This document shows positions 1 through 64,000 of a stretch of DNA of 64,000 bases, in pieces (the first letter of the stretch is position 1; every line of letters starts with the position of its first letter). The notes beneath the pieces are model-generated. The model was given only the letters and a program-made list of their open reading frames with translations, was not told where the DNA came from and ran no database searches. Source of the stretch: Haloarcula hispanica ATCC 33960 (GTDB lineage: Archaea > Halobacteriota > Halobacteria > Halobacteriales > Haloarculaceae); NCBI RefSeq assembly GCF_000223905.1, contig NC_015948.1, positions 186,001-250,000 of the forward strand, in the 5' to 3' direction. The position numbers and the translations under genes were made by a program.

Positions 1-1730
1 AGATTCCGGTCTACGTCGCGGACTACGTGCTGACCGATGTGGGGACGGGCGCGCTGTACGCCGTGCCGGCCCACGACGAGCGCGACCACGAGTTCGCTGA
101 GGCCCACGACATCGACATCGTACAGGTCGTCGAACCCACCGAGGACGCCGACGCCGACCCCGAGGACATCGACGTGCAAGAGGCAGCGTATCCCGAAGAC
201 GGCCTGTTGGTCAACAGCGGCGAGTTCGACGGGCTCAGTAGTAACGAAGCCCGCGACCGCTTCGTTGAGGAGTTCGACGGCGAGCACCGCACGGAGTACA
301 ACCTCCGCGACTGGGGTATCTCCCGTCAGCGCTACTGGGGCACCCCGATTCCGATGATTCACTGCGACGACTGCGGCTACGTCGAGGTCCCCGATGAGGA
401 CCTCCCTGTCGAACTGCCGGAGTTCGTCCACACCACCGGGAATCCGCTGGACGCCGCCGAGGAGTGGAAACACGTCGACTGCCCCGACTGCGGGGCCGAC
501 GCGGTGCGGGAGACGGACACGATGGACACCTTCGTCGACTCTTCGTGGTACTTCCTGCGATACACTTCGCCGGAGATGGCGGATGCCCCCTTCGACGCCG
601 AGCGGGCCAGCGACTGGATGCCGGTCGACCAGTACGTCGGCGGTATCGAACACGCCGTGATGCACCTGCTGTACGCCCGCTTCTTCACGAAGGTGCTGGA
701 CGACCTCGACATGGTCGACGGCGTCCGCGAACCCTTCACCAACCTCACGAACCAGGGGATGGTGCTGGGCGAGGACGGCAACAAGATGTCGAAGAGCCTG
801 GATAACGGCGTCTCACCCCAGCGCATCATCGAGGAGTACGGCGCGGACACGGCCCGGCTGTTCATCATGGAGGCCGCCCAGCCAGAGAAGGAGTTCGCCT
901 GGAGTCCTGAGGGTGTCCAATCTGCTCATAGCTTCCTCCAGAACGTGTACACGCTGGTTTCGGAATACGCCAACGGCGAGGCGGAGACAGCCACAGACTT
1001 GGCGAACGGTGACGACATCGCGGACTACGTCGCCCGCGAAATCGACGCCACCGCGGCGAACGCGACGGTCGAGTTCGAGGACTTCCGCTTCAACCACGCG
1101 CTCCAGGCCGTGCGGGAACTGGTGTCGCTGCTGCGCCGCTATCAGGAAGCGACCACCCCCGACGCCGACACCTTCGAGCGCGGGCTGGCGACGGCGGCGA
1201 AACTGCTCGCCCCGGTCGCGCCCCACGCCGCCGAGGAGATGTGGGCCGAACTGGGCCACGACGACCTCATCGCAGAGGCCGAGTGGCCGGCTGCTGAAGC
1301 CCCCGAAGACTACGAGATGGAGCGCCGGCTGGTCGAGAACACCCGCGAGGACATCCGCGATATCGTCGACACGGTCGGCATCGAGGACCCACAGACCATC
1401 ACGCTCGCGGTCGCGCCGGAGTGGAAGCACCGCGTGCTGGACCTCGCTCGGAACGCCGACGGCAACGTCGTCGGCACCGTCATGCAGGACGAGGACCTGC
1501 GCGAGCAGGGCGAGGCGGCCGCGGACTTCGCCAAGGAACTGGCCGGCCGCGCGCAGTCGCTGGACGAGCAACTGCCACCCGAGCGCGAACAGGCGGCGCT
1601 CGAACGTGCCGCGTGGCTCGTCGAACGAGAGTTCGGCGCTGACGTGGTCGTGCAGGGACCAGCGGAAGCGGACCCCGACCTCGTCGGCAAAGCCGGTCCC
1701 GGTCGCCCGGCCATCGACATCGACGAGTAG
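1..1730 (+). CDS. leuS: Leucyl-tRNA synthetase, C-terminal part (5' end outside window)
   Basis: Class I synthetase charging tRNA-Leu. The open frame enters at base 3 without a start, so the N-terminal part (including HIGH) lies upstream. Visible are the end of the CP1 editing domain (GTGALYAVPAHDERD), the catalytic-core motif DWGISRQRYWG, and the KMSKS loop (NKMSKSLDNG, near base 780), then the anticodon-binding helical domain and a C-terminal tail ending in IDIDE. These motifs are of the bacterial LeuRS type rather than the archaeal/eukaryotic one. Haloarchaea are known to carry bacterial-type LeuRS with archaeal-like tRNA recognition, so this reflects an old transfer rather than a recent one. 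It is the only gene here on its strand before 3.7 kb. Confidence 0.97.
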   Translation, partial: IPVYVADYVLTDVGTGALYAVPAHDERDHEFAEAHDIDIVQVVEPTEDADADPEDIDVQEAAYPEDGLLVNSGEFDGLSSNEARDRFVEEFDGEHRTEYNLRDWGISRQRYWGTPIPMIHCDDCGYVEVPDEDLPVELPEFVHTTGNPLDAAEEWKHVDCPDCGADAVRETDTMDTFVDSSWYFLRYTSPEMADAPFDAERASDWMPVDQYVGGIEHAVMHLLYARFFTKVLDDLDMVDGVREPFTNLTNQGMVLGEDGNKMSKSLDNGVSPQRIIEEYGADTARLFIMEAAQPEKEFAWSPEGVQSAHSFLQNVYTLVSEYANGEAETATDLANGDDIADYVAREIDATAANATVEFEDFRFNHALQAVRELVSLLRRYQEATTPDADTFERGLATAAKLLAPVAPHAAEEMWAELGHDDLIAEAEWPAAEAPEDYEMERRLVENTREDIRDIVDTVGIEDPQTITLAVAPEWKHRVLDLARNADGNVVGTVMQDEDLREQGEAAADFAKELAGRAQSLDEQLPPEREQAALERAAWLVEREFGADVVVQGPAEADPDLVGKAGPGRPAIDIDE

Positions 1731-1759
1731 CCCGTCGGCGTGCTATCGCTTTCTGAGCC

Positions 1760-2212
1760 CTACTCGGCCCTGACCAGGCCGGTGTCAATGAGGTCCTCGA
1801 AGACGCTCGCCGCGTGGCCGTCGGGGCCGACCCGCTCGTAGACGGCGACGACGCGTTCCTTCGCGATGACGTACGTCGTCCGCTGGCACCGCCCGTCGAC
1901 CAGCGGCACGTCGAACGCTTCACACAGCCGTCCCTCGGGGTCGGCTAGCAGATCGAAACTGATGTGGTTCTTTTCCGCAAAGTCACGGTGACTCTCCACG
2001 CCGTCGGTCGAGACGCCGTACACTGAAACGCCGGCGTCCTCGAACCGGTTTGCGTGCTCCTCGAACTGCTCCGCCTCCGTCGTACACCCCGGCGTGTCGT
2101 CCGCCGGATAGAAGTACAGCACTGTCGGCTGCTCGAAGCTGGGCTGGACCGGGTTTCCGTGCTGGTTCGTCGCCCTGATCGTCGGCACGTCCGTGCCGGG
2201 TTCGAGTACCAT
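1760..2212 (-). CDS. Thioredoxin-dependent peroxiredoxin, Bcp/PrxQ type
   Basis: 150 aa, the usual Bcp/PrxQ length. It reduces hydrogen peroxide and organic hydroperoxides using a peroxidatic cysteine recharged by thioredoxin. The active-site motif YPADDTPGCTTEA places the peroxidatic Cys near residue 43. Further cysteines near 97 (GRLCEAF) and 108 (GRCQRTTYV) could be resolving residues; the typical second Cys five residues after the first is absent. It lies only 2 bp downstream of the Hsp20 stop on the same strand, so the two stress genes are probably co-transcribed. It converges on leuS with a 29-bp gap. Confidence 0.93.
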   Translation of the reverse strand: MVLEPGTDVPTIRATNQHGNPVQPSFEQPTVLYFYPADDTPGCTTEAEQFEEHANRFEDAGVSVYGVSTDGVESHRDFAEKNHISFDLLADPEGRLCEAFDVPLVDGRCQRTTYVIAKERVVAVYERVGPDGHAASVFEDLIDTGLVRAE

Positions 2213-2214
2213 CG

Positions 2215-2622
2215 TCAGTTTACGGGGATATCCGTCCCGTTATCGTCCTCGCTGTGTCCGACCTTCGCCAGCCGAACGGTGAGGACGCCGTCGTCGTAGC
2301 TCGCGGTGGTCTCATCGTCGTCGACGGCTTCGGGGAGGGGAACGGACCGACTCATCGACTGCTGGCGGCGCTCGCGCTGGACATACTGGCCGTCAGTCGA
2401 TTCCCGCTCCTGGCTCGACGTGGCGCTGATGGTGAGCTTGCGGTCCTCGACGAGCTGGACATCGATGTCCTCGCTCTCGTAGCCGGGGAGGTCCGCGTGG
2501 ACGACGAAAGCGTCGCCCTCGTCGACGACATCCACTGGAATAGCGCCCATGTCGACGCCGAATTGCTCTCCCAGCATATCGAACGCGCGCTCGATCTCGC
2601 TGAACGGATCGCGGTCAGACAT
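2215..2622 (-). CDS. Hsp20/alpha-crystallin family small heat-shock protein
   Basis: 135 aa starting MSDRDPFSEIERAFDML. It is a cytoplasmic ATP-independent holdase that binds unfolding proteins. The alpha-crystallin domain is recognised by VVDEGDAFVVHADLPGYESED, the strand RKLTISA, and the signature-like segment YDDGVLTVRLAK. The C-terminus ends TDIPVN, which supplies the I-x-V anchor used for oligomer assembly. The open frame extends further 5', but the extension is Arg/Pro/Ser-rich and antisense to pheA, so the ATG at 2622 is chosen. Same-strand neighbour of the peroxiredoxin. Confidence 0.94.
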   Translation of the reverse strand: MSDRDPFSEIERAFDMLGEQFGVDMGAIPVDVVDEGDAFVVHADLPGYESEDIDVQLVEDRKLTISATSSQERESTDGQYVQRERRQQSMSRSVPLPEAVDDDETTASYDDGVLTVRLAKVGHSEDDNGTDIPVN

Positions 2623-2683
2623 ACACGGGGGTACACGGGCCCGGGACTTAACGCTTGAACGGGGCCGGCGGTGTCCCGCTGAC

Positions 2684-3499
2684 TCAGTTGACGACCGTCT
2701 GCGAGTCGTACGACCCCAGCCGGCGGACCCAGCCCTTCTCGGCGATGTCTTCGATGTCGGCGAGGGCGTCCTGCGTGCGCTGCTCGTAGAGGCCGGCCGA
2801 GATGTCGATGTGGAAGACGTAGTCGCCCAGGCGCTCGCCGCTGGGCCGGGACTCGACGCGGGTGAGGTTGATGTCGCGGTCGGCGAAGGGCTCCAGCAGT
2901 TCCAGTAGCAGGCCGGGGTAGTCGACGTCGGGGTAGACGATGAAGGAGGTCTTGCCGCCGGCCTCGCTGCGCTCGCTCTTCGGGGCGACGACAACGAAGC
3001 GGGTGGCGTTCGAGGACCGGTCCTGGATGTCCTCGGCGAGCACCTTCAGTTCGGTCCCGTTGGTCGCGTTCTCGGGGTGGCCGATAGCGGCGATGTCCGG
3101 GTCGCCGCGGGCGCGTTCGACGCCGCGGGCCGTCGACGCGACGGCCTCGACGTTGACGCCGGGGTAGTGCTCGTCGAGCCAGCCGCGACACTGGGCCAGC
3201 GCCTGGGCGTGGCTGGCCACCAGCGAGAACGACTCGTCCTGTGCGAGCAGCGCGTGGCGGATCGGCGTGATAATCTCCTCGACGACGGCAACGTCGTACT
3301 CCGCGAAGGCGTCGAGCGATTCGGTGACGGAGCCTTCGATACTGTTCTCGACGGGGACGACGCCGCGCTCGGCCTCGCCGCTGGCGACGGCTTCGACGAT
3401 GGCGGTCACCGACTCGGAGAAGGATATCTCGTCGTCGGTGACTGCCTGTGCGGCGCGGTGGGAGTAGGTCCCCTCGGGACCCAGGGTAACAGTGGTCAT
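2684..3499 (-). CDS. pheA: Prephenate dehydratase
   Basis: 271 aa monofunctional PheA converting prephenate to phenylpyruvate, the committed step to phenylalanine. The N-terminal periplasmic-binding-like catalytic domain starts VTLGPEGTYSHRAA; the motif SSNATRFVVV carries the conserved Thr-Arg-Phe, and GVVPVENSIEGSV is also typical. The C-terminal ACT domain contains LTRVESRPSGERLGDYVFHID, in which ESRP is the phenylalanine-binding motif for feedback inhibition. It has its own promoter (see 3521-3531) giving a near-leaderless mRNA. No chorismate mutase domain is fused. Confidence 0.96.
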   Translation of the reverse strand: MTTVTLGPEGTYSHRAAQAVTDDEISFSESVTAIVEAVASGEAERGVVPVENSIEGSVTESLDAFAEYDVAVVEEIITPIRHALLAQDESFSLVASHAQALAQCRGWLDEHYPGVNVEAVASTARGVERARGDPDIAAIGHPENATNGTELKVLAEDIQDRSSNATRFVVVAPKSERSEAGGKTSFIVYPDVDYPGLLLELLEPFADRDINLTRVESRPSGERLGDYVFHIDISAGLYEQRTQDALADIEDIAEKGWVRRLGSYDSQTVVN

Positions 3500-3520
3500 A
3501 CCCGGGGTACAGCGGTGGGA

Positions 3521-3531
3521 ACCAAAAGAAC
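3521..3531 (-). promoter_or_regulatory. TATA box of pheA
   Basis: On the minus strand the sequence TTCTTTTGGT lies about 23-31 nt upstream of the pheA ATG (3499). That spacing predicts a leaderless or nearly leaderless transcript, the common arrangement in haloarchaea. There is no room for a leader peptide here, unlike pheS. Confidence 0.5.
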
Positions 3532-3723
3532 CGTGGTCATCGGCAAGCGCTGTGCCGGGGCGGTCGCGGTATCCGTCTGACGCTGTCTCGGTGGCGTCAG
3601 CCGCCGTTCAGGACAACCGTGCCAGGTCCTCGTCAGTGCCGTGCCAGACAGGCACCCGTCCGACTGCTTGCGAATCTACAGCGGGTGTACTTTTTTCAGC
3701 AAGCGTGAGCGAATAGCGACTGT

Positions 3724-4056
3724 ATGTCAGCATCACCGCAAGTGACTGACGCAACCGCGTTCGAAGACGGATCGCTCGGCCTGCAGGTCGTCCTGTTTGT
3801 CGTGACTGGAACGCTCTATGGCCTGTACTGGCTGTACAAGACCGCCAAGCAACTCGATGCAGGGACAGACCAGAACCTGACTCCTATCTTGGCAGTCATT
3901 CCTCTCGTAAACATCATCGGGATCTGGCAGATCTCAAACGCGGCGGAAGCCGTCACCGACCAGAGTGGTGTGGTCCTGTTCCTGCTGTTCGTCGTCTTCG
4001 GTCCCATTTCGTGGTTCTTGATACAGTCAGGTATCAACGACGTTGCGACTAACTGA
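3724..4056 (+). CDS. Small integral membrane protein, DUF4234-like
   Basis: 110 aa with about three hydrophobic segments: VVLFVVTGTLYGLYWLY, LTPILAVIPLVNIIGIWQI, and VVLFLLFVVFGPISWFLI. The Tyr-Trp-rich first helix followed by a short polar K-T-A-K-Q-L loop resembles DUF4234 proteins, which often occur as short membrane proteins of unknown function. The run of T residues about 30 nt upstream of the ATG is the likely TATA region. Convergent with the next gene. No function can be assigned. Confidence 0.75.
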   Translation: MSASPQVTDATAFEDGSLGLQVVLFVVTGTLYGLYWLYKTAKQLDAGTDQNLTPILAVIPLVNIIGIWQISNAAEAVTDQSGVVLFLLFVVFGPISWFLIQSGINDVATN

Positions 4057-4121
4057 CGGCGTCCTCGACTTTTCACGGACGTGGAATTTCGCCACTGCTG
4101 TATCGCTACCGGTGACACTCC

Positions 4122-4751
4122 TCACTCGTTGCTACGGTGGAACAGCGCGAGGTGAACGAGAAGGTATCGCGAGGCGTAAAAAACCGTCACGCTGGCGACG
4201 AAGGCGAGCAGCGAGACCGTTGCAACCGACAGGCCGAACCCGGAGTCGACGAACGGGTTTCGACCCGTGAACGCGACGTATGCGGACACTGCGTCACCGC
4301 CGCCAAGCCCCACAGCGAACAGGCAAAGCGAGAGCACGATTGCCAGTCCGCCGGTCCCGAGGCCGACGTAGCGCGCGAAGTCCTCGGCGTTGAGCGCCGC
4401 GTGCGCCTGTCGCTCAGTCAGCGGGGCAAGCCGGACTCGGTAGAGGACTGACCCGACGAGCAACGTCGCACCGAACAACTGCAAGAACCCGCCGAACAGC
4501 CCGAGCAACAGCACCTTCGGCGAGGCGACGGCGGGGTCAACTGCCGGGAGAAACGCCGCGGTGCTGTCCGGATACAGACCGTAGATCGGTAGTAACAGTG
4601 CCAGCGCACCAAGCAGGGCGCTCTGGAGTGCGAGCGTTCGCGGGACGGTCTGTCTGAGATACGAGTGGCGTTCATAACGGAGTCGCTCGTACGTCGACCC
4701 CGAAATGATCGCCTGGGCGATGGTATCGTCGGGCTCTGAGTCAGTAGACAT
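4122..4751 (-). CDS. Hypothetical four-helix membrane protein
   Basis: 209 aa. An acidic N-terminus with the segment YERLRYERHSYLR precedes four hydrophobic segments at roughly residues 40-62, 80-105, 128-150 and 175-200. The C-terminus is cytoplasmic-like (FHRSNE). I do not recognise a family beyond haloarchaeal conserved membrane proteins. It stands alone, convergent with the DUF4234-like gene and separated by about 140 bp from lpdA. Confidence 0.75.
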   Translation of the reverse strand: MSTDSEPDDTIAQAIISGSTYERLRYERHSYLRQTVPRTLALQSALLGALALLLPIYGLYPDSTAAFLPAVDPAVASPKVLLLGLFGGFLQLFGATLLVGSVLYRVRLAPLTERQAHAALNAEDFARYVGLGTGGLAIVLSLCLFAVGLGGGDAVSAYVAFTGRNPFVDSGFGLSVATVSLLAFVASVTVFYASRYLLVHLALFHRSNE

Positions 4752-4892
4752 ATCTTACCGGTTCCTAGTCACCGACAGTTTACTCAATCCACAATATAAC
4801 CCTTTTGCACGGCGCAAGATTCTGTCTCTCTGTCAGTAAACACCCACAGAGTTGTGTTTGACTGGGCCTTCGTGAACCAGCCCCACACGTTC

Positions 4893-6311
4893 TCAGCGCG
4901 TGTGAACGGCTTCGCCGCGTGCCGCCGCGGCCGCCTCGTGGACCGCTTCGGAGAGCGTCGGGTGCGTGTGGATCGTCCCGGCGATGTCTTCAAGCCGCGC
5001 GCCCATCTCGATACCCAGCCCGAGTTCGGCGATAAGCTCCGACGCTTCCGGGCCGACGATCTGTGCTCCGAGCAGGAACTCCTCGTCAGCATCAGCGACG
5101 ACGCGAACGAAGCCCTCCTTCTCGTTGACCGTGAGCGCGCGGCCGTTGGCCCGTACCGGCATCTGCCCAGTGACCGGGTCGAAGCCCGCCGCCTCGGCCT
5201 CGCTCTCAGTCATCCCGACGGTGGCGATTTCGGGGTCGGTGAACACTGCGGCGGGAATCGCCTGATGGTCGAACGCGGCGGGTTCGCCGGCGGCGGCTCT
5301 CGCAGCGACCTCGCCTTCGGCCATCGCCTTGTGGGCAAGCATCGGCTCGCCGGCCACGTCGCCGACTGCGAACACCGACTCGTACGCCGTCCGGCACTGG
5401 TCGTCGGTCGGGATGACGCCGTTCTCGTCCGTCTGGAGGTCGATGTTCTCCAGCGCGAGCGTGTCCGTGACCGGTTCGCGCCCGACCGCGACAAGACATT
5501 TCTCGGCGTTATACTCGGTGACCGCGTCGTCTTCGTCGACGGTCTGGACGCGAATGCCCTCCTCTGTCTCGTCCCAGTCGTCGGCCGCCTCGCCGAAGTT
5601 GAAATCGATACCCAGGTCCTCGGCGCGGTCGCGGACGACCGCCGCGACGTCGTCCTCGTAGCCGGGCAACACGTCGCCGAGCATCTCGACGACCGTGACC
5701 TCCGCGCCCAGTTTCGCGAACACCGTCGAGAGCTCCATGCCGATGTAGCCCGCGCCGACGACGAGCAGCTTCTCGGGGACCGATTCGAGCGCGAGCGCGT
5801 CCTTCGAAGAGAGGATGTGCCCGCCGTCGAACTCGAAGCCGGGGACCGCCATCGGTCGGCTCCCTGTCGCAACGATGGCGTGTTCGAACGACAGCGACTC
5901 CGAGCCTTGCCCATCGCCGCCGTGGGCGACCCGGACCGTCCCGTCGTCGATGAACTCGGCGGTCCCCTCCACCAGATTGACGCCGGCGCTCTCACACAGC
6001 GACTCGACGCCCCGTGTCAGCCGTGTGACGACGCCGTCTTTCCACTCTGTCATCCCGGCCATGTCGACGGCCGGGTCCGCGAACACACCCATCGATTCGG
6101 CCTGCCGGGCGTCGTGGGCGACGTCCGAGGCCGAGATGAGCGCTTTCGAGGGGATACAGCCGTGGTTCAGGCAGGTCCCGCCGTAGGCGTCCCGCTCGAC
6201 GAGCGTCGTGTCCAGTCCCAGTTGCGCGCCCCGGATCGCGGCGACGTAGCCGCCCGGACCGCCGCCGATAACAAGCAGTTCGGTTCCCGTAGTGACATCT
6301 CCGACGACCAT
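4893..6311 (-). CDS. lpdA: Dihydrolipoamide dehydrogenase (E3)
   Basis: 472 aa flavoprotein reoxidising dihydrolipoamide with NAD+. The FAD fold starts LLVIGGGPGGYVAAIRGAQLG, the redox disulfide is in GGTCLNHGCIPSKAL, the NAD-binding glycine motif is LLVVGAGYIGMELS, and the second FAD motif is SVFAVGDVAGEPMLAHKA. The C-terminal His-Glu dyad is in HTHPTLSEAV. It closes the 2-oxoacid dehydrogenase operon, 39 bp downstream of a small membrane-protein gene. It may also serve other lipoyl enzymes such as glycine cleavage. Confidence 0.97.
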   Translation of the reverse strand: MVVGDVTTGTELLVIGGGPGGYVAAIRGAQLGLDTTLVERDAYGGTCLNHGCIPSKALISASDVAHDARQAESMGVFADPAVDMAGMTEWKDGVVTRLTRGVESLCESAGVNLVEGTAEFIDDGTVRVAHGGDGQGSESLSFEHAIVATGSRPMAVPGFEFDGGHILSSKDALALESVPEKLLVVGAGYIGMELSTVFAKLGAEVTVVEMLGDVLPGYEDDVAAVVRDRAEDLGIDFNFGEAADDWDETEEGIRVQTVDEDDAVTEYNAEKCLVAVGREPVTDTLALENIDLQTDENGVIPTDDQCRTAYESVFAVGDVAGEPMLAHKAMAEGEVAARAAAGEPAAFDHQAIPAAVFTDPEIATVGMTESEAEAAGFDPVTGQMPVRANGRALTVNEKEGFVRVVADADEEFLLGAQIVGPEASELIAELGLGIEMGARLEDIAGTIHTHPTLSEAVHEAAAAARGEAVHTR

Positions 6312-6350
6312 ACCGGTGCCTCGTCCGGGTCCGTGAAAAGCTATCGCCCT

Positions 6351-6749
6351 TCACCTCGCTGTCGTGTCTCGCGTGCGCCGGCGATACAGATAATAGCCGA
6401 CGACCGGTACCGACACCGCAAACGCCGCGAGCAGTGTCGATCCCACCCCGTGGACGATGCCGGCGAGGGCATACAGCGGTGTCGGGGACCAGTCGCCGTC
6501 GGTCCGCCGGAGCTGTCGACTGTCGAGAAAGAGGCCGACCGTGAGAAGCAGGCTGAACAGCACACTCGCCCAACTGGCGAGGACGGTCAGAGCAAACGCG
6601 CCGAGGAACGTTCCGAGACTCGCTTCACCGGCCGACCCTGACGATATGAACAGGTCCATCGACAGCCGGGAGAGGGCCATACACCCCGGCGGCAAGACGA
6701 ACAGCGCGGCTAATCCGTACCAGACCCATGTGTCTCTCGTGGAGGGCAT
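6351..6749 (-). CDS. Hypothetical membrane protein inside the dehydrogenase operon
   Basis: 132 aa from ATG at 6749 (a GTG at 6752 immediately precedes it). Three hydrophobic segments are visible: WVWYGLAALFVLPPGCMAL, LGTFLGAFALTVLASWASVLFSLLLTVGLF, and a C-terminal segment covering LYALAGIVHGVGSTLLAAFAV and VPVVGYYLYRR. It sits between E2 and E3 genes on the same strand with gaps of 55 and 39 bp. No family is recognised. Its position could be chance or could point to membrane association of the complex; nothing in the sequence decides that. Confidence 0.7.
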   Translation of the reverse strand: MPSTRDTWVWYGLAALFVLPPGCMALSRLSMDLFISSGSAGEASLGTFLGAFALTVLASWASVLFSLLLTVGLFLDSRQLRRTDGDWSPTPLYALAGIVHGVGSTLLAAFAVSVPVVGYYLYRRRTRDTTAR

Positions 6750-6804
6750 CACCAGCCCTGTCGTTCCAGTGACCCGTTTCGGTTTCGATTGCGAACCCGA
6801 GTGG

Positions 6805-8445
6805 CTACTCTAACAGGAGTCGCGTCGGGTCCGTCAGGTACTCCTTGAGCGTGTTGACGAAGCGTGCGGCGTCTGCCCCGTCGATGACGCGGTGGTCGAT
6901 TGCTAGCGAGAGCGGGAGCGTGGGTTTTGCGACGACCTCGCCGTCTTCGGCCACCGGCCGCTCCTTCAGCGCCCCGATCCCGAGAATCGCCGTCTCTGGG
7001 ACGTTGATTATCGGGCTGGCGTACTCGCCGCCGATGGCCCCGAAGTTCGTGACGGTGAACGTCCCGCCCTGCATCTCCGACCGCTCGATGTCACGCTCTC
7101 GGGCCCGCCCGACGAGGTCGTTGATCTCGTCTGCGAGTTCGACCAGGCACTTCCCGTCCACGTCGTCGACGACCGGCACGACCAGTCCGTGGTCGGTCGC
7201 TGCCGCCACGCCGATGTTGTGGACGTCCCTGTAGACGATTTCCTCGTTTTCGGTGTCAAGCGCGGTGTTGAGCACCGGGTGCTGGTCCAGCGCCGCGGCG
7301 ACGCATTTCACCACGAAGGGCGTGTACGTCAGCGTGACGTCGCGCTCCTCGGCGAGCGGTTGTAGTCGCTCGTGTGCCTCGACGAGGCCGGACACGTCGA
7401 CCTGGTCGTGGTGGGTCGCGTGGGGCACCTCTCGCCGGGACCGAGCCATCTGTTCGCCGATGGACCGACGGACGCCACGGTACGGTTCGCGGCGCTCGCC
7501 GTCGCCTGTCTCGACGGCTGTCGTTTCGGCCCCAGCGCCGCCCGCCTCGGCTGCCGTTCCCGCCGCACCACCTTCGGCGCTGACGGCTTCGGCATCAGCC
7601 GCCTGCGCGGCCTGTTGTGCCTCCGCGTACGTCCGAACGGCCGACTCGTCGACGTAGGGCTGGCCGTCCCGGGTCTGGTCGGTCGGGACGGCGTCGATGT
7701 TCACGTCGAGTTCGCGGGCGGCCTTTCTGGTTGCCGGCGTCGCCAGCGTCTGGTCGCGATTGGCGGCCGCCTGTCCGTCACCGGAGACACTTCTGACGGC
7801 TGACTTGACAGCATTCCCGTCGTCTGTGTCCGCATCGTCGACCTGCGAAACTGCTGTGGTCGGGCCGTCCCCGTCGTCGGACGCCTCCGAAACGACCGAC
7901 GTGGGGCCGTCGTCACTGTCAGCCGTCTCATCGGCTGACGCCGTGGCCGCCTCGACGTCCCCCTCGGTGACGCGACCGCCCGGCCCGCTCCCGTCGACGG
8001 CCGCGATGTCGACCCCCTTCTCACGGGCGAGTCGGCGAACGCTCGGCGAGGCGAACACGCGGCCGTCGGCCGTGCTTGCGTCCGACTGGTCCGACGCATC
8101 GGCCGCTGTGGCTTCGCTCGCAGTGTCGTCGGCTACTGCCTCTGTGGTAGCTTCTGCCGATTCGGCGTCGGCCGCACTGCCAGCCGCCGCGTCGGCCGCT
8201 TCGGCATCGCCCGCCTCGTCGATAGTGATGAGCACCTCGCCGGTCTGTACCATCTCGCCGACTTCGGCGTGCAGTTCCTGCACGACGCCGTCGACCGGCG
8301 ACGGCACGTCGACGGCGGCCTTGTCGGTTTCTACCTCCGCGAGGACCTGATCCTCGGTGACGGCGTCGCCCGGCGAGACGTGCCAGGTCAGCACCTCACC
8401 CTCTGCGACCCCTTCACCGAGGTCCGGGAGATTGAACTCGAACAT
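6805..8445 (-). CDS. pdhC: Dihydrolipoamide acyltransferase (E2) of 2-oxoacid dehydrogenase complex
   Basis: 546 aa. An N-terminal lipoyl domain (about 1-76) has the lipoylated lysine at about 42 in VETDKAAVDV. An acidic Ala-rich linker leads to a peripheral-subunit-binding domain near 130-167 (FASPSVRRLAREKGVDI). A second segment of the same type appears near 234-275 (LATPATRKAARELDVNI). The catalytic domain runs from about 320, with the CoA-acyltransferase motif DHRVIDG near the C-terminus. Two subunit-binding-like domains in one chain is unusual. The true substrate (pyruvate or branched-chain oxoacids) cannot be read from sequence. Its start is 3 bp after the E1 beta stop. Confidence 0.95.
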   Translation of the reverse strand: MFEFNLPDLGEGVAEGEVLTWHVSPGDAVTEDQVLAEVETDKAAVDVPSPVDGVVQELHAEVGEMVQTGEVLITIDEAGDAEAADAAAGSAADAESAEATTEAVADDTASEATAADASDQSDASTADGRVFASPSVRRLAREKGVDIAAVDGSGPGGRVTEGDVEAATASADETADSDDGPTSVVSEASDDGDGPTTAVSQVDDADTDDGNAVKSAVRSVSGDGQAAANRDQTLATPATRKAARELDVNIDAVPTDQTRDGQPYVDESAVRTYAEAQQAAQAADAEAVSAEGGAAGTAAEAGGAGAETTAVETGDGERREPYRGVRRSIGEQMARSRREVPHATHHDQVDVSGLVEAHERLQPLAEERDVTLTYTPFVVKCVAAALDQHPVLNTALDTENEEIVYRDVHNIGVAAATDHGLVVPVVDDVDGKCLVELADEINDLVGRARERDIERSEMQGGTFTVTNFGAIGGEYASPIINVPETAILGIGALKERPVAEDGEVVAKPTLPLSLAIDHRVIDGADAARFVNTLKEYLTDPTRLLLE

Positions 8446-8448
8446 GCG

Positions 8449-9447
8449 TCAGAACTCCACTGCCTCTCTGATACCGTCTTTGATGCGGGCGGGTTCGGGG
8501 AGGTAGTAGTCCTCTAAGGCGTACAGCGGGTAGGGCACGTCGAAGCCGGTCACCCGCGTAACGGGGGCCTCCTGATACAGCAGGACTTCCTCCTGAATGG
8601 TGGCGATAATCTCGCCGGCCAGCCCACCGGTCTTGGGGGCTTCGTGGACGACAGTCGCTCGCCCGGTCTTCTTGAACGACTCGACGATGGCGTCAGTGTC
8701 CATCGGCGACAGCGTTCGCAGGTCGATCACCTCTGCGTCGATGCCCTCCTCGGCCAGTTCCTCGGCGGCTTCGACCGTCGGCCGGGTCATCGCGCCCCAG
8801 GTGAACACGGACACGTCGCTCCCCTCACGACGGACCTTCGCCTCGCCCAGTTCGACCGTGTAGGGGTCGTCGGGGACCTCCTCGCGGAACGACCGGTAGA
8901 TGAGCTTCGGTTCGAGGAAGATGACGGGGTCCGGGTCCCGGATGGCCGCCGTCAGTAGCCCCTTCGTCTCCTTCGGCGTCGACGGGACGACGACTTTCAG
9001 CCCCGCCTCGTGGACGTAGAACGCCTCCTTGGATTCGGAGTGGTGTTCCGGCGCGCGGATGCCGCCGCCGTAGGGCGCGCGAACGGTGAGCGGGCAATTG
9101 TATCGGCCGCGGCTCCTGTTCCGAAGTCGGGCGGCGTGACTGACAATCTGGTCGAACGCGGGGTACATGAACCCGGAAAACTGCATCTCCGGCACCGGCC
9201 GGAGCCCGTAGGCGGCCATGCCGATAGCCGTCCCGACGATGCCGGCCTCCGCGAGCGGTGTGTCGATGACCCGGTCGTCACCGAACTCCTCGTGGAGCCC
9301 CTGTGTCGCTCGGAAGACGCCGCCGTTCTTCCCGACGTCTTCCCCCATCACGACCACGTCTTCGTTCCGTTCCATCTCGCCGTAGAGGCCGTCACGGACG
9401 GCCTGTACGAGCGTCAAACTCTGTGTGTCTGCGTTCTGTGTACTCAT
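8449..9447 (-). CDS. pdhB: 2-oxoacid dehydrogenase E1 component, beta subunit
   Basis: 332 aa transketolase-like subunit that with E1 alpha decarboxylates 2-oxoacids using thiamine diphosphate. Recognised by [21 protein letters not shown], the phosphate-site region [18 protein letters not shown], the His-containing [16 protein letters not shown], and the C-terminal [22 protein letters not shown]. Its ATG overlaps the E1 alpha stop by 4 bp (ATGA), indicating translational coupling and a 1:1 supply of the heterotetramer. Confidence 0.96.
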
Positions 9448-10550
9448 TCCAGTAGCACCTCGTCACCGTGTCGCTCGCGCAGGTCTTCGAGGTAGTCCAG
9501 TTGCTGTTCGAGTCGCTGTGGCATCTCCGCGTACACGTCCGCGAACATCTCCTCCGGTTCCGGTCGCTCGGTCGCCTCTGCCTCGTCGATAGCTGTGGCC
9601 ACCTCCTCCTGAATCGATTCGTCGATGGCGTCGACCCGCTCGTCGTCGAGCAGGCCCTGGTCTCTGAGGAACGCCTCCATCCGCGGAATCGGGTCTTTCT
9701 GCTTCCAGTGCTCGACCTCGCTGTCGTCGCGGTACACCGACGGGTCGTCGGCGGTCGTGTGCGCGCCGAAGCGGTACTGCACTGCCTCGATCATCGTCGG
9801 GCGGAGCCCGTCCTCGGGCGGGTCGTGTGCCTTCTCGACGGCCTCGCGGGTCACCTGATACACCGCCAGCGGGTCCATTCCGTCGACTTGGACGCCGTCG
9901 AAGCCGTAGGCGTTGGCCTTCTGGGCGAGCGTCTCGCTGGCCGACTGGCGCTCCCGTGGCACCGAAATCGCCCACTGGTTGTTGTTACAGAAAAACACCG
10001 CTGGCACATCGAACACGCCAGCGAAGTTCAGGCCTTCGTGAAAGTCGCCCTCGGAGGTCGCACCGTCACCGAAGTACACGAGGGCAGCGGTGTCATCGCC
10101 CTTGAGTTTCGATGCCCACGCGGCCCCGGTCGCGTGCGGGATCTGTGTCGCAATCGGGACCGCAAACGAGAACGCCTGAACGTCTTCCGGCGGCGAATTA
10201 CCCGACTCCGACCCCATCCAGTACAACAGGTCGTCCGACAGTGGCCATCCCTTGACGTACATTGCGAGATGTTCCCGGTAGCTCGGGAACGCCCAGTCGC
10301 CGTCTCGCAGCGCGAAGGCGCTGCCGACCTGCGAGGCCTCCTGTCCCGACATGGGGGGGTACGTTCCCATCCGGCCCTGTCGTTGCAAACTCACCGCCCG
10401 CTGGTCGAAGTGCCGGCCAAGTTTGAGATACCGGTACATCTCCACCAGTTCGTCGTCCGAGAGGTCCGGCACCGTTGCGCCGTCGACCACTGTCCCGTCT
10501 TCATCGAGAATCTGTACCCTGTCCGCTGGGTCGCGCTGGAGGACACTCAT
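9444..10550 (-). CDS. pdhA: 2-oxoacid dehydrogenase E1 component, alpha subunit
   Basis: 368 aa from [19 protein letters not shown]. The thiamine-diphosphate motif is [20 protein letters not shown]...NNNQWAIS, with the Gly-Asp-Gly start and Asn-Asn end clear. The phosphorylation-loop-like region [19 protein letters not shown] follows. The frame stays open for another 225 bp 5', but that stretch crosses the promoter region, so the ATG at 10550 is used. Haloarchaea oxidise pyruvate mainly by ferredoxin oxidoreductase, so the physiological role of this complex remains uncertain; branched-chain oxoacids are an alternative. Confidence 0.95.
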
Positions 10551-10722
10551 AGAAACCGCCTCCGTCGAAGTGGCATACGACGACTGTTCACTCGCACTAC
10601 CTTTAGAGCTTTCGCGGGGCTGAAAAACATCTCCGACGTAGGTATTACTGGGAATATGGGTGCCTAAGACATTCTGAGTCGGTTTAAAATCTGCCCAATT
10701 TATTAGTGATAACTCCGATGTA
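10551..10722 (-). promoter_or_regulatory. Intergenic promoter region for the dehydrogenase operon
   Basis: This 172-bp AT-rich gap separates lipA from the E1 alpha start. On the minus strand a TTTTAAAC box (about 10680-10690) and a CTAAAGGTA box (about 10600-10608) are TATA candidates; the second lies about 50 nt from the ATG. The operon can therefore be transcribed independently of lipA. Confidence 0.4.
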
Positions 10723-11652
10723 TCAGTTGTCAGCGCGCACTTTCGCCCGCGCCTCGTCTGCACTCTGGCCCTCACGCAGGACGCTCTCGACGAACAGTTC
10801 GCCGGCCCGGTATGACGACCGGACCATCGGTCCCGAGGCGCAGTACAGGAAGTCGAATTCCTCCTCGGCGACCCGCTGCCAGGTGTCGAAGGCGTCCGGA
10901 TGGACGTACTCCGAGACCTCCAGATGCGAGCGGGAAGGCTGGAGGTACTGGCCGAAGGTGACCACGTCGACGCCGGCCTGCCGGAGGTCCGACAGCGTCT
11001 GGTACACCTCGTGGGCGTACTCGCCGACGCCCAGCATCAGGCTGGTCTTGCTGTAGCAATCGCTCTCGCGGTCGACCTGCCGAAGCACCGAGAGGGACTG
11101 CTCGTAGCCCGCCCGGCGGTCCCGGACCGGCCACTGGAGCCGGTCGACCGTCTCGATGTTGTGCGCGATGACGTCCGGATCGGCGTCGATGATCTTTCGT
11201 ACGAGCTCCGGCTCGCCCTGGAAATCGGGGATGAGACACTCGACGAGGATTGACGGGTCACGCTCTTTGATGGCCCGGATCGTCTCGGCGAAGTGGCCCG
11301 CGCCTTGATCGGGCAGGTCGTCGCGGTCGACGCTGGTCAGCACCACGTAGTCCAGCCCGATCTCCGCGACGGCGTCGGCCACCTGTTGTGGCTCGTCGGG
11401 GTCTAACGGGTCCATCCCACCGGTTTCGACATCACAGAAGTTACAGCCCCGCGAACAGCGGTCGCCCATCAGCATGAACGTCGCCGTCCCCGGTCCGTCG
11501 CGCCCGCTCCAGCACTCTCCGAGGTTGGGGCAGTTGGCCTCTTCACAGACCGTGTTGAGGTTGCGGTCCCGGAGCGTCTGCTTGATATCGGTGAACCGCT
11601 CGCCCGACGGTGGCCGCATCTTCAGCCAGTCAGGCTTGCGCGAACGACTCAT
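10723..11652 (-). CDS. lipA: Lipoyl synthase
   Basis: 309 aa radical-SAM enzyme inserting two sulfurs into the octanoyl chain of lipoyl domains. The auxiliary cluster cysteines are C36, C41 and C47 in [12 protein letters not shown]; the radical-SAM cluster cysteines are C66, C70 and C73 in CSRGCNFC. The C-terminal RSSYRAGE segment supplies the conserved Arg-Ser-Ser-Tyr (third serine ligand) of LipA. It is directly upstream of the E1-E2-E3 genes, whose E2 is its substrate. Confidence 0.97.
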
Positions 11653-11807
11653 TACCGGCAGTTAGGTTGGGTCGGTCAAAAACGTGCGGGGGTCATGTCC
11701 TCTGTCACATCCCTTGTTGAAGGCCAGTCGGGCGGTTAGGCGGCTCAGCCGAACCGACCGCCACCTGCGCACTCAGGGACATCAACGCTACTGCCCGCGT
11801 GCCCACC

Positions 11808-12641
11808 TCAGGCACGGCAGACCGCAAGCATATGTGCGGACATATCCACGACAGTTCGGTCCGTCCGGAGTTCGTCTACGAGCGCCTGAACACCGGCCCG
11901 CTCGTGTGCCGACAGGTCGGCAGCGGTCTCTCGGAGCGATGGAGCGGCGAGTACTGACGCCAGCCCTTCCAGCCCGACCAGCGTCTCGACGGTTACTCCG
12001 CCCGCCTCTAACAGCGCCTCGAACTCATCGGCGCGGAAGAAATGGGTCTCGGTGAACGCCGCGTCGTGCCCGAGTTGCGCCACGAACGGGCGGTCGTAAT
12101 CGCCCGTCTCAGCGAGTTCGGCCGCATTGACGAGGTGTTCCGACTCGCCGACCAGCGAGAGCACCAGCCAGTTGAGCCGCCCCATGACGGAGGCGAACAC
12201 CGGACTCCCGGCTTTCGTCACCCGGTGAAGCTCCCGCACGGCGGCTGCCCGTTCGTCAGCGTCGAGTATATGCGAAAGCGGCCCACCCAGACACAGCGTC
12301 GCGTCGAATACGTCCCGGTCAAACCCGAGGTCGCGCACGTCGCCCGCCTCGACGGCCACCCGCTCTTCGTACCCGTGCTCGGCGATTTTCTCCTGTGCGA
12401 TAGCTCGCTGGCCCTTGCTGGGGTCGACAAGCGTGACATCGTATCCCTGTTCGGCCAGCCAGACGGCGTACCGGCCAGCACCGCCGCCCACGTCGAGAAC
12501 GTGTCCCGTGTCGGGGAGGTTCGCTTCGAGCTGTGCAACGGTCCCCGACCACTCCAACTGCCCGTGTAGCGTGGCTGTCAGGCGGTCCCACTCGCTCTCG
12601 TCGTTCTCGTCGTAATAGTCCTCGGGGTCACTGAGAGGCAC
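11808..12641 (-). CDS. Class I SAM-dependent methyltransferase
   Basis: 277 aa, GTG start at 12641. The SAM-binding glycine motif is GHVLDVGGGAGRYAVWLAEQGYDVTLVD (near residues 46-73), followed by the acidic motif DVRDLGFDRDVFDATLCLGGPLSHI. This is the general Rossmann methyltransferase pattern; the substrate cannot be inferred. Monocistronic, with about 155 bp to lipA on one side and a divergent helicase gene on the other. Confidence 0.85.
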   Translation of the reverse strand: MPLSDPEDYYDENDESEWDRLTATLHGQLEWSGTVAQLEANLPDTGHVLDVGGGAGRYAVWLAEQGYDVTLVDPSKGQRAIAQEKIAEHGYEERVAVEAGDVRDLGFDRDVFDATLCLGGPLSHILDADERAAAVRELHRVTKAGSPVFASVMGRLNWLVLSLVGESEHLVNAAELAETGDYDRPFVAQLGHDAAFTETHFFRADEFEALLEAGGVTVETLVGLEGLASVLAAPSLRETAADLSAHERAGVQALVDELRTDRTVVDMSAHMLAVCRA

Positions 12642-12799
12642 ACCTGCGCACTATCAGCCAGCTGAGTTAATTTTTTGCCAGGTGTGCTGGACACTCACAC
12701 CGATGAACTGCACAGCGAAGCCAGAGAATGCATCCGCTTTTCACACACGTTCGCTCCCCCATAGAAACGCCTTTGCCGTCGCGGAACCGCGACTGTGAC

Positions 12800-15199
12800 G
12801 TGTCATCCAGAACCGACAGCGAGCCGACTGTGGCGGTCGCGGAGGTGCTCCCCGAGTTTGCCGATGCCTTCCCGTTCGAGGAGTTCAACCGGATGCAGTC
12901 GGCGGCCCTGCCGGCCCTGCTGAACCGCGACGACAACGTCGTCGTCAGCGCGCCGACGGCCAGCGGGAAGACCGCGCTGGCGGAACTGGCCATCTGCAAG
13001 ACGCTCGCCGAGGACGGGACCGCGCTCTTTCTCGCACCGCTGCGCGCGCTCACCAACGAGAAGGAAAGCGAATGGGAGCGGTTCGAGGAGATGGGCTACT
13101 CCGTCTACGTCGTCACCGGTGAACGGGACCTGAACCCCCGCCGCGCCGAGCGGGCCGATATCCTCGTGATGACGCCGGAGAAGGCCGACTCGGCCACCCG
13201 GAAACACGAGACCAGCCGCTATTCGTTCATCACTGACGTGGACTGCTGTGTCATCGACGAGGTCCACCTGCTGGACTCGGACCGCCGGGGGGCGGTGCTC
13301 GAAGTCACCGTCTCGCGGCTCCGCCGGCTCTGTGACCCGCGCGTCGTGGCGTTGTCGGCGACGATGCCGAACATCGACGACGTGGCCGACTGGCTTGATG
13401 CTCCCGACGAGACGACCTTTGCTTTCGGCGAGAAGTACCGACCGGTCCCACTCAACGCCGACGTGAAGACCTACTCCCACGGCGAGAACGCCTTTGCCGA
13501 CAAGTACCGTCGGCTGTACCGGGCACTTGACCTCGCCGAGCCACACATCCGGGAGGAGGGCCAGGCGCTCGTGTTCGTCTCCTCCCGTCAGGACACGGTC
13601 CAGGCCGCGAAGAAGGCCCGTGACGAAATTGTCGAGCGGGATATTCCGATGGGCGCACGCGGGGACTACGATTTCCACAACGACGCCGCCGACCTCTCGA
13701 ACGACACGCTCCGCCAGTCCGTGCTGGACGGCGTGGGCTTTCACCACGCCGGCCTCGCGCGCGAGGACAAGAACAAAGTCGAGCAGTGGTTTAAGCAAGG
13801 GAAGATTCAGCTCCTCTTCTCGACCTCGACGCTCGCGTGGGGCGTGAACCTCCCCGCCCGCTGTGTCGTCATCCGGGACACGAAGCTCCACGACCCGCTT
13901 GAAGGCGAGGTCGACATGAGCCCGCTCGACGTGCTCCAGATGCTCGGCCGCGCGGGTCGGCCCGGCTACGACGACATGGGCTACGCTTGGGTCGTCTGTG
14001 ACCGCTCGGACGCCGACAAGTACCGCCGCCTGCTCCGGGACGGCAAGGAGATCGAGTCACGGCTCGCGGCGGAACTCGACGCCCACCTGAACGCCGAAAT
14101 CGCGCTCGGGACCATCGACGACGTGGACGACGTGATGGACTGGCTCTCCACGACTTTTTACTATGCTCGCTCGCAGTCGGCCCCCAACGAGTATGACGCC
14201 GGCAGCGATCTCCGAAACCGGGTCAGTGACACGCTTTCCGCACTCGTCGACGAGGGTTTCGTCGAACAGGACGGTCTCAACGTCGAACCGACGCGGCTCG
14301 GGCAGCTAGCCTCGAAGTTCTACCTCCGGCTCTCGACCGCGCGCCGGTTCGCGGATGTCGCCGAACGGTGTCAGGACGCCGCCGACCCGGACTCCGCTGT
14401 CTCCGTTGACGCGGACGACCTGCTGACCGCGGTGGCCGGCGCGACGGAGTTCGACAGCGTCAGCGCCCGCTCCGACGAGGAGGACGCTGTCCACGCGGTG
14501 CTGGGAGACAGTGTCGACGACAGTCTCGACGCCGGCCAGCGGAAGGTGCTTGCCATCCTCCGCTCGGGCATGACCGGGACGACGCCCACGGAACTCAAAA
14601 GCGACGCGTGGGTCATCCGGCAGAACGCCCTTCGCCTGCTCGCGGCGATGCGGGAGTTCGTCGACACGCTGGGGCCGGCCCGCTACGCGAACCTGGCCTG
14701 CCGGGTCGAAGCCAGAGTCGAACACGGCATCAGCGCCGACGCGGTGGGGCTGACGGCCATCGACGGCGTCGGCAGCGGCCGAGCGGGCAAACTCGCCGCC
14801 GCCGGGCTCACGTCGCCCGCCGACGTGGTCGAAGCCGGCGAGGACGGCCTCGTCCGTGCCGGACTCTCGGACGGCGTCGCCGAACAGGTGCTCGCGAACG
14901 CGCGGGAACTCCCCGTCATCAGTATCGACTGGGGCGATTTCCCCGGGACAATCGCGCCCGGCGACAACGACATGCGGGAGGTGACGGTCAGGAACACCGG
15001 CGGCAGCGCCCGCGCGGGCCTGCGAGTGACGGTTAACGGGCGCGAGATGACCGCCAAGCCGTCGTATCTCGGCGAGGCCACGCTTCCGGTTGCCGTCTTC
15101 GGCGCGGACGCGGACGAACTCACGTTCACCGTCGAAGTCGCGTTCCCCGCGCTACCGCTCCCGACGATTACCGAAACCCGATCCGTGCTGGTCCGGTAA
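12800..15199 (+). CDS. Ski2/Hel308-type superfamily 2 helicase
   Basis: 799 aa from the GTG at 12800. Motif I is SAPTASGKTALAELA, motif II IDEVHLLDS (DEVH), motif III ALSATMP, and motif VI MLGRAGRPGYD, followed by a winged-helix, a ratchet-like helical region, a helix-hairpin-helix segment (AIDGVGSGRAGKLAAAGL) and a C-terminal Ig-like domain ending TETRSVLVR. The domain order resembles one cassette of Brr2/ASCC3 helicases and the archaeal Hel308 group. An ATG at 12728 would add 24 residues, but these are poor in acidic residues and unlike a haloarchaeal N-terminus. A likely role is fork or RNA remodelling. Confidence 0.92.
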   Translation: MSSRTDSEPTVAVAEVLPEFADAFPFEEFNRMQSAALPALLNRDDNVVVSAPTASGKTALAELAICKTLAEDGTALFLAPLRALTNEKESEWERFEEMGYSVYVVTGERDLNPRRAERADILVMTPEKADSATRKHETSRYSFITDVDCCVIDEVHLLDSDRRGAVLEVTVSRLRRLCDPRVVALSATMPNIDDVADWLDAPDETTFAFGEKYRPVPLNADVKTYSHGENAFADKYRRLYRALDLAEPHIREEGQALVFVSSRQDTVQAAKKARDEIVERDIPMGARGDYDFHNDAADLSNDTLRQSVLDGVGFHHAGLAREDKNKVEQWFKQGKIQLLFSTSTLAWGVNLPARCVVIRDTKLHDPLEGEVDMSPLDVLQMLGRAGRPGYDDMGYAWVVCDRSDADKYRRLLRDGKEIESRLAAELDAHLNAEIALGTIDDVDDVMDWLSTTFYYARSQSAPNEYDAGSDLRNRVSDTLSALVDEGFVEQDGLNVEPTRLGQLASKFYLRLSTARRFADVAERCQDAADPDSAVSVDADDLLTAVAGATEFDSVSARSDEEDAVHAVLGDSVDDSLDAGQRKVLAILRSGMTGTTPTELKSDAWVIRQNALRLLAAMREFVDTLGPARYANLACRVEARVEHGISADAVGLTAIDGVGSGRAGKLAAAGLTSPADVVEAGEDGLVRAGLSDGVAEQVLANARELPVISIDWGDFPGTIAPGDNDMREVTVRNTGGSARAGLRVTVNGREMTAKPSYLGEATLPVAVFGADADELTFTVEVAFPALPLPTITETRSVLVR

Positions 15200-15357
15200 T
15201 CGACGTTTCGACTGTCTCTCTGAAACTCGATCAGATAGCTCGATAAAATTTATAAAGCAATCTAAAAGCGTTACAGCGCTCCGTGAAATATCGTTGAAAG
15301 GTGCTGAAATCCGGTTAACATTCCGAAAAGAGCACGAATTATCCCCAAGGGTCTGGC

Positions 15358-15366
15358 GTTTATATG
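15358..15366 (+). promoter_or_regulatory. TATA box for the small membrane protein gene
   Basis: The sequence GCGTTTATATGGGG has a clear TTTATA core at about 15359-15364. Transcription would start near 15385, downstream of the possible ATG at 15372 and before the ATG at 15405, which decides the start codon of the next gene. The preceding 150 bp are unusually AT-rich for this genome. Confidence 0.55.
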
Positions 15367-15404
15367 GGGGTATGGGTTCTTACGAAGAAGTGAGGAAGCC
15401 CACA

Positions 15405-15644
15405 ATGTCCAGTGCATCGCCCTTCCGTTCCCCGATGGAAGCCGCCCCCAGTAGCCTCATCCTCCGGTCACTCACTCGTCCCTTGCAATTCATCGCGTTC
15501 TGGCTGGCTATCGTCACGCCGCTGGCATATCCGCCGCTGTTGCTGGGCGGGCTGGACAGTCAGAGCTTCCTCATCTTCGTGGGTGTCGTTGCCCTCAACG
15601 TCTTCGGCCTGCTGGCAGGCCGAGGATACGGTGACCCCGCCTGA
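15405..15644 (+). CDS. Small two-helix membrane protein
   Basis: 79 aa starting MSSASPFRSPMEAAPSS. Two hydrophobic segments (PLQFIAFWLAIVTPLAYPPLLLG and FLIFVGVVALNVFGLLAG) are joined by a short GLDSQS loop; the C-terminus is GRGYGDPA. An in-frame ATG at 15372 would add 11 residues but lies upstream of the transcription start predicted from the TATA box. Function unknown. Confidence 0.65.
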   Translation: MSSASPFRSPMEAAPSSLILRSLTRPLQFIAFWLAIVTPLAYPPLLLGGLDSQSFLIFVGVVALNVFGLLAGRGYGDPA

Positions 15645-15857
15645 CCTGGCCGGGTCTTTCCCCTCCACGCCGGCATTTCACGCTGTTTCGTGACGCTCGA
15701 ATCTCTGCACACCGTACTAATACCCGAACAGTATCGCTTCCCGGTCTCCGGCCCAGTTCTGTATCGGATCGCTATTACCCACCGCTCCTGATACTGCCGG
15801 CTGTACGTCTGTGACGAATATCGTCACTTCGGGGTGGCGAATCTCTTGAAATAGTTA
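15645..15857. other. Intergenic region with a perfect palindrome
   Basis: Convergent gap between the small membrane protein and the HAD gene. It holds no plausible gene. A perfect 7-bp inverted repeat GTGACGA-ATA-TCGTCAC lies at 15811-15827; it could be a terminator stem for the plus-strand gene or a protein site. Nothing else stands out. Confidence 0.5.
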
Positions 15858-15914
15858 CAGCCGGAGTATGAGTCTGCCCTCTCTCCGCCCCTGCAAACAG
15901 ACTATACTCGGCTG
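15858..15914 (-). terminator. Hairpin directly after the HAD gene stop
   Basis: The arms 15858-15876 and 15898-15914 pair over about 17 bp, interrupted by two single bulged G residues in the left arm (CAGCCG/AGTAT/AGTCTG against CAGACTATACTCGGCTG). The hairpin begins next to the stop codon of the minus-strand HAD gene and is followed by a moderately T-rich stretch, so a terminator or 3' stability element is likely. Confidence 0.5.
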
Positions 15915-16571
15915 TTATACACCGCCTAACAGCACCTCGTGCAGTGTCGCGGCGTCGTCCGCGATCTCGTGGACCATCGACAGGTCCGTCTCATCGCCGT
16001 CGCCCCGGAATCCGACGGTCGTCATCCCGGCGGCGACGGCGGCGCGTGCACCCGCGGTGGAGTCTTCGACGGCCCAGCAGTCCTCGGGCGCGACGCCGAG
16101 TTCTGCCGCGCCTCGCTCGTAGATGTCCGGTTCCGGTTTGCCGGGGCCGTCGATGTCGCCGGCACTGATGGCGACGTCGAACTTCGAGAGGAGGTCGAAG
16201 CGCTCGTCGGCCACGTCGATCCAGGCCCACGGCGCGGAGGTCGTCAGCGCCAGCGCCACGCCAGCGTCCCGCAGGTCGTCCAGTAGCTCGTGTGCCCCGT
16301 CGAGGACGGTCGCCTCTTCGCCGTAAATCCGCTCGCCGTGTTTCTCGAACAGACTCTCGAATACCTCACGGCTGATTTCGAGGTCGTACTCGGCATCGAG
16401 GTCCGGATACACTTCCCGGTAGTTCCGACCGGTAATGGCGGCGACAGGGATGTCGTCGTTCGGTGCGGCCGTCGGAAGAATGTCCTCGCGCTGGGCACGG
16501 ACCCAGTGCTCTTCGGATTGGACGAGCACGCCGTCCATATCGAAACAGACTGCAGCCGGTGGTTCGCTCAT
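15915..16571 (-). CDS. HAD-superfamily phosphatase, beta-phosphoglucomutase-like
   Basis: 218 aa. The HAD motif I is AVCFDMDGVLV with the nucleophile Asp near residue 11 and acid/base Asp two residues later; motif II is LALTTSAPW; motif III Lys is in GPGKPEPDIYERGA; motif IV is CWAVEDSTAGARAAVAAGM. A helical cap domain (about 20-90) marks subfamily IA. The substrate, a small phosphorylated metabolite, cannot be named. Confidence 0.9.
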   Translation of the reverse strand: MSEPPAAVCFDMDGVLVQSEEHWVRAQREDILPTAAPNDDIPVAAITGRNYREVYPDLDAEYDLEISREVFESLFEKHGERIYGEEATVLDGAHELLDDLRDAGVALALTTSAPWAWIDVADERFDLLSKFDVAISAGDIDGPGKPEPDIYERGAAELGVAPEDCWAVEDSTAGARAAVAAGMTTVGFRGDGDETDLSMVHEIADDAATLHEVLLGGV

Positions 16572-16654
16572 TGCCCCCCTGTCGCTCGGCGACGGCTTTG
16601 GCTGTTCCGACTCCGGCAGCGGTGACCGTTCGACGGGGCCCTGTCGCCGACTGA

Positions 16655-16664
16655 GGGTTTAAGT
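16655..16664 (+). promoter_or_regulatory. TATA box for the NucS-N/zinc-finger gene
   Basis: GGTTTAAGTAC lies about 25-34 nt before the ATG at 16689, predicting a leaderless transcript. Confidence 0.5.
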
Positions 16665-16688
16665 ACCGGAACCCGGCCAGGTTGGCCC

Positions 16689-17411
16689 ATGCACGACGGA
16701 ACCCGTGTGATAGCTGGCGAATGTACGACCGTTTTCGAGGGAACGCGCGAGCGGGAGCAGCGCGGCGACGTGCTCGTCGTCGTCAAGCCGGACAATACCG
16801 TCCTCGTTCATGATGCTGAAGGGTATCAGCCGGTCGCGTGGCTCACGCGCGCCGAAAGCGTCACCATCGACGACGGGGCGGTGACCGCCCGCGACGGCGA
16901 CGAACTCCTCCGGGTGGTCCCTCACGAGGAACACGGCAGTGCCCGCTATCCGGCCTCGAACGCTGGTGTCCCGGTGCGTGACTGCCCCGACTGCGCCGGA
17001 ACGCTGGTCCGCACCCGAAGCGATGTCACCTGTACTGGCTGTGACGCCGCCTACGGAATTCCGAGCGATGCCGCGGTCACCGGCGGCCGCTGTGACGACT
17101 GCGGACTCCCCACGCTTCGGGTGGAACGCGGGCGGGCGTTCGAACTGTGCCTTGACCGGGATTGTGACTCGCTGGACGACGCTGTCACCGCGGCCTTCGA
17201 CCGCGAGTGGGACTGTCCCAACTGCGACGGTGACCTGTTGATGCTCCGCCGCGGCGGCCTGCTCGCCGGCTGTGAGCACTACCCCGACTGCGACACCGGC
17301 TTCTCGATCCCGTCAGGCGTCGTCGTCGGCGACTGTGACTGTGGCTTGCCGCTGTTCGAAACTGCCGGGGGAACGCGGTGTCTGGACAGCTCCTGTTCGG
17401 AATTGGGGTGA
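16689..17411 (+). CDS. NucS N-terminal-like (DUF91) domain fused to zinc ribbons, no nuclease domain
   Basis: 240 aa. Residues 1-80 (RVIAGECTTVFEG..., VVVKPDNTVLVHDAEGYQPVAWL) resemble the N-terminal DNA-binding beta domain of NucS/EndoMS mismatch endonuclease. Instead of the RecB-like nuclease domain there is a series of Cys-pair knuckles: CPDCAGTLV...CTGCDA, CDDCGLPTL...CLDRDCD, CPNCDGDLL...CEHYPDCD, and CDCGLPLF...CLDSSCS. The third resembles the topoisomerase I C4 zinc finger. This suggests a non-catalytic nucleic-acid-binding protein, perhaps a structure sensor. Similar haloarchaeal proteins probably exist; function unknown. Confidence 0.8.
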   Translation: MHDGTRVIAGECTTVFEGTREREQRGDVLVVVKPDNTVLVHDAEGYQPVAWLTRAESVTIDDGAVTARDGDELLRVVPHEEHGSARYPASNAGVPVRDCPDCAGTLVRTRSDVTCTGCDAAYGIPSDAAVTGGRCDDCGLPTLRVERGRAFELCLDRDCDSLDDAVTAAFDREWDCPNCDGDLLMLRRGGLLAGCEHYPDCDTGFSIPSGVVVGDCDCGLPLFETAGGTRCLDSSCSELG

Positions 17412-17491
17412 GGTTTCAAGACTGTGTTTGCTGGGGGTACAGTTCTGAACCTCCTGAGAGTCTACTTAGCCAGTGTTGCCCAACCGACACT

Positions 17492-17598
17492 GGGTGGGAA
17501 TGAAAGGGGCGAGACGCTGGCGGAAGGCGGCTGGTTCAAGCACCGCAGCGAAGCGAGGCGCGCAGACCTGCCCCCGACTCCAGCGTCTCGGGGCTTTC
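17492..17598 (-). repeat. Haloarchaeal intergenic stem-loop repeat, copy B
   Basis: The arms GAAAGGGGC-GAGACGCTGG (17502-17520) and CCAGCGTCTCG-GGGCTTTC (17580-17598) face each other. Read on the minus strand the element starts GAAAGCCCC, has a 10-11 bp stem, and ends CCCCTTTCATTCCCACCC. The same conserved ends with a different stem sequence occur at 52559-52667 (copy A). It fills most of the 263-bp gap upstream of endA; the rest of the gap holds the endA promoter region and no gene. Confidence 0.65.
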
Positions 17599-17674
17599 TG
17601 GCCCTTTGTGTCCGCGACTGTGAAAACAGACCTGACCCGCAGGGGCTTTGTCGCCGCGGGAGCCACGTCAGAGC

Positions 17675-18709
17675 ATGGAACTGACGCTCGACGGTGATGT
17701 CGTGCGGGCCGGCTACGAGGCGCGCGAGCGGTTCTACGACTCGCGCGGCTACGGGAAGGTCCGCAACGGCGACATCGACCTGTCCCCGGTGGAGGCCGCA
17801 CACCTCCTCTACCGCGGAGATATCGAGAGCATCGACGGGATGGACTTCCGCGCGTTCCTCGGGTCGGCGGCCGTCTCCGAGGTCGATTTCGCCGTCTACA
17901 AAGACCTGCGGGACCGCGGTTTTTACCTCACGCCCGCCCGCGAAGGATGGGTCGACGACGCCGCGGGCGCGGACTTCGTGGTCTACCCGCGGGGAAAGGG
18001 GCCGTGGGACAACGAAGTGGCCTACCGCGTCCGGGTTATCGGCGAGCGTGATACCGTCGACGCGACGGCCCTGGGCGGCTGCGTGCTGGCGGTCGTCGAC
18101 GAGGAGAGCGAAGTGACGTACCTCGATACCGACCGACGCGAGGTCTCCGGGACCAGCGACGCCGCCGTCCCAGCGACGGCGGGTGAACTGCTCGGAGAGC
18201 GGGTGGTGTGCTGGGAACCGCCGGCGGAGCTGTACGATCAGGCATTCTACGGGCAGCAACTTGGCGACGACGGCGCGGTCCAGCTCTCGCTCGTGGAGGC
18301 CGCGTATCTCGCACAGGAGGGGCTGCTCACGGTCGATGGCGGGGCCGACGCTGTCGTCGGGCGGGGTCGCGAGGTCGAGGGCGACCGCTTCGACCGCCGG
18401 CTGGCCGTCTATACGGCGCTGCGAGCGAGCGGCGTTGCGCCAAAGACCGGCTTCAAATTCGGCGCGGACTTCCGGACCTACGCCGACGTCGAAAGTGCCG
18501 AGAACCTTGGGCACTCAGAGCTACTGGTGCGGGTGCTGCCGGCCGACCACCGCTTCGAGCCGCGGGACCTCGCGCTGGACGTTCGCCTGGCCCACGGCGT
18601 CCGGAAGACGATGGTGTTCGCTCTCACGGCGGACGGTGGCGACGGTAGTGGCGATAGCGGCAACGGCAACGATCTCGAGTGGATCGCCGTCGAGCGGCTG
18701 ACGCCCTGA
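17675..18709 (+). CDS. endA: tRNA-splicing endonuclease
   Basis: 344 aa, about twice the unit length, as in haloarchaea where an inactive N-terminal repeat is fused to the catalytic repeat and the enzyme works as a homodimer. It cleaves bulge-helix-bulge motifs in pre-tRNA introns and rRNA precursors. The catalytic triad is visible in the second half: Tyr in FKFGADFRTY, His in LGHSELLVRV, and Lys in AHGVRKTMVFAL. The first repeat (DSRGYGKVRNGDIDLSPVEAAHLLYRG...DFVVYPRGKGPW) lacks the triad. The ATG at 17675 matches the conserved start MELTLDGDVVRAG. Its predicted substrates flank 16S and 23S in this window. Confidence 0.96.
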   Translation: MELTLDGDVVRAGYEARERFYDSRGYGKVRNGDIDLSPVEAAHLLYRGDIESIDGMDFRAFLGSAAVSEVDFAVYKDLRDRGFYLTPAREGWVDDAAGADFVVYPRGKGPWDNEVAYRVRVIGERDTVDATALGGCVLAVVDEESEVTYLDTDRREVSGTSDAAVPATAGELLGERVVCWEPPAELYDQAFYGQQLGDDGAVQLSLVEAAYLAQEGLLTVDGGADAVVGRGREVEGDRFDRRLAVYTALRASGVAPKTGFKFGADFRTYADVESAENLGHSELLVRVLPADHRFEPRDLALDVRLAHGVRKTMVFALTADGGDGSGDSGNGNDLEWIAVERLTP

Positions 18710-18785
18710 TCTGGTCGCCACTTCACCGGCCGGTGGTCATTCATCTGTTCCCTGATACGCCGCTCTGTGTGGCGCACCGAAACGA

Positions 18786-18850
18786 ACCCTTTTTGCGCCG
18801 ACCGGAACCAAAGCACCTGTAACGTGGCTCACCGCGAGCCGAGCACATCC
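18786..18850 (+). promoter_or_regulatory. trpS promoter and 5' leader
   Basis: A CCTTTTTGCG box lies near 18788-18797. The following leader contains a small hairpin GGCTC-ACCGC-GAGCC (18826-18840). A GTG at 18824 is in frame with the ATG at 18851, so a start nine codons earlier is possible. No tryptophan-rich leader peptide is present. Confidence 0.4.
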
Positions 18851-20500
18851 ATGACGACAGACGATTCCCACCACGACGACGCATCGCCCGACGAGGACCG
18901 CCGCCAGTCGGGCGGAACGTGGCGGGAGCCTGACGCCCGCTCCGGCGGCGAGTCGGTGCTACCGGACGGCGGCACTGAGGCCGAAGGGGCCGACGAGGCG
19001 ACGCTCGACCCCTGGGGCTCCTCGACTATCGCCGACTACCGCAAACTGTTCGAGCAGTTCGGCATCGAGGCGTTCGACGAGGTGCTCCCCGAAGTTCCCA
19101 ATCCCCACTACCTGATGCGGCGGGGCGTCATCTTCGGCCACCGAGACTACCGACCGGTCGCCGAAGCGATGCGCAACGACGACCCCTTCGCCGCGCTGTC
19201 GGGGTTCATGCCGACCGGCGACCCCCACATCGGCCACAAGCTAGTCTTCGACGAAATCATCTGGCATCAACAGCAGGGCGGGGACGCACATGCGCTCATC
19301 GCGGACCTCGAAGCTCACAGCGCCCGCGGGCTGTCCTGGGACGAAATCGACGAGCACGCGACGGACTACGTCCTTTCGCTGCTTGCGCTCGGATTCGACC
19401 CCGATGAGGGGACGCTGTACCGCCAGTCCGACAACCGCGAGGTGCAGGACCTCGCGTTCGAACTCGGCGCGGAGGCGAACTTCTCGGAACTGCAGGCCAT
19501 CTACGACTTCGACGGCGAGACGGACGTCTCCCACATGCAGTCGGTCGTCACCCAGATGGCGGACATCCTCTACCCGCAACTGGACGGGCCGAAGCCGACG
19601 GTCATCCCCGTCGGCCCGGACCAGGACCCGCACATGCGGCTGGCCCGGGACCTCGCCGCGCGGATGCGGTTCTTCGGCGTGACGGAGGCCTTCGCCAGCT
19701 TCGAGGCCGACGCCGTCGAGCGGACGCTGCTCCGGCAGGCCTACGATGCTCGGGAGGAGTACGCCGAGGACGTCGACCGGCCGCGGTGTGGCGAGGCCGC
19801 CGACTGGCTGCGCGACCACCAGCCAGCGCCCGCCGACGCCCGCGAGTCCGTCGTCGCCAAACTCGCCGAGGCGGGCAAGGAACCGCTCCGCCCGCGAATC
19901 CGGTTCCTCGACCGCAACGCCACCGAGGCGGCCTTCGAGGCCCTCATCGAAGCCATCGACGGCGAGAAACGGGTGTACGACGAGCACATCGACACCTTCG
20001 ATCTGGACCACGCCGAGGCTGAGGAGCTGGCTCGCCAGGTCGAACTCGACAACGGCGGCTACGGCTTCCAGCCGCCGTCCTCGATCTACCACCGGTTCAT
20101 GACCGGCCTCACCGGCGGCAAGATGTCCTCGTCGATTCCAGCCTCCCACATCTCGCTGCTGGACGACCCGGAGGACGGCTACGACAAGGTAAAATCGGCG
20201 ACTACCGGCGGTCGCTCCACGGCCGAGGAACAGCGGGAGAAAGGCGGCAAAGCCGACGAGTGCCCGGTGTATGAACTGTACGCGTATCTGCTCTCGGGCG
20301 ACGACGACGAGTTCGCCAAAGAGGTCTACGACGAGTGCGTCGGCGGTGAACGCCTCTGTGGCGGCTGCAAAGAACAGGCCGCCGAGCTGATGGAGCAGTT
20401 CCTCGAAGAGCATCAGGAGAAACGCGCTGAGTGGGAAGACAGGCTCGAGGAACTCGACATCGACCTCGACTCCGACCGCGCGCCGACGAGCGCGGACTGA
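18851..20500 (+). CDS. trpS: Tryptophanyl-tRNA synthetase
   Basis: 549 aa class I synthetase of the archaeal/eukaryotic type. After an acidic, probably disordered N-terminal extension (1-60) the first catalytic signature is GFMPTGDPHIGHKLV (HIGH equivalent), and the KMSKS equivalent is GGKMSSSIPASH. The segment CVGGERLCGGCKEQAAELMEQFLEEHQEKR near the C-terminus is typical of this branch. Longer than most archaeal TrpRS because of the N-terminal extension and an insertion in the middle. It follows endA on the same strand with its own promoter. Confidence 0.96.
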   Translation: MTTDDSHHDDASPDEDRRQSGGTWREPDARSGGESVLPDGGTEAEGADEATLDPWGSSTIADYRKLFEQFGIEAFDEVLPEVPNPHYLMRRGVIFGHRDYRPVAEAMRNDDPFAALSGFMPTGDPHIGHKLVFDEIIWHQQQGGDAHALIADLEAHSARGLSWDEIDEHATDYVLSLLALGFDPDEGTLYRQSDNREVQDLAFELGAEANFSELQAIYDFDGETDVSHMQSVVTQMADILYPQLDGPKPTVIPVGPDQDPHMRLARDLAARMRFFGVTEAFASFEADAVERTLLRQAYDAREEYAEDVDRPRCGEAADWLRDHQPAPADARESVVAKLAEAGKEPLRPRIRFLDRNATEAAFEALIEAIDGEKRVYDEHIDTFDLDHAEAEELARQVELDNGGYGFQPPSSIYHRFMTGLTGGKMSSSIPASHISLLDDPEDGYDKVKSATTGGRSTAEEQREKGGKADECPVYELYAYLLSGDDDEFAKEVYDECVGGERLCGGCKEQAAELMEQFLEEHQEKRAEWEDRLEELDIDLDSDRAPTSAD

Positions 20501-20550
20501 GAACCGGGCCGCCACACATGTTTCGTGTCGAGACGAGTACACGCACAACG

Positions 20551-20560
20551 CTTTTAGCCG
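20551..20560 (+). promoter_or_regulatory. TATA box of the pheST leader transcript
   Basis: CTTTTAGCCG lies 21-30 nt upstream of the ATG at 20581. This spacing places the transcription start at or next to that ATG, so the leader-peptide ORF would be translated as a leaderless mRNA. Confidence 0.6.
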
Positions 20561-20580
20561 CTAATCACAATCGCTCAGAT

Positions 20581-20658
20581 ATGGCACCCGAATCCCACCC
20601 AGGCGTCGCTCGTCAGCCACTCGACAGTCCGGGGTTCGGCTTCTTCTTCGCTGCCTGA
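20581..20658 (+). CDS. Putative 25-residue Phe-rich leader peptide of pheST
   Basis: The ORF begins MAPESHPGVARQPL and ends GFGFFFAA followed by TGA. Four of residues 19-23 are phenylalanine, all TTC codons. It starts at the predicted transcription start, 21-30 nt after a TATA box, and ends 114 nt before pheS, which encodes the enzyme that charges tRNA-Phe. This is the arrangement of bacterial attenuator peptides (compare pheM of enteric bacteria). A stable hairpin follows the stop after 12 nt. That it is translated and regulates pheST is inference; the Phe cluster, promoter spacing and position are seen directly. Confidence 0.6.
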   Translation: MAPESHPGVARQPLDSPGFGFFFAA

Positions 20659-20670
20659 TCGTGTGTGGAC

Positions 20671-20747
20671 TCTGACGGCGTCGAGAGGCGTGGTCAGACG
20701 AAACCGCGAACAGGAAGTGAGAACCGTTAACTGAGCGACCCGCGGTT
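20671..20747 (+). promoter_or_regulatory. Candidate attenuator structures between leader peptide and pheS
   Basis: Hairpin 1: TCTGAC (20671-20676) pairs with GTCAGA (20693-20698), with an inner CGTC-GAGA-GGCG stem-loop. Hairpin 2: AACCGCG (20702-20708) can pair with CGCGGTT (20741-20747); the same right arm can instead pair with AACCG at 20722-20726, so two structures compete. There is no T-run after hairpin 1, so this is not a classical intrinsic terminator. Confidence 0.4.
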
Positions 20748-20772
20748 ATCCCCACAAGACCGAGACACCCGT

Positions 20773-22284
20773 ATGAAACGACCACAGGCACAGGTGGCCG
20801 TCCTGCAGGCCGCCGACGCACAGGAAGACAGGCGTATCGACGACGTGGCTGCGGAGGCTGACCTCAAGCCGGAAGCGGCCACCAGAGCGGCGTTCGAACT
20901 CGAAGCCGACGGACTGCTTGCCGTCTCCGAGGAGACGCTGGAACACTACGAACTCACCGAGGAAGGCGACCAGTACGTCCGCGAGAGTCTGCCCGAACAG
21001 GACCTTTACGAGGCAGCTATCGACGCCGGCGCAGCTGATGGTCCGGTCCAGATGGGACAGGTCATCGGCGCGTCTGGCCTCGAAGGCGGCGCGGTCGACA
21101 TCGCGCTCTCGAACTACGCCCGCAAGGCTTACGGTGAGATCGACAGCGGCGAAATCACGGCCAACCAAGACGCCGACCCCGGGTCCGACCCCGAGATGCT
21201 GGCACTGGAGGCCGTCGCAGACGGGCGTGTCGAGGACGCCGATGCGGACGCGCTCGAGCAGTTGGAACGGCGTGGGCTCCTCGACGTGCGTGAGGAAACC
21301 GTCCGCTCGGTCCAGCTCACCGACGACGGTGTCACCGCGCTGATGGAAGGTGTCGAAGCCGCCGAGACGGTTGACCAGCTCACCCCCGAGATGCTCACCA
21401 GCGGCGAGTGGGAGGACGTTGCCTTTACCGAGTACAACGTCGAGGCCGACGCCGAGGACGTGAGCCACGGCAAGGAGCACATCCTCCGCCAGACGGCCAA
21501 TCGCGTGAAGGACACGCTCGTCGGCATGGGCTTCTCCGAGATGGAGGGCCCCCACGCCGACGCCCAGTTCTGGATCAACGACTGCCTGTTCATGCCACAG
21601 GACCACCCGGCGCGGACCCACTGGGACCAGTTCGCCCTGGAGGAGCCAGAGGAGATCGGCCACCTCCCCCCGGACCTCGTCGAGCGGGTCCGCTCGGCCC
21701 ACAGGGACGGCGTCGGCCCCGACGGCGAGGGGTACCACTCGCCGTGGACCGAGGACATCGCCCGCGGGATGGACCTACGGGGCCACACCACCTCGCTGTC
21801 GATGCGCTATCTCTCGGGCCATCAGGTCGGCGAACTCGACCCGCCCGAACGCTACTTCAGCGTCGAGAAGGTGTACCGCAACGACACGCTCGACCCGACC
21901 CACCTGCTCGAGTTCTTCCAGATTGAAGGCTGGGTGATGGCCGAGGACCTCTCCGTGCGGGACCTGATGGGGACGTTTACGGAGTTCTACGAACAGTTCG
22001 GTATCACTGATCTGGAATTCAAGCCCCACTACAACCCCTACACGGAGCCGAGCTTCGAACTGTTCGGCACCCACCCCGAGACCGGCGAGGTCGTCGAGGT
22101 CGGCAACTCCGGTATCTTCCGCGACGAGGTGCTCACGCCGCTCGGCGTCGACTGCGACGTGATGGCGTGGGGCCTCTCGCTCGAACGACTACTCATGCTC
22201 ATGTATGGCTTCGAGGACATCCGCGACGTGCACGGGACGCTCTGTGATCTTGAACTGCTGCGGGAGACGGAGGTGATGCGCTGA
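20773..22284 (+). CDS. pheS: Phenylalanyl-tRNA synthetase alpha subunit
   Basis: 503 aa archaeal-type alpha chain. The N-terminal winged-helix region (VAVLQAADAQEDRRIDDVAAEADLKPEAATRAAFEL...) binds tRNA. The class II catalytic domain starts near 230 and contains motif 2-like segments (RTHWDQF, VYRNDTLDPTHLLEFFQIEGWVMAE) and motif 3 in GWGL-like VMAWGLSLERLLMLMYG. It aminoacylates tRNA-Phe as part of a heterotetramer with PheT, whose start overlaps the pheS stop by one base. Confidence 0.97.
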   Translation: MKRPQAQVAVLQAADAQEDRRIDDVAAEADLKPEAATRAAFELEADGLLAVSEETLEHYELTEEGDQYVRESLPEQDLYEAAIDAGAADGPVQMGQVIGASGLEGGAVDIALSNYARKAYGEIDSGEITANQDADPGSDPEMLALEAVADGRVEDADADALEQLERRGLLDVREETVRSVQLTDDGVTALMEGVEAAETVDQLTPEMLTSGEWEDVAFTEYNVEADAEDVSHGKEHILRQTANRVKDTLVGMGFSEMEGPHADAQFWINDCLFMPQDHPARTHWDQFALEEPEEIGHLPPDLVERVRSAHRDGVGPDGEGYHSPWTEDIARGMDLRGHTTSLSMRYLSGHQVGELDPPERYFSVEKVYRNDTLDPTHLLEFFQIEGWVMAEDLSVRDLMGTFTEFYEQFGITDLEFKPHYNPYTEPSFELFGTHPETGEVVEVGNSGIFRDEVLTPLGVDCDVMAWGLSLERLLMLMYGFEDIRDVHGTLCDLELLRETEVMR

Positions 22285-24026
22285 TGCCGGTCGTCGACGT
22301 CGACCCCGATGAACTACGGTATCTGACTGGGCACGACGAAAAAGACGACGACGAACTCAAGTCGGACCTGTTCAATCTCGGGCTGGAATTCGAGGGCTGG
22401 ACCGAGGACGACGAGTTCCAGCTAGAGTTCGCGCCCGACAGACTCGACCGCCTTTCCGTCGAGGGGGTCGCGCGGTCGCTGCGCTACCACTACGGCGACG
22501 ACCGCGGCGTGGAGGTCCCCAACACGAACAGCGCCGACTGGAGCATCGAGGTCGAGGACCAGCCCGACGAGCGTCCCTACGTCACCGGCGCTATCGTCCG
22601 CGGCCTGGATATGGACGAAGCGGCGCTGGAGTCGCTCATCCAACTGCAGGAGAAGCTCCACGCGACGATGGGCCGCAAGCGGGCGAAAGGCGCGATTGGG
22701 GTTCACGACCTGACGATGTTGAAAGGCGACTCGGTCACGGACGAGACTGGCAAGTCTATCACCTACACCAGCGCCGACCCGGACGAGGCGACGTTCGTCC
22801 CGCTGGACGCCGACGCGGAGATGACCCCCAGCGAGGTCATGGCGTCTCACGAAACCGGCCAGACCTACGGTGACCTCGTGGCCGACTTCGACCGCGTCCC
22901 GGCCATCTACGACGCAATCGGCCTGTTCTCGTTCCCGCCGGTCATCAACGGCCGCCGGACCGAGGTCAGCGTCGACTCCCGGGACCTGTTCATCGAGATG
23001 ACCGGGACCGACCAGTGGACCATCGACCACATGTGTAATATCGTCTGCTACGCGCTCGCCGCCCGCGGCGGCCAGGTCGAGAAGGTCGACGTGTCCTACG
23101 CTGATGACGCGCCCGGAGAGTACGCCGGCAAGACGCTGGAACGGCCGGACTTCTCCGTCCGGACGAAGACGGTCACGCACGACCGCATCGAGTCCATCCT
23201 CGGCGTCTCGCTGGATAGCCGCGAGGTCATCGACTACGCCGAGCGCGCTGGCCTCGACGCGAGCGAGACTGAATCTGACGACGGTGTGGCATACGACGTT
23301 GAGGTCCCACCGTACCGCGTCGATGTCATCCACCCGCTGGACATCATCGACGACATCGGCCGGGCGCTCGGATTCAACAGCCTCGAACCGACTTACCCCG
23401 ACGTGTCGACGGTCGGCGGTCGGCATGAACGGTCTCGGCTTGAGGACGCCGCCCGCGACGCTCTGGTCGGGCTGGGCTTCGAGGATTTGCTGAACTTCCA
23501 CATGATAAACGAGGCCGAGAACTTCGAGCGAATGGGCCTTGACCCCGACAACCCGGACGGGGATGTCGTCGGCCAGACCGACCCGGTCACCATTCAGGAG
23601 CCCTACAGCGAGGACTACACCATTCTCCGGACGTGGGCGCTCCCGTCCATCATGATGGTGCTGGAAAACAACACCCACCGGAGCTACCCGCAGGACCTCG
23701 CCGAAATCGGGCTGGCCGCCGGTCTCGACGACTCGGAGAACACCGGCGTCGCCGAACACCGCACTGTTGCCGCCGCGCTCGCGCGCACGGACGCCTCATA
23801 CGAGGACGCGAAGGCCCGCCTGCAGGCGCTCGCCGACGCCTTCGACAAGGACCTCGAAACGCCACCAACCACGCATCCGTCGTTCATCGGCGGCCGCGCC
23901 GCCGAGGTCGTCCTCGACGGTGAATCGGCCGGTGTCATCGGCGAGATTCATCCGAAAGTGCTCGTCGAGCACGACCTGGAGCTGCCGGTCGCAGCATTCG
24001 AGTTCCGGCTGGACGCGCTGGAATAG
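22284..24026 (+). CDS. pheT: Phenylalanyl-tRNA synthetase beta subunit
   Basis: 580 aa archaeal-length beta chain (bacterial ones are about 800). It contains the B1-type N-terminal domain (VVDVDPDELRYLTGHDEKDDD), the B3/4 editing-like region (DLFIEMTGTDQWTIDHMCNIVCYALAARGG), the B5 DNA-binding-fold domain (RTKTVTHDRIESILGVSLDSREVIDYAERAGL) and a degenerate class II domain ending VLVEHDLELPVAAFEFRLD. The TGATG overlap with pheS shows coupled translation. Confidence 0.97.
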   Translation: MPVVDVDPDELRYLTGHDEKDDDELKSDLFNLGLEFEGWTEDDEFQLEFAPDRLDRLSVEGVARSLRYHYGDDRGVEVPNTNSADWSIEVEDQPDERPYVTGAIVRGLDMDEAALESLIQLQEKLHATMGRKRAKGAIGVHDLTMLKGDSVTDETGKSITYTSADPDEATFVPLDADAEMTPSEVMASHETGQTYGDLVADFDRVPAIYDAIGLFSFPPVINGRRTEVSVDSRDLFIEMTGTDQWTIDHMCNIVCYALAARGGQVEKVDVSYADDAPGEYAGKTLERPDFSVRTKTVTHDRIESILGVSLDSREVIDYAERAGLDASETESDDGVAYDVEVPPYRVDVIHPLDIIDDIGRALGFNSLEPTYPDVSTVGGRHERSRLEDAARDALVGLGFEDLLNFHMINEAENFERMGLDPDNPDGDVVGQTDPVTIQEPYSEDYTILRTWALPSIMMVLENNTHRSYPQDLAEIGLAAGLDDSENTGVAEHRTVAAALARTDASYEDAKARLQALADAFDKDLETPPTTHPSFIGGRAAEVVLDGESAGVIGEIHPKVLVEHDLELPVAAFEFRLDALE

Positions 24027-24071
24027 CTTCGACTGCGAGCGGAGTGAGCGTCCAATTCTCTCCGCGCTGCT

Positions 24072-24551
24072 CTACTTGTCGCTCGGGTACACGTACTCTA
24101 CGTCGCTCGGTTTTCCTGTGGCCTCTTCGTCGGTTTCGACCACGATGGTCGAGGAGAGCTTGTTGAACAGCCGCAGGCCCTCTTCCTCGTAGGCAAGCCA
24201 GCCGACGAGGATGTCGATGGGGAGCAGGAACGCCTTCCCGAAGCTCTCGATGGCTGCCGTGCCGTAATCGATGGCGTTGCCGCGTTCGTCTGTCACGGCG
24301 ATGTTCATCACCATTTTCCCGACCGACTGCCCTTGCCGGCCTTCGAGCACTGTCCAGTAGACGAACAGCCCGAGCCCGTTCAGGCCGGTGACCGGAGTGG
24401 TACCCGAGAGGCCGCCGGCCAGGAGAGAGAACACGCCAGCGGTCTCGCCAAGTGCGGAGAGGACGGCACCGACGAGCAGGATGTCGAGGAGCCACGCGAG
24501 AAAGCGGTCGTCCCAGGCGGCGATGTGCAGGGTGCGGGGACTGTCATCCAT
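24072..24551 (-). CDS. RDD-family membrane protein
   Basis: 159 aa. The RDD signature region is WDDRFLAWLLDILLVGAVLSAL near the N-terminus, followed by YWTVLEGRQGQSVGKMVMNIAVTDERG, the typical Gly-x-x-Gly-Lys segment after the second helix. Two to three transmembrane helices. RDD proteins are of varied or unknown function, some acting as ion antiporters. Convergent with pheT and divergent in direction from it. Confidence 0.85.
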   Translation of the reverse strand: MDDSPRTLHIAAWDDRFLAWLLDILLVGAVLSALGETAGVFSLLAGGLSGTTPVTGLNGLGLFVYWTVLEGRQGQSVGKMVMNIAVTDERGNAIDYGTAAIESFGKAFLLPIDILVGWLAYEEEGLRLFNKLSSTIVVETDEEATGKPSDVEYVYPSDK

Positions 24552-24590
24552 GCTGGCGGTTCGCCGTAACTGTACTTCAAGATTCGCCGG

Positions 24591-25643
24591 CTACAGGTCC
24601 ACGCCGACGGCGTCCTCGGCCGAGTCGAAGCCGTCCTCCGCGAGCAGGTCGAGCAGCCCCTCGTTGATTTCGCGGGCGATGGACGGGCCGCGGTACACTA
24701 GGCCGGTGTACAGTTGGACGAGTGAAGCCCCGGCCCGAATCTTCCGGTATGCACCCTCCGCCGTCGAGACGCCGCCGACGCCGACGACGGGCACGTCGAC
24801 GCGCTCGGCGACGAACCGGACCATCTCGGTCGCCTGGTTCTCGATCGGCTTCCCCGAGAGGCCGCCCGTCTCGACCGCGTTCGGCGAGCGCAGACTGGCG
24901 GGCCGTTCCGTCGTCGTGTTGGTCGCGACGACGCCGTCTAGGTCGAGTTCAGTCACCAGATCAAGTGCATCCTCAACTGCCGGCTCGGGGAGGTCCGGCG
25001 AGAGCTTCACGAGCAGCGGGGCCGCGCCAGCGTCCTGTAGCTCACTGAGGATCGCTTCCATCGCGTCGCGGTTCTGGAGCTCCTCGAAGCCCTCCGAGTT
25101 TGGACAGGAGACGTTGACGACGAAGAAGTCCCCGCCTTCGGCGACGCGTTCGTACGTGGTCCGGTAGTCGTCGGGGGCCTCGCTCGTTCCGACGTGTTCG
25201 GTCTTGGCGATGTTGACGCCGACCGGGAACGGCGCATCGACGTTCTTCAGTCGCTCGCCGATGACGATGGCCCCGTCGTTGTTCAGGCCCATTCGGTTGA
25301 TGATGGCCTCGTCCTCCCTGAGCCGGAACATCCGCGGGCGGGCGTTGCCGGCCTGTGGCTCGGCCGTGACGCCGCCGACCTCGGCGAAACCGAAGCCGAG
25401 CGACGCCAGCGCTCCGGGGATGGTCGCGTTCTTGTCGAAGCCGGCCGCGACCCCAACTGGGTTGTCGAAGGTCTGGTCAAACGCCTCCACTGCGAGTCGG
25501 TCGTCAGCGACGGTGTAGCGGTCGGCCATCGCCTCGGCGACCCGCGTTCCGTCGACTGCCTCCAGCAGTCGGTGGACGCTCCGGTTGGCAGTTTCGGCTG
25601 GCAGTGAAAACAGGAGTGGTTTCGCGATATCGTAGGGTCTCAT
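24591..25643 (-). CDS. pyrD: Dihydroorotate dehydrogenase, class 2-like (quinone type)
   Basis: 350 aa from the ATG at 25643 (MRPYDIAKPLLFSLPAETANRSV). It oxidises dihydroorotate to orotate in pyrimidine synthesis. The N-terminal helices and FDNPVGVAAGFDKNATIP, NRMGLNNDG and GGVSTAEGAYRKIRAGASLVQLYTGLVY are those of membrane-linked class 2 enzymes with FMN. The catalytic-base motif reads NVSCPNSEG with Cys at residue 180; class 2 enzymes normally have Ser there and class 1 have Cys. The long 5' open extension is discarded because it is not similar to any PyrD start. Confidence 0.95.
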   Translation of the reverse strand: MRPYDIAKPLLFSLPAETANRSVHRLLEAVDGTRVAEAMADRYTVADDRLAVEAFDQTFDNPVGVAAGFDKNATIPGALASLGFGFAEVGGVTAEPQAGNARPRMFRLREDEAIINRMGLNNDGAIVIGERLKNVDAPFPVGVNIAKTEHVGTSEAPDDYRTTYERVAEGGDFFVVNVSCPNSEGFEELQNRDAMEAILSELQDAGAAPLLVKLSPDLPEPAVEDALDLVTELDLDGVVATNTTTERPASLRSPNAVETGGLSGKPIENQATEMVRFVAERVDVPVVGVGGVSTAEGAYRKIRAGASLVQLYTGLVYRGPSIAREINEGLLDLLAEDGFDSAEDAVGVDL

Positions 25644-25748
25644 TGTGATGGTAGTCCGGTTGGCCCGAAAAACAGTGGTGACCGGTTGATATCGGGCGAT
25701 GGCTCCGGCATCTCCGCCCGGTGGCACTGTGTCACCGTCGATGGTGCC

Positions 25749-25946
25749 TCAAAAGTCGTGTTCGACCTCTTCGGGGTCGGCCTTCTGGATGATAATCTTG
25801 TTGTCACGGACGCGGACGAACACCTCGTCGCCGATCTCCATCCCGGCCACGGCCAGCTCGTCTTCGTGAATGTTGATATGTACGTTGTGGTACTCGCCGT
25901 CCTCATCTTTGGCGCCACTCGGGCTGAGCTTCTTCTTTCGCACCAT
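25749..25946 (-). CDS. Small AbrB-like protein
   Basis: 65 aa: basic start MVRKKKLSPSG, then VHINIHEDELAVAGMEIGDEVFVRVRDNKIIIQKAD. The pattern of short beta strands with G-D-E-V-x-V and a final I-I-I-Q resembles the swapped-hairpin AbrB/SpoVT fold of transcription factors and antitoxins. No toxin gene is adjacent, so a stand-alone DNA-binding protein is more likely than an antitoxin. Family assignment is by eye. Confidence 0.7.
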   Translation of the reverse strand: MVRKKKLSPSGAKDEDGEYHNVHINIHEDELAVAGMEIGDEVFVRVRDNKIIIQKADPEEVEHDF

Positions 25947-26104
25947 CGCGCTATCCTACTCCGCACTTCACCGCAGGATACACTTAAGTCTACCGTGCCG
26001 CCGGCCGCTGGCTGGTGGTTTTGTGGACGCGCGTGACGATTTCGACCCGAATATTCGGCTTGAACTGGCCGGTTTGCTGGTTTGAACCGGTACGTGATGG
26101 CTTC

Positions 26105-26155
26105 AATTTATAAAGGTACCCCCCGACGGAGGGCGGATTGGGGGGTATATTTATG
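26105..26155 (+). promoter_or_regulatory. MC1 promoter with two TATA boxes and an inverted repeat between them
   Basis: TATA candidates are TTTATAAAGG (about 26107-26116) and GTATATTTATG (26145-26154). Between them the perfect 8-bp inverted repeat TACCCCCC (26117-26124) and GGGGGGTA (26140-26147) overlaps the 5' edge of the second box. The second box would give a leader of about 20 nt to the ATG at 26195. The inverted repeat is placed like an operator. Confidence 0.5.
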
Positions 26156-26194
26156 TTCTGCCATGTGCTGAATTGGCATGGAGCGGTGAAATCC

Positions 26195-26503
26195 ATGGCA
26201 CCCGACAGTGACAAGCGCAACTTCGCACTGCGCGAAGACGGTGACGAATCGAGCGTCTTCTCGGGCGGAACACCTCGACAGGCTGCGCTGAAGGCAGCAC
26301 GTCGACTCGAGCCGGCCGACGGTGAAGATCAGGCTGACCCTGAGGAGATACGACTACGGGAGAAAGGAACCCACAAAGTCCACATCTACGAGGCGTGGGC
26401 ATGGGTCGAGGAAGCACCCGACGACAAACCCGACTGGATGCCCGGCGACATCACGAAAGGGAACGTCTCGAAGCAGGGCGTCGAACACCTAGACGAGATC
26501 TAG
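26195..26503 (+). CDS. Chromosomal protein MC1 (archaeal chromatin protein)
   Basis: 102 aa. MC1 is a small monomeric DNA-bending protein that compacts DNA in Methanosarcina and haloarchaea. The family is recognised by KRNFALREDGDESSVFSGGTPRQAALKAARR, EEIRLREKGTHKVHIYEAWAW, and KPDWMPGDITKGNVSKQGVEHL. Haloarchaeal copies, like this one, carry more acidic residues than the methanogen protein. The ATG at 26195 fits the family start (MAPDSDKRNFALRE). It lies just upstream of the rRNA promoters, transcribed in the same direction. Confidence 0.95.
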   Translation: MAPDSDKRNFALREDGDESSVFSGGTPRQAALKAARRLEPADGEDQADPEEIRLREKGTHKVHIYEAWAWVEEAPDDKPDWMPGDITKGNVSKQGVEHLDEI

Positions 26504-27043
26504 GTCGCATTCCCGACATTTTCGGTGCAACGCCCGGCCGGTAGCGGCTGCTGTAACTGTTCGTGCGCGCGCGGAGTCGACGTCTGTTTCGGCGTCCCAT
26601 TCCCGACACGCCGTACTGACCGTCTGCAGTCGTGTGCAACACTCTCCCCCGTGTAATCTTGTCCCGTAGGCGACTCCCTTCGACGGGGTTAAGTGTGGCT
26701 CACCCATCGGAATGAAATGCGAACGCGGACAGGGGCCGACGCCCCCGAACGAACGCACTCGTTCCGACGCCCTTAAGTGTAACAGGGCATTCGGAATGAA
26801 CGCGAAGGTCGCTCGCGTCGTGCGGTTCGACGCGAGCCCCATCCGATGCCCTTAAGTGTAATAGGGCACTCGGAATGAACGCGAACGACGTTCGGTCGGG
26901 GTGTTGAACCCCTGCCGACACGGACCAGGCGGGATCGACTCGCCAACGAAACTCGAAGCCTTTATGGTGGCTTCGAGACAACAATCAGGTCCGAAGAAAT
27001 GAGGATTCCACCCCTGCGGTCCGCCGTCAAGATGGGATCTGAT
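26504..27043 (+). promoter_or_regulatory. rRNA operon promoter region with serial repeated promoters
   Basis: No gene is seen here. Three promoter repeats of the form (C)TTAAGTGT...CGGAATGAA are at 26689, 26773 and 26852 (spacings 84 and 79 bp). Each has a T(T/C)CGA(C/T)G-like block about 8-10 bp upstream of the TATA. The downstream CGGAATGAACGCGAA probably covers the start site. A fourth candidate, CGAAGCCTTTATGG, is at about 26954-26967. Such tandem promoters are known for halobacterial rRNA operons and boost output. Confidence 0.85.
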
Positions 27044-27079
27044 GTTAGCCCTGATAGTTCGGTGACACTCGGTCGACGG
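27044..27079 (+). other. 16S processing stem, left strand, with bulge-helix-bulge
   Basis: Pairs with 28688-28723. From outside in: a 17-bp helix GTTAGCCCTGATAGTTC, then GGTG:CACC (4 bp) flanked by two 3-nt bulges (TAT on the right strand, ACA at 27065-27067 on the left), then CTCGGTCGACGG pairing with CCGTCGACCGGG. This is the exact archaeal bulge-helix-bulge geometry cut by EndA. Confidence 0.9.
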
Positions 27080-27107
27080 GTGTCCTCGAACACCCTTCGA
27101 TAGCGAC

Positions 27108-27159
27108 CACACCCATTATATGGGTGTGATCCCGCCTAACCCCCCGGCATTGTGCCGGG
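27108..27159 (+). other. Hairpins just upstream of the 16S 5' end
   Basis: Two local stems: CACACCCAT-TAT-ATGGGTGTG (27108-27128) and CCCGGCA-TTG-TGCCGGG (27143-27159). The second ends four nucleotides before the 16S start. They probably help fold the 5' precursor. Confidence 0.6.
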
Positions 27160-27163
27160 ATAC

Positions 27164-28635
<1,472 letters not shown>

Positions 28636-28687
28636 ACTGATCGGGATCAGGCCTCTGGCCTGACCCACCTTTCGGTGTTCGAGAACT

Positions 28688-28723
28688 CCGTCGACCGGGC
28701 ACCTATGAACTATCAGGGCTAAC
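28688..28723 (+). other. 16S processing stem, right strand, with bulge-helix-bulge
   Basis: Right partner of 27044-27079: CCGTCGACCGGG, CACC, bulge TAT (28704-28706), GAACTATCAGGGCTAAC. EndA cleavage in the two bulges would release pre-16S, which can be circularised in archaea. Confidence 0.9.
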
Positions 28724-28740
28724 AACCGTGCGGATCTGCC

Positions 28741-28812
28741 GGGCCCATAGCTCAGCGGGAGAGCGCCGCCTTTGCAAGGCGGAGGCCCTGGGTTCAAATC
28801 CCAGTGGGTCCA
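28741..28812 (+). tRNA. tRNA-Ala (anticodon TGC)
   Basis: 72 nt in the 16S-23S spacer. Acceptor GGGCCCA pairs with TGGGTCC plus discriminator A. Anticodon stem-loop CCGCC-TTTGCAA-GGCGG gives anticodon TGC. The T arm carries GGTTCAAATCC. CCA is not encoded. An alanine tRNA in this spacer is standard for Euryarchaeota. Confidence 0.98.
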
Positions 28813-28828
28813 TACGACGTGCCAGCCC

Positions 28829-28850
28829 CGAACCGTGCCCCTTAAGTGTG
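28829..28850 (+). promoter_or_regulatory. Internal spacer promoter before 23S
   Basis: CGAACCGTGCCCCTTAAGTGTGG repeats the promoter block seen three times upstream of 16S, including TTAAGTGT at 28842. Transcription from here would give extra 23S-5S transcripts. Such a spacer promoter is known in halobacterial rRNA operons. Confidence 0.75.
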
Positions 28851-28966
28851 GGACGGCGATGGGATATGGTACGACGACAGATGCACCAGGCCGGGTGAAA
28901 CCGAGCCTGGGAAGGGTCGATTCGCCCACCATCTCCACCTTGGGGGCGAATATGAAACCGTGTGTA

Positions 28967-28999
28967 CGTGCGATCCAGGCGTCCACTGGACTCGTTCAG
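28967..28999 (+). other. 23S processing stem, left strand, with bulge-helix-bulge
   Basis: CGTGCGATCCAG (28967-28978) pairs with 32004-32015; GCGT (28979-28982) pairs with GCGC (31997-32000, one G-U); bulges are CCA (28983-28985) and AAA (32001-32003); CTGGACTCGTTCAG (28986-28999) pairs with 31983-31996. Two 3-nt bulges separated by 4 bp is the EndA substrate geometry. Confidence 0.9.
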
Positions 29000-29019
29000 T
29001 TGAACGGGTCACAACGACG

Positions 29020-31941
<2,922 letters not shown>

Positions 31942-31982
31942 TCATACGCACTGTGACTCATTCACCGACGATTTACTCGTCG

Positions 31983-32015
31983 CTGAACGAGTCCAGGCGC
32001 AAACTGGATCGCACG
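31983..32015 (+). other. 23S processing stem, right strand, with bulge-helix-bulge
   Basis: Right partner of 28967-28999: CTGAACGAGTCCAG, GCGC, bulge AAA, CTGGATCGCACG. Confidence 0.9.
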
Positions 32016-32033
32016 GACAGACGGTGGACCCGA

Positions 32034-32074
32034 TCGAGACTGGTACTTTCGTGGTTCGATTCCACGACTCGACG
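32034..32074 (+). other. tRNA-like processing element upstream of 5S
   Basis: A 5-bp acceptor-like stem TCGAG (32034-32038) with CTCGA (32068-32072) encloses a perfect T-arm mimic: TCGTGG-TTCGATT-CCACGA (32049-32067), a stem with a seven-nucleotide T loop. The 5S gene starts at 32075. In Haloferax volcanii a tRNA-like element in this position is cut by RNase Z to form the 5S 5' end; the same is expected here. Confidence 0.75.
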
Positions 32075-32196
32075 TTAGGCGGCCACAGCGGTGGGGTTGC
32101 CTCCCGTACCCATCCCGAACACGGAAGATAAGCCCACCAGCGTTCCGGGGAGTACTGGAGTGCGCGAGCCTCTGGGAAACGCGGTTCGCCGCCACC
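32075..32196 (+). rRNA. rrf: 5S ribosomal RNA
   Basis: 122 nt from TTAGGCGGCCACAGCGGTGG to TTCGCCGCCACC; the two ends pair (GGCGGC with GCCGCC). The internal segments CCCATCCCGAACACGG and GGGGAGTACTGGAGTGCGCGAG are typical of archaeal 5S. Length equals Haloarcula marismortui 5S. Confidence 0.99.
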
Positions 32197-32210
32197 ATTC
32201 ATACTTACAT

Positions 32211-32255
32211 AGCCCACTCAGGAGAGGTATCTCTCCCGAGTGGGCTTTCTGTATT
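32211..32255 (+). terminator. rRNA operon terminator hairpin
   Basis: AGCCCACTC (32211-32219) pairs with GAGTGGGCT (32238-32246), and inside GGAGAG-GTAT-CTCTCC pairs completely, so the stem is 15 bp with one A-C mismatch and a tetraloop. It is followed by TTCTGTATTT. It lies 14 nt after 5S. Confidence 0.75.
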
Positions 32256-32550
32256 TGTACAAACCGAGAGCTACGTGGCTGGATCGAGAGTTCGCAGACT
32301 TGTGAAGTCGAATTGAACGAATTCACAGCACTCCTCGACGGTGTCGCACCTGCTGTCTGTCGAGATGGTCCGAGCGGATCTTGACGATGTACGGCTCGTG
32401 TATGCCGTTAATTCCGCCGCGGGTCGCACTACTTGCCAACGCGAGCAGTTTGGTTCTTTGGACGGGGACAATCATCAATCTACAGTACTATCCCGGTCGA
32501 GGGAACGGTGATCTGGATCAGGCAGAGAGTAATGGCTAATCGAATTCGCT
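32256..32550. other. Intergenic region between rRNA terminator and tRNA-Cys promoter
   Basis: About 300 bp with no convincing gene on either strand: frames are short and without haloarchaeal composition or a start with a promoter. No repeat or hairpin of note is seen. Confidence 0.5.
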
Positions 32551-32562
32551 ACGCTTAAACGA
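32551..32562 (+). promoter_or_regulatory. tRNA-Cys promoter
   Basis: ACGCTTAAACGA has its TATA core (CTTAAAC) at 32554-32560, about 26-32 nt before the mature 5' end of tRNA-Cys, showing that this tRNA can be made separately from the rRNA transcript. Confidence 0.6.
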
Positions 32563-32585
32563 CCGAGTTGACTACCTCTATTCGC

Positions 32586-32661
32586 GCCAAGGTGGCAGAG
32601 TCTGGCCTAACGCAGCGGCCTGCAGAGCCGCCCATCGCCGGTTCAAATCCGGCCCTTGGCT
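32586..32661 (+). tRNA. tRNA-Cys (anticodon GCA)
   Basis: 76 nt. Acceptor GCCAAGG pairs with CCTTGGC, discriminator T as usual for cysteine tRNA. Anticodon stem-loop GCGGC-CTGCAGA-GCCGC gives GCA. T arm CGCCGGTTCAAATCCGGC. Downstream of 5S, as in other Haloarcula rRNA operons. Confidence 0.96.
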
Positions 32662-32857
32662 TCCTCGTCTCTTACACCCCCGAGAAGTGCCGGTACGTAA
32701 CTGTTACCTGCCTTTCTCTATAGACTCGACGTTGTGAACTGTTGCTCGAAAACGGTTGCACACAGAATCAAGACTCTATCGAAGAATACAGTACGGGCAG
32801 GCCGCTCATGGAATCCGCTTTCGACGGGGCAACGCCCGACCTATCGGGGTCGCACGA

Positions 32858-32945
32858 ACTATAGTAGCCATTGAAAATCAATGCACACCTGATCGCACTG
32901 CCGTCGTGCGATCAGTGTGTAAATCGTTTCGATTGTTACTATAGT
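32858..32945. mobile_element. MITE-like long palindromic element
   Basis: 88 nt that folds into one long imperfect hairpin. Terminal inverted repeats ACTATAGTA and TACTATAGT (9 bp perfect) are followed by partly paired arms; the apex is a 10-bp perfect stem CTGATCGCAC/GTGCGATCAG. No coding capacity. The form suggests a miniature inverted-repeat element or a mobile hairpin of a tRNA-adjacent hot spot. No second copy is in the window. The rest of 32662-33075 has no other recognisable feature. Confidence 0.55.
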
Positions 32946-33075
32946 GTACGGCCACAAACTGGTTCCCGGGACATTCGAAGCTGGAGTTAGCGGAGATGGG
33001 GGCGGCGGAGAAAGATGGATGACGCTGCTGACCCGGTATCAACTCTTATTTGTCGGCACCAGTATTACAGTTGCA

Positions 33076-34188
33076 ATGGGGTTGTTGGGACGGGAAATAC
33101 GGCGGACAGTCGTCGACAACTACGAACTGCTACTGATTTGTCTGATCGCCATCGCTGCGGTTGGCGGATATCTCACGTATACGGGCCACGTTGCTCCGGG
33201 AACGGACACGACTACGCGTCAGGTGTCGTCGTGGCAGTCGTCCGGATCGTTCTCCCACAATGCGACAGTTCGCAACGGTACCTCGGCGTTTCCAGAGGGT
33301 GAAGTGCTCGAAGATCAACCTGTGTATCTCCGGACGGTCGCCCCCGTATTGGACGGCGCGTTTACGTACACGTACAGCGCCAGCAACGAAAGCGACCTTA
33401 CGGCCTCGGCTGACGTGTTTGTTCAGTATCGCTCCGTCGAATCAACCCAGAACGGAGAGCTCGTCTACTGGGAGGTCAAACGACCACTGACACAAGGCAC
33501 TGTGCAGTCGCTGGCCGCGGGTGAGCGGCTGACGGTTCCGTTCTCGCTGAATGTCAGTCGCGCAGCCGAAACTGTTCGACGTATCGATTCGGAACACGGT
33601 CAGACGTCCGGTCGACTTGAGATGGCGGTGGTCTCTCAGGTGGCTCTTTCGGGGACGCGCAACGGGCAGTCGGTCGACACGACTCGGACGTATCGCCTCC
33701 CGATTATCCCGAGGCAGAGCAGCTACCGGGTCGAAAACGCTGGCCCGGTGCCGAACAGTGGTGACCGAACCGTCGAAGCGCAGGTGGAAAAAGCGTACGG
33801 ACCGATCTGGACTCTCGGTGGCCCAGTGCTCCTGCTTGGTAGCTTTAGTGGTGCTGCTGCCCTCGTCTACGGGCGCACGACCGACTATCTCACACTGACC
33901 GACGCCGAGCGCCGATGGCTCGCATACAAGTCCGCCCGTGAGGAGTTTGACGATTGGATAACCGTCGGCCGGGCTGATCCAGTCGACGACGACGTCTGGA
34001 CGACTTCAGTTGATTCGCTCGTCGGGCTCGTGGACGTCGCAATAGACACCGAGGAACGTATCATCGAGTCAGATAGCGATTCTGAACTCATCGTGTACAC
34101 TGGTGACCGACTGTTTCGGTACGCGCCTCCGCCAGAACCCGGAACTGATTCGACTGTGGGAAACAGTGACGCTGAGACACCGGACTGA
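33076..34188 (+). CDS. DUF5305-like membrane-anchored extracytoplasmic protein
   Basis: 370 aa from the ATG at 33076 (MGLLGREIRRTVVDNYELLL). An N-terminal transmembrane helix (YELLLICLIAIAAVGGYLTY) is followed by a threonine/serine-rich beta domain outside the cell (residues about 45-250, with several N-x-T/S sites), a second helix (IWTLGGPVLLLGSFSGAAALVYG) and a cytoplasmic acidic tail. This layout and the sequence HVAPGTDTTTRQVSSW match DUF5305, often next to signal peptidase genes in haloarchaea. A CTTATTTG box about 30 nt upstream favours this start over GTG 32944 or ATG 33019. Confidence 0.75.
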   Translation: MGLLGREIRRTVVDNYELLLICLIAIAAVGGYLTYTGHVAPGTDTTTRQVSSWQSSGSFSHNATVRNGTSAFPEGEVLEDQPVYLRTVAPVLDGAFTYTYSASNESDLTASADVFVQYRSVESTQNGELVYWEVKRPLTQGTVQSLAAGERLTVPFSLNVSRAAETVRRIDSEHGQTSGRLEMAVVSQVALSGTRNGQSVDTTRTYRLPIIPRQSSYRVENAGPVPNSGDRTVEAQVEKAYGPIWTLGGPVLLLGSFSGAAALVYGRTTDYLTLTDAERRWLAYKSAREEFDDWITVGRADPVDDDVWTTSVDSLVGLVDVAIDTEERIIESDSDSELIVYTGDRLFRYAPPPEPGTDSTVGNSDAETPD

Positions 34189-34198
34189 CCGGATTGTT

Positions 34199-35413
34199 TT
34201 ACTGCTTTTCGGTGCCGTCGTCGTCGGCTTGCAGTTCGGGCAGTGCATCGAGTTCTGGGACCAGCCGGTACCCGGTCACCGTGCCGACTGCAGCGGAGAA
34301 CGCGAGCGCCGCAACCAGCTGCGAGACTGGGCCGAAGCCAGCGCCTGAGGCAGCTGCCACGACAAGAACCGTGAGTACGATTCCGGCAAGACCGATCGCG
34401 GTCTCGCGGACAGCGACGCGCCGGAACCGGCGACGGCGGTCACTCGGTTGCGTCTGGAGTACCGGGAGGACATCGTGATATCGCGTCTGCACGAGGTAGT
34501 TCGTCACTACGGCGAGCAGGCCAGCGATGAACGCCCACGGCCCCCAGCTAATTCCGAATGCCGGCTCGAAGCCGAGCGTGAATCCGTTCGGTTCGGCTGA
34601 CTGTTGACTTTCGGGTGTCGTCGGCACGGGCTCAGCGCCACCGCCGGCCACGGTTTCGGGTTCTTCTTCGCTGGTGGTGGGCGTCTCAGCCGGTTCGTCG
34701 GTCGACGTCCCGACACCAGTACCGCTGCCACCGCTTCCGCCGCCAGCGGCTGTTTCAGTCTCGTTCCCGTCATCGTTTACGGTCTCGTTCGTCGAGTTAC
34801 TGTCCGTCGGCGTTGGCGTCGGCGTCGTGGGATCGCCCCCGCCCTGCGTACCACTCCCATCATCGTTACTGGGTGGCACACCGCCACCACCGCCACCGGT
34901 TGACCCACCGCCGCTCCCACCGTTGCTCTCGTCCCCTTCGGTTGACTGCTGTTCGGGAACAGGGGCGGTGATCGATATCGTGCCAGTGAAGTTGCGCTCC
35001 GCTGGCGTCACTGCCAGCCCAAAGCGCACTGATTCGTCGGGCTCCAGCGAGACAGTGTCGCCGGCGACTTGTGCTCCGGTGTCCATCCGGTACATGCGAA
35101 CTGTTTCCGGCTCGCTGTCCAGTTCGACGGTAGCGGCACTATCAGTCCCCTCGTAGCCCGCAAACCCGACGACGAACAGGTCATCGACGCGGGTCTGACC
35201 GTTCGGGAGCACTGGTGAAAGACTGATGCGTAGCTGCCCTGTCTCGTCGTATTCGACGTACTGGTCCCCGTTTACCGTGTCAGCGGGAGCCAAGTAGACG
35301 CCGGAGTTCCGGTCGGGTGCAACCTCGTCGCCGTCGATGAAGGCACCTGTTGCCATAGCGGTCCCTGCGAGGAGGACGACCGCTGCCATGACAGCGATGA
35401 GAGTGCGATTCAT
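34199..35413 (-). CDS. Secreted/membrane protein with Ser-Gly-Thr linker, putative fibre anchor
   Basis: 404 aa. An N-terminal signal (LIAVMAAVVLLAGTAMATGAF) leads to a beta-type domain (residues about 30-155), then a long low-complexity linker rich in Gly, Ser, Thr, Pro and Glu (about 156-270), then three hydrophobic segments at the C-terminus (WAFIAGLLAVVTNYLV, IGLAGIVLTVLVVAAASG, VAALAFSAAVGTVTG). The ...ATGAF junction after the signal resembles the GSGAF junction of its DUF1102-type neighbours. It may anchor or organise a surface structure. It faces the DUF5305 gene with a 10-bp gap. Confidence 0.7.
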   Translation of the reverse strand: MNRTLIAVMAAVVLLAGTAMATGAFIDGDEVAPDRNSGVYLAPADTVNGDQYVEYDETGQLRISLSPVLPNGQTRVDDLFVVGFAGYEGTDSAATVELDSEPETVRMYRMDTGAQVAGDTVSLEPDESVRFGLAVTPAERNFTGTISITAPVPEQQSTEGDESNGGSGGGSTGGGGGGVPPSNDDGSGTQGGGDPTTPTPTPTDSNSTNETVNDDGNETETAAGGGSGGSGTGVGTSTDEPAETPTTSEEEPETVAGGGAEPVPTTPESQQSAEPNGFTLGFEPAFGISWGPWAFIAGLLAVVTNYLVQTRYHDVLPVLQTQPSDRRRRFRRVAVRETAIGLAGIVLTVLVVAAASGAGFGPVSQLVAALAFSAAVGTVTGYRLVPELDALPELQADDDGTEKQ

Positions 35414-35505
35414 AGTTGGTTGTGTCGTGCCGACTGCGTTGGATCTTCGTGTGTGCCTGTATCTGGGCCTGTTGGTCGGCGGCCAGCGCCGGAATCGCGT
35501 TTCAC

Positions 35506-36075
35506 TTACTGCTGGACCGCCTCGACGACGAAGGTCACGTCGCTGATCTCGCTGAGATCGTCGCCATCGACGCCGTCATCTCGGAGGTCGACAACGATGT
35601 CCAGTTCCACGGTGTCGCTGTAGCCGCCGTCTGAACTCCCGCCGTCGGGGTCGAGCGTGATAGCCTGGTCCGAGCCGACAATCGAGACGCCAGCGGACCC
35701 CTCCCGGAAGTCCAGAACTTCACCGTTTGTGGGGTCATCCCCAACCCCGGTAGTGCTGTCATCAATATAGAGGTTGACCTTGGATTGGCTGTTGTTGTCG
35801 ACCTCCAAAGCGTTCTCGAAGCTGGTCTTCGCTTGTTCGTTGAGATTCGTCTGTTCGAAGTTGATGATATCAACCGACTCGTTTGTGTCCGTCCCGACGA
35901 TGCTCGTGGCACCGCTCCCCGGGCTGAACCCCACCTGTGCCGATCCGGTATCGCCGGTGACTTCGAGATTGACGTTCCGGTCTGCTTCGATAGAGGTGAA
36001 CGCACCGGATCCAAACACCGCACCCGTCCCCACACTGGCTGCACCAATACTAAGGAGAAAGCCACGCCGATTCAT
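35506..36075 (-). CDS. DUF1102-type secreted protein 1 (SipW/TasA-like candidate)
   Basis: 189 aa. The N-terminus MNRRGFLLSIGAASVGTGAV has a twin-arginine-like RR-x-F-L and a hydrophobic core, followed by FGSGAFTSIEADRNVNLEV, the junction common in DUF1102 proteins. The mature part is acidic and beta-rich and ends DVTFVVEAVQQ. DUF1102-like proteins resemble the TasA/camelysin group whose signals are cut by SipW-type peptidases, and such a peptidase is encoded at 38690-39835. Assignment to a fibre subunit is inference. Divergent from the paralogue at 36197. Confidence 0.75.
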   Translation of the reverse strand: MNRRGFLLSIGAASVGTGAVFGSGAFTSIEADRNVNLEVTGDTGSAQVGFSPGSGATSIVGTDTNESVDIINFEQTNLNEQAKTSFENALEVDNNSQSKVNLYIDDSTTGVGDDPTNGEVLDFREGSAGVSIVGSDQAITLDPDGGSSDGGYSDTVELDIVVDLRDDGVDGDDLSEISDVTFVVEAVQQ

Positions 36076-36196
36076 TGGAAGCTAGTTCACGGCATAGCGG
36101 CTTAGTACTGAACAGCGTTAGCGGCTTCAATGAGTGCTTTAGCCGGGCTAATGCAACAAAATAGTAAGTGGTACCCTCTCGATAAGCGAACTGAAC
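36076..36196. promoter_or_regulatory. Divergent promoter region of the two DUF1102-type genes
   Basis: 121 bp serve both genes. On the minus strand GTACTAAGCC lies about 28 nt from the ATG at 36075; on the plus strand AAAATAGTAAG lies about 30 nt from the ATG at 36197. Joint regulation is possible. Confidence 0.4.
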
Positions 36197-36823
36197 ATGA
36201 AACTGAACCGTAGAAGCGTACTCGGTCTCATCGGGACAGTCGGTATCGGATCTGGCGCGGCGTTCGGCTCTGGTGCATTTAGCACTGTCAGCGCAACGCG
36301 TGAAGTCGAAGTCAACGTCGTTGGCGCTGACGGCAACGGCTCCGAGATCGCAACCGAATTTACTGACGTGCTTGTCGACGCGTCCGCCGATGAGGTTGCG
36401 CTTCGGAATAGCAACGACGATCTCGTTACCGACGCTACGACCCTGTTTCCGAAGAGTTCTGACTCTCTTACTACCGACGGCGCCACGACTGTTTCGACCG
36501 ACTACGTAAGCCTCATCGCGAACGACGTATCTGTCGTCTTTGGATACGAGGACGGTGGAACCGACGAACGGCTGATGCCAAACAGTACGTACGACTATGA
36601 AAGTGGGTTCTTCAAACTGGTCAACAACGACGACGGAAACTCGACGGCGTTCAACGTTGAGCTGAGTACCGGCAGCGGCCTTCTTTCCGATATCAACGGG
36701 AGCGGCGATACCCACAGCGAAGAGGTGTCTGCGGGCGGGGTTTCTGACCTCTCTGCAACCCTCGAAACGGGCGACAGCGCCCAGGAAACCGAAGACCTGA
36801 CAATCACAATCACTGAAGTATAA
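36197..36823 (+). CDS. DUF1102-type secreted protein 2 (SipW/TasA-like candidate)
   Basis: 208 aa. Start MKLNRRSVLGLIGTVGIGSG with Arg-Arg and a hydrophobic core, then AFGSGAFSTVSATREVEVNVV, the same junction as protein 1. The mature domain is acidic with many Asn-x-Ser/Thr sites and ends in the strand DLTITITEV. It is probably a paralogue of the divergent gene and a second surface subunit. Confidence 0.75.
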   Translation: MKLNRRSVLGLIGTVGIGSGAAFGSGAFSTVSATREVEVNVVGADGNGSEIATEFTDVLVDASADEVALRNSNDDLVTDATTLFPKSSDSLTTDGATTVSTDYVSLIANDVSVVFGYEDGGTDERLMPNSTYDYESGFFKLVNNDDGNSTAFNVELSTGSGLLSDINGSGDTHSEEVSAGGVSDLSATLETGDSAQETEDLTITITEV

Positions 36824-36984
36824 CGGGTTGGCTCTGCTGTTCGACTCCTTCATCTATCCATGCCCTGCTGCCGGCAGACGCCTGTCCCTGGCGGTGGATA
36901 TCTAGCGTAGAAAACACATTTACTTACCATTTACAATCAAATACGAACAAAAAATCTATCAAGTAGTGCAGTCTAAACAGAAAC
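36824..36984 (+). promoter_or_regulatory. AT-rich promoter region of the HTH-LamG operon
   Basis: Bases 36910-36980 are strikingly AT-rich for this genome (TTTACTTACC, TTTACAATCAAATACG, AAAAAATC). Several TATA-like boxes are possible; none can be singled out. The first part holds no gene. Confidence 0.35.
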
Positions 36985-37545
36985 ATGGGACAGGTGGGGG
37001 TTAGCCGGCCAGAAGAGCGACAGCTATCGCGTGATGACGTATACGACATACTGAGCAACCAACGGCGCCGGTACGCTTTACACGCGATAAAACAGGAGGA
37101 CGAGTGCGCCGAACTCTCTGACCTTGCCGAGCAAGTCGCTGCGTGGGAAAACGACAAGTGCATTCAGGAGATCACGTCCACGGAGCGACACCGCGTGTAC
37201 ACGTCAATGCAGCAGACACACCTCCCGACACTTGAACGCGCGGGCGTCATCACGCACGACAACGGGACAGTTACGATGACCGATACAGCTGACAGCCTTG
37301 ACGTGTATCTTGATGTCGTCCCGGGGGATTCGATTCCGTGGGCGGAGTACTATCTCGGACTCGCCGCTGTTTCGTTAGCGCTCGTCGTCGCTGTCTGGGT
37401 CGGTGTCTTTCCACCGTCGGTTCCGTCGCTCGTGTGGCCGACGGTCATCACGCTGTTGTTTCTCGTCTCTGCGGCGTACCACGTCACGGAGACTCGCCGG
37501 CTGCAACTCGGCGCAGCCGATAAGCCACCGGAGTTGTCGGAATGA
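36985..37545 (+). CDS. Membrane-anchored HTH regulator, DUF7344-like
   Basis: 186 aa. The N-terminal winged-helix part (LSRDDVYDILSNQRRRYALHAI, then ELSDLAEQVAAWEND, and a wing near HDNGTVTMTDTAD) matches the haloarchaeal DUF7344 pattern. Two C-terminal hydrophobic segments (YYLGLAAVSLALVVAVWVGV and VWPTVITLLFLVSAAYHV) anchor it in the membrane. It overlaps the LamG gene by 4 bp (ATGA), so the two form an operon; it may control the surface-protein genes around it. Confidence 0.8.
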   Translation: MGQVGVSRPEERQLSRDDVYDILSNQRRRYALHAIKQEDECAELSDLAEQVAAWENDKCIQEITSTERHRVYTSMQQTHLPTLERAGVITHDNGTVTMTDTADSLDVYLDVVPGDSIPWAEYYLGLAAVSLALVVAVWVGVFPPSVPSLVWPTVITLLFLVSAAYHVTETRRLQLGAADKPPELSE

Positions 37546-38681
37546 ACAAGAAGTGGACCCGACGTGGTGCACTCGCGTTCATCGCCAGCGGTGCAGGACT
37601 GCTCGCTGCCGAAACAGCCGGTGTCACTACCATCGACGCAAAGCGGTCCAGTAACCTGAAAGCGACCGACGGCAGCGATGCACTGCTTGGTATCGACATC
37701 GGCCCAGTCAGTGGAATGGACGGCCAGCAAGTGACACTGCTAACGCTCACCAACAACTTCGACCAGCAACTTACGAGTGTTCGTGTCAGCCCCGGTCCCG
37801 CTCCACCGTTCGAAACTGTCCAGACGCCGAACAGGCTTCTGCCGGGCGAGAGCGGCGATGTCACAACGACGCTCGCCTGTGACTCAGAAGGGAGTACCAC
37901 TGTCAACCTTGATATCACTGCTACCGGCGACGACCAGCGTATCGAACTGAGCCGATCGGTTTCAGTCGAGTGTCGCGACCCCAGGGTGTCGTGGTGGCAC
38001 TTCGAAGATGTTAGCAGAACGGATATCCCGGATTCCTGGGCCGCTGGCAACGATGGCGAACGGGAGTTTAGTTTTGACAGGGACCGCGACCGCTTTTATG
38101 AACCAGACCTAGCGACATCCAGTCAGGGCCGCGGCGAAGTGCTCGATTTCGATGGTGACGATGCTGTCACCGTTCCTGACGACGATTCCCTTGACCTGAC
38201 TGACGACTTCTCGCTCTCTGCCTGGGTATTCCCTCGAATCCAAGGCGGCCTCACACGACTGTTCAGCAAATGGGACTCCAGTGGCGACGATAGCTATCAG
38301 TTCGGCTTCGGTGGTGGCTGGAAGGGTTCGGACGACAGAGAACTGCTCATCGAGACCACCGACGATAACAAACTCACGGGTGTTTCGCTGACGAAGAACC
38401 AATGGGCACACGTCGTGTGGACCCACGGATCACAGGACAAGGTGTACGTCAACGGGACGCAAAAGGGGCCGACGTTTTCGCTCCCCGATGCGCAGGCGTC
38501 CGAACAACCGCTTCGAATCGGTACAGGACTCAATTCTGGCGGGAACGCTATCTATGGATTCGACGGTGCCATGGACGAACCCAAGGTGTACGACGCCGCG
38601 CTCACCGCCGAGCAGGTGAGCAATCTCTACAATTCAAGCACGGCAAGCGCAGGTGGTGGCGGCGGCGATATCACCGGCTGA
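37542..38681 (+). CDS. Secreted LamG/concanavalin-like protein with Tat-type signal
   Basis: 379 aa. Signal MNKKWTRRGALAFIASGAG has the Thr-Arg-Arg-x-x-Leu start of haloarchaeal Tat substrates, then LLAAETAGVTTIDAKRSSNLKA. Residues about 40-145 look like a TasA-like/Ig beta domain (LLGIDIGPVSGMDGQQVTLLTLTN). From about 150 a LamG fold follows: EVLDFDGDDAVTVPDDDSLDL, FSLSAWVFP, TKNQWAHVVWTHG, and FDGAMDEPKVYDAALTAEQV. It ends in a Gly-rich tail. Probably a carbohydrate- or surface-binding partner of the fibre-like proteins. Confidence 0.8.
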   Translation: MNKKWTRRGALAFIASGAGLLAAETAGVTTIDAKRSSNLKATDGSDALLGIDIGPVSGMDGQQVTLLTLTNNFDQQLTSVRVSPGPAPPFETVQTPNRLLPGESGDVTTTLACDSEGSTTVNLDITATGDDQRIELSRSVSVECRDPRVSWWHFEDVSRTDIPDSWAAGNDGEREFSFDRDRDRFYEPDLATSSQGRGEVLDFDGDDAVTVPDDDSLDLTDDFSLSAWVFPRIQGGLTRLFSKWDSSGDDSYQFGFGGGWKGSDDRELLIETTDDNKLTGVSLTKNQWAHVVWTHGSQDKVYVNGTQKGPTFSLPDAQASEQPLRIGTGLNSGGNAIYGFDGAMDEPKVYDAALTAEQVSNLYNSSTASAGGGGGDITG

Positions 38682-38689
38682 ACCCGCGA

Positions 38690-39835
38690 TCATTCACGCC
38701 CAAGCAGGCGGCGTACCTGTCGCTTCAGCGGGACCGACCGGTCCCGGCTCCGCTCGCGCGTTGTTCCGAACCCGAAGGTCGCCCCAACTGCCGCTGTGAG
38801 GCTTCCTAACACCAGGAGATTGAACGCCCCGATTGCCACCAGCGGGTGGACTCGGTGCAGTCCCGCGATGACGCCCGGCGGTGCTAACAGGAAGTACCGG
38901 TGCTCTTCGACGGTCACGACCGCCTGTTCGCCCGGTGGTGGGGCGGGCACCGACAGCGTTGCCGTCGCGGACCCGCCGCGCTGGACGACAAGCCGGTTAC
39001 GGTCCATCGCCGCGTCCGGGTGCGACGATTCGAGGATGATGAGCATCGTTACCAGTCCGCCGTTTTCGGCAGTGAACTCGCTTTCGACGGTCTCCCCGGG
39101 CGTGACATCCTCGCTGGTGCTGTCGATGGTGACGCTGTGAGTGCCGCTCGGAGCGACCATCGCCGCGTTGGCTGGGACGAGAATCAACACTGCCAGTGCG
39201 AGTATAACCGTCCAGCCATTGATGGCGTCCCCATCGCGCGAACGAGTCCGTTCTCTGGTCCGCTCCTCGCTGGCCCGGAAGCTGTCGACGAAGACGAGTA
39301 GAAACAGCCCGAGCCCGATAGAGATGAACAGTCCACTGAGGCCCTGCCCGCTCGTCAGGTCGCTGTTGCCCGGCCCGCCAATCAATACCAAGCCGCTTTC
39401 TGCCGCCGTTCGAGCGGAGCTGATGGCGGTGCCGAGACCGGGGAGTCGGACGACCTGTCCGTTGATCTGGAGTGCTGTCGCGACGACTCGGTCGTCCGTG
39501 ACAACCGGCTCACCTCCGCTCTGGTCTCTGAAGGGGTTGTTGTCCCCTTTCGTGATGTAGCCGCCGTCGGTCTCCGCGACGACCCGGTGTGTCGTCAGTC
39601 CGCCGCCCTGTAGCTCGACCGCTTCGAACACGATGACGTCCCCCGGCTCAATCTCGCCAGCGACGGGTGCAGGAACGGCGACGAACGCGTCGCCCGTGTT
39701 CAGCGTCGGCGACATACTCCCTGAGGTCACGTACCCCAGCAGGATCGGCTGCCCGAGGAGTTGCCCGATAACGAGGGAGAGAACGACGAGGACAGCAAGC
39801 AGGGTGAACGCGTCCTCGACGGCCTGCCGCAGCAT
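38690..39835 (-). CDS. Signal peptidase I, SipW/ER type (S26B), with C-terminal membrane domain
   Basis: 381 aa. The first helix (LLAVLVVLSLVIGQLLG) precedes the catalytic Ser in VTSGSMSPTLNTGD and the His of TTHRVVAETDGGYITKGDNN. Ser-His instead of Ser-Lys is the ER/SipW/archaeal type. After about residue 160 there are extra helices and a second extracytoplasmic beta domain (SVTIDSTSEDVTPGETVESEF), making it nearly twice the usual length. Its position next to DUF1102-type proteins parallels the sipW-tasA pairing of Bacillus. Confidence 0.9.
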   Translation of the reverse strand: MLRQAVEDAFTLLAVLVVLSLVIGQLLGQPILLGYVTSGSMSPTLNTGDAFVAVPAPVAGEIEPGDVIVFEAVELQGGGLTTHRVVAETDGGYITKGDNNPFRDQSGGEPVVTDDRVVATALQINGQVVRLPGLGTAISSARTAAESGLVLIGGPGNSDLTSGQGLSGLFISIGLGLFLLVFVDSFRASEERTRERTRSRDGDAINGWTVILALAVLILVPANAAMVAPSGTHSVTIDSTSEDVTPGETVESEFTAENGGLVTMLIILESSHPDAAMDRNRLVVQRGGSATATLSVPAPPPGEQAVVTVEEHRYFLLAPPGVIAGLHRVHPLVAIGAFNLLVLGSLTAAVGATFGFGTTRERSRDRSVPLKRQVRRLLGRE

Positions 39836-40010
39836 ACCTGCAGTAGCCGGTCACTGGTTTTCAACCCTCCGAACAGCGGAGCAGTCGACGCAGTCGCTCA
39901 TTATCCGAAGCGTACGAAATCGGCGCATGTGGTCTCTGCGCGCGACGCACTGTCGTATGGCGACCGCGTGGCAGGCCAGTTCTGGTCGACCATATCACTG
40001 ACCGTCTCGA

Positions 40011-40424
40011 TCACTCTGTTTCGACAGGGATCGTGTGGACCTGCCGGAGCGGCGCGATGTGTGCTTTCGCCGCCTCGTCCAGTGGAAAGGTCCCGTGGAT
40101 GTCGGCCGGGACCTGGCCGTGGACGACACGCCCGAACGGCGCGGCGGCGGTGGGATACACCTGCTCGGCCAACCGGGCGACAGGGGCCGCGACATCGAGG
40201 CCTTCCAGCGCTTCCTTCACAGCCGCTTCGCCGACGTGAACGGACTCGCCTTCAATCAGGATGAACGCAAACGGCAGGTCGTCGAACTGTGCCTGGAGAA
40301 ACGCCTGAATCGCGTCGGACTCCCAGGGGACCGGCGTGATGTCCGTGGCACAGCGGGTTACCGTCTCGGCAGCGCGCCGGAACAGGTCGGTACTGCCGTC
40401 GTAGACGAGAAGCGACTGAGTCAC
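40011..40424 (-). CDS. Hypothetical acidic protein
   Basis: 137 aa from the GTG at 40424 (VTQSLLVYDGSTDLFRRAAE). A TTCAAAC box lies about 27 nt upstream, predicting a leaderless mRNA and favouring this start over the GTG at 40469. The beginning VYDGSTDLFRRAAETVTR recalls the DUF393/thioredoxin-like start but has no Cys pair, so no function is claimed. Divergent from the 40504 gene. Confidence 0.7.
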   Translation of the reverse strand: MTQSLLVYDGSTDLFRRAAETVTRCATDITPVPWESDAIQAFLQAQFDDLPFAFILIEGESVHVGEAAVKEALEGLDVAAPVARLAEQVYPTAAAPFGRVVHGQVPADIHGTFPLDEAAKAHIAPLRQVHTIPVETE

Positions 40425-40503
40425 ACCCCCTGTACGGGTTTGGGCCGTTTGAACGTTGTGTAGTGTCACAACGGCTTATGTTTCTGTCCCTCTACGTTTC
40501 TGT

Positions 40504-40812
40504 ATGGACGCACGGGACGAACCGATGACCAGACTCGCCCGGCGACTCGAAACAGTACTGGAGAGCGCGCTTGCCGATAGCGTGTCGTGGACGGTCACTA
40601 CTGACGGCCCAGTCGTCGCTCGACTGCCCGACCGCGAGTTCGCGTTCGAGCGGAACGATAGCCTGGATGGGTACCGGTGGACAGTCGTGTTACGCGCGGA
40701 CGGGGCGGTCGTGAGCAAGTTCGGACCGTTCGAGACGGTCGACGGCGTCGTCGAGCAGGTCGAATCGCTCGTTCACTCAGAGGTTCGGTACACGGTTTGC
40801 TGTGACGGCTAA
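40504..40812 (+). CDS. Hypothetical protein
   Basis: 102 aa, start MDARDEPMTRLARRLETVLE. A CTTATGTTT box about 27 nt upstream fits a leaderless start. Alternating hydrophobic strands (SWTVTTDGPVVARLPDREFAFE, YRWTVVLRADGAVVSKFGPF) and a final helix suggest an alpha-beta fold. No family recognised. Confidence 0.7.
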   Translation: MDARDEPMTRLARRLETVLESALADSVSWTVTTDGPVVARLPDREFAFERNDSLDGYRWTVVLRADGAVVSKFGPFETVDGVVEQVESLVHSEVRYTVCCDG

Positions 40813-40923
40813 CTGTCCCAGCGCCAGCACTACCCATCACGCGAATTCAGCGGCCGCGTTTCGGTCAGCGACACGTCGCTCGTGGGTAATCTCTATACGA
40901 ACCCCGCACCAACGGATAGGTGT

Positions 40924-41103
40924 ATGAGTTTGCTCAAGAGCAAGCACCTCCTCAACGGGATCGTCTCACTGGTCGTCAGCGTCGGTATCACTGTCTGGCT
41001 GGCCGACGACGAGGACGCGCCGTGGAGCCTGACTGACATGGCCATGGCCGTCGCTATTTCGTCGTTCCTGTCCGGCTTTTTCACCAGCTACTTCGCCGAC
41101 TGA
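40924..41103 (+). CDS. Small two-helix membrane protein
   Basis: 59 aa: MSLLKSKHLLNGIVSLVVSV then VGITVWLA, an acidic loop DDEDAPWSLTD, and a second helix MAMAVAISSFLSGFFTSYFAD. Start ATG at 40924. Unknown function. Confidence 0.65.
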   Translation: MSLLKSKHLLNGIVSLVVSVGITVWLADDEDAPWSLTDMAMAVAISSFLSGFFTSYFAD

Positions 41104-41162
41104 CGGTCGGGCGACTCTCTGAACAGGGGAACACCGATGCCGTTCCGGCCCGTCCGACTGGT

Positions 41163-41495
41163 ATGGACAAACCAGAACCCGTCGACGACTGGCCCCACCG
41201 CCCATTCTCGCCGACGGAAGCCAGTGCCTTGCTGGAAGACATCGATGGCGCTGTCGCGGTCTGGGTGATGCACCACGACAACGACGTTCGGTCGGCCGTC
41301 GTTCTCGATGACGCCCCCGAGGACGCAGTCATCGACATTGTCGTCGAGACCGAGGCTGCCTTCGAAATGTACAGTTACACGAGCGGCGTGTGGATGGACT
41401 ACGGTACGCAGCGGAAAGACGATCCGGATGCCCCGTCGATGGCAGGGACGCTCGACAGCTACGACGTTCTCGCTGGCGAGTCCGATATAGCCTGA
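41163..41495 (+). CDS. Hypothetical acidic protein
   Basis: 110 aa beginning MDKPEPVDDWPHRPFSPTEA. It is soluble, acidic (haloarchaeal composition) and contains an alternating strand region (GAVAVWVMHHDNDVRSAVVLDD, VIDIVVETEAAFEMYSY). No motif is recognised. It lies in a run of plus-strand small genes (40504-42476). Confidence 0.65.
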   Translation: MDKPEPVDDWPHRPFSPTEASALLEDIDGAVAVWVMHHDNDVRSAVVLDDAPEDAVIDIVVETEAAFEMYSYTSGVWMDYGTQRKDDPDAPSMAGTLDSYDVLAGESDIA

Positions 41496-41606
41496 TCGAT
41501 GCGATACATCGACACCGCCGTTACTGGGGCGAGACGCCCCTACCACCCGTCTATCAAGACACTCGAAAAGTAATCATTAAACGGCGCGGCGACTGACCCT
41601 CCTGAT

Positions 41607-42476
41607 ATGCAACGACGAGCCGCGGCGGCGTACTTCGCGTTCTTCCTCGTTATCAGTGTTGCTGCGTACGCCTACATCGGCGTCGCGGAGAGTCAGCGGC
41701 CGGCGGTGTCGCTCGACGCTGACGCCGAACTGACCAACGAGAGTACGTTCACTGTCGACGGAACGGAATACACAGCCACGAACATCCACATGTCCGGCGG
41801 CGGCGGTGGCGGCCACGGCGGCGGTGGCGGTGGCAGCATGGCAGCTGACCTCTCTTGGACGAACGAATCGTCACGGTATACAGCGACGCTAGAGCACAAC
41901 GCCACGACGACCTACCAGAACGATACCTACCGCGTGCACACTGACAGCAACGAGAGTACGGTGACCCTCGAAGAAGAACTCAACGTCAGTGCGCTCCTCG
42001 CCGAGGACACCTCGGTCAAGAACACGCTGGCGACCCAGAACGGGACCGAGTACGTAGTCTACCGGTCGAACAACACGCAAGTCCCGCTGAGTGAATGGCT
42101 CCCAGAGCCGGAGACGGTGTCGTTCACCACCGGCGATACCTACCCGCACGCGACCGATAGCGGCACCCAGGAGACCACGATCTCCGAAGTGACCGACGAC
42201 GGCGCGACCCTCGAATGGTTCGCACCGCGCGAGAACACAATCGAACTTTCGGAGGGTGGGAACGTCACGCTGAACGAGCAGCAGTTCTTCACGCACTTCC
42301 CAGACCATAGCACCGTCCAGATCGTCCCGATTCAGCAGTACGACCAGTACCAGACGACGCTCGACCAGCAGGACTACTTCCACGAGCGCAAGAACGGCAT
42401 CTGGGGCGTCTCGATACTCTCGGGCATCGCTGCCGTGCTGATGCTAGGGATGGCGTATATGCCCGTCCGCGGATAA
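41607..42476 (+). CDS. Membrane protein with large extracytoplasmic domain
   Basis: 289 aa. An N-terminal helix (AAYFAFFLVISVAAYAYIGVA) acts as anchor; the outside part (about 30-262) has many N-glycosylation-type sites (NES, NAT, NDT, NVS) and an unusual glycine/histidine stretch GGGGGGHGGGGGG near 65-77. A C-terminal helix (WGVSILSGIAAVLMLGMAYM) re-enters the membrane. The Gly-His stretch may be a flexible linker or bind metal. Function unknown. Confidence 0.75.
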   Translation: MQRRAAAAYFAFFLVISVAAYAYIGVAESQRPAVSLDADAELTNESTFTVDGTEYTATNIHMSGGGGGGHGGGGGGSMAADLSWTNESSRYTATLEHNATTTYQNDTYRVHTDSNESTVTLEEELNVSALLAEDTSVKNTLATQNGTEYVVYRSNNTQVPLSEWLPEPETVSFTTGDTYPHATDSGTQETTISEVTDDGATLEWFAPRENTIELSEGGNVTLNEQQFFTHFPDHSTVQIVPIQQYDQYQTTLDQQDYFHERKNGIWGVSILSGIAAVLMLGMAYMPVRG

Positions 42477-42514
42477 CAAGACGTCTGTTTTCGGCTCTGT
42501 TCTCGGCGACTGAC

Positions 42515-42742
42515 TTACGCGTCGGCTGCCCAGCTGATGTACGCCAGTCCGACACCGATCAACCCCATCACGACCGCTGCCGCCAGTTGTATAATTACCG
42601 CGCCCATCGACGCGTACGTCTGCCACGGCGTGCTGGCAATCGCAGCGAGCGTGGCGACGACGAGCAGTACGCCCACAGTCACGCCCAACGGGCGCAGCGG
42701 TTGCGCGAGTGCGCGCTGAATTGTACCGGTATTTCCGTCCAT
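42515..42742 (-). CDS. Small two-helix membrane protein
   Basis: 75 aa from ATG 42742 (MDGNTGTIQRALAQPLRPLG). Two helices: VTVGVLLVVATLAAIAST and MGAVIIQLAAAVVMGLIGVGLAYISW. The longer open frame 5' is basic and not halophile-like, so it is not used. Unknown function. Confidence 0.65.
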   Translation of the reverse strand: MDGNTGTIQRALAQPLRPLGVTVGVLLVVATLAAIASTPWQTYASMGAVIIQLAAAVVMGLIGVGLAYISWAADA

Positions 42743-42825
42743 ACTGGTGCCATCCGCCGTCTCGGTGGTAAATGAACCGGTCTCGAACTCTGTCCTGTCG
42801 CGCTGCTTCTTGTACACAGAACAGC

Positions 42826-42905
42826 GGGCCGGGCAGGAGTTGAACCACCTGCACTTCGCTCACTACGTTCGCTCGTGCCGTAGTTCAACTCCTTCCTGCC
42901 GGTTC
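42826..42905 (-). pseudogene. Degenerate tRNA 3'-end remnants next to tRNA-Lys
   Basis: GGGCCGGGCAGGAGTTGAAC (from 42828) closely resembles GGGCCGGGAGGGAGTTGAAC, the 3' end of the tRNA-Lys at 42942. A second inverted fragment, GTTCAACTCCTTCCTGCCGG, follows about 40 bp later. The stems no longer pair well. This looks like debris of past integration at the tRNA 3' end. Confidence 0.5.
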
Positions 42906-42940
42906 ACTCACCGACTCGCGGTGCTTGTCGGTTCGTTGCA

Positions 42941-43014
42941 CGGGCCGGGAGGGAGTTGAACCCCCGACCATCTGGTTAAAAGCCAGACGCTCTGCCTAAC
43001 TGAGCTACCGGCCC
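42941..43014 (-). tRNA. tRNA-Lys (anticodon TTT)
   Basis: 74 nt on the minus strand. Acceptor GGGCCGG pairs with CCGGCCC, discriminator G. Anticodon stem-loop TCTGG-CTTTTAA-CCAGA gives TTT. T arm GGGGGTTCAACTCCC. A GTCTTAATCG box about 27 nt upstream (43036-43046) is its promoter. Confidence 0.97.
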
Positions 43015-43048
43015 TCGCTATTCGCTCGGGGGAGCGGCGATTAAGACC

Positions 43049-43726
43049 TTACGGTCCGTCGTCGAAGTACGATTCGATAGCCTCGCTGATGACTTCTCCG
43101 GGGGAGGCCCCATCGAGTGCGGCCTGCCGGCGGAGTCGACAGTAGGCGTCGCGGCCGAGTTGTGTCCGCAACTCGCCCAGCGCGTACCCGTTTCTGGCGA
43201 GCGCCGCGTCCACGGACGCGCCGTCGTTGACACTGCTGGCAACGGACCGGATCTGGCGGACGGTGAGGTTGTGGTCGAGGGCGGCCCACGCCAGCAGGAG
43301 GCGGGACTCGCCGGAGACTCTGGCGATGTGTTTGGCCGCCGTCGGCGCAATTTCCCCCTTGGCGACGTGAATCCGGACGGACCGGGGGAGGTCGTGCACG
43401 CGGGACCACTTCCGGATGAACGAGACCGAGGCTTCGCCACCGGCCCGTTCGGCAGCGGCCTTGTAGGACCCCTCACCACGGACCAGGGCTGCACACGCGG
43501 CTGCGCCGCGCAGAATGAACACGTTGTCATCGGCGCCGGCGGTGTTCTCGGAGAACTTCTCGACCGTTCTGGCGGCGAGCTCGAGGCTCTCGGAGTCGTC
43601 GGGATCGAACTCGATGGCCTCCTCGGGCCGCTGGCCAGTGAGTGCCGGGTCCCCGCGGATGACCGGTTTACCGACCGGTGATTCACGGTCGGTCGATGGA
43701 ACGTAATTGTCGGGCCCCTCAGGCAT
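43049..43726 (-). CDS. DUF7119-like haloarchaeal protein with ParB/KorB-like helical region
   Basis: 225 aa from ATG 43726 (MPEGPDNYVPSTDRESPVGK). After an acidic N-terminus the sequence becomes helical: LRGAAACAALVRGEGSYKAAAERAG, then HVAKGEIAPTAAKHIARVSGESRLLLAWAALDHNLTVRQIRSVAS, which resembles the HTH-containing part of ParB-type proteins. It ends EVISEAIESYFDDGP. No CTPase motif is present, so it is not a partition protein; DNA binding is possible. Confidence 0.7.
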   Translation of the reverse strand: MPEGPDNYVPSTDRESPVGKPVIRGDPALTGQRPEEAIEFDPDDSESLELAARTVEKFSENTAGADDNVFILRGAAACAALVRGEGSYKAAAERAGGEASVSFIRKWSRVHDLPRSVRIHVAKGEIAPTAAKHIARVSGESRLLLAWAALDHNLTVRQIRSVASSVNDGASVDAALARNGYALGELRTQLGRDAYCRLRRQAALDGASPGEVISEAIESYFDDGP

Positions 43727-43854
43727 CGATACGTGCTTGGGGAGCACCGCACAAAAGTATCCCGTACAGGGGTGTCATACAGGCTATTGTAAGTCATTCC
43801 GGGATTTCGCCGACCCGGGCCGGCGCAATTAATACGCAGTCACAACAGTCTGTA

Positions 43855-44001
43855 TCAGTCGTCAGAGGCGCTCTCGCGCTCTTCGCTCATGTGCTCCCAG
43901 ATTTCTGTGCAACCGCAGCCATCCTCGACGTTGTCGAGGTGGTCTGTGGTCGGCTCTTCGCGTTCGGCGTCGTCGTCGTGGGTCTGTTGTGCGTTCGTCA
44001 T
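43855..44001 (-). CDS. 48-residue acidic small protein with Cys-Gly-Cys
   Basis: The ORF begins MTNAQQTHDDDAEREEPTTD and continues HLDNVEDGCGCTEIWEHMSE before a short acidic tail and TGA. The composition is strongly halophilic, and the Cys-Gly-Cys followed by Trp and His suggests metal or thiol chemistry. Small CxC/CxxC proteins are common in haloarchaea. It is too short to be assigned a function, but the codon usage and charge support a real gene. Confidence 0.65.
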   Translation of the reverse strand: MTNAQQTHDDDAEREEPTTDHLDNVEDGCGCTEIWEHMSEERESASDD

Positions 44002-44189
44002 CGTTTCTGTCACAGCAGCGACCTGCGTGGCCGCCGCGTGGTGTCGTACTCCTTCGTAACGCCCCCACTATCTTAAACACGGACTCTCCTGTAAGCTTGG
44101 CCCGCACTGCGACTTACAGGCAACATATGTTTGTATCTCGTACAGATCCCACCAAATAGTGGGTCATTATGTTCTGATACACTCACCGC
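44002..44189. other. Intergenic region with AT-rich promoter elements
   Basis: No gene seen. Contains ATATGTTTGTATC and GTCATTATGTTC (44163-44174); the latter is 16-25 nt before an ATG at 44190 that opens a 27-codon ORF. Confidence 0.4.
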
Positions 44190-44273
44190 ATGACTGCGGT
44201 GGATTCGACCCGATCCGGTGATACTTGTGACCGCCGATGCTCTCAGGTATCTCTGGAATCTAATGATATGTAA
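44190..44273 (+). CDS. Possible 27-residue leader or small protein
   Basis: ORF MTAVDSTRSGDTCDRRCSQV plus seven residues, ending in TAATG where the stop overlaps the next ATG by one base. A TATA-like CATTAT lies about 20-25 nt upstream, so it could be translated from a leaderless mRNA and couple translation of the 44273 gene. Two Cys four apart. Evidence is position only. Confidence 0.35.
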   Translation: MTAVDSTRSGDTCDRRCSQVSLESNDM

Positions 44274-44614
44274 TGACGACCGACGTTCACCAGCTCGACG
44301 ACGGGGCCTGGATTTCCGTCAACGACTCGCGGGAAGTGAACGTCTCGGACCTGTGGTTGTTGGCTCGAAGCGACTTCTGTGGGTGTGAGACGACGGATTT
44401 CCTCGCCGAGGGGTTCGTAAAAGTGGGCGTGGATTACCCGGATATTCAGGCGCGAATAGCCGGTCAGTGTATCGCCTGCGGTGAAAGCGGTGTTACCGAC
44501 TGGCTGACGGTCGGCCGCGTCGTAGACCCCGATTCCGGCGAATTCTACGGTGTCGTCCACGAGAGCGTCCATTTTCCGGAGAAGCGAACCCGGCTTGCCC
44601 GTCCCGATGAATAG
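44273..44614 (+). CDS. Hypothetical Cys-containing protein upstream of the nitrite/sulfite reductase
   Basis: 113 aa. Cys pairs occur in ARSDFCGCETTDFLAEG and RIAGQCIACGESGVTDW, the second being a CxxC. The pattern could hold zinc or a thiol pair. It precedes the siroheme reductase gene by 92 bp, on the same strand but with a separate TATA box in between. No family recognised. Confidence 0.7.
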   Translation: MTTDVHQLDDGAWISVNDSREVNVSDLWLLARSDFCGCETTDFLAEGFVKVGVDYPDIQARIAGQCIACGESGVTDWLTVGRVVDPDSGEFYGVVHESVHFPEKRTRLARPDE

Positions 44615-44663
44615 GCAACAATTTCTTGTTTCGGGGAGTGGTGGCGACGGTTGACGGCAAAGT

Positions 44664-44676
44664 GTGTTGTATAAGT
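44664..44676 (+). promoter_or_regulatory. TATA box of the nitrite/sulfite reductase gene
   Basis: TGTTGTATAAGTC lies 31-43 nt before the ATG at 44707; transcription would begin near 44695. Confidence 0.55.
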
Positions 44677-44706
44677 CTGTGAGACTTGTGGAAGAACACA
44701 TTAGCT

Positions 44707-46470
44707 ATGCCCAGTAAAGTCGAGAAATGGAAGGACGAGGTCTACGGTAACGAGATTCGAGAGCATCTGATGGAGTTCGCAGAGAAGGGCTGGGACGCCA
44801 TTCCGGAAGACGAGCACGACGCCTGGTTCGAGCGCTTCAAATGGTGGGGGCTGTACCACCAGCGTTCCGGCCAGGAGTCGTATTTCATGATGCGCATCGG
44901 GACGCCAAACGGCGTCATCAAGCCCGGCCAGCTCGAAGTCATCGGCGAAGTCGCGAAGGAGTACGCGACCGGCCCCGTCGATAACCCCGAGTTCGGCGAG
45001 GCCTACTGTGACTGGACGACCCGCCAGAGCATCCAGCTCCACTGGATCAAACTGGAGGACATCCCGGAGATCTTCGAGAAGCTCGAAGCCGTCGGTTTGG
45101 GCACCCAGCAGGCCTGCGGTGACTCCTGGCGGAACATCGTCGGCTGTCCCGTCGCCGGCAAGGACAAACACGAGCACGTCGACGCCTGGCCCGTCGCCGA
45201 GGACCTCCACGAGACGTTCAAGGGCAACGACGACTACTCGAACCTCCCGCGCAAGTGGAAGGTCGCCATCGCCGGCTGTGACGAAGGCTGTGGCCAGGGC
45301 GACATCAACGACCTCGCCTTCGAGCCCGCCGAGAAGGACGGCGAACTCGGCTTCAACGTCCGTATCGGCGGGGGCCTCTCCCGCAAGGAACCGCGCCTCG
45401 CCCGCGATATCGACGTGTGGGTGCCGCCGGAGCAGGCCGCCGACGTGGCCCACGGCATGTCCGCGCTCTTCCGCGACCACGGCGACCGCGAGGACCGCTT
45501 CAACGCCCGCATCAAGTTCCTCATGGACGAGTGGGGGCCGGAAAAGATGCGCTCGGTCCTCCAGGACGACTACGTCGACTTCGAACTGCCGACCGCCGGC
45601 GAGGACATGCGCGACCAGTACAGCTACAACACCGGGTCCCAGGACGGGCACAACGACCACGTCGGGATTCACGAACAGAAGGACGGCAACTACTACGTCG
45701 GCCTGAACGTCCTGGTCGGCCGCATGGGCGCCGACGACGTGCTCGAACTCGCGGAACTCGCCGACGAGTACGGTTCCGGCGAGGTCCGCTTGACCCAGCG
45801 CCAGAACATCATCGTCACTGACGTCCCCGAGGAGAACCTCGACGAGTTCACCAGCGAACCCCTCCTTGAGAACTACTCCCCCGAGCCGTCGCCGTTCATG
45901 CGCGGCTCCATCGCCTGCACGGGCACGGAGTACTGCTCGCTCTCTATCGTCGAGACGAAGAACCGCCAGGTCCGCTACGCCCGCTGGCTCAAGGACAACG
46001 TCGAACTGCCCGAGGACCACAAGGACTTCCACATCCACCTCTCTGGCTGTACGGCCTCCTGTGCCCAGCCCCAGATCGCCGACGTGTCCCTGCGCGGCAT
46101 GAAGACCCGCAAGGACGGCGAACCGGTCGAGGCGCTCGACATCGGTCTCGGCGGCGGCCTCGGCGACGACCCGCGCTTCGCCGACTGGGTGGAGATGCGC
46201 GTCCCGGCCGACGAAGTCCCCGGCGCGATCAAGAACCTCGTCAACAACTTCAAGAACGCCCGCGAGGGCGGCGAGACCTTCCGTGACTTCGTGGAGGACC
46301 GCGACGAGGAAACGCTGGCCGAGATGGTCGAGCCCGAAGAGACGGACTACCACGACCCGTACATGCACAACACGAAGATGACGTGGTACCCCTACGCAGA
46401 GGACGACGACATGCAGTCCTCGCCTGCGCCGACTGACGGCTCTGGTGAGCCCCTGCCCTCCGACGACTAA
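44707..46470 (+). CDS. Ferredoxin-dependent nitrite/sulfite reductase (siroheme, 4Fe-4S)
   Basis: 587 aa from ATG 44707. Six-electron reduction of nitrite to ammonia or sulfite to sulfide. Two ferredoxin-like/reductase repeats are visible; the cluster-siroheme cysteines are in CTGTEYC and GCTASCAQPQIADVSL (C-x5-C ... C-x3-C). The half-repeat IVGCPVAGKDKHEH and GCDEGCGQGDINDLAF is the N-terminal equivalent. The motif ETKNRQVRYARWL fits NirA/Sir. No nas or cys genes adjoin, so the substrate is undecided. Siroheme links it by cofactor to the nearby cobalamin pathway. Confidence 0.93.
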   Translation: MPSKVEKWKDEVYGNEIREHLMEFAEKGWDAIPEDEHDAWFERFKWWGLYHQRSGQESYFMMRIGTPNGVIKPGQLEVIGEVAKEYATGPVDNPEFGEAYCDWTTRQSIQLHWIKLEDIPEIFEKLEAVGLGTQQACGDSWRNIVGCPVAGKDKHEHVDAWPVAEDLHETFKGNDDYSNLPRKWKVAIAGCDEGCGQGDINDLAFEPAEKDGELGFNVRIGGGLSRKEPRLARDIDVWVPPEQAADVAHGMSALFRDHGDREDRFNARIKFLMDEWGPEKMRSVLQDDYVDFELPTAGEDMRDQYSYNTGSQDGHNDHVGIHEQKDGNYYVGLNVLVGRMGADDVLELAELADEYGSGEVRLTQRQNIIVTDVPEENLDEFTSEPLLENYSPEPSPFMRGSIACTGTEYCSLSIVETKNRQVRYARWLKDNVELPEDHKDFHIHLSGCTASCAQPQIADVSLRGMKTRKDGEPVEALDIGLGGGLGDDPRFADWVEMRVPADEVPGAIKNLVNNFKNAREGGETFRDFVEDRDEETLAEMVEPEETDYHDPYMHNTKMTWYPYAEDDDMQSSPAPTDGSGEPLPSDD

Positions 46471-46790
46471 GGCGCACTGCTGGGCATTCGCGTCTCGACT
46501 GTTGTCGAATTGCGCTGTGACCCGCCTTTCTCACACAGTTTCTCCCGACGCTGTGGCCGGGAGCGCGCTCTGTCGCGCGACCCGGGGGAGGGCAGGTCTG
46601 CCTGAGGATGAGACACAATTTAAGTCACCGTGAACATACCGCGAGCGAAGCGAGCGGTTTCCCCGGACTCGCCGCGGTGTGGCGAGTCCGGCCTTTTTCG
46701 TCGACGTTTTTCAAGGAGTGGTTCGCGCTTCGCGCGAACCCGACGCAGAAAAAGGTCGTTGGTAAGCCTTATTCGCCGCACTGGCATAGC
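46471..46790 (+). other. Intergenic region with hairpins and a candidate small RNA
   Basis: A TATA-like AATTTAAGTC (46618-46627) is followed by GGACTCGCC (46665-46673) pairing with GGCGAGTCC (46681-46689) and a T5 run, as in a small terminated transcript. A second perfect hairpin GGTTCGCGC-TTC-GCGCGAACC spans 46720-46740. The rnpB TATA box (CCTTATTCG) is at 46767-46775. No protein gene is seen. Confidence 0.4.
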
Positions 46791-47262
46791 AGTAAGTGGC
46801 AGCGGGAGGCCGGCTCCCGTGGCGCAAGCCATGAGGAAAGTCCCCCCACCTGTCGGACAGGTGACCGGGCGCAAGCCCGGGGCGGGAGACCGTCGGCTCT
46901 GGAACAGCAACGACACGTCGTCGCCGGACCGATGAGGTGTGCGAATCCCGAGCGAGGCTGGTCGTGCCCCACCAGACGGTGCGGCACGCGGCCAAAGCGA
47001 GGGAGAGTTAACCCACCGAGGGCAGTCGCGACCCGGTGACTCCGGGGCGCGCAGTTGTGGACCACATCCGTGCTCCACCCGTGGGCCGCAGACGCCCCAC
47101 GCATTCCGTGGGCCGCAAACGCCCCACGCTTCCGGCGACGGACCGATGGAACGGCGAAACCTCACCGGTGCAAGGCCGCGTCGACAGGTAGTCCGACGCC
47201 GCGCGCAAGCGCTGGACGTGGCCGCTCAGCCGAATGCTGGCCCGAACAGAAGGGGGCTTACT
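46791..47262 (+). ncRNA. rnpB: RNase P RNA
   Basis: About 472 nt, type A archaeal. The closing helix P1 is AGTAAG (46791-46796) with CTTACT (47257-47262). The universal CR-I GAGGAAAGTCC and the 3' region GAACAGAAGGGGGCTTA (CR-V) are clear, as is the P4-forming end. A 27-nt unit is tandemly duplicated at 47079-47132 in a peripheral helix. RNase P trims 5' leaders of tRNAs. The TATA box CCTTATTCG is about 20-25 nt upstream of the 5' end. Exact ends may differ by a few bases. Confidence 0.95.
47079..47132 (+). repeat. 27-nt tandem duplication inside rnpB
   Basis: Two units, 47079-47105 and 47106-47132, both starting CCGTGGGCCGCA and differing at three positions. Each contains GTGGG...CCCAC that can form its own hairpin, so the helix is extended or doubled. 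Confidence 0.8.
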
Positions 47263-47333
47263 CCCCGCAGCCATACGAGCCTTCGAGCGGCGGGTCCGAT
47301 GGTTACAAGCCCGCGCCGGCCGCAGGCCAGTGT

Positions 47334-47945
47334 ATGACCGCAGCCGACCTTATCGACGCCGTTCGTGACGACCAGCAGACGGAACTCTCCCGACTTGGCT
47401 CCTCGAAGACGCTGTACGCCGACACCCGCGGCGAGATGGAACCGGACGTAGTGCTTTCGGCGGCCGCCGCCCGCGAGCAGGCAGCTCACGACACGTTCGA
47501 CGCCTGGAGCGACGACGGCCACGACGACGCGGCGGTGCTGTTCGCCGATGCGGCGGGCGAGACGGCTGAGCGCCGCGATAGCATCGACGCCGATCCGGTC
47601 GACCGGACGCCGGCAATGCACGGCGTGCTCGCTGACCTCGATGGGACCGTCGAACGCCTCGGCGGCTTCGTCGGCTGGTCGCTCGTCGACAAGAAGGTCA
47701 AAGAGCAGTACACCGGCTTCTTCACCGGCCAAGCGGACCCACAGACGGCGAGTACGTTCCGCAGCGCCGGCAGCGACGTGGTGGACCTCCGCGACGAGGC
47801 CGCCGAACTGCTCGATGCGGTGTGTGAGAGCGACGACGACTGGGACGCCGCGGAGGCTGCTGCTATCGATGTCATCTCGACGGCTTACGACGAATACTTC
47901 GAGACGCTCGAAGATCTCGGCGTGAACCCGAAGCCGGTCTGCTAA
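47334..47945 (+). CDS. Ferritin-like/rubrerythrin-family protein (tentative)
   Basis: 203 aa, start [20 protein letters not shown]. Mostly helical, acidic, with repeated Glu/Asp-rich helices ([35 protein letters not shown]). Haloarchaeal proteins of this type are annotated as rubrerythrin-family, but the diiron motifs (E-x-x-H) are not clean: only REQAAHDTF and a later helix could serve. A GGTTACAAG box 26-34 nt upstream gives a leaderless start. Follows rnpB closely. Confidence 0.65.
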
Positions 47946-47994
47946 CGCTTCACGAACCACGCGGCTCAAGTCCGTCCAGCCCGATGTGTGGGTA

Positions 47995-50055
47995 ATGAGC
48001 GACACCGGCGGACCACTCTCTATCGACCGACCAGATGTCGACCGCGAGTTCCGTGTCGACGCCCCGTTCGAGCCGGCGGGCGACCAGCCCGAGGCTATCG
48101 AAGGGCTCGCGTCGGGCTATCGCCAGGGGATGGACCGGCAGACCCTGCTCGGTGTGACTGGCTCCGGGAAGACAAACACCGTTTCCTGGGTCGTCGAGGA
48201 GATTCAGCAACCGACCCTCGTTATCGCCCACAACAAGACCCTCGCGGCCCAGCTCTACGAGGAGTTCCGCGAGCTGTTCCCGGATAACGCCGTCGAGTAC
48301 TTCGTCTCCTACTACGACTACTACCAGCCCGAGGCTTACGTCGAGCAGACGGACACCTTCATCGACAAGGACGCCTCCATCAACGACGAGATCGACCGGC
48401 TGCGCCACTCCGCGACGCGCTCGCTACTCACCCGGGACGACGTCATCGTCGTCGCGTCGGTGTCGGCCATCTACGGGCTCGGTGACCCGCGAAACTACAT
48501 CGACATGTCCCTCTCGCTCGAGGTGGGCCAGGAGATCGAGCGCGACGACCTGCTCGGTCGGCTGGTCGACCTGAACTACGAGCGCAACGATGTGGACTTC
48601 ACGCAGGGGACCTTCCGCGTGCGCGGGGACACGCTGGAGATCTACCCGATGTACGCCCGCTACGCCCTCCGAGTGGAGTTCTGGGGCGACGAGATCGACC
48701 GGATGCTGAAGGTCGACCCGCTGGAGGGCGAGGTCAAAAGCGAGGAACCGGCCGCCCTGCTCCACCCGGCGGAGCACTACTCGATTCCCGAACAGCGGCT
48801 CCAGCGGGCCATCGACGAAATCGAGGAACTGCTGGACCAGCGTATCAGCTACTTCGAGCGACAGGGCGACCACGTCGCCGCCCAGCGCATCGAGGAGCGG
48901 ACCACGTTCGACATCGAGATGATGCAGGAGACGGGTTACTGCTCGGGCATCGAGAACTACTCGGTCCACCTCTCGGACCGTGAGACCGGCGAAGCCCCAT
49001 ACACCCTGCTGGATTACTTCCCCGACGACTTCCTCACCGTCGTCGACGAGTCCCACCAGACGCTCCCCCAGATCCGCGGCCAGTTCGAGGGCGACAAGAG
49101 CCGCAAGGAGAGCCTCGTCGAGAACGGCTTCCGCCTGCCGACGGCCTTCGATAACCGCCCGCTCACCTTCGAGGAGTTCGAGGAGAAGACCGACCAGACG
49201 CTGTACGTGAGCGCCACGCCCGGTGACTACGAGCGCGAACACAGCGACCAGGTGGTTGAGCAGATTGTCCGCCCCACCCACCTCGTGGACCCGGCCGTCG
49301 AAATCGCATCGGCGACGGGACAGGTTGAGGACCTGCTGGAGCGAATCGACGAGCGCGTCGAACGCGACGAGCGGGTGCTGGTGACCACACTCACGAAACG
49401 CATGGCCGAGGACCTCACGGAGTACCTCGAAGAGTCCGGCGTGAACGTCGCCTACATGCACGACGAGACGGACACGCTGGAACGGCACGAACTCATCCGG
49501 TCGCTCCGGCTTGGCGACATCGACGTGCTGGTCGGCATCAATCTCCTCCGGGAGGGGCTGGACATCCCCGAGGTGTCGCTCGTTGCGATTCTGGACGCCG
49601 ACCAGGAGGGGTTCCTCCGGTCGGAGACGACGCTGGTACAGACGATGGGCCGGGCCGCCCGGAACGTCAACGGCGAGGTCGTGCTGTACGCCGACGAGCG
49701 CAGCAACGCCATGCAGGCAGCCATCCAGGAGACCCAGCGCCGCCGGCGCATCCAGCAGCAGTACAACGAGGAACACGGCTTCGAGCCGACGACTATCGAG
49801 AAGGAAGTCGGCGAAACGAACCTGCCGGGGAGCAAGACCGACACCGGCGGCATTTCCAGCGACGGCGCGAGCGACGCCGACGAGGCCGCCCGCCAGATAG
49901 AGCAACTGGAAGAACGGATGCAGGAGGCCGCGGACAACCTGGAGTTCGAACTGGCCGCGGACATCAGAGACCGCATCCGCGAACTGCGCGAGGAGTTCGA
50001 TCTGGACGGCGGCGACGACAGCGACGGCGTGCCGGCACCCGGTCCGGAGTTCTGA
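47995..50055 (+). CDS. uvrB: Excinuclease ABC subunit B
   Basis: 686 aa nucleotide-excision-repair helicase that loads damaged DNA for UvrC. Walker [14 protein letters not shown], the damage-verifying hairpin [15 protein letters not shown]-box equivalent [12 protein letters not shown], and motif [20 protein letters not shown] are present; the C-terminal UVR motif ([33 protein letters not shown]) binds UvrC. Haloarchaea acquired the Uvr system from bacteria. ATG 47995 is chosen over the earlier frame start. Confidence 0.98.
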
Positions 50056-50188
50056 CCCGGAATCTAGACTCTGGTCTGACCCGGGTTCTGGGCACCGCTC
50101 TGATACTGCCCGCTCGCGCTGCTGTCAATCGGCCCGCTGACTCGCCCCTGTCCGGCACCGATGCCGCTGTCATCTCGACTTGGATTAA
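50056..50188. other. Intergenic region between uvrB and the cobalamin cluster
   Basis: No gene is seen. The sequence has mixed composition and no repeat; the cbiT operator and TATA box begin at about 50189. Confidence 0.5.
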
Positions 50189-50225
50189 TACAACCAAAAT
50201 TGTTTTACGCGCTACTGCAGTTGTA
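50189..50225 (+). promoter_or_regulatory. cbiT promoter with shared cobalamin operator motif
   Basis: TACAA-CCAAAA-TTGTT-TTACGCG runs from 50189, and a further TTGTA lies at 50221-50225, exactly 27 nt after TACAA. The TTTTA (50203-50206) is the TATA core, placing the start of transcription near 50230, at the GTG/ATG of cbiT. The same motif precedes cbiH2 and cbtB. Confidence 0.65.
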
Positions 50226-50232
50226 TAGCGTG

Positions 50233-50838
50233 ATGTCCCGCGTCTCGCTCCCACACGATGCGAAGGCCGGTCCCACCAAGCCGGAGGTCCGGGCCGTTCT
50301 CGCTAGCAAACTCGCTCTCACCGGGTCCGACCACTTCGCGGAGGTCGGTTCCTGTACCGGCGCCGTCACCATCACGGCGGCGCGCCGGGCCGGGCGGGTC
50401 ACTGCGCTCGAACGCAAGGGGAACCGACTCGACGTGACTCGCAAGAACCTCGCCGCTAACGACGTCGACGCCGATGTCGAACTGCGTGAGGCCGAGGCCC
50501 CGGAGGGCTTGCCGGACGACGCCGACGCCCTCTTCCTCGGCGGGTCGCGCAACTACGAGGCCATCCTCGACCACGCGGTCGAGACCGGCGTCAACCGAAT
50601 CGTGATGAACGTCTCGCGGCTCGAAGTCGCTGGCGCGGCGACGGAGGCCTTCCGTGAGCGCGACATTCTGGAGGAGGTCGTCCAGTTCCAGGTGAGCCAC
50701 GGCTACGAACTCGCCGGCGCGACGAGTTTCAACTCGGAGAACCCGGTGTACATGCTCGTCGGCAGCGCCAGCGAGGACGTTGCCGCCGACGGCGGGTCGC
50801 CGGCCGAATCTGCGGCGCAGGACGGAGGCGACCGATGA
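50233..50838 (+). CDS. cbiT: Cobalt-precorrin-6B C15-methyltransferase (decarboxylating)
   Basis: 201 aa from ATG 50233 (a GTG lies at 50230). Methylates C15 and removes the acetate at C12 in the anaerobic pathway. SAM-binding loop HFAEVGSCTGAVTITAARRAGRVTALE resembles the CbiT/CobL-C family, followed by KPEVRAVLASKL. No fused CbiE domain. First gene of the cluster; its stop overlaps cbiL (ATGA at 50835). Confidence 0.93.
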   Translation: MSRVSLPHDAKAGPTKPEVRAVLASKLALTGSDHFAEVGSCTGAVTITAARRAGRVTALERKGNRLDVTRKNLAANDVDADVELREAEAPEGLPDDADALFLGGSRNYEAILDHAVETGVNRIVMNVSRLEVAGAATEAFRERDILEEVVQFQVSHGYELAGATSFNSENPVYMLVGSASEDVAADGGSPAESAAQDGGDR

Positions 50839-51632
50839 CGCTCTACGGCATCGGTCTCGGCCCCGGGCAGCCCGACCTGGTGACCGTCCGCGGGAAGCGC
50901 GCCCTCGAATCCGCCGACGTGGTGTACTCGCCGGGGCGGCTCTCGCGCTCGGTCGCGACCGAACACGTCCCCGAGGAGCGCATCGGCGACCTCGACTTCC
51001 CGATGACACGCGACGAGGAGAAACTCCGGGCGGCTTGGAAGGACGCCGCCGCCGAAATCGCGCCGACGGCCCGCGACGGCGACGCCGCTTTCGTCACGCT
51101 CGGGGACCCGAACGTCTACTCGACCTTTGGCCATCTCCGGCGGACGCTGGCGGCGTTCCACCCCGAGGTCGACCTCGAAGTGGTACCCGGCGTCAGCGCC
51201 ATGTCGGCGTTCGCGACGGCGCTCGGCGTCGAAATCACCGCGGGGTCAAGCTTAGCGCTGCGTGAGGCCGACCGCGGCGCGTCGCCGACCGGCCCCGATC
51301 GGATGATCCTGTTCAAGGTGACCGACGCGCCGGCGACCCACGAGGGGCTGGTCGAGGCCGGCTACGACGTTGTGTACGGCCGCCGGCTGTTCATGGAACA
51401 GGGCGAGACAGTTGTCACGGACGACCCAAGCGAAATCGACGAGCGAGACTACTACACGCTGGCCTACGCCGAGAAGCCCGAGACCCGCGTCGAGCAGGCG
51501 ACCGACGCCTTCCTCGAAGCGGCCGACGAGAGCGGCGTCGTGACCGACGGCGGCGAAAACGGGTCTGGGGCGGTAGTGCGACAGGAGCGCTCCGAAGCCG
51601 CTCTCTGTGGCGACGAGGTGCAGCATGACTGA
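50835..51632 (+). CDS. cbiL: Cobalt-factor II C20-methyltransferase
   Basis: 265 aa SAM-dependent tetrapyrrole methylase. Starts LYGIGLGPGQPDLVTVRGKRAL, the first SUMT-type motif; GDPNVYSTFGHL is the G-D-P motif; EVVPGVSAMSAFATALG and RMILFKVTD follow the family pattern. It methylates C20 of cobalt-factor II. An acidic C-terminal tail is added. Overlaps both cbiT and cbiF, indicating one operon. Confidence 0.94.
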   Translation: MTLYGIGLGPGQPDLVTVRGKRALESADVVYSPGRLSRSVATEHVPEERIGDLDFPMTRDEEKLRAAWKDAAAEIAPTARDGDAAFVTLGDPNVYSTFGHLRRTLAAFHPEVDLEVVPGVSAMSAFATALGVEITAGSSLALREADRGASPTGPDRMILFKVTDAPATHEGLVEAGYDVVYGRRLFMEQGETVVTDDPSEIDERDYYTLAYAEKPETRVEQATDAFLEAADESGVVTDGGENGSGAVVRQERSEAALCGDEVQHD

Positions 51633-52527
51633 GGAACCGAACGAGGCTGGCGAGACTGACAAGACGGACCCACAGACGGCAATCGACTCCGTCGCCGGGA
51701 ACCGGGACGACCGCGTCTACGAGCACAACGCCGGCGACGAGCAGGAGGGCATCCCATTCGTCGGGGCCGGCCCGGGCAACCCCCGGCTGCTGACCGTCGC
51801 CGGCCGCGAACTGCTGGCCGACGCCGACCTCGTGGTCCACGCCGGCTCGCTCGTCAACAGCGAACTGCTGGAGGAGTACTGCGACGACGCCGAGACGGTC
51901 TCCTCTATCGGCAAGGACTTGGAGGAGCTGATTCCGCTGATGCGCGACGCCTACGAGGCCGGCGACACCGTCGTCCGGCTCCACAGCGGCGACCCCGCGA
52001 TTTATGGAGCCGCGCTGGAGCAGATGGATGCGCTCGAACACGAGGGGGTCCCGACCTACATCGTTCCCGGCGTCACCTCGGCGTTCGCCGCCAGCGCGAC
52101 GATGCGCACGCAGTTGACGCTGAACGAGGTCGCCAACCACGTCGCCTTCACCCGCCCGCAGGGCAAGACACTGGACGAGGACGAGGATCACATCTCCGAG
52201 TTCGTCGGCATGGGCGACGTGACGACCTGTATCTATCTGGGAACCCACGCCGTCAGCGAGACGATGGACCGTCTGCTCGAAGACGGCCACGACCCAGAGA
52301 CGCCTGTTGCGGCGATTTATCACGCTTCCTGGCCCGACGAGGACGTCATCGAAGGCACGATTGCGACCATTGGCGAGAAACTGGAAGACGCGGGGTATCG
52401 CGCCTCCGCGATGGTCGTGATTGGGGACGCTGTTGGTGGTGAGGACTACGAGCGCTCCTTCCTCTATGGCGACTGGGCGAACCGTGGAAGTGACTCGACT
52501 GACGGAACGCAGGAAGCCGACGACTAG
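51625..52527 (+). CDS. cbiF: Cobalt-precorrin-4 C11-methyltransferase
   Basis: 300 aa from ATG 51625, overlapping cbiL by 8 bp. An acidic N-terminal extension of about 45 residues is followed by IPFVGAGPGNPRLLTVAGRELL, VHAGSLVNSELL (typical of CobM/CbiF), LHSGDPAIYGAALEQMDAL, VPGVTSAFAASATMRTQLTL and TCIYLGTHAV. Methylates C11 after CbiH. Confidence 0.95.
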   Translation: MTEEPNEAGETDKTDPQTAIDSVAGNRDDRVYEHNAGDEQEGIPFVGAGPGNPRLLTVAGRELLADADLVVHAGSLVNSELLEEYCDDAETVSSIGKDLEELIPLMRDAYEAGDTVVRLHSGDPAIYGAALEQMDALEHEGVPTYIVPGVTSAFAASATMRTQLTLNEVANHVAFTRPQGKTLDEDEDHISEFVGMGDVTTCIYLGTHAVSETMDRLLEDGHDPETPVAAIYHASWPDEDVIEGTIATIGEKLEDAGYRASAMVVIGDAVGGEDYERSFLYGDWANRGSDSTDGTQEADD

Positions 52528-52558
52528 GATGACTCGTCAAATTGGTCAAGCACAATTC

Positions 52559-52667
52559 GAAAGCCCCCGGTCGCTCCGGTCGAGGGCCTCGCTGTGCGCG
52601 CTCGCTTCGCTCGCGTGCTTGCTTCGGCCGTCTTTCCGGAGCGACCGGCCCCTTTCAGTCCACCCGA
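52559..52667 (+). repeat. Haloarchaeal intergenic stem-loop repeat, copy A
   Basis: GAAAGCCC (52559-52566) and CCGGTCGCTCCGG (52567-52579) face CCGGAGCGACCGG (52636-52648) and CCCCTTTC (52649-52656), giving a 13-bp perfect stem inside conserved ends; the 3' end continues AGTCCACCC. The interior holds CTCGCTTCGCTCGCGTGCTTG, close to copy B. The rest of 52528-52890 has no gene; it carries GGTCAAGCACAATT (52545-52558) just before the element and then cbiG upstream sequence. Confidence 0.65.
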
Positions 52668-52890
52668 CAGCACCGCGCTGCACCGCGAGCCACACGCCTC
52701 CCCAACCGACTCACTCCCGACTGTCGTCGGCCGTTCGTCCCTCGCACAGCATCGGCGCGCCATCCGAGCGCGCCAGCGCGCGCCGACAGCAGTTTCGCGT
52801 CACCTCGCAGTCGAGTATTGACTCACAGACATCACCCACGCGGCTGCCCGGCCGGTCGCCTGGGGCAGTTTCACCGGCCGGACCTAACTC

Positions 52891-53862
52891 ATGAGCACTG
52901 ACACAGACGACGACTCCGGTTCGCACGGTTGCAAAGCACCCGATTCAGACGGCGAAGTAGCCGAGAATATCGCTATCGTCGCGTTCGAGCGGAAGATGGA
53001 CACCGCCGAGGACATCGTCGACGGCATCGGCGACCGCTACGAGTCCATCGACATCCTCGAATACCACGGCGACGTGTTCGAGGAACACTGGGGCGAGTAC
53101 GACTGCTTTATCGGGCTGATGGCGAGTGGCATCGCGATGCGCAAGACGGCCCACTTGCTCGACGACAAGTGGGACGACCCCGCAATCTGTGTCGTCGACG
53201 AGGAGCTCACCTGGGCCATCCCCATCACCGGCGGCCACCACGGCGCGAATCAGGTCGCCGACGACCTCGCAAGCATGGGCGCGGTGCCGGCGATGACGAC
53301 CGCGAGCGAGGCCGCCGACAAGCAGGGCGTCGAGAAGCAGGCCAAGGCGCTTGACGCCCACGTCGTCAACGGGGACTCGACGGTCGCGACGAACCTCGCC
53401 GTGCTGGACGACGAACTCGGCCCCATCGAGCGCCTCGACGGCCCGAAGGCCGTGTTGGTCGACGACGACGTGACGGTGCTCAAGCGCAACAAGGACGACG
53501 GCGTCGTGCTCGGGTGTGGCAGCGTCGCCGGCGCGGATGTCGAGCAGTTCCACGCGGCCTGGGAACAGGCGCTGGACGAGGCCGACCTCGACCGCGACGA
53601 CGTGGAGTTCATCGCGACTGGCACCCGAAAAGCCGACGAGGAAGGCATGCTCGCCGCTGCTGAGGAGTGGGGGCTGGGTGTCATTGCCTTCGAGAAGGAG
53701 ACGTTGGAGGAGTTCGAGGGACCGACCCCCTCGCGGTCGAAGGAACTCATCGGGTGGCCGGGCATCGCCGAGGCGTCGGCCATCGCCGCCGGTAGCGAGC
53801 ACGATCTGCTGGCCGAGAAGACCCGCTATGACGAAGCTGTGACCGTCGCTATCGGGCGCTAA
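52891..53862 (+). CDS. cbiG: Cobalt-precorrin-5A hydrolase
   Basis: 323 aa. CbiG opens the delta-lactone of cobalt-precorrin-5A, releasing acetaldehyde. N-terminal part: YDCFIGLMASGIAMRKTAHLLDDKWDDPAICVVDE and the motif ITGGHHGANQVADDLA are characteristic; C-terminal part: VLGCGSVAGADVEQFHAAWEQAL, KADEEGMLAAAEEWGLGVIAFEKETLEEF, and LIGWPGIAEASAIAAGS. An acidic N-terminal extension contains GSHGCKAPDSDG, a single Cys. Separated from cbiF by repeat copy A. Confidence 0.96.
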   Translation: MSTDTDDDSGSHGCKAPDSDGEVAENIAIVAFERKMDTAEDIVDGIGDRYESIDILEYHGDVFEEHWGEYDCFIGLMASGIAMRKTAHLLDDKWDDPAICVVDEELTWAIPITGGHHGANQVADDLASMGAVPAMTTASEAADKQGVEKQAKALDAHVVNGDSTVATNLAVLDDELGPIERLDGPKAVLVDDDVTVLKRNKDDGVVLGCGSVAGADVEQFHAAWEQALDEADLDRDDVEFIATGTRKADEEGMLAAAEEWGLGVIAFEKETLEEFEGPTPSRSKELIGWPGIAEASAIAAGSEHDLLAEKTRYDEAVTVAIGR

Positions 53863-53979
53863 TCTCGCTTTTTCTCAGGCATTGCGGTTTCAGTTCCGGT
53901 CTTCGGTCACCGAGCAGCTACTGAACCATCTCTGGCCGCGACTCCACAACTGTCCCGAGTTCTTGCCGCTGTACAACTC

Positions 53980-53993
53980 TAAACTTATTTATT
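53980..53993 (+). promoter_or_regulatory. TATA box of the SDR gene
   Basis: AACTTATTTATTAT is the strongest TATA box in the cluster, 28-41 nt before the ATG at 54021. It gives the SDR gene independent expression. Confidence 0.55.
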
Positions 53994-54020
53994 ATGTGGA
54001 CCTGTGGTGACAAATGTCGC

Positions 54021-54785
54021 ATGACAACACTACTCGAAGACAAGACGGCGGTCGTCACGGGCGGCGCGAGCGGGTTCGGCCGGGCCATTTGCAAGACGTA
54101 CGCCGAGAACGGCGCGGACGTTATTGTCGCGGACCTGCAGGAAGAACCACGCGAGGGCGGCGAACCGACCCACGAACTGGTCGAAGCCGAGACAGACCAA
54201 ACAGCACACTTCGTCGAGTGCGACGTGACCAACCCCGACGACCTGGAGGTGGCTGTCACCGCGGCCGAGGAACTGGGTGGTATCGACATCATGGTCAACA
54301 ACGCCGGCATCTCCGAGATAGCGGATTTCTACGAGACCACGGAGGAGGACTACGACCGGCTGATGGATGTGAACACGAAGGGTGTATTCTTCGGCGCGCA
54401 GGTCGCAACCGAGGCGATGCGGGAGAACGGCGGCGGCACCGTGATCAATATGTCCAGCTCCGGCGGCATCCGCGGCACCGGCCTGCTGGTCAACTACTGC
54501 ACTTCGAAAGGCGCAGTCAGACTGTTCACCTACGCGCTCGCGGACCGCCTGAGCAACTACGACATCCGGGTCAACGCCATTCATCCGGGCTACAGCAAGA
54601 CCCAGATGTTCGAGGACGAGCGCATCGACGACACGACGAAGATGATGCTGAAGGAACTCATCCCCTCGGGCCGCTTCGGCGAACCCGAGGAGATAGCCGA
54701 CGTGGCGACGTTCCTCGCCAGCGATATGGCCTCCTACGTCAACGGCGAGAGCGTTGTAGTCGACGGAGGACTGACGAACACCTGA
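54021..54785 (+). CDS. Short-chain dehydrogenase/reductase
   Basis: 254 aa from ATG 54021. NAD(P)-binding TAVVTGGASGFGRAICKTYAENGADVIVAD; NNAG motif MVNNAGISEI; catalytic Ser-Tyr-Lys: Ser in INMSSSGGIRG, then NYCTSKGAVRL (Tyr-x-x-x-Lys). Acidic residue at the end of the second strand suggests NAD preference. Substrate unknown. It sits between cbiG and cbiH2 on the same strand with its own promoter, so it is probably an insertion in the cluster rather than a cobalamin enzyme. Confidence 0.92.
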   Translation: MTTLLEDKTAVVTGGASGFGRAICKTYAENGADVIVADLQEEPREGGEPTHELVEAETDQTAHFVECDVTNPDDLEVAVTAAEELGGIDIMVNNAGISEIADFYETTEEDYDRLMDVNTKGVFFGAQVATEAMRENGGGTVINMSSSGGIRGTGLLVNYCTSKGAVRLFTYALADRLSNYDIRVNAIHPGYSKTQMFEDERIDDTTKMMLKELIPSGRFGEPEEIADVATFLASDMASYVNGESVVVDGGLTNT

Positions 54786-54915
54786 CCGGGGGATATCGAA
54801 CTGTTTGCGCTGCGATTCGTCGACGTGAGTACGGTTGCACAGCCACCGCTCTCGACTCTTCCCCGAGCTCGTATACAACCAAACTACCCCTTCCCAACAC
54901 CTTCGGTTGGACTAG

Positions 54916-54952
54916 TACAAGCACAATTGTTTTATGCGAAAGCGGCGTTGTA
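54916..54952 (+). promoter_or_regulatory. cbiH2 promoter with shared cobalamin operator motif
   Basis: TACAA-GCACAA-TTGTT-TTATGCG from 54916, and TTGTA at 54948-54952, again 27 nt after TACAA. The TATA core (TTTTA) is at about 54930. The start would lie at or beside the ATG at 54959. Confidence 0.65.
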
Positions 54953-54958
54953 CTCACC

Positions 54959-55009
54959 ATGCGCCACAGTATCGAGATTCGACCGGCGGCCCTCGGAGAC
55001 CGAGGATGA
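54959..55009 (+). CDS. Possible 16-residue leader ORF before cbiH2
   Basis: The ORF MRHSIEIRPAALGDRG ends in a TGA that overlaps the cbiH2 ATG (55006). Its ATG stands 7 nt after the operator half-site and at the predicted transcription start, so ribosomes on a leaderless mRNA would read it first and restart at cbiH2. Position is the only support. Confidence 0.4.
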   Translation: MRHSIEIRPAALGDRG

Positions 55010-55932
55010 GTAGCGACGGACGCCAGTCGACAACGGCCGCGACCGAGGCGACGCGTCCCGCTGACTACGGGACGCTGTACGTGGTCGGCATCGGACCGGG
55101 GTTACCCCACGACATGACTCAGCGGGCGAAAGACGTCATCCAGACCGCTGACTGCATCATCGCCTCGAACCTCTACCAGGAGTTCCTTCGGAAGGACGGG
55201 ACGCTCCCGCCCCAGTCCGCCGAGGTCGATGGGAAATCCGACGACGGCGAGATCGCCGACGAAGAGGGGACTGTGCTGGAGCGGCCCGACGGCAGCCGGC
55301 AGACGCTCATCCGCTCGTCGATGGGGAAGCAGGTCGAACTCGCCCGCGAGGCCTTCGAGCGGGTTCGGGCCGGCGAGGACATCGCCCACGTCTCCGGCGG
55401 CGACCCGAACGTCTACGGGAAGTCCGACCTCCTCTTTACGATGGCCGACGCCGACGACGCCGACGACGTGCCAATCGAAATCGTCCCCGGCGTGACCGCG
55501 GCGCTGTCCGGCGCGGCGAACCTCGGAGCGCCGCTGTCGAACGACTTCTGTACGATTTCGCTGTCCGACAAGTGGCGCGGCTGGGACGAAATCGAAGAGA
55601 AGCTCCGGGCGGCCGCTATCTCGGGCTTCGTCGTCGTCCTCTACAACTGCTGGCGCGACTACGAGCGAGCCGTCGATGTTCTGCGGGAGGAACGAGCGGA
55701 CGACGTGCCCGCCGCTATCGTCAACGACTCTGGCCGCGGCGAGGCCGGCCGGAACCTCGACGACGAGACGGAGACGATCACGACGCTCGGCGAACTGTCC
55801 GAGCACGACGACAAGGTCGGCGGCATGGGCTCGTCCATCGTCGTCGGCACTCACGAGACCGAAGTCTGGCGCAACGATTATCAGGAGTTCCTCGTCACCC
55901 CGCGCGGTGGGCGTGACGTCGACGATTTCTAA
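55006..55932 (+). CDS. cbiH: Cobalt-precorrin-3 C17-methyltransferase, copy 2
   Basis: 308 aa from ATG 55006. Ring-contracting methylase of the CbiH/CobJ family: TLYVVGIGPGLPHDMTQRAKDV, HVSGGDPNVYGKSDLLF, IVPGVTAALSGAANLGAPLSNDF, CTISLSDKWRGWDEIEEKLRAAA, VVVLYNCWRDYERAVDVL, and SIVVGTHETEVWRNDYQEFLVTPRG. A second CbiH-type gene follows after 2 bp. Either this copy or the next could do the ring contraction; haloarchaeal clusters commonly have both. Confidence 0.9.
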   Translation: MSSDGRQSTTAATEATRPADYGTLYVVGIGPGLPHDMTQRAKDVIQTADCIIASNLYQEFLRKDGTLPPQSAEVDGKSDDGEIADEEGTVLERPDGSRQTLIRSSMGKQVELAREAFERVRAGEDIAHVSGGDPNVYGKSDLLFTMADADDADDVPIEIVPGVTAALSGAANLGAPLSNDFCTISLSDKWRGWDEIEEKLRAAAISGFVVVLYNCWRDYERAVDVLREERADDVPAAIVNDSGRGEAGRNLDDETETITTLGELSEHDDKVGGMGSSIVVGTHETEVWRNDYQEFLVTPRGGRDVDDF

Positions 55933-55934
55933 CA

Positions 55935-57014
55935 ATGAGCACTGACAACACTACTGACGCAAGTACCGAGACAGAATCGAAATGCGGGGCGAGCGAGGCG
56001 GGAAGCGCCTCCGAGAGCGCGAGCGAAGTAGAGACCGATACCACCTCGAAATGCGGTGCGAGCGCGAGTTCGTCGACAGAGACGAGTCCGGACACGGGCG
56101 ACGACACCGCCTCGAAGTGCGGGGCCTCATCGTCGTCCGAATCGTCGTCCTCGTCCAGCAGTAGCTCCTGTGGCGCGTCCTCGTCGTCCGGTTCCTCGGA
56201 CGAGGAGGAGGTTGGCGCGACGGTTGACGACTTCGACGCCGAACCGGGCCGGCTCATCGCCGTCGGCCTCGGCCCCGGCCAGCCTGAAGGAATGACCGCC
56301 CGCGCCCGCTCCGCCCTCATGGACGCCGAGCACATCGTCGGCTACACGACCTACGTCGAACTGCTGCCCGACGAGATTACTGAGGGAGCCGACGACATCT
56401 ACAACACGCCGATGTGTGGCGAAGTGTCCAGAACGGAGGAGGCCATCGACCGCGCGCTGGCGGGCAACGACGTGGCCATCATCGGCAGCGGCGACCCGAA
56501 CGTGTATGCGCTGGCCGGCCTCGCGCTGGAGATCATCGAGTCCAAGGGCGCGACGGCGACGATGCTCGACTTCGACGTGGTTCCGGGCGTCCCGGCAGCT
56601 CAGTCCTGTGCCGCCCGCGTCGGCGCGCCGCTGGTCAACGACACCGTCTCCATCTCGCTGTCGGACCACCTCACAGACATGCCGACCATCGAGTCGCGGC
56701 TCCACGCCGCCGCCAAGGAGGGCTTTACCATCACCATCTACAACCCCTGGAGCCGCAAGCGCCGGGACAACTACGAGAAGTGCTGTGAGATCTTGCTGGA
56801 ACACCGCGACCCCGAGACGCCCGTTGGCGTCGTCCACGCCGCTGGCCGCGAGGACGAACAGGTCGAAATCGTCGAACTCGGCGAACTGCCCGAACTCGGC
56901 GAAACTGACCTCGTGGACATGACCACCACCCTCCTCGTGGGCAACGAGGACACCTACGTCTGGGACGACCGGATGGTGACTCCGCGGGGCTACGAAACCA
57001 AGTACGACTACTAA
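55935..57014 (+). CDS. cbiH: Cobalt-precorrin-3 C17-methyltransferase, copy 1, with Cys-Gly-Ala repeat tail
   Basis: 359 aa. The methylase domain starts near residue 103 (GRLIAVGLGPGQPEGMTARAR), with IIGSGDPNVYALAGLALEII, VPGVPAAQSCAARVGAPLVND, VSISLSDHLTDMPTIESRLHAAA, IYNPWSRKRRDNYEKC, and DTYVWDDRMVTPRGYE. Before it lies a Ser/Thr/Glu-rich tail of about 100 residues carrying four CGAS units (three as SKCGAS) with Cys at 17, 40, 62 and 79. The tail resembles a flexible metal-binding arm. Its stop overlaps the ferredoxin ATG by one base. Confidence 0.9.
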   Translation: MSTDNTTDASTETESKCGASEAGSASESASEVETDTTSKCGASASSSTETSPDTGDDTASKCGASSSSESSSSSSSSSCGASSSSGSSDEEEVGATVDDFDAEPGRLIAVGLGPGQPEGMTARARSALMDAEHIVGYTTYVELLPDEITEGADDIYNTPMCGEVSRTEEAIDRALAGNDVAIIGSGDPNVYALAGLALEIIESKGATATMLDFDVVPGVPAAQSCAARVGAPLVNDTVSISLSDHLTDMPTIESRLHAAAKEGFTITIYNPWSRKRRDNYEKCCEILLEHRDPETPVGVVHAAGREDEQVEIVELGELPELGETDLVDMTTTLLVGNEDTYVWDDRMVTPRGYETKYDY

Positions 57015-57289
57015 TGTACCGAATCACTATCGACCGCGACGCCTGCGACGGCGTGTTTGCCTGTCTCGTCCGCGACGACCGCTTCGTCGAGGATAGCGAG
57101 GGACTGGCGGCTATCGAGACGGACGACCAGACGGCAATCGAGGCCACCTTCGACGACGACCGGCGGGACGATGCCGAGCAGGCCGCTGCGGCCTGTCCGC
57201 TGGATGCGATTCACGTGGAATCCGTCGAGGAGGACGCCGGGGCCGCCGATACACCTGCCGGCACCGACCACGAGGAGGTCCAGCCATGA
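57014..57289 (+). CDS. Small ferredoxin with three visible cluster cysteines
   Basis: 91 aa: MYRITIDRDACDGVFACLVRDDRF...AAAACPLDAIHV. The C-x5-C ... C-P spacing is that of ferredoxins in which the middle Cys of CxxCxxC is replaced (here Val), so a 3Fe-4S or ligand-substituted cluster is likely. It stands in the operon between CbiH and the LAGLIDADG-like gene and may supply electrons to tetrapyrrole reduction. An acidic C-terminal tail follows. Confidence 0.85.
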   Translation: MYRITIDRDACDGVFACLVRDDRFVEDSEGLAAIETDDQTAIEATFDDDRRDDAEQAAAACPLDAIHVESVEEDAGAADTPAGTDHEEVQP

Positions 57290-57945
57290 GCGTTGAAACC
57301 GGTGCGCCAAACGATATGCTCGCAGCCCACCCCGAGACGGCGTACTTCTGGGGCCGGGTCACCGGCGACGGCGAGTGCGAGGACGGCTGTATCACTGTCC
57401 GGACGAACGACGAGACGGCCGCTCGGCGGCTCGCCTCCATCGCCGGTGCGGAGCGGGCCGACCGCCGCATCGTCGAGCGGGCGTATGCCCACGACACCTC
57501 GATTACCCGTCAGGAGGAGGAGTTCACGGTGCAGGTCGTCGGCAGCCTCGCTGACCGTGCCAGCGCCGCGCTTGGCCTCCCGTTCGACGGCGAGTCGGGC
57601 GGCTACCGCTTCGACGCGCTGGCCGACTACGACCGCCAGCTCCTCCGCGGCCTGCTCGAAGGCTGTGGCACGGTGTGTTTCAAGTCCGACGACGAGGCGG
57701 TCGGTATCTCCTTCGTCCACGAAGACGAACGACTCCTCCGGACGATACAGACGCTGCTTGACCGCTGTCCGGTCGACGCGCCCTACGACGAGCTCTCGGA
57801 GACCTCGTCGGGCTACTGGTTCGGTGTGGCCGACGACGCGGCACCTGTCCTCGGTGACTGGCTGTACGAGGGCAGCGAAGAGACGGGGCTGTTCGCGCCG
57901 AGCCGCCGGCGCAAGCTCCAGAAAAGCATTGAACGAGTCCGATGA
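57286..57945 (+). CDS. Cobalamin-operon protein with degenerate LAGLIDADG-like fold
   Basis: 219 aa. Two halves look like LAGLIDADG/WhiA-type repeats: AYFWGRVTGDGECEDGCITVRTNDE near 20-44 and LLRGLLEGCGTVCFKSDDEAVGISFVHEDERLL near 123-155. In the first the acidic residue after the glycine is kept (TGDGE); in the second it is Cys (EGCGT), so endonuclease activity is unlikely. Genes of this type are kept in haloarchaeal cobalamin operons. Overlaps ferredoxin and cbiX by 4 bp each. A DNA- or RNA-binding regulator is one possibility. Confidence 0.8.
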   Translation: MSVETGAPNDMLAAHPETAYFWGRVTGDGECEDGCITVRTNDETAARRLASIAGAERADRRIVERAYAHDTSITRQEEEFTVQVVGSLADRASAALGLPFDGESGGYRFDALADYDRQLLRGLLEGCGTVCFKSDDEAVGISFVHEDERLLRTIQTLLDRCPVDAPYDELSETSSGYWFGVADDAAPVLGDWLYEGSEETGLFAPSRRRKLQKSIERVR

Positions 57946-59165
57946 GTGAAGCTATCACCGCGCCGGAGACGCTGGACGACGAAGCGGTGCTGCTGGTCGG
58001 CCACGGCTCCCGGCGCGAGAAGTCGAACGAACAGGTCCGCGACCTTGCGGTCGAACTGGAGGGCCGACTCGGCATCCCGGTCGACGCGGCCTTTCTCGAA
58101 CTGGCCGAGCCGGCTATCGACGAGGCCATCGCGGGGCTGGCCAGAGCCGTCTCGCAGGTATCGGTGGTCCACCTCTCCCTGTTTGCCGCCAGTCACGTCA
58201 AAAACGACGTGCCGCTGGCTGTCGAGCAGGCCCGTGAGGCCCACCCTGAACTGACCATCAACAACGGCGCGCACCTGGGCGTCCACCCGGCGCTGCTGGA
58301 CCTGCTGGACGACCGCGCGGCGGCCGTCGAGGCCGAACTGGGCGTCGACCGCGAGGAAGACGATGTGGCCGCCGTCGTCTGCGCCCGTGGCTCCAGCGAC
58401 CCGGACGCCAACGCCGACGTGCACAAGCTCGCTCGCCTGCTGTACGAGGGCCGCGAGTTCTCGCGGGTCGAGGCGTCGTTCATCGGCGTCACCGAGCCGT
58501 TGCTCGATGACACGCTACACGACATCGCCAAGACGCGACCCGATGCCGTCGTCGTCATCCCGTACATGCTCGGGGACGGCGTGCTGACCGGCCGCATCAA
58601 AGACGGCGCACGCGAGTTCGACGAGGAATACCCCTACGTCGACGCCGCGCCGGGCGAACCGCTCGGGACCGACACGCGTCTGCTGGACGTGCTGGGCGAC
58701 CGCTGGCAGGAAGCCCGGACCGGGAGCGTCGAGATGTCCTGTGACACCTGCAAGTACAAGGTCGAACTGGACGGCTACGAGGAGGACCAGGGCGGCGCTC
58801 GCGCGATGCTCCGGGCGCTGACCCATCAGGCCGAACACGCCGACCGCGAGAACGTCGACGACGACCCGCACGTCCACGACGCCCCGGAAAAACACGTCGC
58901 CGTCTGCACGAACCAGACCTGCGCGCAGGACGGCGCGCCAGCGGTCCTCGAACGCCTGCGGCAGGCCGCCCGCGACAGCGACCAGTGCGACGCCCGCATC
59001 ACGCGGTCGTCGTGTCTCGGCCGCTGCGGCGAGGGGCCGATGGTCGCCGTCTACCCGGACGGTGTCTGGTACGGCGGCGTCGAGGACGAGGACGCCGCCG
59101 ACATCGTCTCCTCGCATCTTGACCGCGACCGCATCGTGAGCGAACTCGTCGACCAGACGCTTTGA
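57942..59165 (+). CDS. cbiX: Sirohydrochlorin cobaltochelatase CbiX with C-terminal ferredoxin domain
   Basis: 407 aa. Two CbiX half-domains: LLVGHGSRREKSNEQVRDLA (about 1-120) and the second from about 125 (VVCARGSSDPDANADVHKLARLLYE, VIPYMLGDGVLTGRIKDG). They insert Co2+ into sirohydrochlorin. A CDTCKYK motif (about 265) and a His/Asp linker (DDDPHVHDAPEKH) lead to a thioredoxin-fold 2Fe-2S domain with C322, C327, C358 and C362 (CTNQTC, SSCLGRC). The fusion ties the chelatase to redox. Starts 4 bp inside the previous gene. Confidence 0.95.
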   Translation: MSEAITAPETLDDEAVLLVGHGSRREKSNEQVRDLAVELEGRLGIPVDAAFLELAEPAIDEAIAGLARAVSQVSVVHLSLFAASHVKNDVPLAVEQAREAHPELTINNGAHLGVHPALLDLLDDRAAAVEAELGVDREEDDVAAVVCARGSSDPDANADVHKLARLLYEGREFSRVEASFIGVTEPLLDDTLHDIAKTRPDAVVVIPYMLGDGVLTGRIKDGAREFDEEYPYVDAAPGEPLGTDTRLLDVLGDRWQEARTGSVEMSCDTCKYKVELDGYEEDQGGARAMLRALTHQAEHADRENVDDDPHVHDAPEKHVAVCTNQTCAQDGAPAVLERLRQAARDSDQCDARITRSSCLGRCGEGPMVAVYPDGVWYGGVEDEDAADIVSSHLDRDRIVSELVDQTL

Positions 59166-59191
59166 GAGTACACCCTTACAACACTACAACC

Positions 59192-59563
59192 ATGAGCTGC
59201 TACGAAATCGAGGCCCTCCGACTGGGCCTCATGAACGTTCTCGGTACCGAAGACGACCACGCCCGCCAGCACGCCGAACAGGAGCTGGAGGGTCACATGA
59301 CCGGCCCCATCGAGGCCCTCGCCGGCGCGGAGACGCTGGCCGCCATCGAGCGCCACCTCGACGCCGCGCTCGTGGACCTCGAAGAGGAGATCGCCGCGAC
59401 CCCCGAAGACGACCCCGAGTACGACTACCTCCGGGGGCGACTCGTGGCGGTCCGCGACGCCGAGCGGGCGGTGTCGCGCATCACCATGCAGGGCGAGGAC
59501 GTCCTCGACGGGTTGGGTGAGGCCCACGACGTCCTCCACGAGGCGTTCCCGGTCGATGAGTAG
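59192..59563 (+). CDS. DUF3209 family protein
   Basis: 123 aa: MSCYEIEALRLGLMNVLGTE and a helical, acidic remainder ending HDVLHEAFPVDE. This family occurs in haloarchaeal cobalamin clusters, but its role is unknown. Start ATG 59192, 26 bp after cbiX; its end overlaps the beta-propeller gene start (ATG 59556). Confidence 0.85.
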   Translation: MSCYEIEALRLGLMNVLGTEDDHARQHAEQELEGHMTGPIEALAGAETLAAIERHLDAALVDLEEEIAATPEDDPEYDYLRGRLVAVRDAERAVSRITMQGEDVLDGLGEAHDVLHEAFPVDE

Positions 59564-60827
59564 CCAGCGCGCCCCGACCGCTGACCTCGGGGACGTGACC
59601 CCGGCCCGCTCGCGGCATCAGGGCCGCCGTTCGGCGGTCACGCTGACCGACGGGCTCGCGGTCGTCGGCACCGCCGACGGGGACCTCCGGGCGTTCGACG
59701 TCTCGGCGGACTCCGGCCCCCCACGTCCGTGCTGGCAGTACGACACGGACGGGGAACCCAGCGTCGTCGCGGCGGTGCCCTTCGACGTCGGCCTCGTCGT
59801 CGGCGAGCGTAGCGTCCGCGGCGAGATCCGCTGTCACGACGCCGACGGGGACCTGCGCTGGCGCTACGACACCGGAACGGACCTCGGCGAGGCCCAGCAG
59901 GAGACGCGCTTCCTACTCCCCTTCGTCGCGTCCCTCGCAACCGACGGTGACCGGCTCTATGCCGCCGCCAGACGGTACGAGCGACGGACTGACGCCGACG
60001 GGAACGACCTCCGCCACTTCGAGAGCGTCGTCTACGCGTTCGCGCCCGACGGCACCGTCGACTGGACGTACCGGACCGACGGTTCGCCGATATCCCTCGA
60101 CGCCGACGATGGCCGCGTCGCAATCGCCTACAACCGCTGTCCTGGCGACCACCAGCACGGCCTCGTCGTCCTCGATGCCGCCGACGGTGACCCGCGCTGG
60201 ATGTGGGACCCCGGCACCGACGGCCAGCGGCGTGTCGGTGACGTGGCCCTGCTGGACGACGGCGCTGTCGTCTCCAGCCACGGCGACTACTGTGGCTACC
60301 GGCTCGACAGCGGCGGCCGGGAGCGCTGGCGTGTCCCGCTGGCGACGCCGACCGACGTGGACGGCGACATCGTCTACGCGTACCCGAATCACGTTCACGC
60401 GACAGAGGTGGGCGCGGTGTTTGTGACCGGCAACACCTACCCCGAGGAGGGCCGCGAGACAGAGGCACGGCATCCGACCGAGCACACTGCCGTTGGCGTC
60501 TCGCCCGATGGCGACCGTCGCTGGGACGCGCCCGTCGGCGGCTTCGCCAGCGGGCTTGGCACCGATGGCTCGCTGCTGGCCGTCCCCGGTGCACAGAACT
60601 TCCGGGACCGCGATGCCGACGACCACGCGCTTCGGCTGTTCGGTGTCGCAGACGGCCCCATCGACACATTGGACACCGACGGCGTCGTGACGGCGGCCGC
60701 AGTTGCGGACGGGACCGCTGTCGCCGTCGAGGAGCCGGTCGTCTACCACGACGAGGGCCGCGAGCGCGGAGCGTACCGGCTGCATCGGGTTGAGGTGGAG
60801 AACGAGACGGCCCGTTCGCGCCACTGA
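59556..60827 (+). CDS. PQQ-like beta-propeller protein
   Basis: 423 aa from ATG 59556. Repeated blade motifs: VVGTADGDLRAFDVSADSG, GEIRCHDADGDLRWRYDTGT, VVYAFAPDGTVDWTYRTDG, VVLDAADGDPRWMWDPG, and SPDGDRRWDAPVGG, each with the typical W and AxD/G turns. No signal peptide is seen, so it is probably cytoplasmic. Role in the cobalamin operon unknown; a scaffold or a sensor are options. Confidence 0.85.
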   Translation: MSSQRAPTADLGDVTPARSRHQGRRSAVTLTDGLAVVGTADGDLRAFDVSADSGPPRPCWQYDTDGEPSVVAAVPFDVGLVVGERSVRGEIRCHDADGDLRWRYDTGTDLGEAQQETRFLLPFVASLATDGDRLYAAARRYERRTDADGNDLRHFESVVYAFAPDGTVDWTYRTDGSPISLDADDGRVAIAYNRCPGDHQHGLVVLDAADGDPRWMWDPGTDGQRRVGDVALLDDGAVVSSHGDYCGYRLDSGGRERWRVPLATPTDVDGDIVYAYPNHVHATEVGAVFVTGNTYPEEGRETEARHPTEHTAVGVSPDGDRRWDAPVGGFASGLGTDGSLLAVPGAQNFRDRDADDHALRLFGVADGPIDTLDTDGVVTAAAVADGTAVAVEEPVVYHDEGRERGAYRLHRVEVENETARSRH

Positions 60828-60976
60828 CGCGTCGACGTAGCGATTTGGGCCGGTAACGGCCCGTTCGGACGACTTTTCGCTCAGACGTGATATCTCCGGT
60901 TTGGCTCTGATTACTGTGTTATGTGGTGTCAAACTAACCATTCGACAGTCGTAGCGTCTCGGTATGGGTGCCCAGC
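60828..60976. other. Intergenic region before the coiled-coil gene
   Basis: 150 bp, no gene. AT-rich around 60905-60950 (GATTACTGTGTTATGTGG), which is the likely promoter of the next gene. Confidence 0.4.
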
Positions 60977-61645
60977 ATGGCCGATAACACAGACCCGGAC
61001 CACGAGGAGACACAGTCGGAGGCAGACGACAGCGCCGCTGCCGATCACCCTACAGAGCGTGAGCGGGAGTTCGCGCAGATGCAGCGACGGCTCAACGAGC
61101 GGGAGATGGGTCTCGACCAGCGGAGCGCGGAACTCGATCGGCGCGAAGAGAAGAATGACGCCCGCGAGGAGGAGCTTGACCGGCGAGAGGCGGAACTGGA
61201 CGAGCGGGAGTACCGACTTGATGAACGCGAAGCCGCTCTCGACGACCGGGAGACGGCCCTCGACGAGCGCGAGGCCGAACTGACGGAGTACGATGCGCAG
61301 TTGTCAGAACGTGCCACGGAACTCGACGAGCACGAGAAGACGCTGCACACCTACCTTTCGGGGCAGATGACGGACGTAGAGGAATCGGTCACGGAGACGA
61401 TGCACGACGCGCTCGACCAGTACGAGGCGAGCCGGTCGACCGGTCGGTTCGGTCCGACCGGCACGATGCTTGTCGGGCTGACCGGTGTCGCGCTCGTCGT
61501 TGCCGGGATCGGGTTCGGCGCGCTGGTCTCGGCCGGTACGGCGTCGTTCGGCGTCGGCGGGACGACGACGAACCTCGCTATCGCCGCCGTCGTCGCTATC
61601 GTCGGCCTGGCGCTGAATCTCGGAACGGTTGCCGGAAAAATCTGA
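60977..61645 (+). CDS. Coiled-coil protein with C-terminal membrane helices
   Basis: 222 aa from ATG 60977 (GTG 60968 is also in frame). Residues about 30-120 are a highly charged coiled coil made of repeats such as LDEREAELDEREYRLDERE. Then come two hydrophobic segments (MLVGLTGVALVVAGIGFGALVSAG and LAIAAVVAIVGLALNLGTVAG). The charged heptad-like repeats suggest oligomerisation at the membrane. It may or may not belong to the cobalamin set. Convergent with cbtA. Confidence 0.8.
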   Translation: MADNTDPDHEETQSEADDSAAADHPTEREREFAQMQRRLNEREMGLDQRSAELDRREEKNDAREEELDRREAELDEREYRLDEREAALDDRETALDEREAELTEYDAQLSERATELDEHEKTLHTYLSGQMTDVEESVTETMHDALDQYEASRSTGRFGPTGTMLVGLTGVALVVAGIGFGALVSAGTASFGVGGTTTNLAIAAVVAIVGLALNLGTVAGKI

Positions 61646-61657
61646 GCCGCGTCGTCG

Positions 61658-62371
61658 TTAGTCCGCGGTCGCGGGATAGTCCAGGTCGTCCGCGGCTGGG
61701 GTATCACTGTCCCCGAGCCAGGCGTGAACCCCTGCGATTGTGGCCCACAGCACTAGCTGGCCGAACACGACCGTCCAGCGGTAGGCCGCGACGAGCGCGG
61801 CAGGCACGTCACCGTGGACCGGGTTTGCCGGTGCGAGCGCGACCGGAACTGCGAGCAGTGCGAGCGGCAGCGCCATGGCTCCGAGTCGAATGGCGGTGTG
61901 GTGGCGCGCTGTCCGCTGATACGCGAGCCCGGCGAGCACTGCGACCAGCGCCCCCAGTGCCATCAGGCCGGCGTACCAGGCGAGGCGCGTCTCTGTCCCA
62001 AGCGCCTGCTCGACGCCCGGTGGCTGTGGCGGCAAGACGAGCCACGGCGCGCCGGAGACGGTGAGAAAGCCGGCTCCCGCAAGCGCCAGTCGCTTCGTCG
62101 CGCCCGAGCCGGGGATTGCAGGTTCGAGGAAGAAGTACACCATCCCGAACACTGCGACGCCGAACAGCAGGCCCCAGAGGACGCCGCCGCCGATGCTCGC
62201 GACGGCCGTCGTGAGCCCGGAGACGACGGGGCCGCCGCCGTGGCCGTGCCCGTGTTCGAACGTCTCCAGTCCGGCAGTGAAGCTGTTCCCGACTGTCGCG
62301 ACGAACAGGCCGTAGACCAGCCCGCCGGCCACGCCGGCCACTGCGCCGCGTTCGAGGTAGTCAGTCGCCAT
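61658..62371 (-). CDS. cbtA: Cobalt transporter subunit CbtA
   Basis: 237 aa with five to six hydrophobic segments. The first is AVAGVAGGLVYGLFVATVGN; a His/Gly-rich loop EHGHGHGGG (about 39-47) can bind cobalt; then WGLLFGVAVFGMVYFFLEP, LALAGAGFLTVSGAPWLVLPPQPPG (typical of CbtA), and TVVFGQLVLWATIAGVHAWLG. Works with CbtB in cobalt uptake. The stop of cbtB overlaps its start by one base. Confidence 0.92.
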   Translation of the reverse strand: MATDYLERGAVAGVAGGLVYGLFVATVGNSFTAGLETFEHGHGHGGGPVVSGLTTAVASIGGGVLWGLLFGVAVFGMVYFFLEPAIPGSGATKRLALAGAGFLTVSGAPWLVLPPQPPGVEQALGTETRLAWYAGLMALGALVAVLAGLAYQRTARHHTAIRLGAMALPLALLAVPVALAPANPVHGDVPAALVAAYRWTVVFGQLVLWATIAGVHAWLGDSDTPAADDLDYPATAD

Positions 62372-62577
62372 CAGTGGCAGGTGATCCCGGCGCTGTGTCG
62401 GAAGTTGTGCAGCGAGTCGTGCAGCATCGGGTCCTGCACGAACAGCAGCGTGAAGCCGAGCGCCGCCACCAGCGCGACGGCAATGGCGATCTGCGGGCCG
62501 GTCAGCGACGCTCTGGCGCGTTCGATACGGTCATGCACGCTGTCCGTAGCGCGTGCGGTGTCAGTGTCGTCCTGCAT
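62371..62577 (-). CDS. cbtB: Cobalt transporter subunit CbtB
   Basis: 68 aa. One helix (IAIAVALVAALGFTLLFVQDP) is followed by the CbtB C-terminal signature MLHDSLHNFRHSAGITCH, rich in histidines and ending Cys-His, a metal-binding motif. First gene of the cbtBA operon; its promoter carries the shared cobalamin operator motif. Confidence 0.94.
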   Translation of the reverse strand: MQDDTDTARATDSVHDRIERARASLTGPQIAIAVALVAALGFTLLFVQDPMLHDSLHNFRHSAGITCH

Positions 62578-62582
62578 TGAAA

Positions 62583-62614
62583 TCTCGTTTGTCTTAAGAA
62601 CAAGTAAGATTGTA
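62583..62614 (-). promoter_or_regulatory. cbtB promoter with shared operator motif
   Basis: On the minus strand TACAA-TCTTAC-TTGTT-CTTAA is found (TACAA to TTGT at 62600-62614); TTCTTAAGA is the TATA box, about 20 nt before the ATG at 62577. Same half-sites and N6 spacing as the cbiT and cbiH2 motifs. Confidence 0.6.
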
Positions 62615-62646
62615 AAACTTCCGCCTGAGACAGCTCCGGCCGGGGG

Positions 62647-64000
62647 TTATCGCTTGCTGGCGACGGCGTCGACGCGCTCGGCGGTCAGCGCGTCCAGCGG
62701 GACGACCGACGCGTCCGTTTCGTCAGCAACGAGGTCGAGCAGACCGGCGCGACTCCCTTCGCCCGCATCCACGACGACGGTGCGGTCGGCTGCTTCGCCG
62801 AGCGTCCGCGCCGCGTTTCTGGTCGCTGCGACCGGACTCCCGTCGGCGGTGTTCGCCCGGCCGTCGGTCACGACGACGACAACGCCGGCGTCCGGGTCCG
62901 CCCGGTCGAGCACTTCCCGAGCGGCCGCCAGCCCGTCCGGCAGCGGCGTCCGGTCGCCGGTCGGGAGGTCCTTCAGGTGTCGGGCCGCCAGCGAGACGCT
63001 CTCGGTCGGCGGGAGGACCACGTCCGCGCCCTCGCCGGCGAAGGTGACAAAGGCGACCTGGTCGCGGGCTTGGTAGGCGTCCTTCAACAGTTCCAGCACA
63101 GTCCCCTTCGCGGCTTTCATCGCCGGGCGCATCGACGCGCTTGCGTCGACGGCGAACACGACCAGCGTCTCGGCGTCGCCTGCACGAACGGACTTCCGAA
63201 GGTCACGTGACTCGACATGGCCGCTCCCGCGACTGGCCGCCGCCCGGACCGACGCTGCGGCGTCGACCTCATCGTCCCGGCCGGCGCGCTCGGTTCGGAC
63301 CGTTGCACCGCGTTTCGTCCCTGTCGCGCTCGCACGGCCGCTTGCGCTCCCACCGTCGGTGTCGACCGACGGGGCATCCACGTCGGGTGCGCCGCTGTCG
63401 CCGACTGTGGCGCGGGACTGGCCCGGCAGCAGCGGGGTGGCGTTTTCCGGGTCGTCGGACTGGTTGGACTCTCCCTCCCCACCGTCGTCTCCGGCCGCTC
63501 CTTCGCCGTCGCCGGCCTCTGCTTCCTGCCGCTCGCCGTCGCTGTCGGCCGAGGTGGGCGTTGGCTGCTCGCCGCGCTCGCCTGACTCGTCGTCGCCGCC
63601 CTCGCCGGCGTCACCGCTGTCGTCCGGCCGCTGTTCTTGCTGTTCGCTTCCGTCCTCACCGCCTTCGGAATCGGCTCCGTCGTTTACTGACTCGTCGCCG
63701 GCCCCCGCTTCCTCTCCATCGTCTTCCGCGTCACCTTCCTCGTCACCGTTTTCTCCGTCGTCGTCGGACTGCTCCTCGGATTCGTCCTCGCCGTCCTCGA
63801 AATGGTCGTCGAGCACGTCGTCCACGTCCGGCGCGTCCTCGAAGGGCCGGGAGGTGAGCCGGTGGGGGAGCGCGAACTCGGCGGCGCGCTCGATGTCTGA
63901 TTCAAGAACCGTCGTCCGCCCGTCGAGCGCGGCGAACGTCCGGGCCGCCCGCGCGGTGGCGATGTCGCCGCGGTGACCGTCGAGGCCGGCGTCCCGACAG
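62647..64000 (-). CDS. ChlD/BchD-like chelatase subunit with VWA domain (5' part beyond window)
   Basis: The frame is open to the window end, so the N-terminus is missing; the visible part is about 450 aa. The upstream part (GLDGHRGDIATARAARTFAALDGR) is the C-terminal lid of an AAA+ ChlI/ChlD-type ATPase. A very acidic Asp/Glu/Gly linker leads to a VWA domain with the MIDAS motif VVFAVDASASMRPAMKAAKG and TDGRANTADG. Such proteins assist CobN cobaltochelatase or Mg chelatase. The nearby cobalamin genes favour cobalt chelation. Confidence 0.9.
   Translation of the reverse strand, partial: CRDAGLDGHRGDIATARAARTFAALDGRTTVLESDIERAAEFALPHRLTSRPFEDAPDVDDVLDDHFEDGEDESEEQSDDDGENGDEEGDAEDDGEEAGAGDESVNDGADSEGGEDGSEQQEQRPDDSGDAGEGGDDESGERGEQPTPTSADSDGERQEAEAGDGEGAAGDDGGEGESNQSDDPENATPLLPGQSRATVGDSGAPDVDAPSVDTDGGSASGRASATGTKRGATVRTERAGRDDEVDAAASVRAAASRGSGHVESRDLRKSVRAGDAETLVVFAVDASASMRPAMKAAKGTVLELLKDAYQARDQVAFVTFAGEGADVVLPPTESVSLAARHLKDLPTGDRTPLPDGLAAAREVLDRADPDAGVVVVVTDGRANTADGSPVAATRNAARTLGEAADRTVVVDAGEGSRAGLLDLVADETDASVVPLDALTAERVDAVASKR

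Follow-up and report, generated by a model that had tools for sequence, protein, structure and literature searches.

In Haloarcula hispanica ATCC 33960, the genes for phenylalanyl-tRNA synthetase are preceded by a short ORF that ends in a cluster of Phe codons. Does this ORF allow the cell to match synthetase expression to its supply of charged tRNA-Phe, and if so, does it work as bacterial attenuators do? We addressed both questions by comparing the regions upstream of pheS. The window is the whole 64,000-nucleotide stretch of contig NC_015948.1 that was analyzed; its features are numbered from its first letter and all lie on the forward strand.

The leader ORF and its distribution

NCBIfam equivalog matches confirmed the downstream genes named in a preliminary description of this DNA: pheS (phenylalanine--tRNA ligase alpha subunit, 20773–22284) matched NF003210 (E 4e-175) and TIGR00468, and pheT (beta subunit, 22284–24026) matched TIGR00471 (E 1e-123). 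A trpS gene, also confirmed by NCBIfam, lies upstream of pheST. The leader ORF is exactly as it had been described: 25 codons from the ATG at 20581 to the TGA at 20656–20658, encoding MAPESHPGVARQPLDSPGFGFFFAA with the ending GFGFFFAA. The putative regulatory codons, Phe-Phe-Phe (TTC TTC TTC, 20641–20649), are followed by two sense codons and the stop, and 114 nt separate the ORF from pheS.

The ORF had also been placed at the 5' end of the mRNA. A TATA-like element, CTTTTAG (20551–20557), with the BRE-like CGCACAACG before it, forms the predicted leader promoter, and its T-run starts about 30 nt upstream of the ATG. Among 111 homologous leaders, 100 have a T-run that begins 29 or 30 nt 5' of the start codon, which supports this placement well. 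Given the usual archaeal distance from TATA box to start site, translation of the leader would begin at, or a few bases from, the 5' end of the transcript.

Published data from Haloferax volcanii point the same way. Table 2 of a start-site map (Babski et al. 2016, PMC4983044) gives 16 ORFs in long 5'-UTRs. The long 5'-UTR of HVO_2948 (pheS) holds a uORF of 26 aa (pI 5.9, 2772 Da), with no extra transcription start site at pheS in the passages concerned; HVO_A0127 (tryptophan--tRNA ligase) has a uORF of 23 aa (2743 Da). By analogy with this map, in which the uORF lies inside the pheS 5'-UTR and no second start is given, a transcription start downstream of 20658 is unlikely. Three of our leaders (L383, L384, and L386), whose genus is probably Haloferax, have 26 aa, a pI of 5.94, and masses of 2792–2850 Da, near but not equal to the published mass. 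The uORFs at HVO_2948 and HVO_A0127 are very probably the same element as the leaders described here. The passages of PMC4983044 on these ORFs give size, pI, and mass; we found nothing in them about Phe codons or regulation, nor about conservation or hairpins. Searching the full text of open-licence papers for both gene names turned up nothing beyond that source.

If the ORF matters, a Phe-rich ORF should stand before pheS in related species as well. Our first sample, the regions upstream of pheS from 130 haloarchaeal genomes, contained a leader ORF of the same type at 111 of 130 loci, and the claim survived this test. The ORF was also present in 6/6 additional genomes, all of one genus, and in about 62 of 80 named loci (63 were flagged, L337 being a false match), a set that partly overlaps the other samples and is not independent of them. 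Relatives are not independent either, and leader counts are counts of sequences, not of events. Halobacterium salinarum DSM 3754 carries the leader MVPEPQIRCMRPETAPHPGFGFFFDA; other named carriers are Natrinema, Natrialba, Haladaptatus, Halorussus, Halorientalis, Halogeometricum, and Halobellus. No leader ORF was found in 20 non-haloarchaeal genomes of the same phylum. Remnants at some loci that do not have the leader (L031 and L067) suggest that it is lost now and then. The roughly 15% of loci that do without it show that it is dispensable, which counts against a sensor.

The peptides follow the consensus M-A-(S/P)-E-(P/S)-H ... R-Q-P ... G-F-G-F-F-F-A-(A/R). Their N-terminus, MAxE(P/S), is conserved and their middle poorly so, and length varies from 24 to 48 codons (mostly 24–30) with the frame intact. 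Three to five Phe codons fall among the final ten in 106/111 leaders, the last of them mostly 1–3 codons from the end.

The Phe-rich ORF is specific to pheS. We filtered upstream regions for ORFs of 12–50 codons that start with ATG, have a T-rich box at TATA distance, and include one residue at least 3 times in a stretch of 10. Of the 110 regions upstream of pheS, 92 contained a Phe-rich ORF that passed; of 146 regions upstream of trpC, hisS, trpS1, prephenate dehydratase, and trpS2, none did. The absence of a Phe-rich leader upstream of prephenate dehydratase is a point against the sensor. No leader was seen upstream of trpC or hisS, and no consistent Tyr leader upstream of tyrS. Two related genomes (L479 and L480) have a small ORF, MEWLWRVLTY(N/G)E(L/R)QPL..., before tyrS, absent from the other 27 loci checked. 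A leuS search returned a mix of synthetases, which we left out of the comparison.

Hairpins and Phe codons in the leader

Folding of the whole leader gave energies no better than those of shuffled sequence (z = -0.34), so single-sequence folding could not reveal hairpins; covariation did. We also used a swap test, in which the pairing energy of each pair of leader segments is compared with that obtained when partners are exchanged between genomes. It covered 55 segment pairs in 53 non-redundant genomes and is blind to pairings between invariant segments.

Hairpin A lies inside the ORF. Its 5' arm, CCGAATCCC (20588–20596, codons 3–6), pairs with its 3' arm, GGGGTTCGG (20631–20639), which consists of the Gly-Phe-Gly codons and adjoins the Phe cluster; the consensus pairing joins CCGAAYCCC to GGRTTCGG. 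Runs of at least 8 pairs were found in 99 of 111 leaders, versus about 30% when synonymous codons were drawn at random. Covariation among 58 distinct leaders was 0.249 versus 0.135 (sd 0.011) in shuffled alignments, a value reached by 0/500 shuffles, and the swap test gave z = -8.3. Compensatory changes were found repeatedly: GAG with CTC, changing Phe to Leu (L155); GGA with TCC, changing Phe to Ser (L066 and L102); GAC with GTC, changing Phe to Val (L106); CTC with GAC (L035 and L073); and AGC with GCG (L088). The arms reach ten pairs at L138 (CTCGAACGCG/CGCGTTCGAG). Compensation in hairpin A overrides the peptide sequence.

Codon choice separates the arms from the Phe cluster behind them. 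The first Phe codon, inside hairpin A, was TTC in 84/84 aligned leaders with Phe there, and this residue may be Leu, Ser, or Val when the opposite arm compensates. The Glu at codon 4 was GAA in 80 of 82 leaders, although the window favors GAG (68%). The three Phe codons after Gly-Phe-Gly were TTT in 19/87, 27/71, and 18/75 cases, 64/233 (27%) in total. For comparison, TTT makes up 10% of the Phe codons in acidic long ORFs of the window; in relatives, thirty stretches the size of pheS gave about 6%, a figure that takes in some wrongly oriented margins without effect on the comparison. Since TTT and TTC interchange freely, and since spaced variants (GFGFVF, GFGFEFGF, and FEPFF) retain Phe, these codons are selected for Phe as such. 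It is thus the amino acid that is conserved in the Phe cluster, and the RNA in the hairpin arms.

Hairpin B follows the stop codon. The preliminary description had noted a hairpin at 20671–20698; it is real and forms the upper part of a larger conserved hairpin (20659–20709) supported by covariation. This comprises a lower stem, an internal loop of GGA (20667–20669) and GAA (20700–20702), and a variable upper stem (20670–20699), with the consensus GGYCGGU-GGA-[variable stem]-GAA-ACCGRCC; the stop lies mostly 6–13 nt from the internal loop. In 39 aligned sequences, 79.9% of cells were paired versus 63.0% after shuffling, and covariation was 0.409 versus 0.145 (0/500 shuffles); sliding the partners destroyed the structure. 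The swap test gave z = -6.5 for the lower stem and z = -17.5 for the upper stem (53 non-redundant genomes). In the genus of the window the lower stem is short and imperfect, and H. salinarum (L299) does not have hairpin B in its usual form. All confident matches of a hairpin B model that could be placed were pheS leaders (weaker matches had E above about 0.01). If a ribosome covers about 15 nt ahead of its P site, one that terminates would probably sit on the lower stem of hairpin B, and one stalled at the Phe codons would not.

Between hairpin B and pheS lies a conserved box (20719–20734; GAGAACCGTTAACTGA here, CGGAACCGCTAACTGAC in many loci), which emerged from the comparison of pheS upstream regions. 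It is 16–17 nt long, stands about 40 nt upstream of pheS, is nearly exclusive to pheS in the scanned genomes, and persists at pheS loci that have lost the uORF. We considered it as a second promoter and disfavor this reading because the motif is pheS-specific, because the passages of PMC4983044 on H. volcanii give no second start site at pheS, and because a TATA-like sequence, identified by eye, lies upstream of the box in some leader-less genomes. Two loci (L142 and L143) have a minimal form, in which the leader ORF and hairpin A stand 35–37 nt from pheS and both hairpin B and the box are missing. That hairpin B can be missing where the ORF is present is a further point against the sensor.

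Alternative pairings and a Trp-rich counterpart

A classical attenuator needs a second, mutually exclusive fold. In the swap test, only hairpin A and the lower and upper stems of hairpin B were clearly specific among the 55 pairs, and no mutually exclusive antiterminator/terminator pairing was found, a result that leaves aside pairings between invariant segments. Pairing of the arms or loop of hairpin A with hairpin B, the spacer, or the box was tried and found no support in this test: the arms gave z between -2.5 and +1.2, and in a masked fold a few genomes favored the loop with hairpin B. The box paired convincingly with no leader segment. Signals linking the leader to the start of pheS were weak for 55 tests: arm 1 of hairpin A with the last 26 nt before pheS (segment 1 with the tail) gave z = -2.8, segment 1 with the box -2.5, and segment 2 with the box -2.1. 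These negative results argue against a classical antiterminator.

The leader sequences also have no U-run behind hairpin B. With neither an alternative pairing nor a U-run, the switch itself remains unseen, a point against the sensor. The stretch 20702–20747 had been proposed to fold in two ways; comparison lends this no support, and the stretch instead holds the conserved box. The bacterial attenuation layout suggested for the locus is thus not borne out: no antiterminator/terminator alternative was found, no terminator U-run follows hairpin B, and 20702–20747 shows no conserved two-way fold. An Rfam search of the leader returned no T-box or other described RNA family above threshold; a SNORD49-like match was rejected as sub-threshold (22.4 bits versus 37) and absent in ten relatives.

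Another synthetase gene has a leader of the same design. A Trp-rich leader ORF lies upstream of a second type of trpS, whose partial sequences best match NF008927 in NCBIfam, in 29 of 30 haloarchaeal loci (L387–L416). The main trpS, the type present in the window, had such a leader at 0/29 loci. Examples are MQSAPTRWRWRTSGADSLAFAA and MTTAPWRWWSPLSGADSPAVVVAAA, with the Trp patterns WRW, WRWW, and WQWRW; at L387 the leader lies 141–72 nt before the trpS match, and further examples are L399 and L412. A hairpin flanks the Trp codons (for example GTCCGCTCCC/GGGAGCGGAC; swap z = -5.0), and a conserved pyrimidine-rich motif (GCTCMCTCCGYTCTC) follows the leader. Alternative pairing with this motif was not significant (z = -1.0), and no U-rich tract follows the Trp codons. 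Some trpS2 leaders (L373, L374, L396–L399, and L405) have C-terminal runs such as SPAVVVAAA, which may be a second conserved peptide segment.

Phe and Trp leaders are alike in three respects: a predicted leaderless ORF, codons for the amino acid that the enzyme uses, and an internal hairpin. In both, a ribosome at the cognate codons would hold this hairpin open. The Trp leader shows that the principle is not confined to one gene.

Ribosome position as the probable sensed state

Comparison of the Phe leaders thus establishes an ORF with conserved promoter spacing, Phe codons near its end, and hairpins A and B, with no detectable alternative pairing. As cognate codons precede two synthetase genes, the sensing of charged tRNA through the position of the ribosome explains these features best. 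Judged from the sequences, regulation by ribosome position is highly likely, and we think it likely that charged tRNA-Phe is sensed by the leaderless ORF with which the pheST transcript begins. The sensing role originally proposed for the Phe codons therefore gains strong comparative support, including a matching Trp leader, and loses its bacterial layout.

Ribosome stalling, its output, and the direction in which expression would respond are inferred, as follows. When Phe-tRNA is short, a ribosome would come to a halt on the Phe codons shortly before the ORF ends, cover the 3' arm of hairpin A, and keep this hairpin open. When Phe-tRNA is plentiful, the ribosome would proceed, terminate at the edge of hairpin B, and depart, and hairpin A could then re-form. 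This state, in which a ribosome occupies the leader and hairpin A stays open, would be permissive only while Phe-tRNA is short. With hairpin A closed and hairpin B formed, the transcript would be lost, most likely by factor-dependent (FttA/aCPSF1-type) premature termination on the untranslated leader RNA. We give premature termination an even chance of being the output; the remaining probability falls to mRNA decay or translational control, with which the same data are compatible. Starvation would raise pheST expression, as biological sense and bacterial precedents suggest. FttA has been described as functionally analogous to Rho (PMC11616081).

Could the leader act on translation or stability instead? 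Stalling near the 5' end might block 5' decay or make the pheS start codon more or less accessible, as erm-type leaders do. Three features suit such a mode of action: the ORF probably begins where the mRNA begins, the Phe and Trp leaders both have a hairpin A, and the minimal form stands 35–37 nt from pheS without hairpin B or the box. However, pheS usually lies 100–300 nt away, and leader pairings with its start region are at most weak (the three z scores above, among 55 tests). We regard this explanation as possible but rather unlikely.

It is very unlikely that the conserved unit is an RNA element, its hairpins bound by a protein such as PheRS, with the ORF incidental. The arms of hairpin A and hairpin B are indeed under RNA-level selection, and the GGA/GAA internal loop resembles a candidate binding site. 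Yet the frame and the identity of Phe are retained while the third codon base varies, the frame stays intact as ORF length ranges from 24 to 48 codons, and the amino acid fits the enzyme in two independent cases, Phe and Trp. No better are the prospects of an intrinsic terminator made of hairpin A and U-rich Phe codons, the latter being kept for their U content. UUYUUYUUY does adjoin the 3' arm of hairpin A, and TTT is enriched there, but TTC TTC TTC, the commonest form, is no U-run, and variants that keep Phe interrupt the run (GFGFEFGFR, FEPFF, and GFGFRFRG). Moreover, the TTT enrichment extends to the last codon, where it lengthens no run, and nothing of the kind follows the Trp codons of the Trp leader. 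Finally, a functional microprotein acting in trans would account for the conserved N-terminus, MAxE(P/S), but pairing in hairpin A explains this conservation: changes in these codons are matched by changes in the Gly-Phe-Gly codons, so that Glu gives way to Gly or Asp, and Phe to Ser, Leu, or Val. The middle of the peptide, moreover, is poorly conserved, and we regard the microprotein as the least credible explanation.

How does ribosome-position sensing in haloarchaea compare with known systems? In the pheM-pheST attenuator of Escherichia coli, pheST follows a short leader ORF that has several Phe codons in a row, with hairpins around and after the ORF. The haloarchaeal leader shares the match between amino acid and enzyme and the arrangement of hairpins. 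It differs in that it is archaeal, its ORF is leaderless and has a BRE/TATA promoter, its Phe codons adjoin a hairpin arm and are almost the last codons of the ORF, no antiterminator pairing or terminator U-run was detected in it, and the peptide sequences are unrelated. Bacterial ribosome-mediated attenuators of the trp/his/leu type combine a 1:2 (pause) hairpin with a 2:3/3:4 switch. Hairpin A takes the place of the 1:2 hairpin and would open under a ribosome at the control codons, whereas the 2:3/3:4 switch was sought by the swap test and not found. In tnaC, mgtL, and similar Rho-dependent leaders, whether a termination factor acts on the RNA that follows depends on where the ribosome stands on the leader ORF. 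The haloarchaeal leader would share this logic, although FttA, whose role here we infer, is not homologous to Rho.

Taken together, we tentatively suggest that haloarchaea may possess a previously unrecognized class of ribosome-position sensors, found in leaderless cognate-codon ORFs before Phe and Trp synthetase genes, in which a stalled ribosome holds an internal hairpin open without an antiterminator/terminator switch and which feeds factor-dependent termination or decay. Archaea would then have their first known case of amino-acid attenuation, one with a mechanism of its own. Should the leader work as proposed, archaea would have evolved leader-peptide logic independently, in cells whose transcription machinery is eukaryote-like and whose mRNAs are leaderless. 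The leader would also offer a natural assay for FttA and for the coupling of transcription to translation in archaea, in genetically tractable species: H. salinarum has the leader, and the published table for H. volcanii (PMC4983044) contains a matching uORF.

Follow-up and report, generated by a model that had tools for sequence, protein, structure and literature searches.

Seven neighbouring genes of Haloarcula hispanica raise the question of which surface structure they encode and how its subunits are exported, cleaved and joined. They lie in a window of 64,000 nucleotides from strain ATCC 33960 (the whole stretch of DNA analysed here), in which an initial annotation, made from the sequence alone, had recognized a surface-fibre locus parallel to sipW-tasA of Bacillus. 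The genes belong to the system of thin, hair-like surface fibres termed 'Tat-fimbriae' (tafi), which is already known and was published in 2025; Galeva et al. 2025 (iScience 28:111793, doi 10.1016/j.isci.2025.111793) reportedly described tafi in this same species. We place the probability that the seven-gene set is the tafi locus, with a working model of its assembly, at about 0.9.

What is already known comprises the curated Taf families, the solved Tafi structure and the 2025 paper. In the passages of PMC12687288 that cite Galeva et al. 2025, tafi are thin, Tat-exported appendages with TafA as their core component, and the Tat dependence of TafA export is already reported there by citation. 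A literature search on tafi and 9P0A returned nothing beyond these passages of the citing paper, and no worked-out assembly machinery for the recently described appendage was found in the literature compared, which comprised sources other than the text of the 2025 tafi paper. Judged without that text, the comparative results that may be new are the pairing of DUF5305 with the peptidase, the nature of TafF as an anchored pilin-like subunit, and the block exchange of the cassette.

Gene content and family assignment

All seven open reading frames are intact between 33076 and 39835 (Table 1), and the gene set and its place stand as initially annotated, including the linker-bearing membrane protein, the LamG protein and the membrane-bound helix-turn-helix (HTH) regulator. 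TafA, TafC, TafE and TafF each exceed the curated NCBIfam cut-offs, and the predicted TafE model has the solved Tafi pilus as its best match, so that the surface-fibre reading was right. The window locus resembles the tafi of Galeva et al. 2025 in having the same protein families above curated cut-offs and Tat signals. The LamG domain of TafC spans residues 204-360 (Pfam, 8.6e-23); the gene of the HTH regulator, which is found in most taf-like loci, overlaps the start of tafC by 4 bases.

Table 1. Features of the tafi locus; positions are counted from the first letter of the window, and family scores are in bits, followed by the cut-off of the model.
Feature	Position	Strand	Family (bits; cut-off)	Description
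DUF5305 membrane protein	33076..34188	+	PF17231, Pfam (151; 29)	N-terminal TM, outer domain, cytoplasmic tail
TafF	34199..35413	-	NF052523, NCBIfam (581.7; 420)	Sec-type signal, TafE-like outer domain, linker, C-terminal TM anchor
TafE	35506..36075	-	NF052522, NCBIfam (224.6; 155)	Tat-exported pilin or adapter, GSGA/F junction
Divergent tafE/tafA promoter region	36076..36196	.		Recurring half-sites
TafA	36197..36823	+	NF052520, NCBIfam (250.6; 190)	Named as the major fimbrial subunit by its family; Tat signal and GSGA/F junction
Membrane-bound HTH regulator	36985..37545	+	PF24035, Pfam (94.9; 27.8)	DUF7344 domain and two TM segments
TafC	37542..38681	+	NF052521, NCBIfam (567.6; 410)	Tat-exported LamG protein, candidate tip adhesin
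Long SipW-type/archaeal signal peptidase	38690..39835	-	TIGR02228 (67; 51.85)	Archaeal signal peptidase model

The secreted pair, TafA and TafE, had been assigned to DUF1102. This assignment is rejected, as no window protein matches Pfam DUF1102 (PF06510) even at E<=1; a weak match (E 0.0044) occurs in one of 19 TafE relatives.

Export signals and the conserved junction

TafA and TafE carry the twin-arginine motif NRR and TafC carries TRR, all conserved by motif-based assignment; in 12 TafA homologues, both N-R-R and GSGAF are invariant, and thus the main subunit bears a Tat motif and no Sec-type signal. The GSGAF junction that had been noticed after the signal peptides of two secreted proteins is real and specific: FGSGAF followed by a conserved A-x-R segment is common to TafA and TafE, and among the 19 DNA matches to GGNWSNGGNGCNTTY genome-wide, those of TafA and TafE are the only ones located at such a signal-peptide junction, two further matches being lipoprotein-like CGAF. 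The signal of TafF is of the Sec type and ends in TGAF, and 26 columns of the TafE profile align with the mature N-terminus of TafC (94.7%, hhalign). The twin-arginine signals of TafA, TafE and TafC, the TGAF junction of TafF and the resemblance of the TafC mature N-terminus to that of TafE had all been missed in the initial annotation.

The solved pilus bears on the cleavage site. The precursor sequence of 9p0a has 215 residues and its modelled chain 188 residues, ending at 215, which makes F28 the first ordered residue if the chain is continuous. F28 is the Phe of the junction GTGAF, consistent with a cut before or adjacent to this residue.

Structural relatives of TafE and TafA

The alignment profile of TafE matches 9p0a ('Structure of Natrinema sp. 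J7-2 Tafi pilus', released 2025-07-23) at 2.5e-32 over 1-151, and the profile of TafA matches it at 3.3e-16 over 1-71, i.e., over its N-terminal part only. The Natrinema pilus shares with the window locus a homologous subunit with the same signal and junction; it differs in coming from another genus and in having a subunit that is TafE-like, not TafA-like, over the mature domain, and roles may therefore differ between genera.

Predicted single-chain models reached middling confidence (mean pLDDT of 69 for TafA and 65.5 for TafE, with the N-terminal strand below 50). Since the matches of the TafA model by itself did not rise above the beta-sandwich background (best Foldseek E 6e-3; best VIA Z 7.2, to Enterococcus WxLIP; Z 5.2 to 7ueg, tied with unrelated rows), the TafE model was used instead, and its best match is 9p0a (Foldseek 8.8e-5; Z 9.0, rmsd 3.0, 126 aligned). 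The second Foldseek hit is AbpA of the Pyrobaculum calidifontis bundling pilus (7ueg), likewise a beta-sandwich pilin (Z 7.0 over 120 residues, 11% identity), and the third is the Sulfolobus acidocaldarius thread Saci_0406 (7pnb; Z 6.3), both Z scores lying inside the background, level with unrelated sandwich proteins. A fold comparison against TasA and AbpA had been suggested in the initial annotation; AbpA did appear, but at a background Z score, and TasA was absent among the matches listed. The absence of Bacillus TasA among the structural matches listed for the TafA and TafE models excludes nothing.

The closeness of the solved Natrinema pilin to TafE, seen in the two profile matches above, together with the fact that TafE-like genes are the more widespread, multi-copy type, speaks for TafE as the main shaft protein and TafA as a specialised subunit. 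Set against this are the curated family names, in which 'fimbrial protein' stands for TafA and 'adapter' for TafE, and the designation of TafA as core component in the tafi-citing passages of PMC12687288, which leave a TafE shaft unlikely, and we retain TafA as the major subunit.

TafF as an anchored pilin-like protein

TafF consists of an outer domain (~30-155), a Gly/Ser/Thr linker and a C-terminal TM anchor (~285-367). With signal peptides removed, its mature N-domain aligns with mature TafE by hhalign at 91-95% (E 1e-6 to 1.6e-8, 100-110 columns), and TafA reaches an equivocal 31-41% against TafE and TafF in the same test. From the TafF-TafE alignment and the TM segments, TafF has the appearance of a pilin domain tethered to the membrane through a flexible linker; judged from the profiles, the outer domain is a relative of TafE on a predicted membrane anchor, suggesting an anchoring point for the fibre. 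As read from the alignment, the stretch leading from the junction Phe to the first core strand is about seven residues shorter in TafF than in TafE, and with this shortened N-terminal segment TafF may accept a strand but not donate one.

In the same hhalign test, the peptidase domains, the DUF5305 domain and the LamG domain stayed below 3% against everything. A pilin-like domain within the peptidase was considered and found no support, the additional domains of both the peptidase and DUF5305 scoring below 3% against TafE, TafF and each other.

The long signal peptidase and the comparison with SipW and TasA

The peptidase consists of a catalytic half (1-150) and a further half, with TM segments near 9, 165, 210 and 332 and an extracellular domain at ~228-322; 11 homologues all retain Ser40, His83, Asp98 and Asp104. 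It is the genome's only TIGR02228 member above the cut-off, two weak matches lying elsewhere. Against the Bacillus SipW model NF046067 it scores 41.6 bits, far from the cut-off of 190, and it is thus best described as an archaeal signal peptidase related to SipW. Of the earlier description as a Ser-His, SipW-type peptidase with an extra C-terminal half, the invariant catalytic residues and the extra half hold; membership in SipW itself does not.

This bears on the reading of the locus as a narrow sipW-tasA biofilm-matrix operon, in which Sec-secreted TasA/camelysin proteins would be cut by SipW to give mainly matrix rather than fimbriae. The weak SipW similarity of the peptidase, the aromatic residue that, as in TasA, follows the junction, and the Pyrobaculum TasA-like pilus as second Foldseek hit for TafE lend it some colour, but the signals are Tat signals, the SipW equivalog cut-off is missed by far, and no window protein matches the TasA/camelysin family in Pfam or NCBIfam, so that such an operon is very improbable. 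The sipW-tasA parallel drawn at the outset survives in part, namely in a dedicated SipW-related peptidase within a fibre locus, and fails in the type of signal and the protein family. The TasA/TapA/SipW system of Bacillus subtilis (PMC9674648, PMC10269814) likewise has a dedicated archaeal-like signal peptidase and a Phe just past the cleavage site, and differs in its Sec export and its protein families. Growth of the TasA fibre is driven by an N-terminal donor strand (PMC9674648, PMC10269814), which for tafi is a model.

Co-occurrence across haloarchaea

Of the 116 Halobacteria genomes compared, 84 encode both TafA-like proteins and the long peptidase and 27 encode neither (Fisher 8e-21, a value that overstates independence because the genomes are related). 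DUF5305 and the peptidase are both present in 87 genomes and both absent in 24; five have DUF5305 only, and none has the peptidase only. A DUF5305 gene lies within 12 kb of 113 of the 122 peptidases and within 3 kb of 99, and copy numbers are equal in 79 of the 87 genomes. The co-occurrence that had been proposed as a check is thus strongly borne out, and DUF5305 and the long SipW-type peptidase form a near-obligate pair in haloarchaea, which gives a widespread, uncharacterised family a specific, testable role.

TafA proper is restricted, exceeding its cut-off in 12 of the 116 genomes, including all eight of the same genus in the sample. DUF5305 is nearby at 19 of the 20 peptidase loci that lie far from every TafA match listed, and most of these loci carry TafE-, TafC- or TafF-like genes and an HTH regulator; the core of the wider system is therefore the peptidase, DUF5305 and TafE-like proteins.

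Replacement of the cassette within Haloarcula

The locus exists in Haloarcula in two versions at the same site, between flanking proteins that are ~90% identical (74-97% per gene). In version II, found for example in H. vallismortis, H. argentinensis and H. sebkhae, most of the DNA similarity to the window disappears from ~34760, inside tafF, to ~39960, just past the peptidase gene; weak stretches of 66-79% remain in the regulator, at the end of tafC and in the peptidase. The membrane part of version II TafF is 76-79% identical to that of the window and its outer domain ~40%; version II TafA is 38-47% identical, about as distant as that of Halorubrum, and the TafA of Haloferax reaches 69%. These comparisons show that half of the Haloarcula loci examined have had the cassette replaced as a block, one break falling inside tafF, and suggest that in haloarchaea the surface fibre is a trait undergoing diversification.

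Version II carries a DUF5305 of its own, with ~30% identity. The old DUF5305 gene, which lies outside the cassette, is intact in six of six version I genomes and in none of six with version II, the genomes within each kind not being independent; in version II it is frame-broken, internally deleted, a remnant or not found, the absence being less certain where one of the six contigs ends near the site. This pattern of damage is what one expects if DUF5305 serves its own cassette only, and block replacement with loss of the orphaned DUF5305 shows which genes work as a unit.

The genes might instead be mere neighbours, with the peptidase and DUF5305 working in general secretion. The several separate transcription units within 7 kb and the nine of 122 peptidases without a nearby DUF5305 point in that direction; the strong co-occurrence and co-location, the replacement of the set as a block, and the presence of two other separate, weakly matching signal-peptidase-like ORFs in the genome weigh against it so heavily that we regard it as extremely improbable, and the seven genes are treated here as one tafi system.

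Proposed assembly

Judging from their signals, TafA, TafE and TafC would fold in the cytoplasm, leave through Tat and stay held to the membrane by the signal peptide. The dedicated long peptidase, with DUF5305 as its partner, would then cut the conserved GSGA/F junction and free the N-terminal strand, which could complete the beta-sandwich of a neighbour, so that the fibre would grow by donor-strand complementation through a presumed exchange step. TafF, with its TafE-like domain on a membrane-anchored linker and shortened N-terminal segment, is a candidate acceptor-only base; TafE may be the adapter and TafA the shaft; and TafC, combining a donor strand with a LamG lectin-type domain, may be a donor-only tip adhesin. 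The order of assembly, the function of DUF5305 and the cleavage of Taf substrates by this peptidase are what we infer. To our knowledge, the Bacillus TasA system has no equivalents of TafC, TafF or DUF5305.

The growth step is modelled on TasA, the Pyrobaculum bundling pili and the Sulfolobus threads, and the fold relation to the solved Tafi pilus is by homology; donor-strand assembly has been demonstrated for TasA (PMC9674648) and the Sulfolobus threads (PMC9715654). The Sulfolobus thread is similarly a donor-strand filament, and its cap protein without an acceptor groove parallels the proposal for TafC; unlike tafi, it uses Sec export and a general signal peptidase and is without such a gene cluster (PMC9715654). 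More tentatively, and with considerable doubt, the long peptidase and DUF5305 could together serve haloarchaea at large as a platform dedicated to processing and assembling Tat-exported donor-strand fibres, doing the work of an usher or sortase; signal-peptide cleavage would trigger polymerisation, and whole cassettes (own peptidase, DUF5305 and operator) would be swapped between species.

The divergent tafE/tafA promoter

The gap of 121 bases between tafE and tafA holds two similar, outward-facing half-sites, each with a TATA-like box and GCRTTAGC; with their boxes they lie at 36101-36122 and 36147-36168 and contain GCGTTAGC ... GCTAATGC. The inverted-repeat score of the window sequence by itself lacks significance, being reached in 39 of 60 shuffles, and significance per locus is mixed, so that it is recurrence across loci that supports the promoter. 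tafE and tafA thus appear to share a conserved, roughly symmetric, divergent putative promoter, on which the membrane-bound DUF7344 regulator probably acts. Haloarcula version I and Haloferax have their GCRTTAGC half-sites at the same place, similar sites occur in Halorubrum, and Haloarcula version II has another word (GCCTGAG/GCTTGAG) at this position.

Cassette replacement and the fate of DUF5305

When positions 34199-39960 of the window were compared with loci L044-L047, L087, L090 and L091, half of these Haloarcula loci showed block replacement of the Tat-fimbriae (taf) cassette. One breakpoint is located within tafF and the other slightly past the peptidase gene. The upstream DUF5305 gene, once orphaned by this replacement, is damaged or lost. 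DUF5305 is likewise present only as a broken remnant in G120, a genome of the Haloarcula group that lacks long peptidases altogether; this agrees again with the loss of DUF5305 alongside the system.

A second locus is found in G055, a Haloarcula-group genome of the same genus as the window; it encodes a long peptidase, DUF5305, an HTH protein and a TafE-like protein without TafA, which suggests a second fibre type.

Directly upstream of the taf locus in the window lies a low-GC stretch containing two tRNA genes, which is probably a ribosomal RNA operon, judging from its composition and gene order.

Positions of features in the window and in the compared genomes
Feature	Sequence	Position
Low-GC stretch	Window	26000-32700
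tRNA-Ala, within low-GC stretch	Window	28741
tRNA-Cys, within low-GC stretch	Window	32586
DUF5305 remnant (G120)	C39	410322-410894
Second locus (G055)	L102	7210-11890

Subunit names and promoter variants

Over the mature domain, the solved Natrinema Tafi pilin (PDB 9p0a) is nearer to TafE, which is named as the adapter, than to TafA (comparison with positions 35506-36823 of the window); thus, the names of the major and minor subunits may not be transferable between genera.

An additional central inverted repeat, which is not present in the tafE-tafA intergenic region of the window, occurs in several Halorubrum-type tafE-tafA promoters (L049-L051, L084, L085, L089, L094 and L096), e.g., TTCAGGGTGTGCCTGAA in L084.
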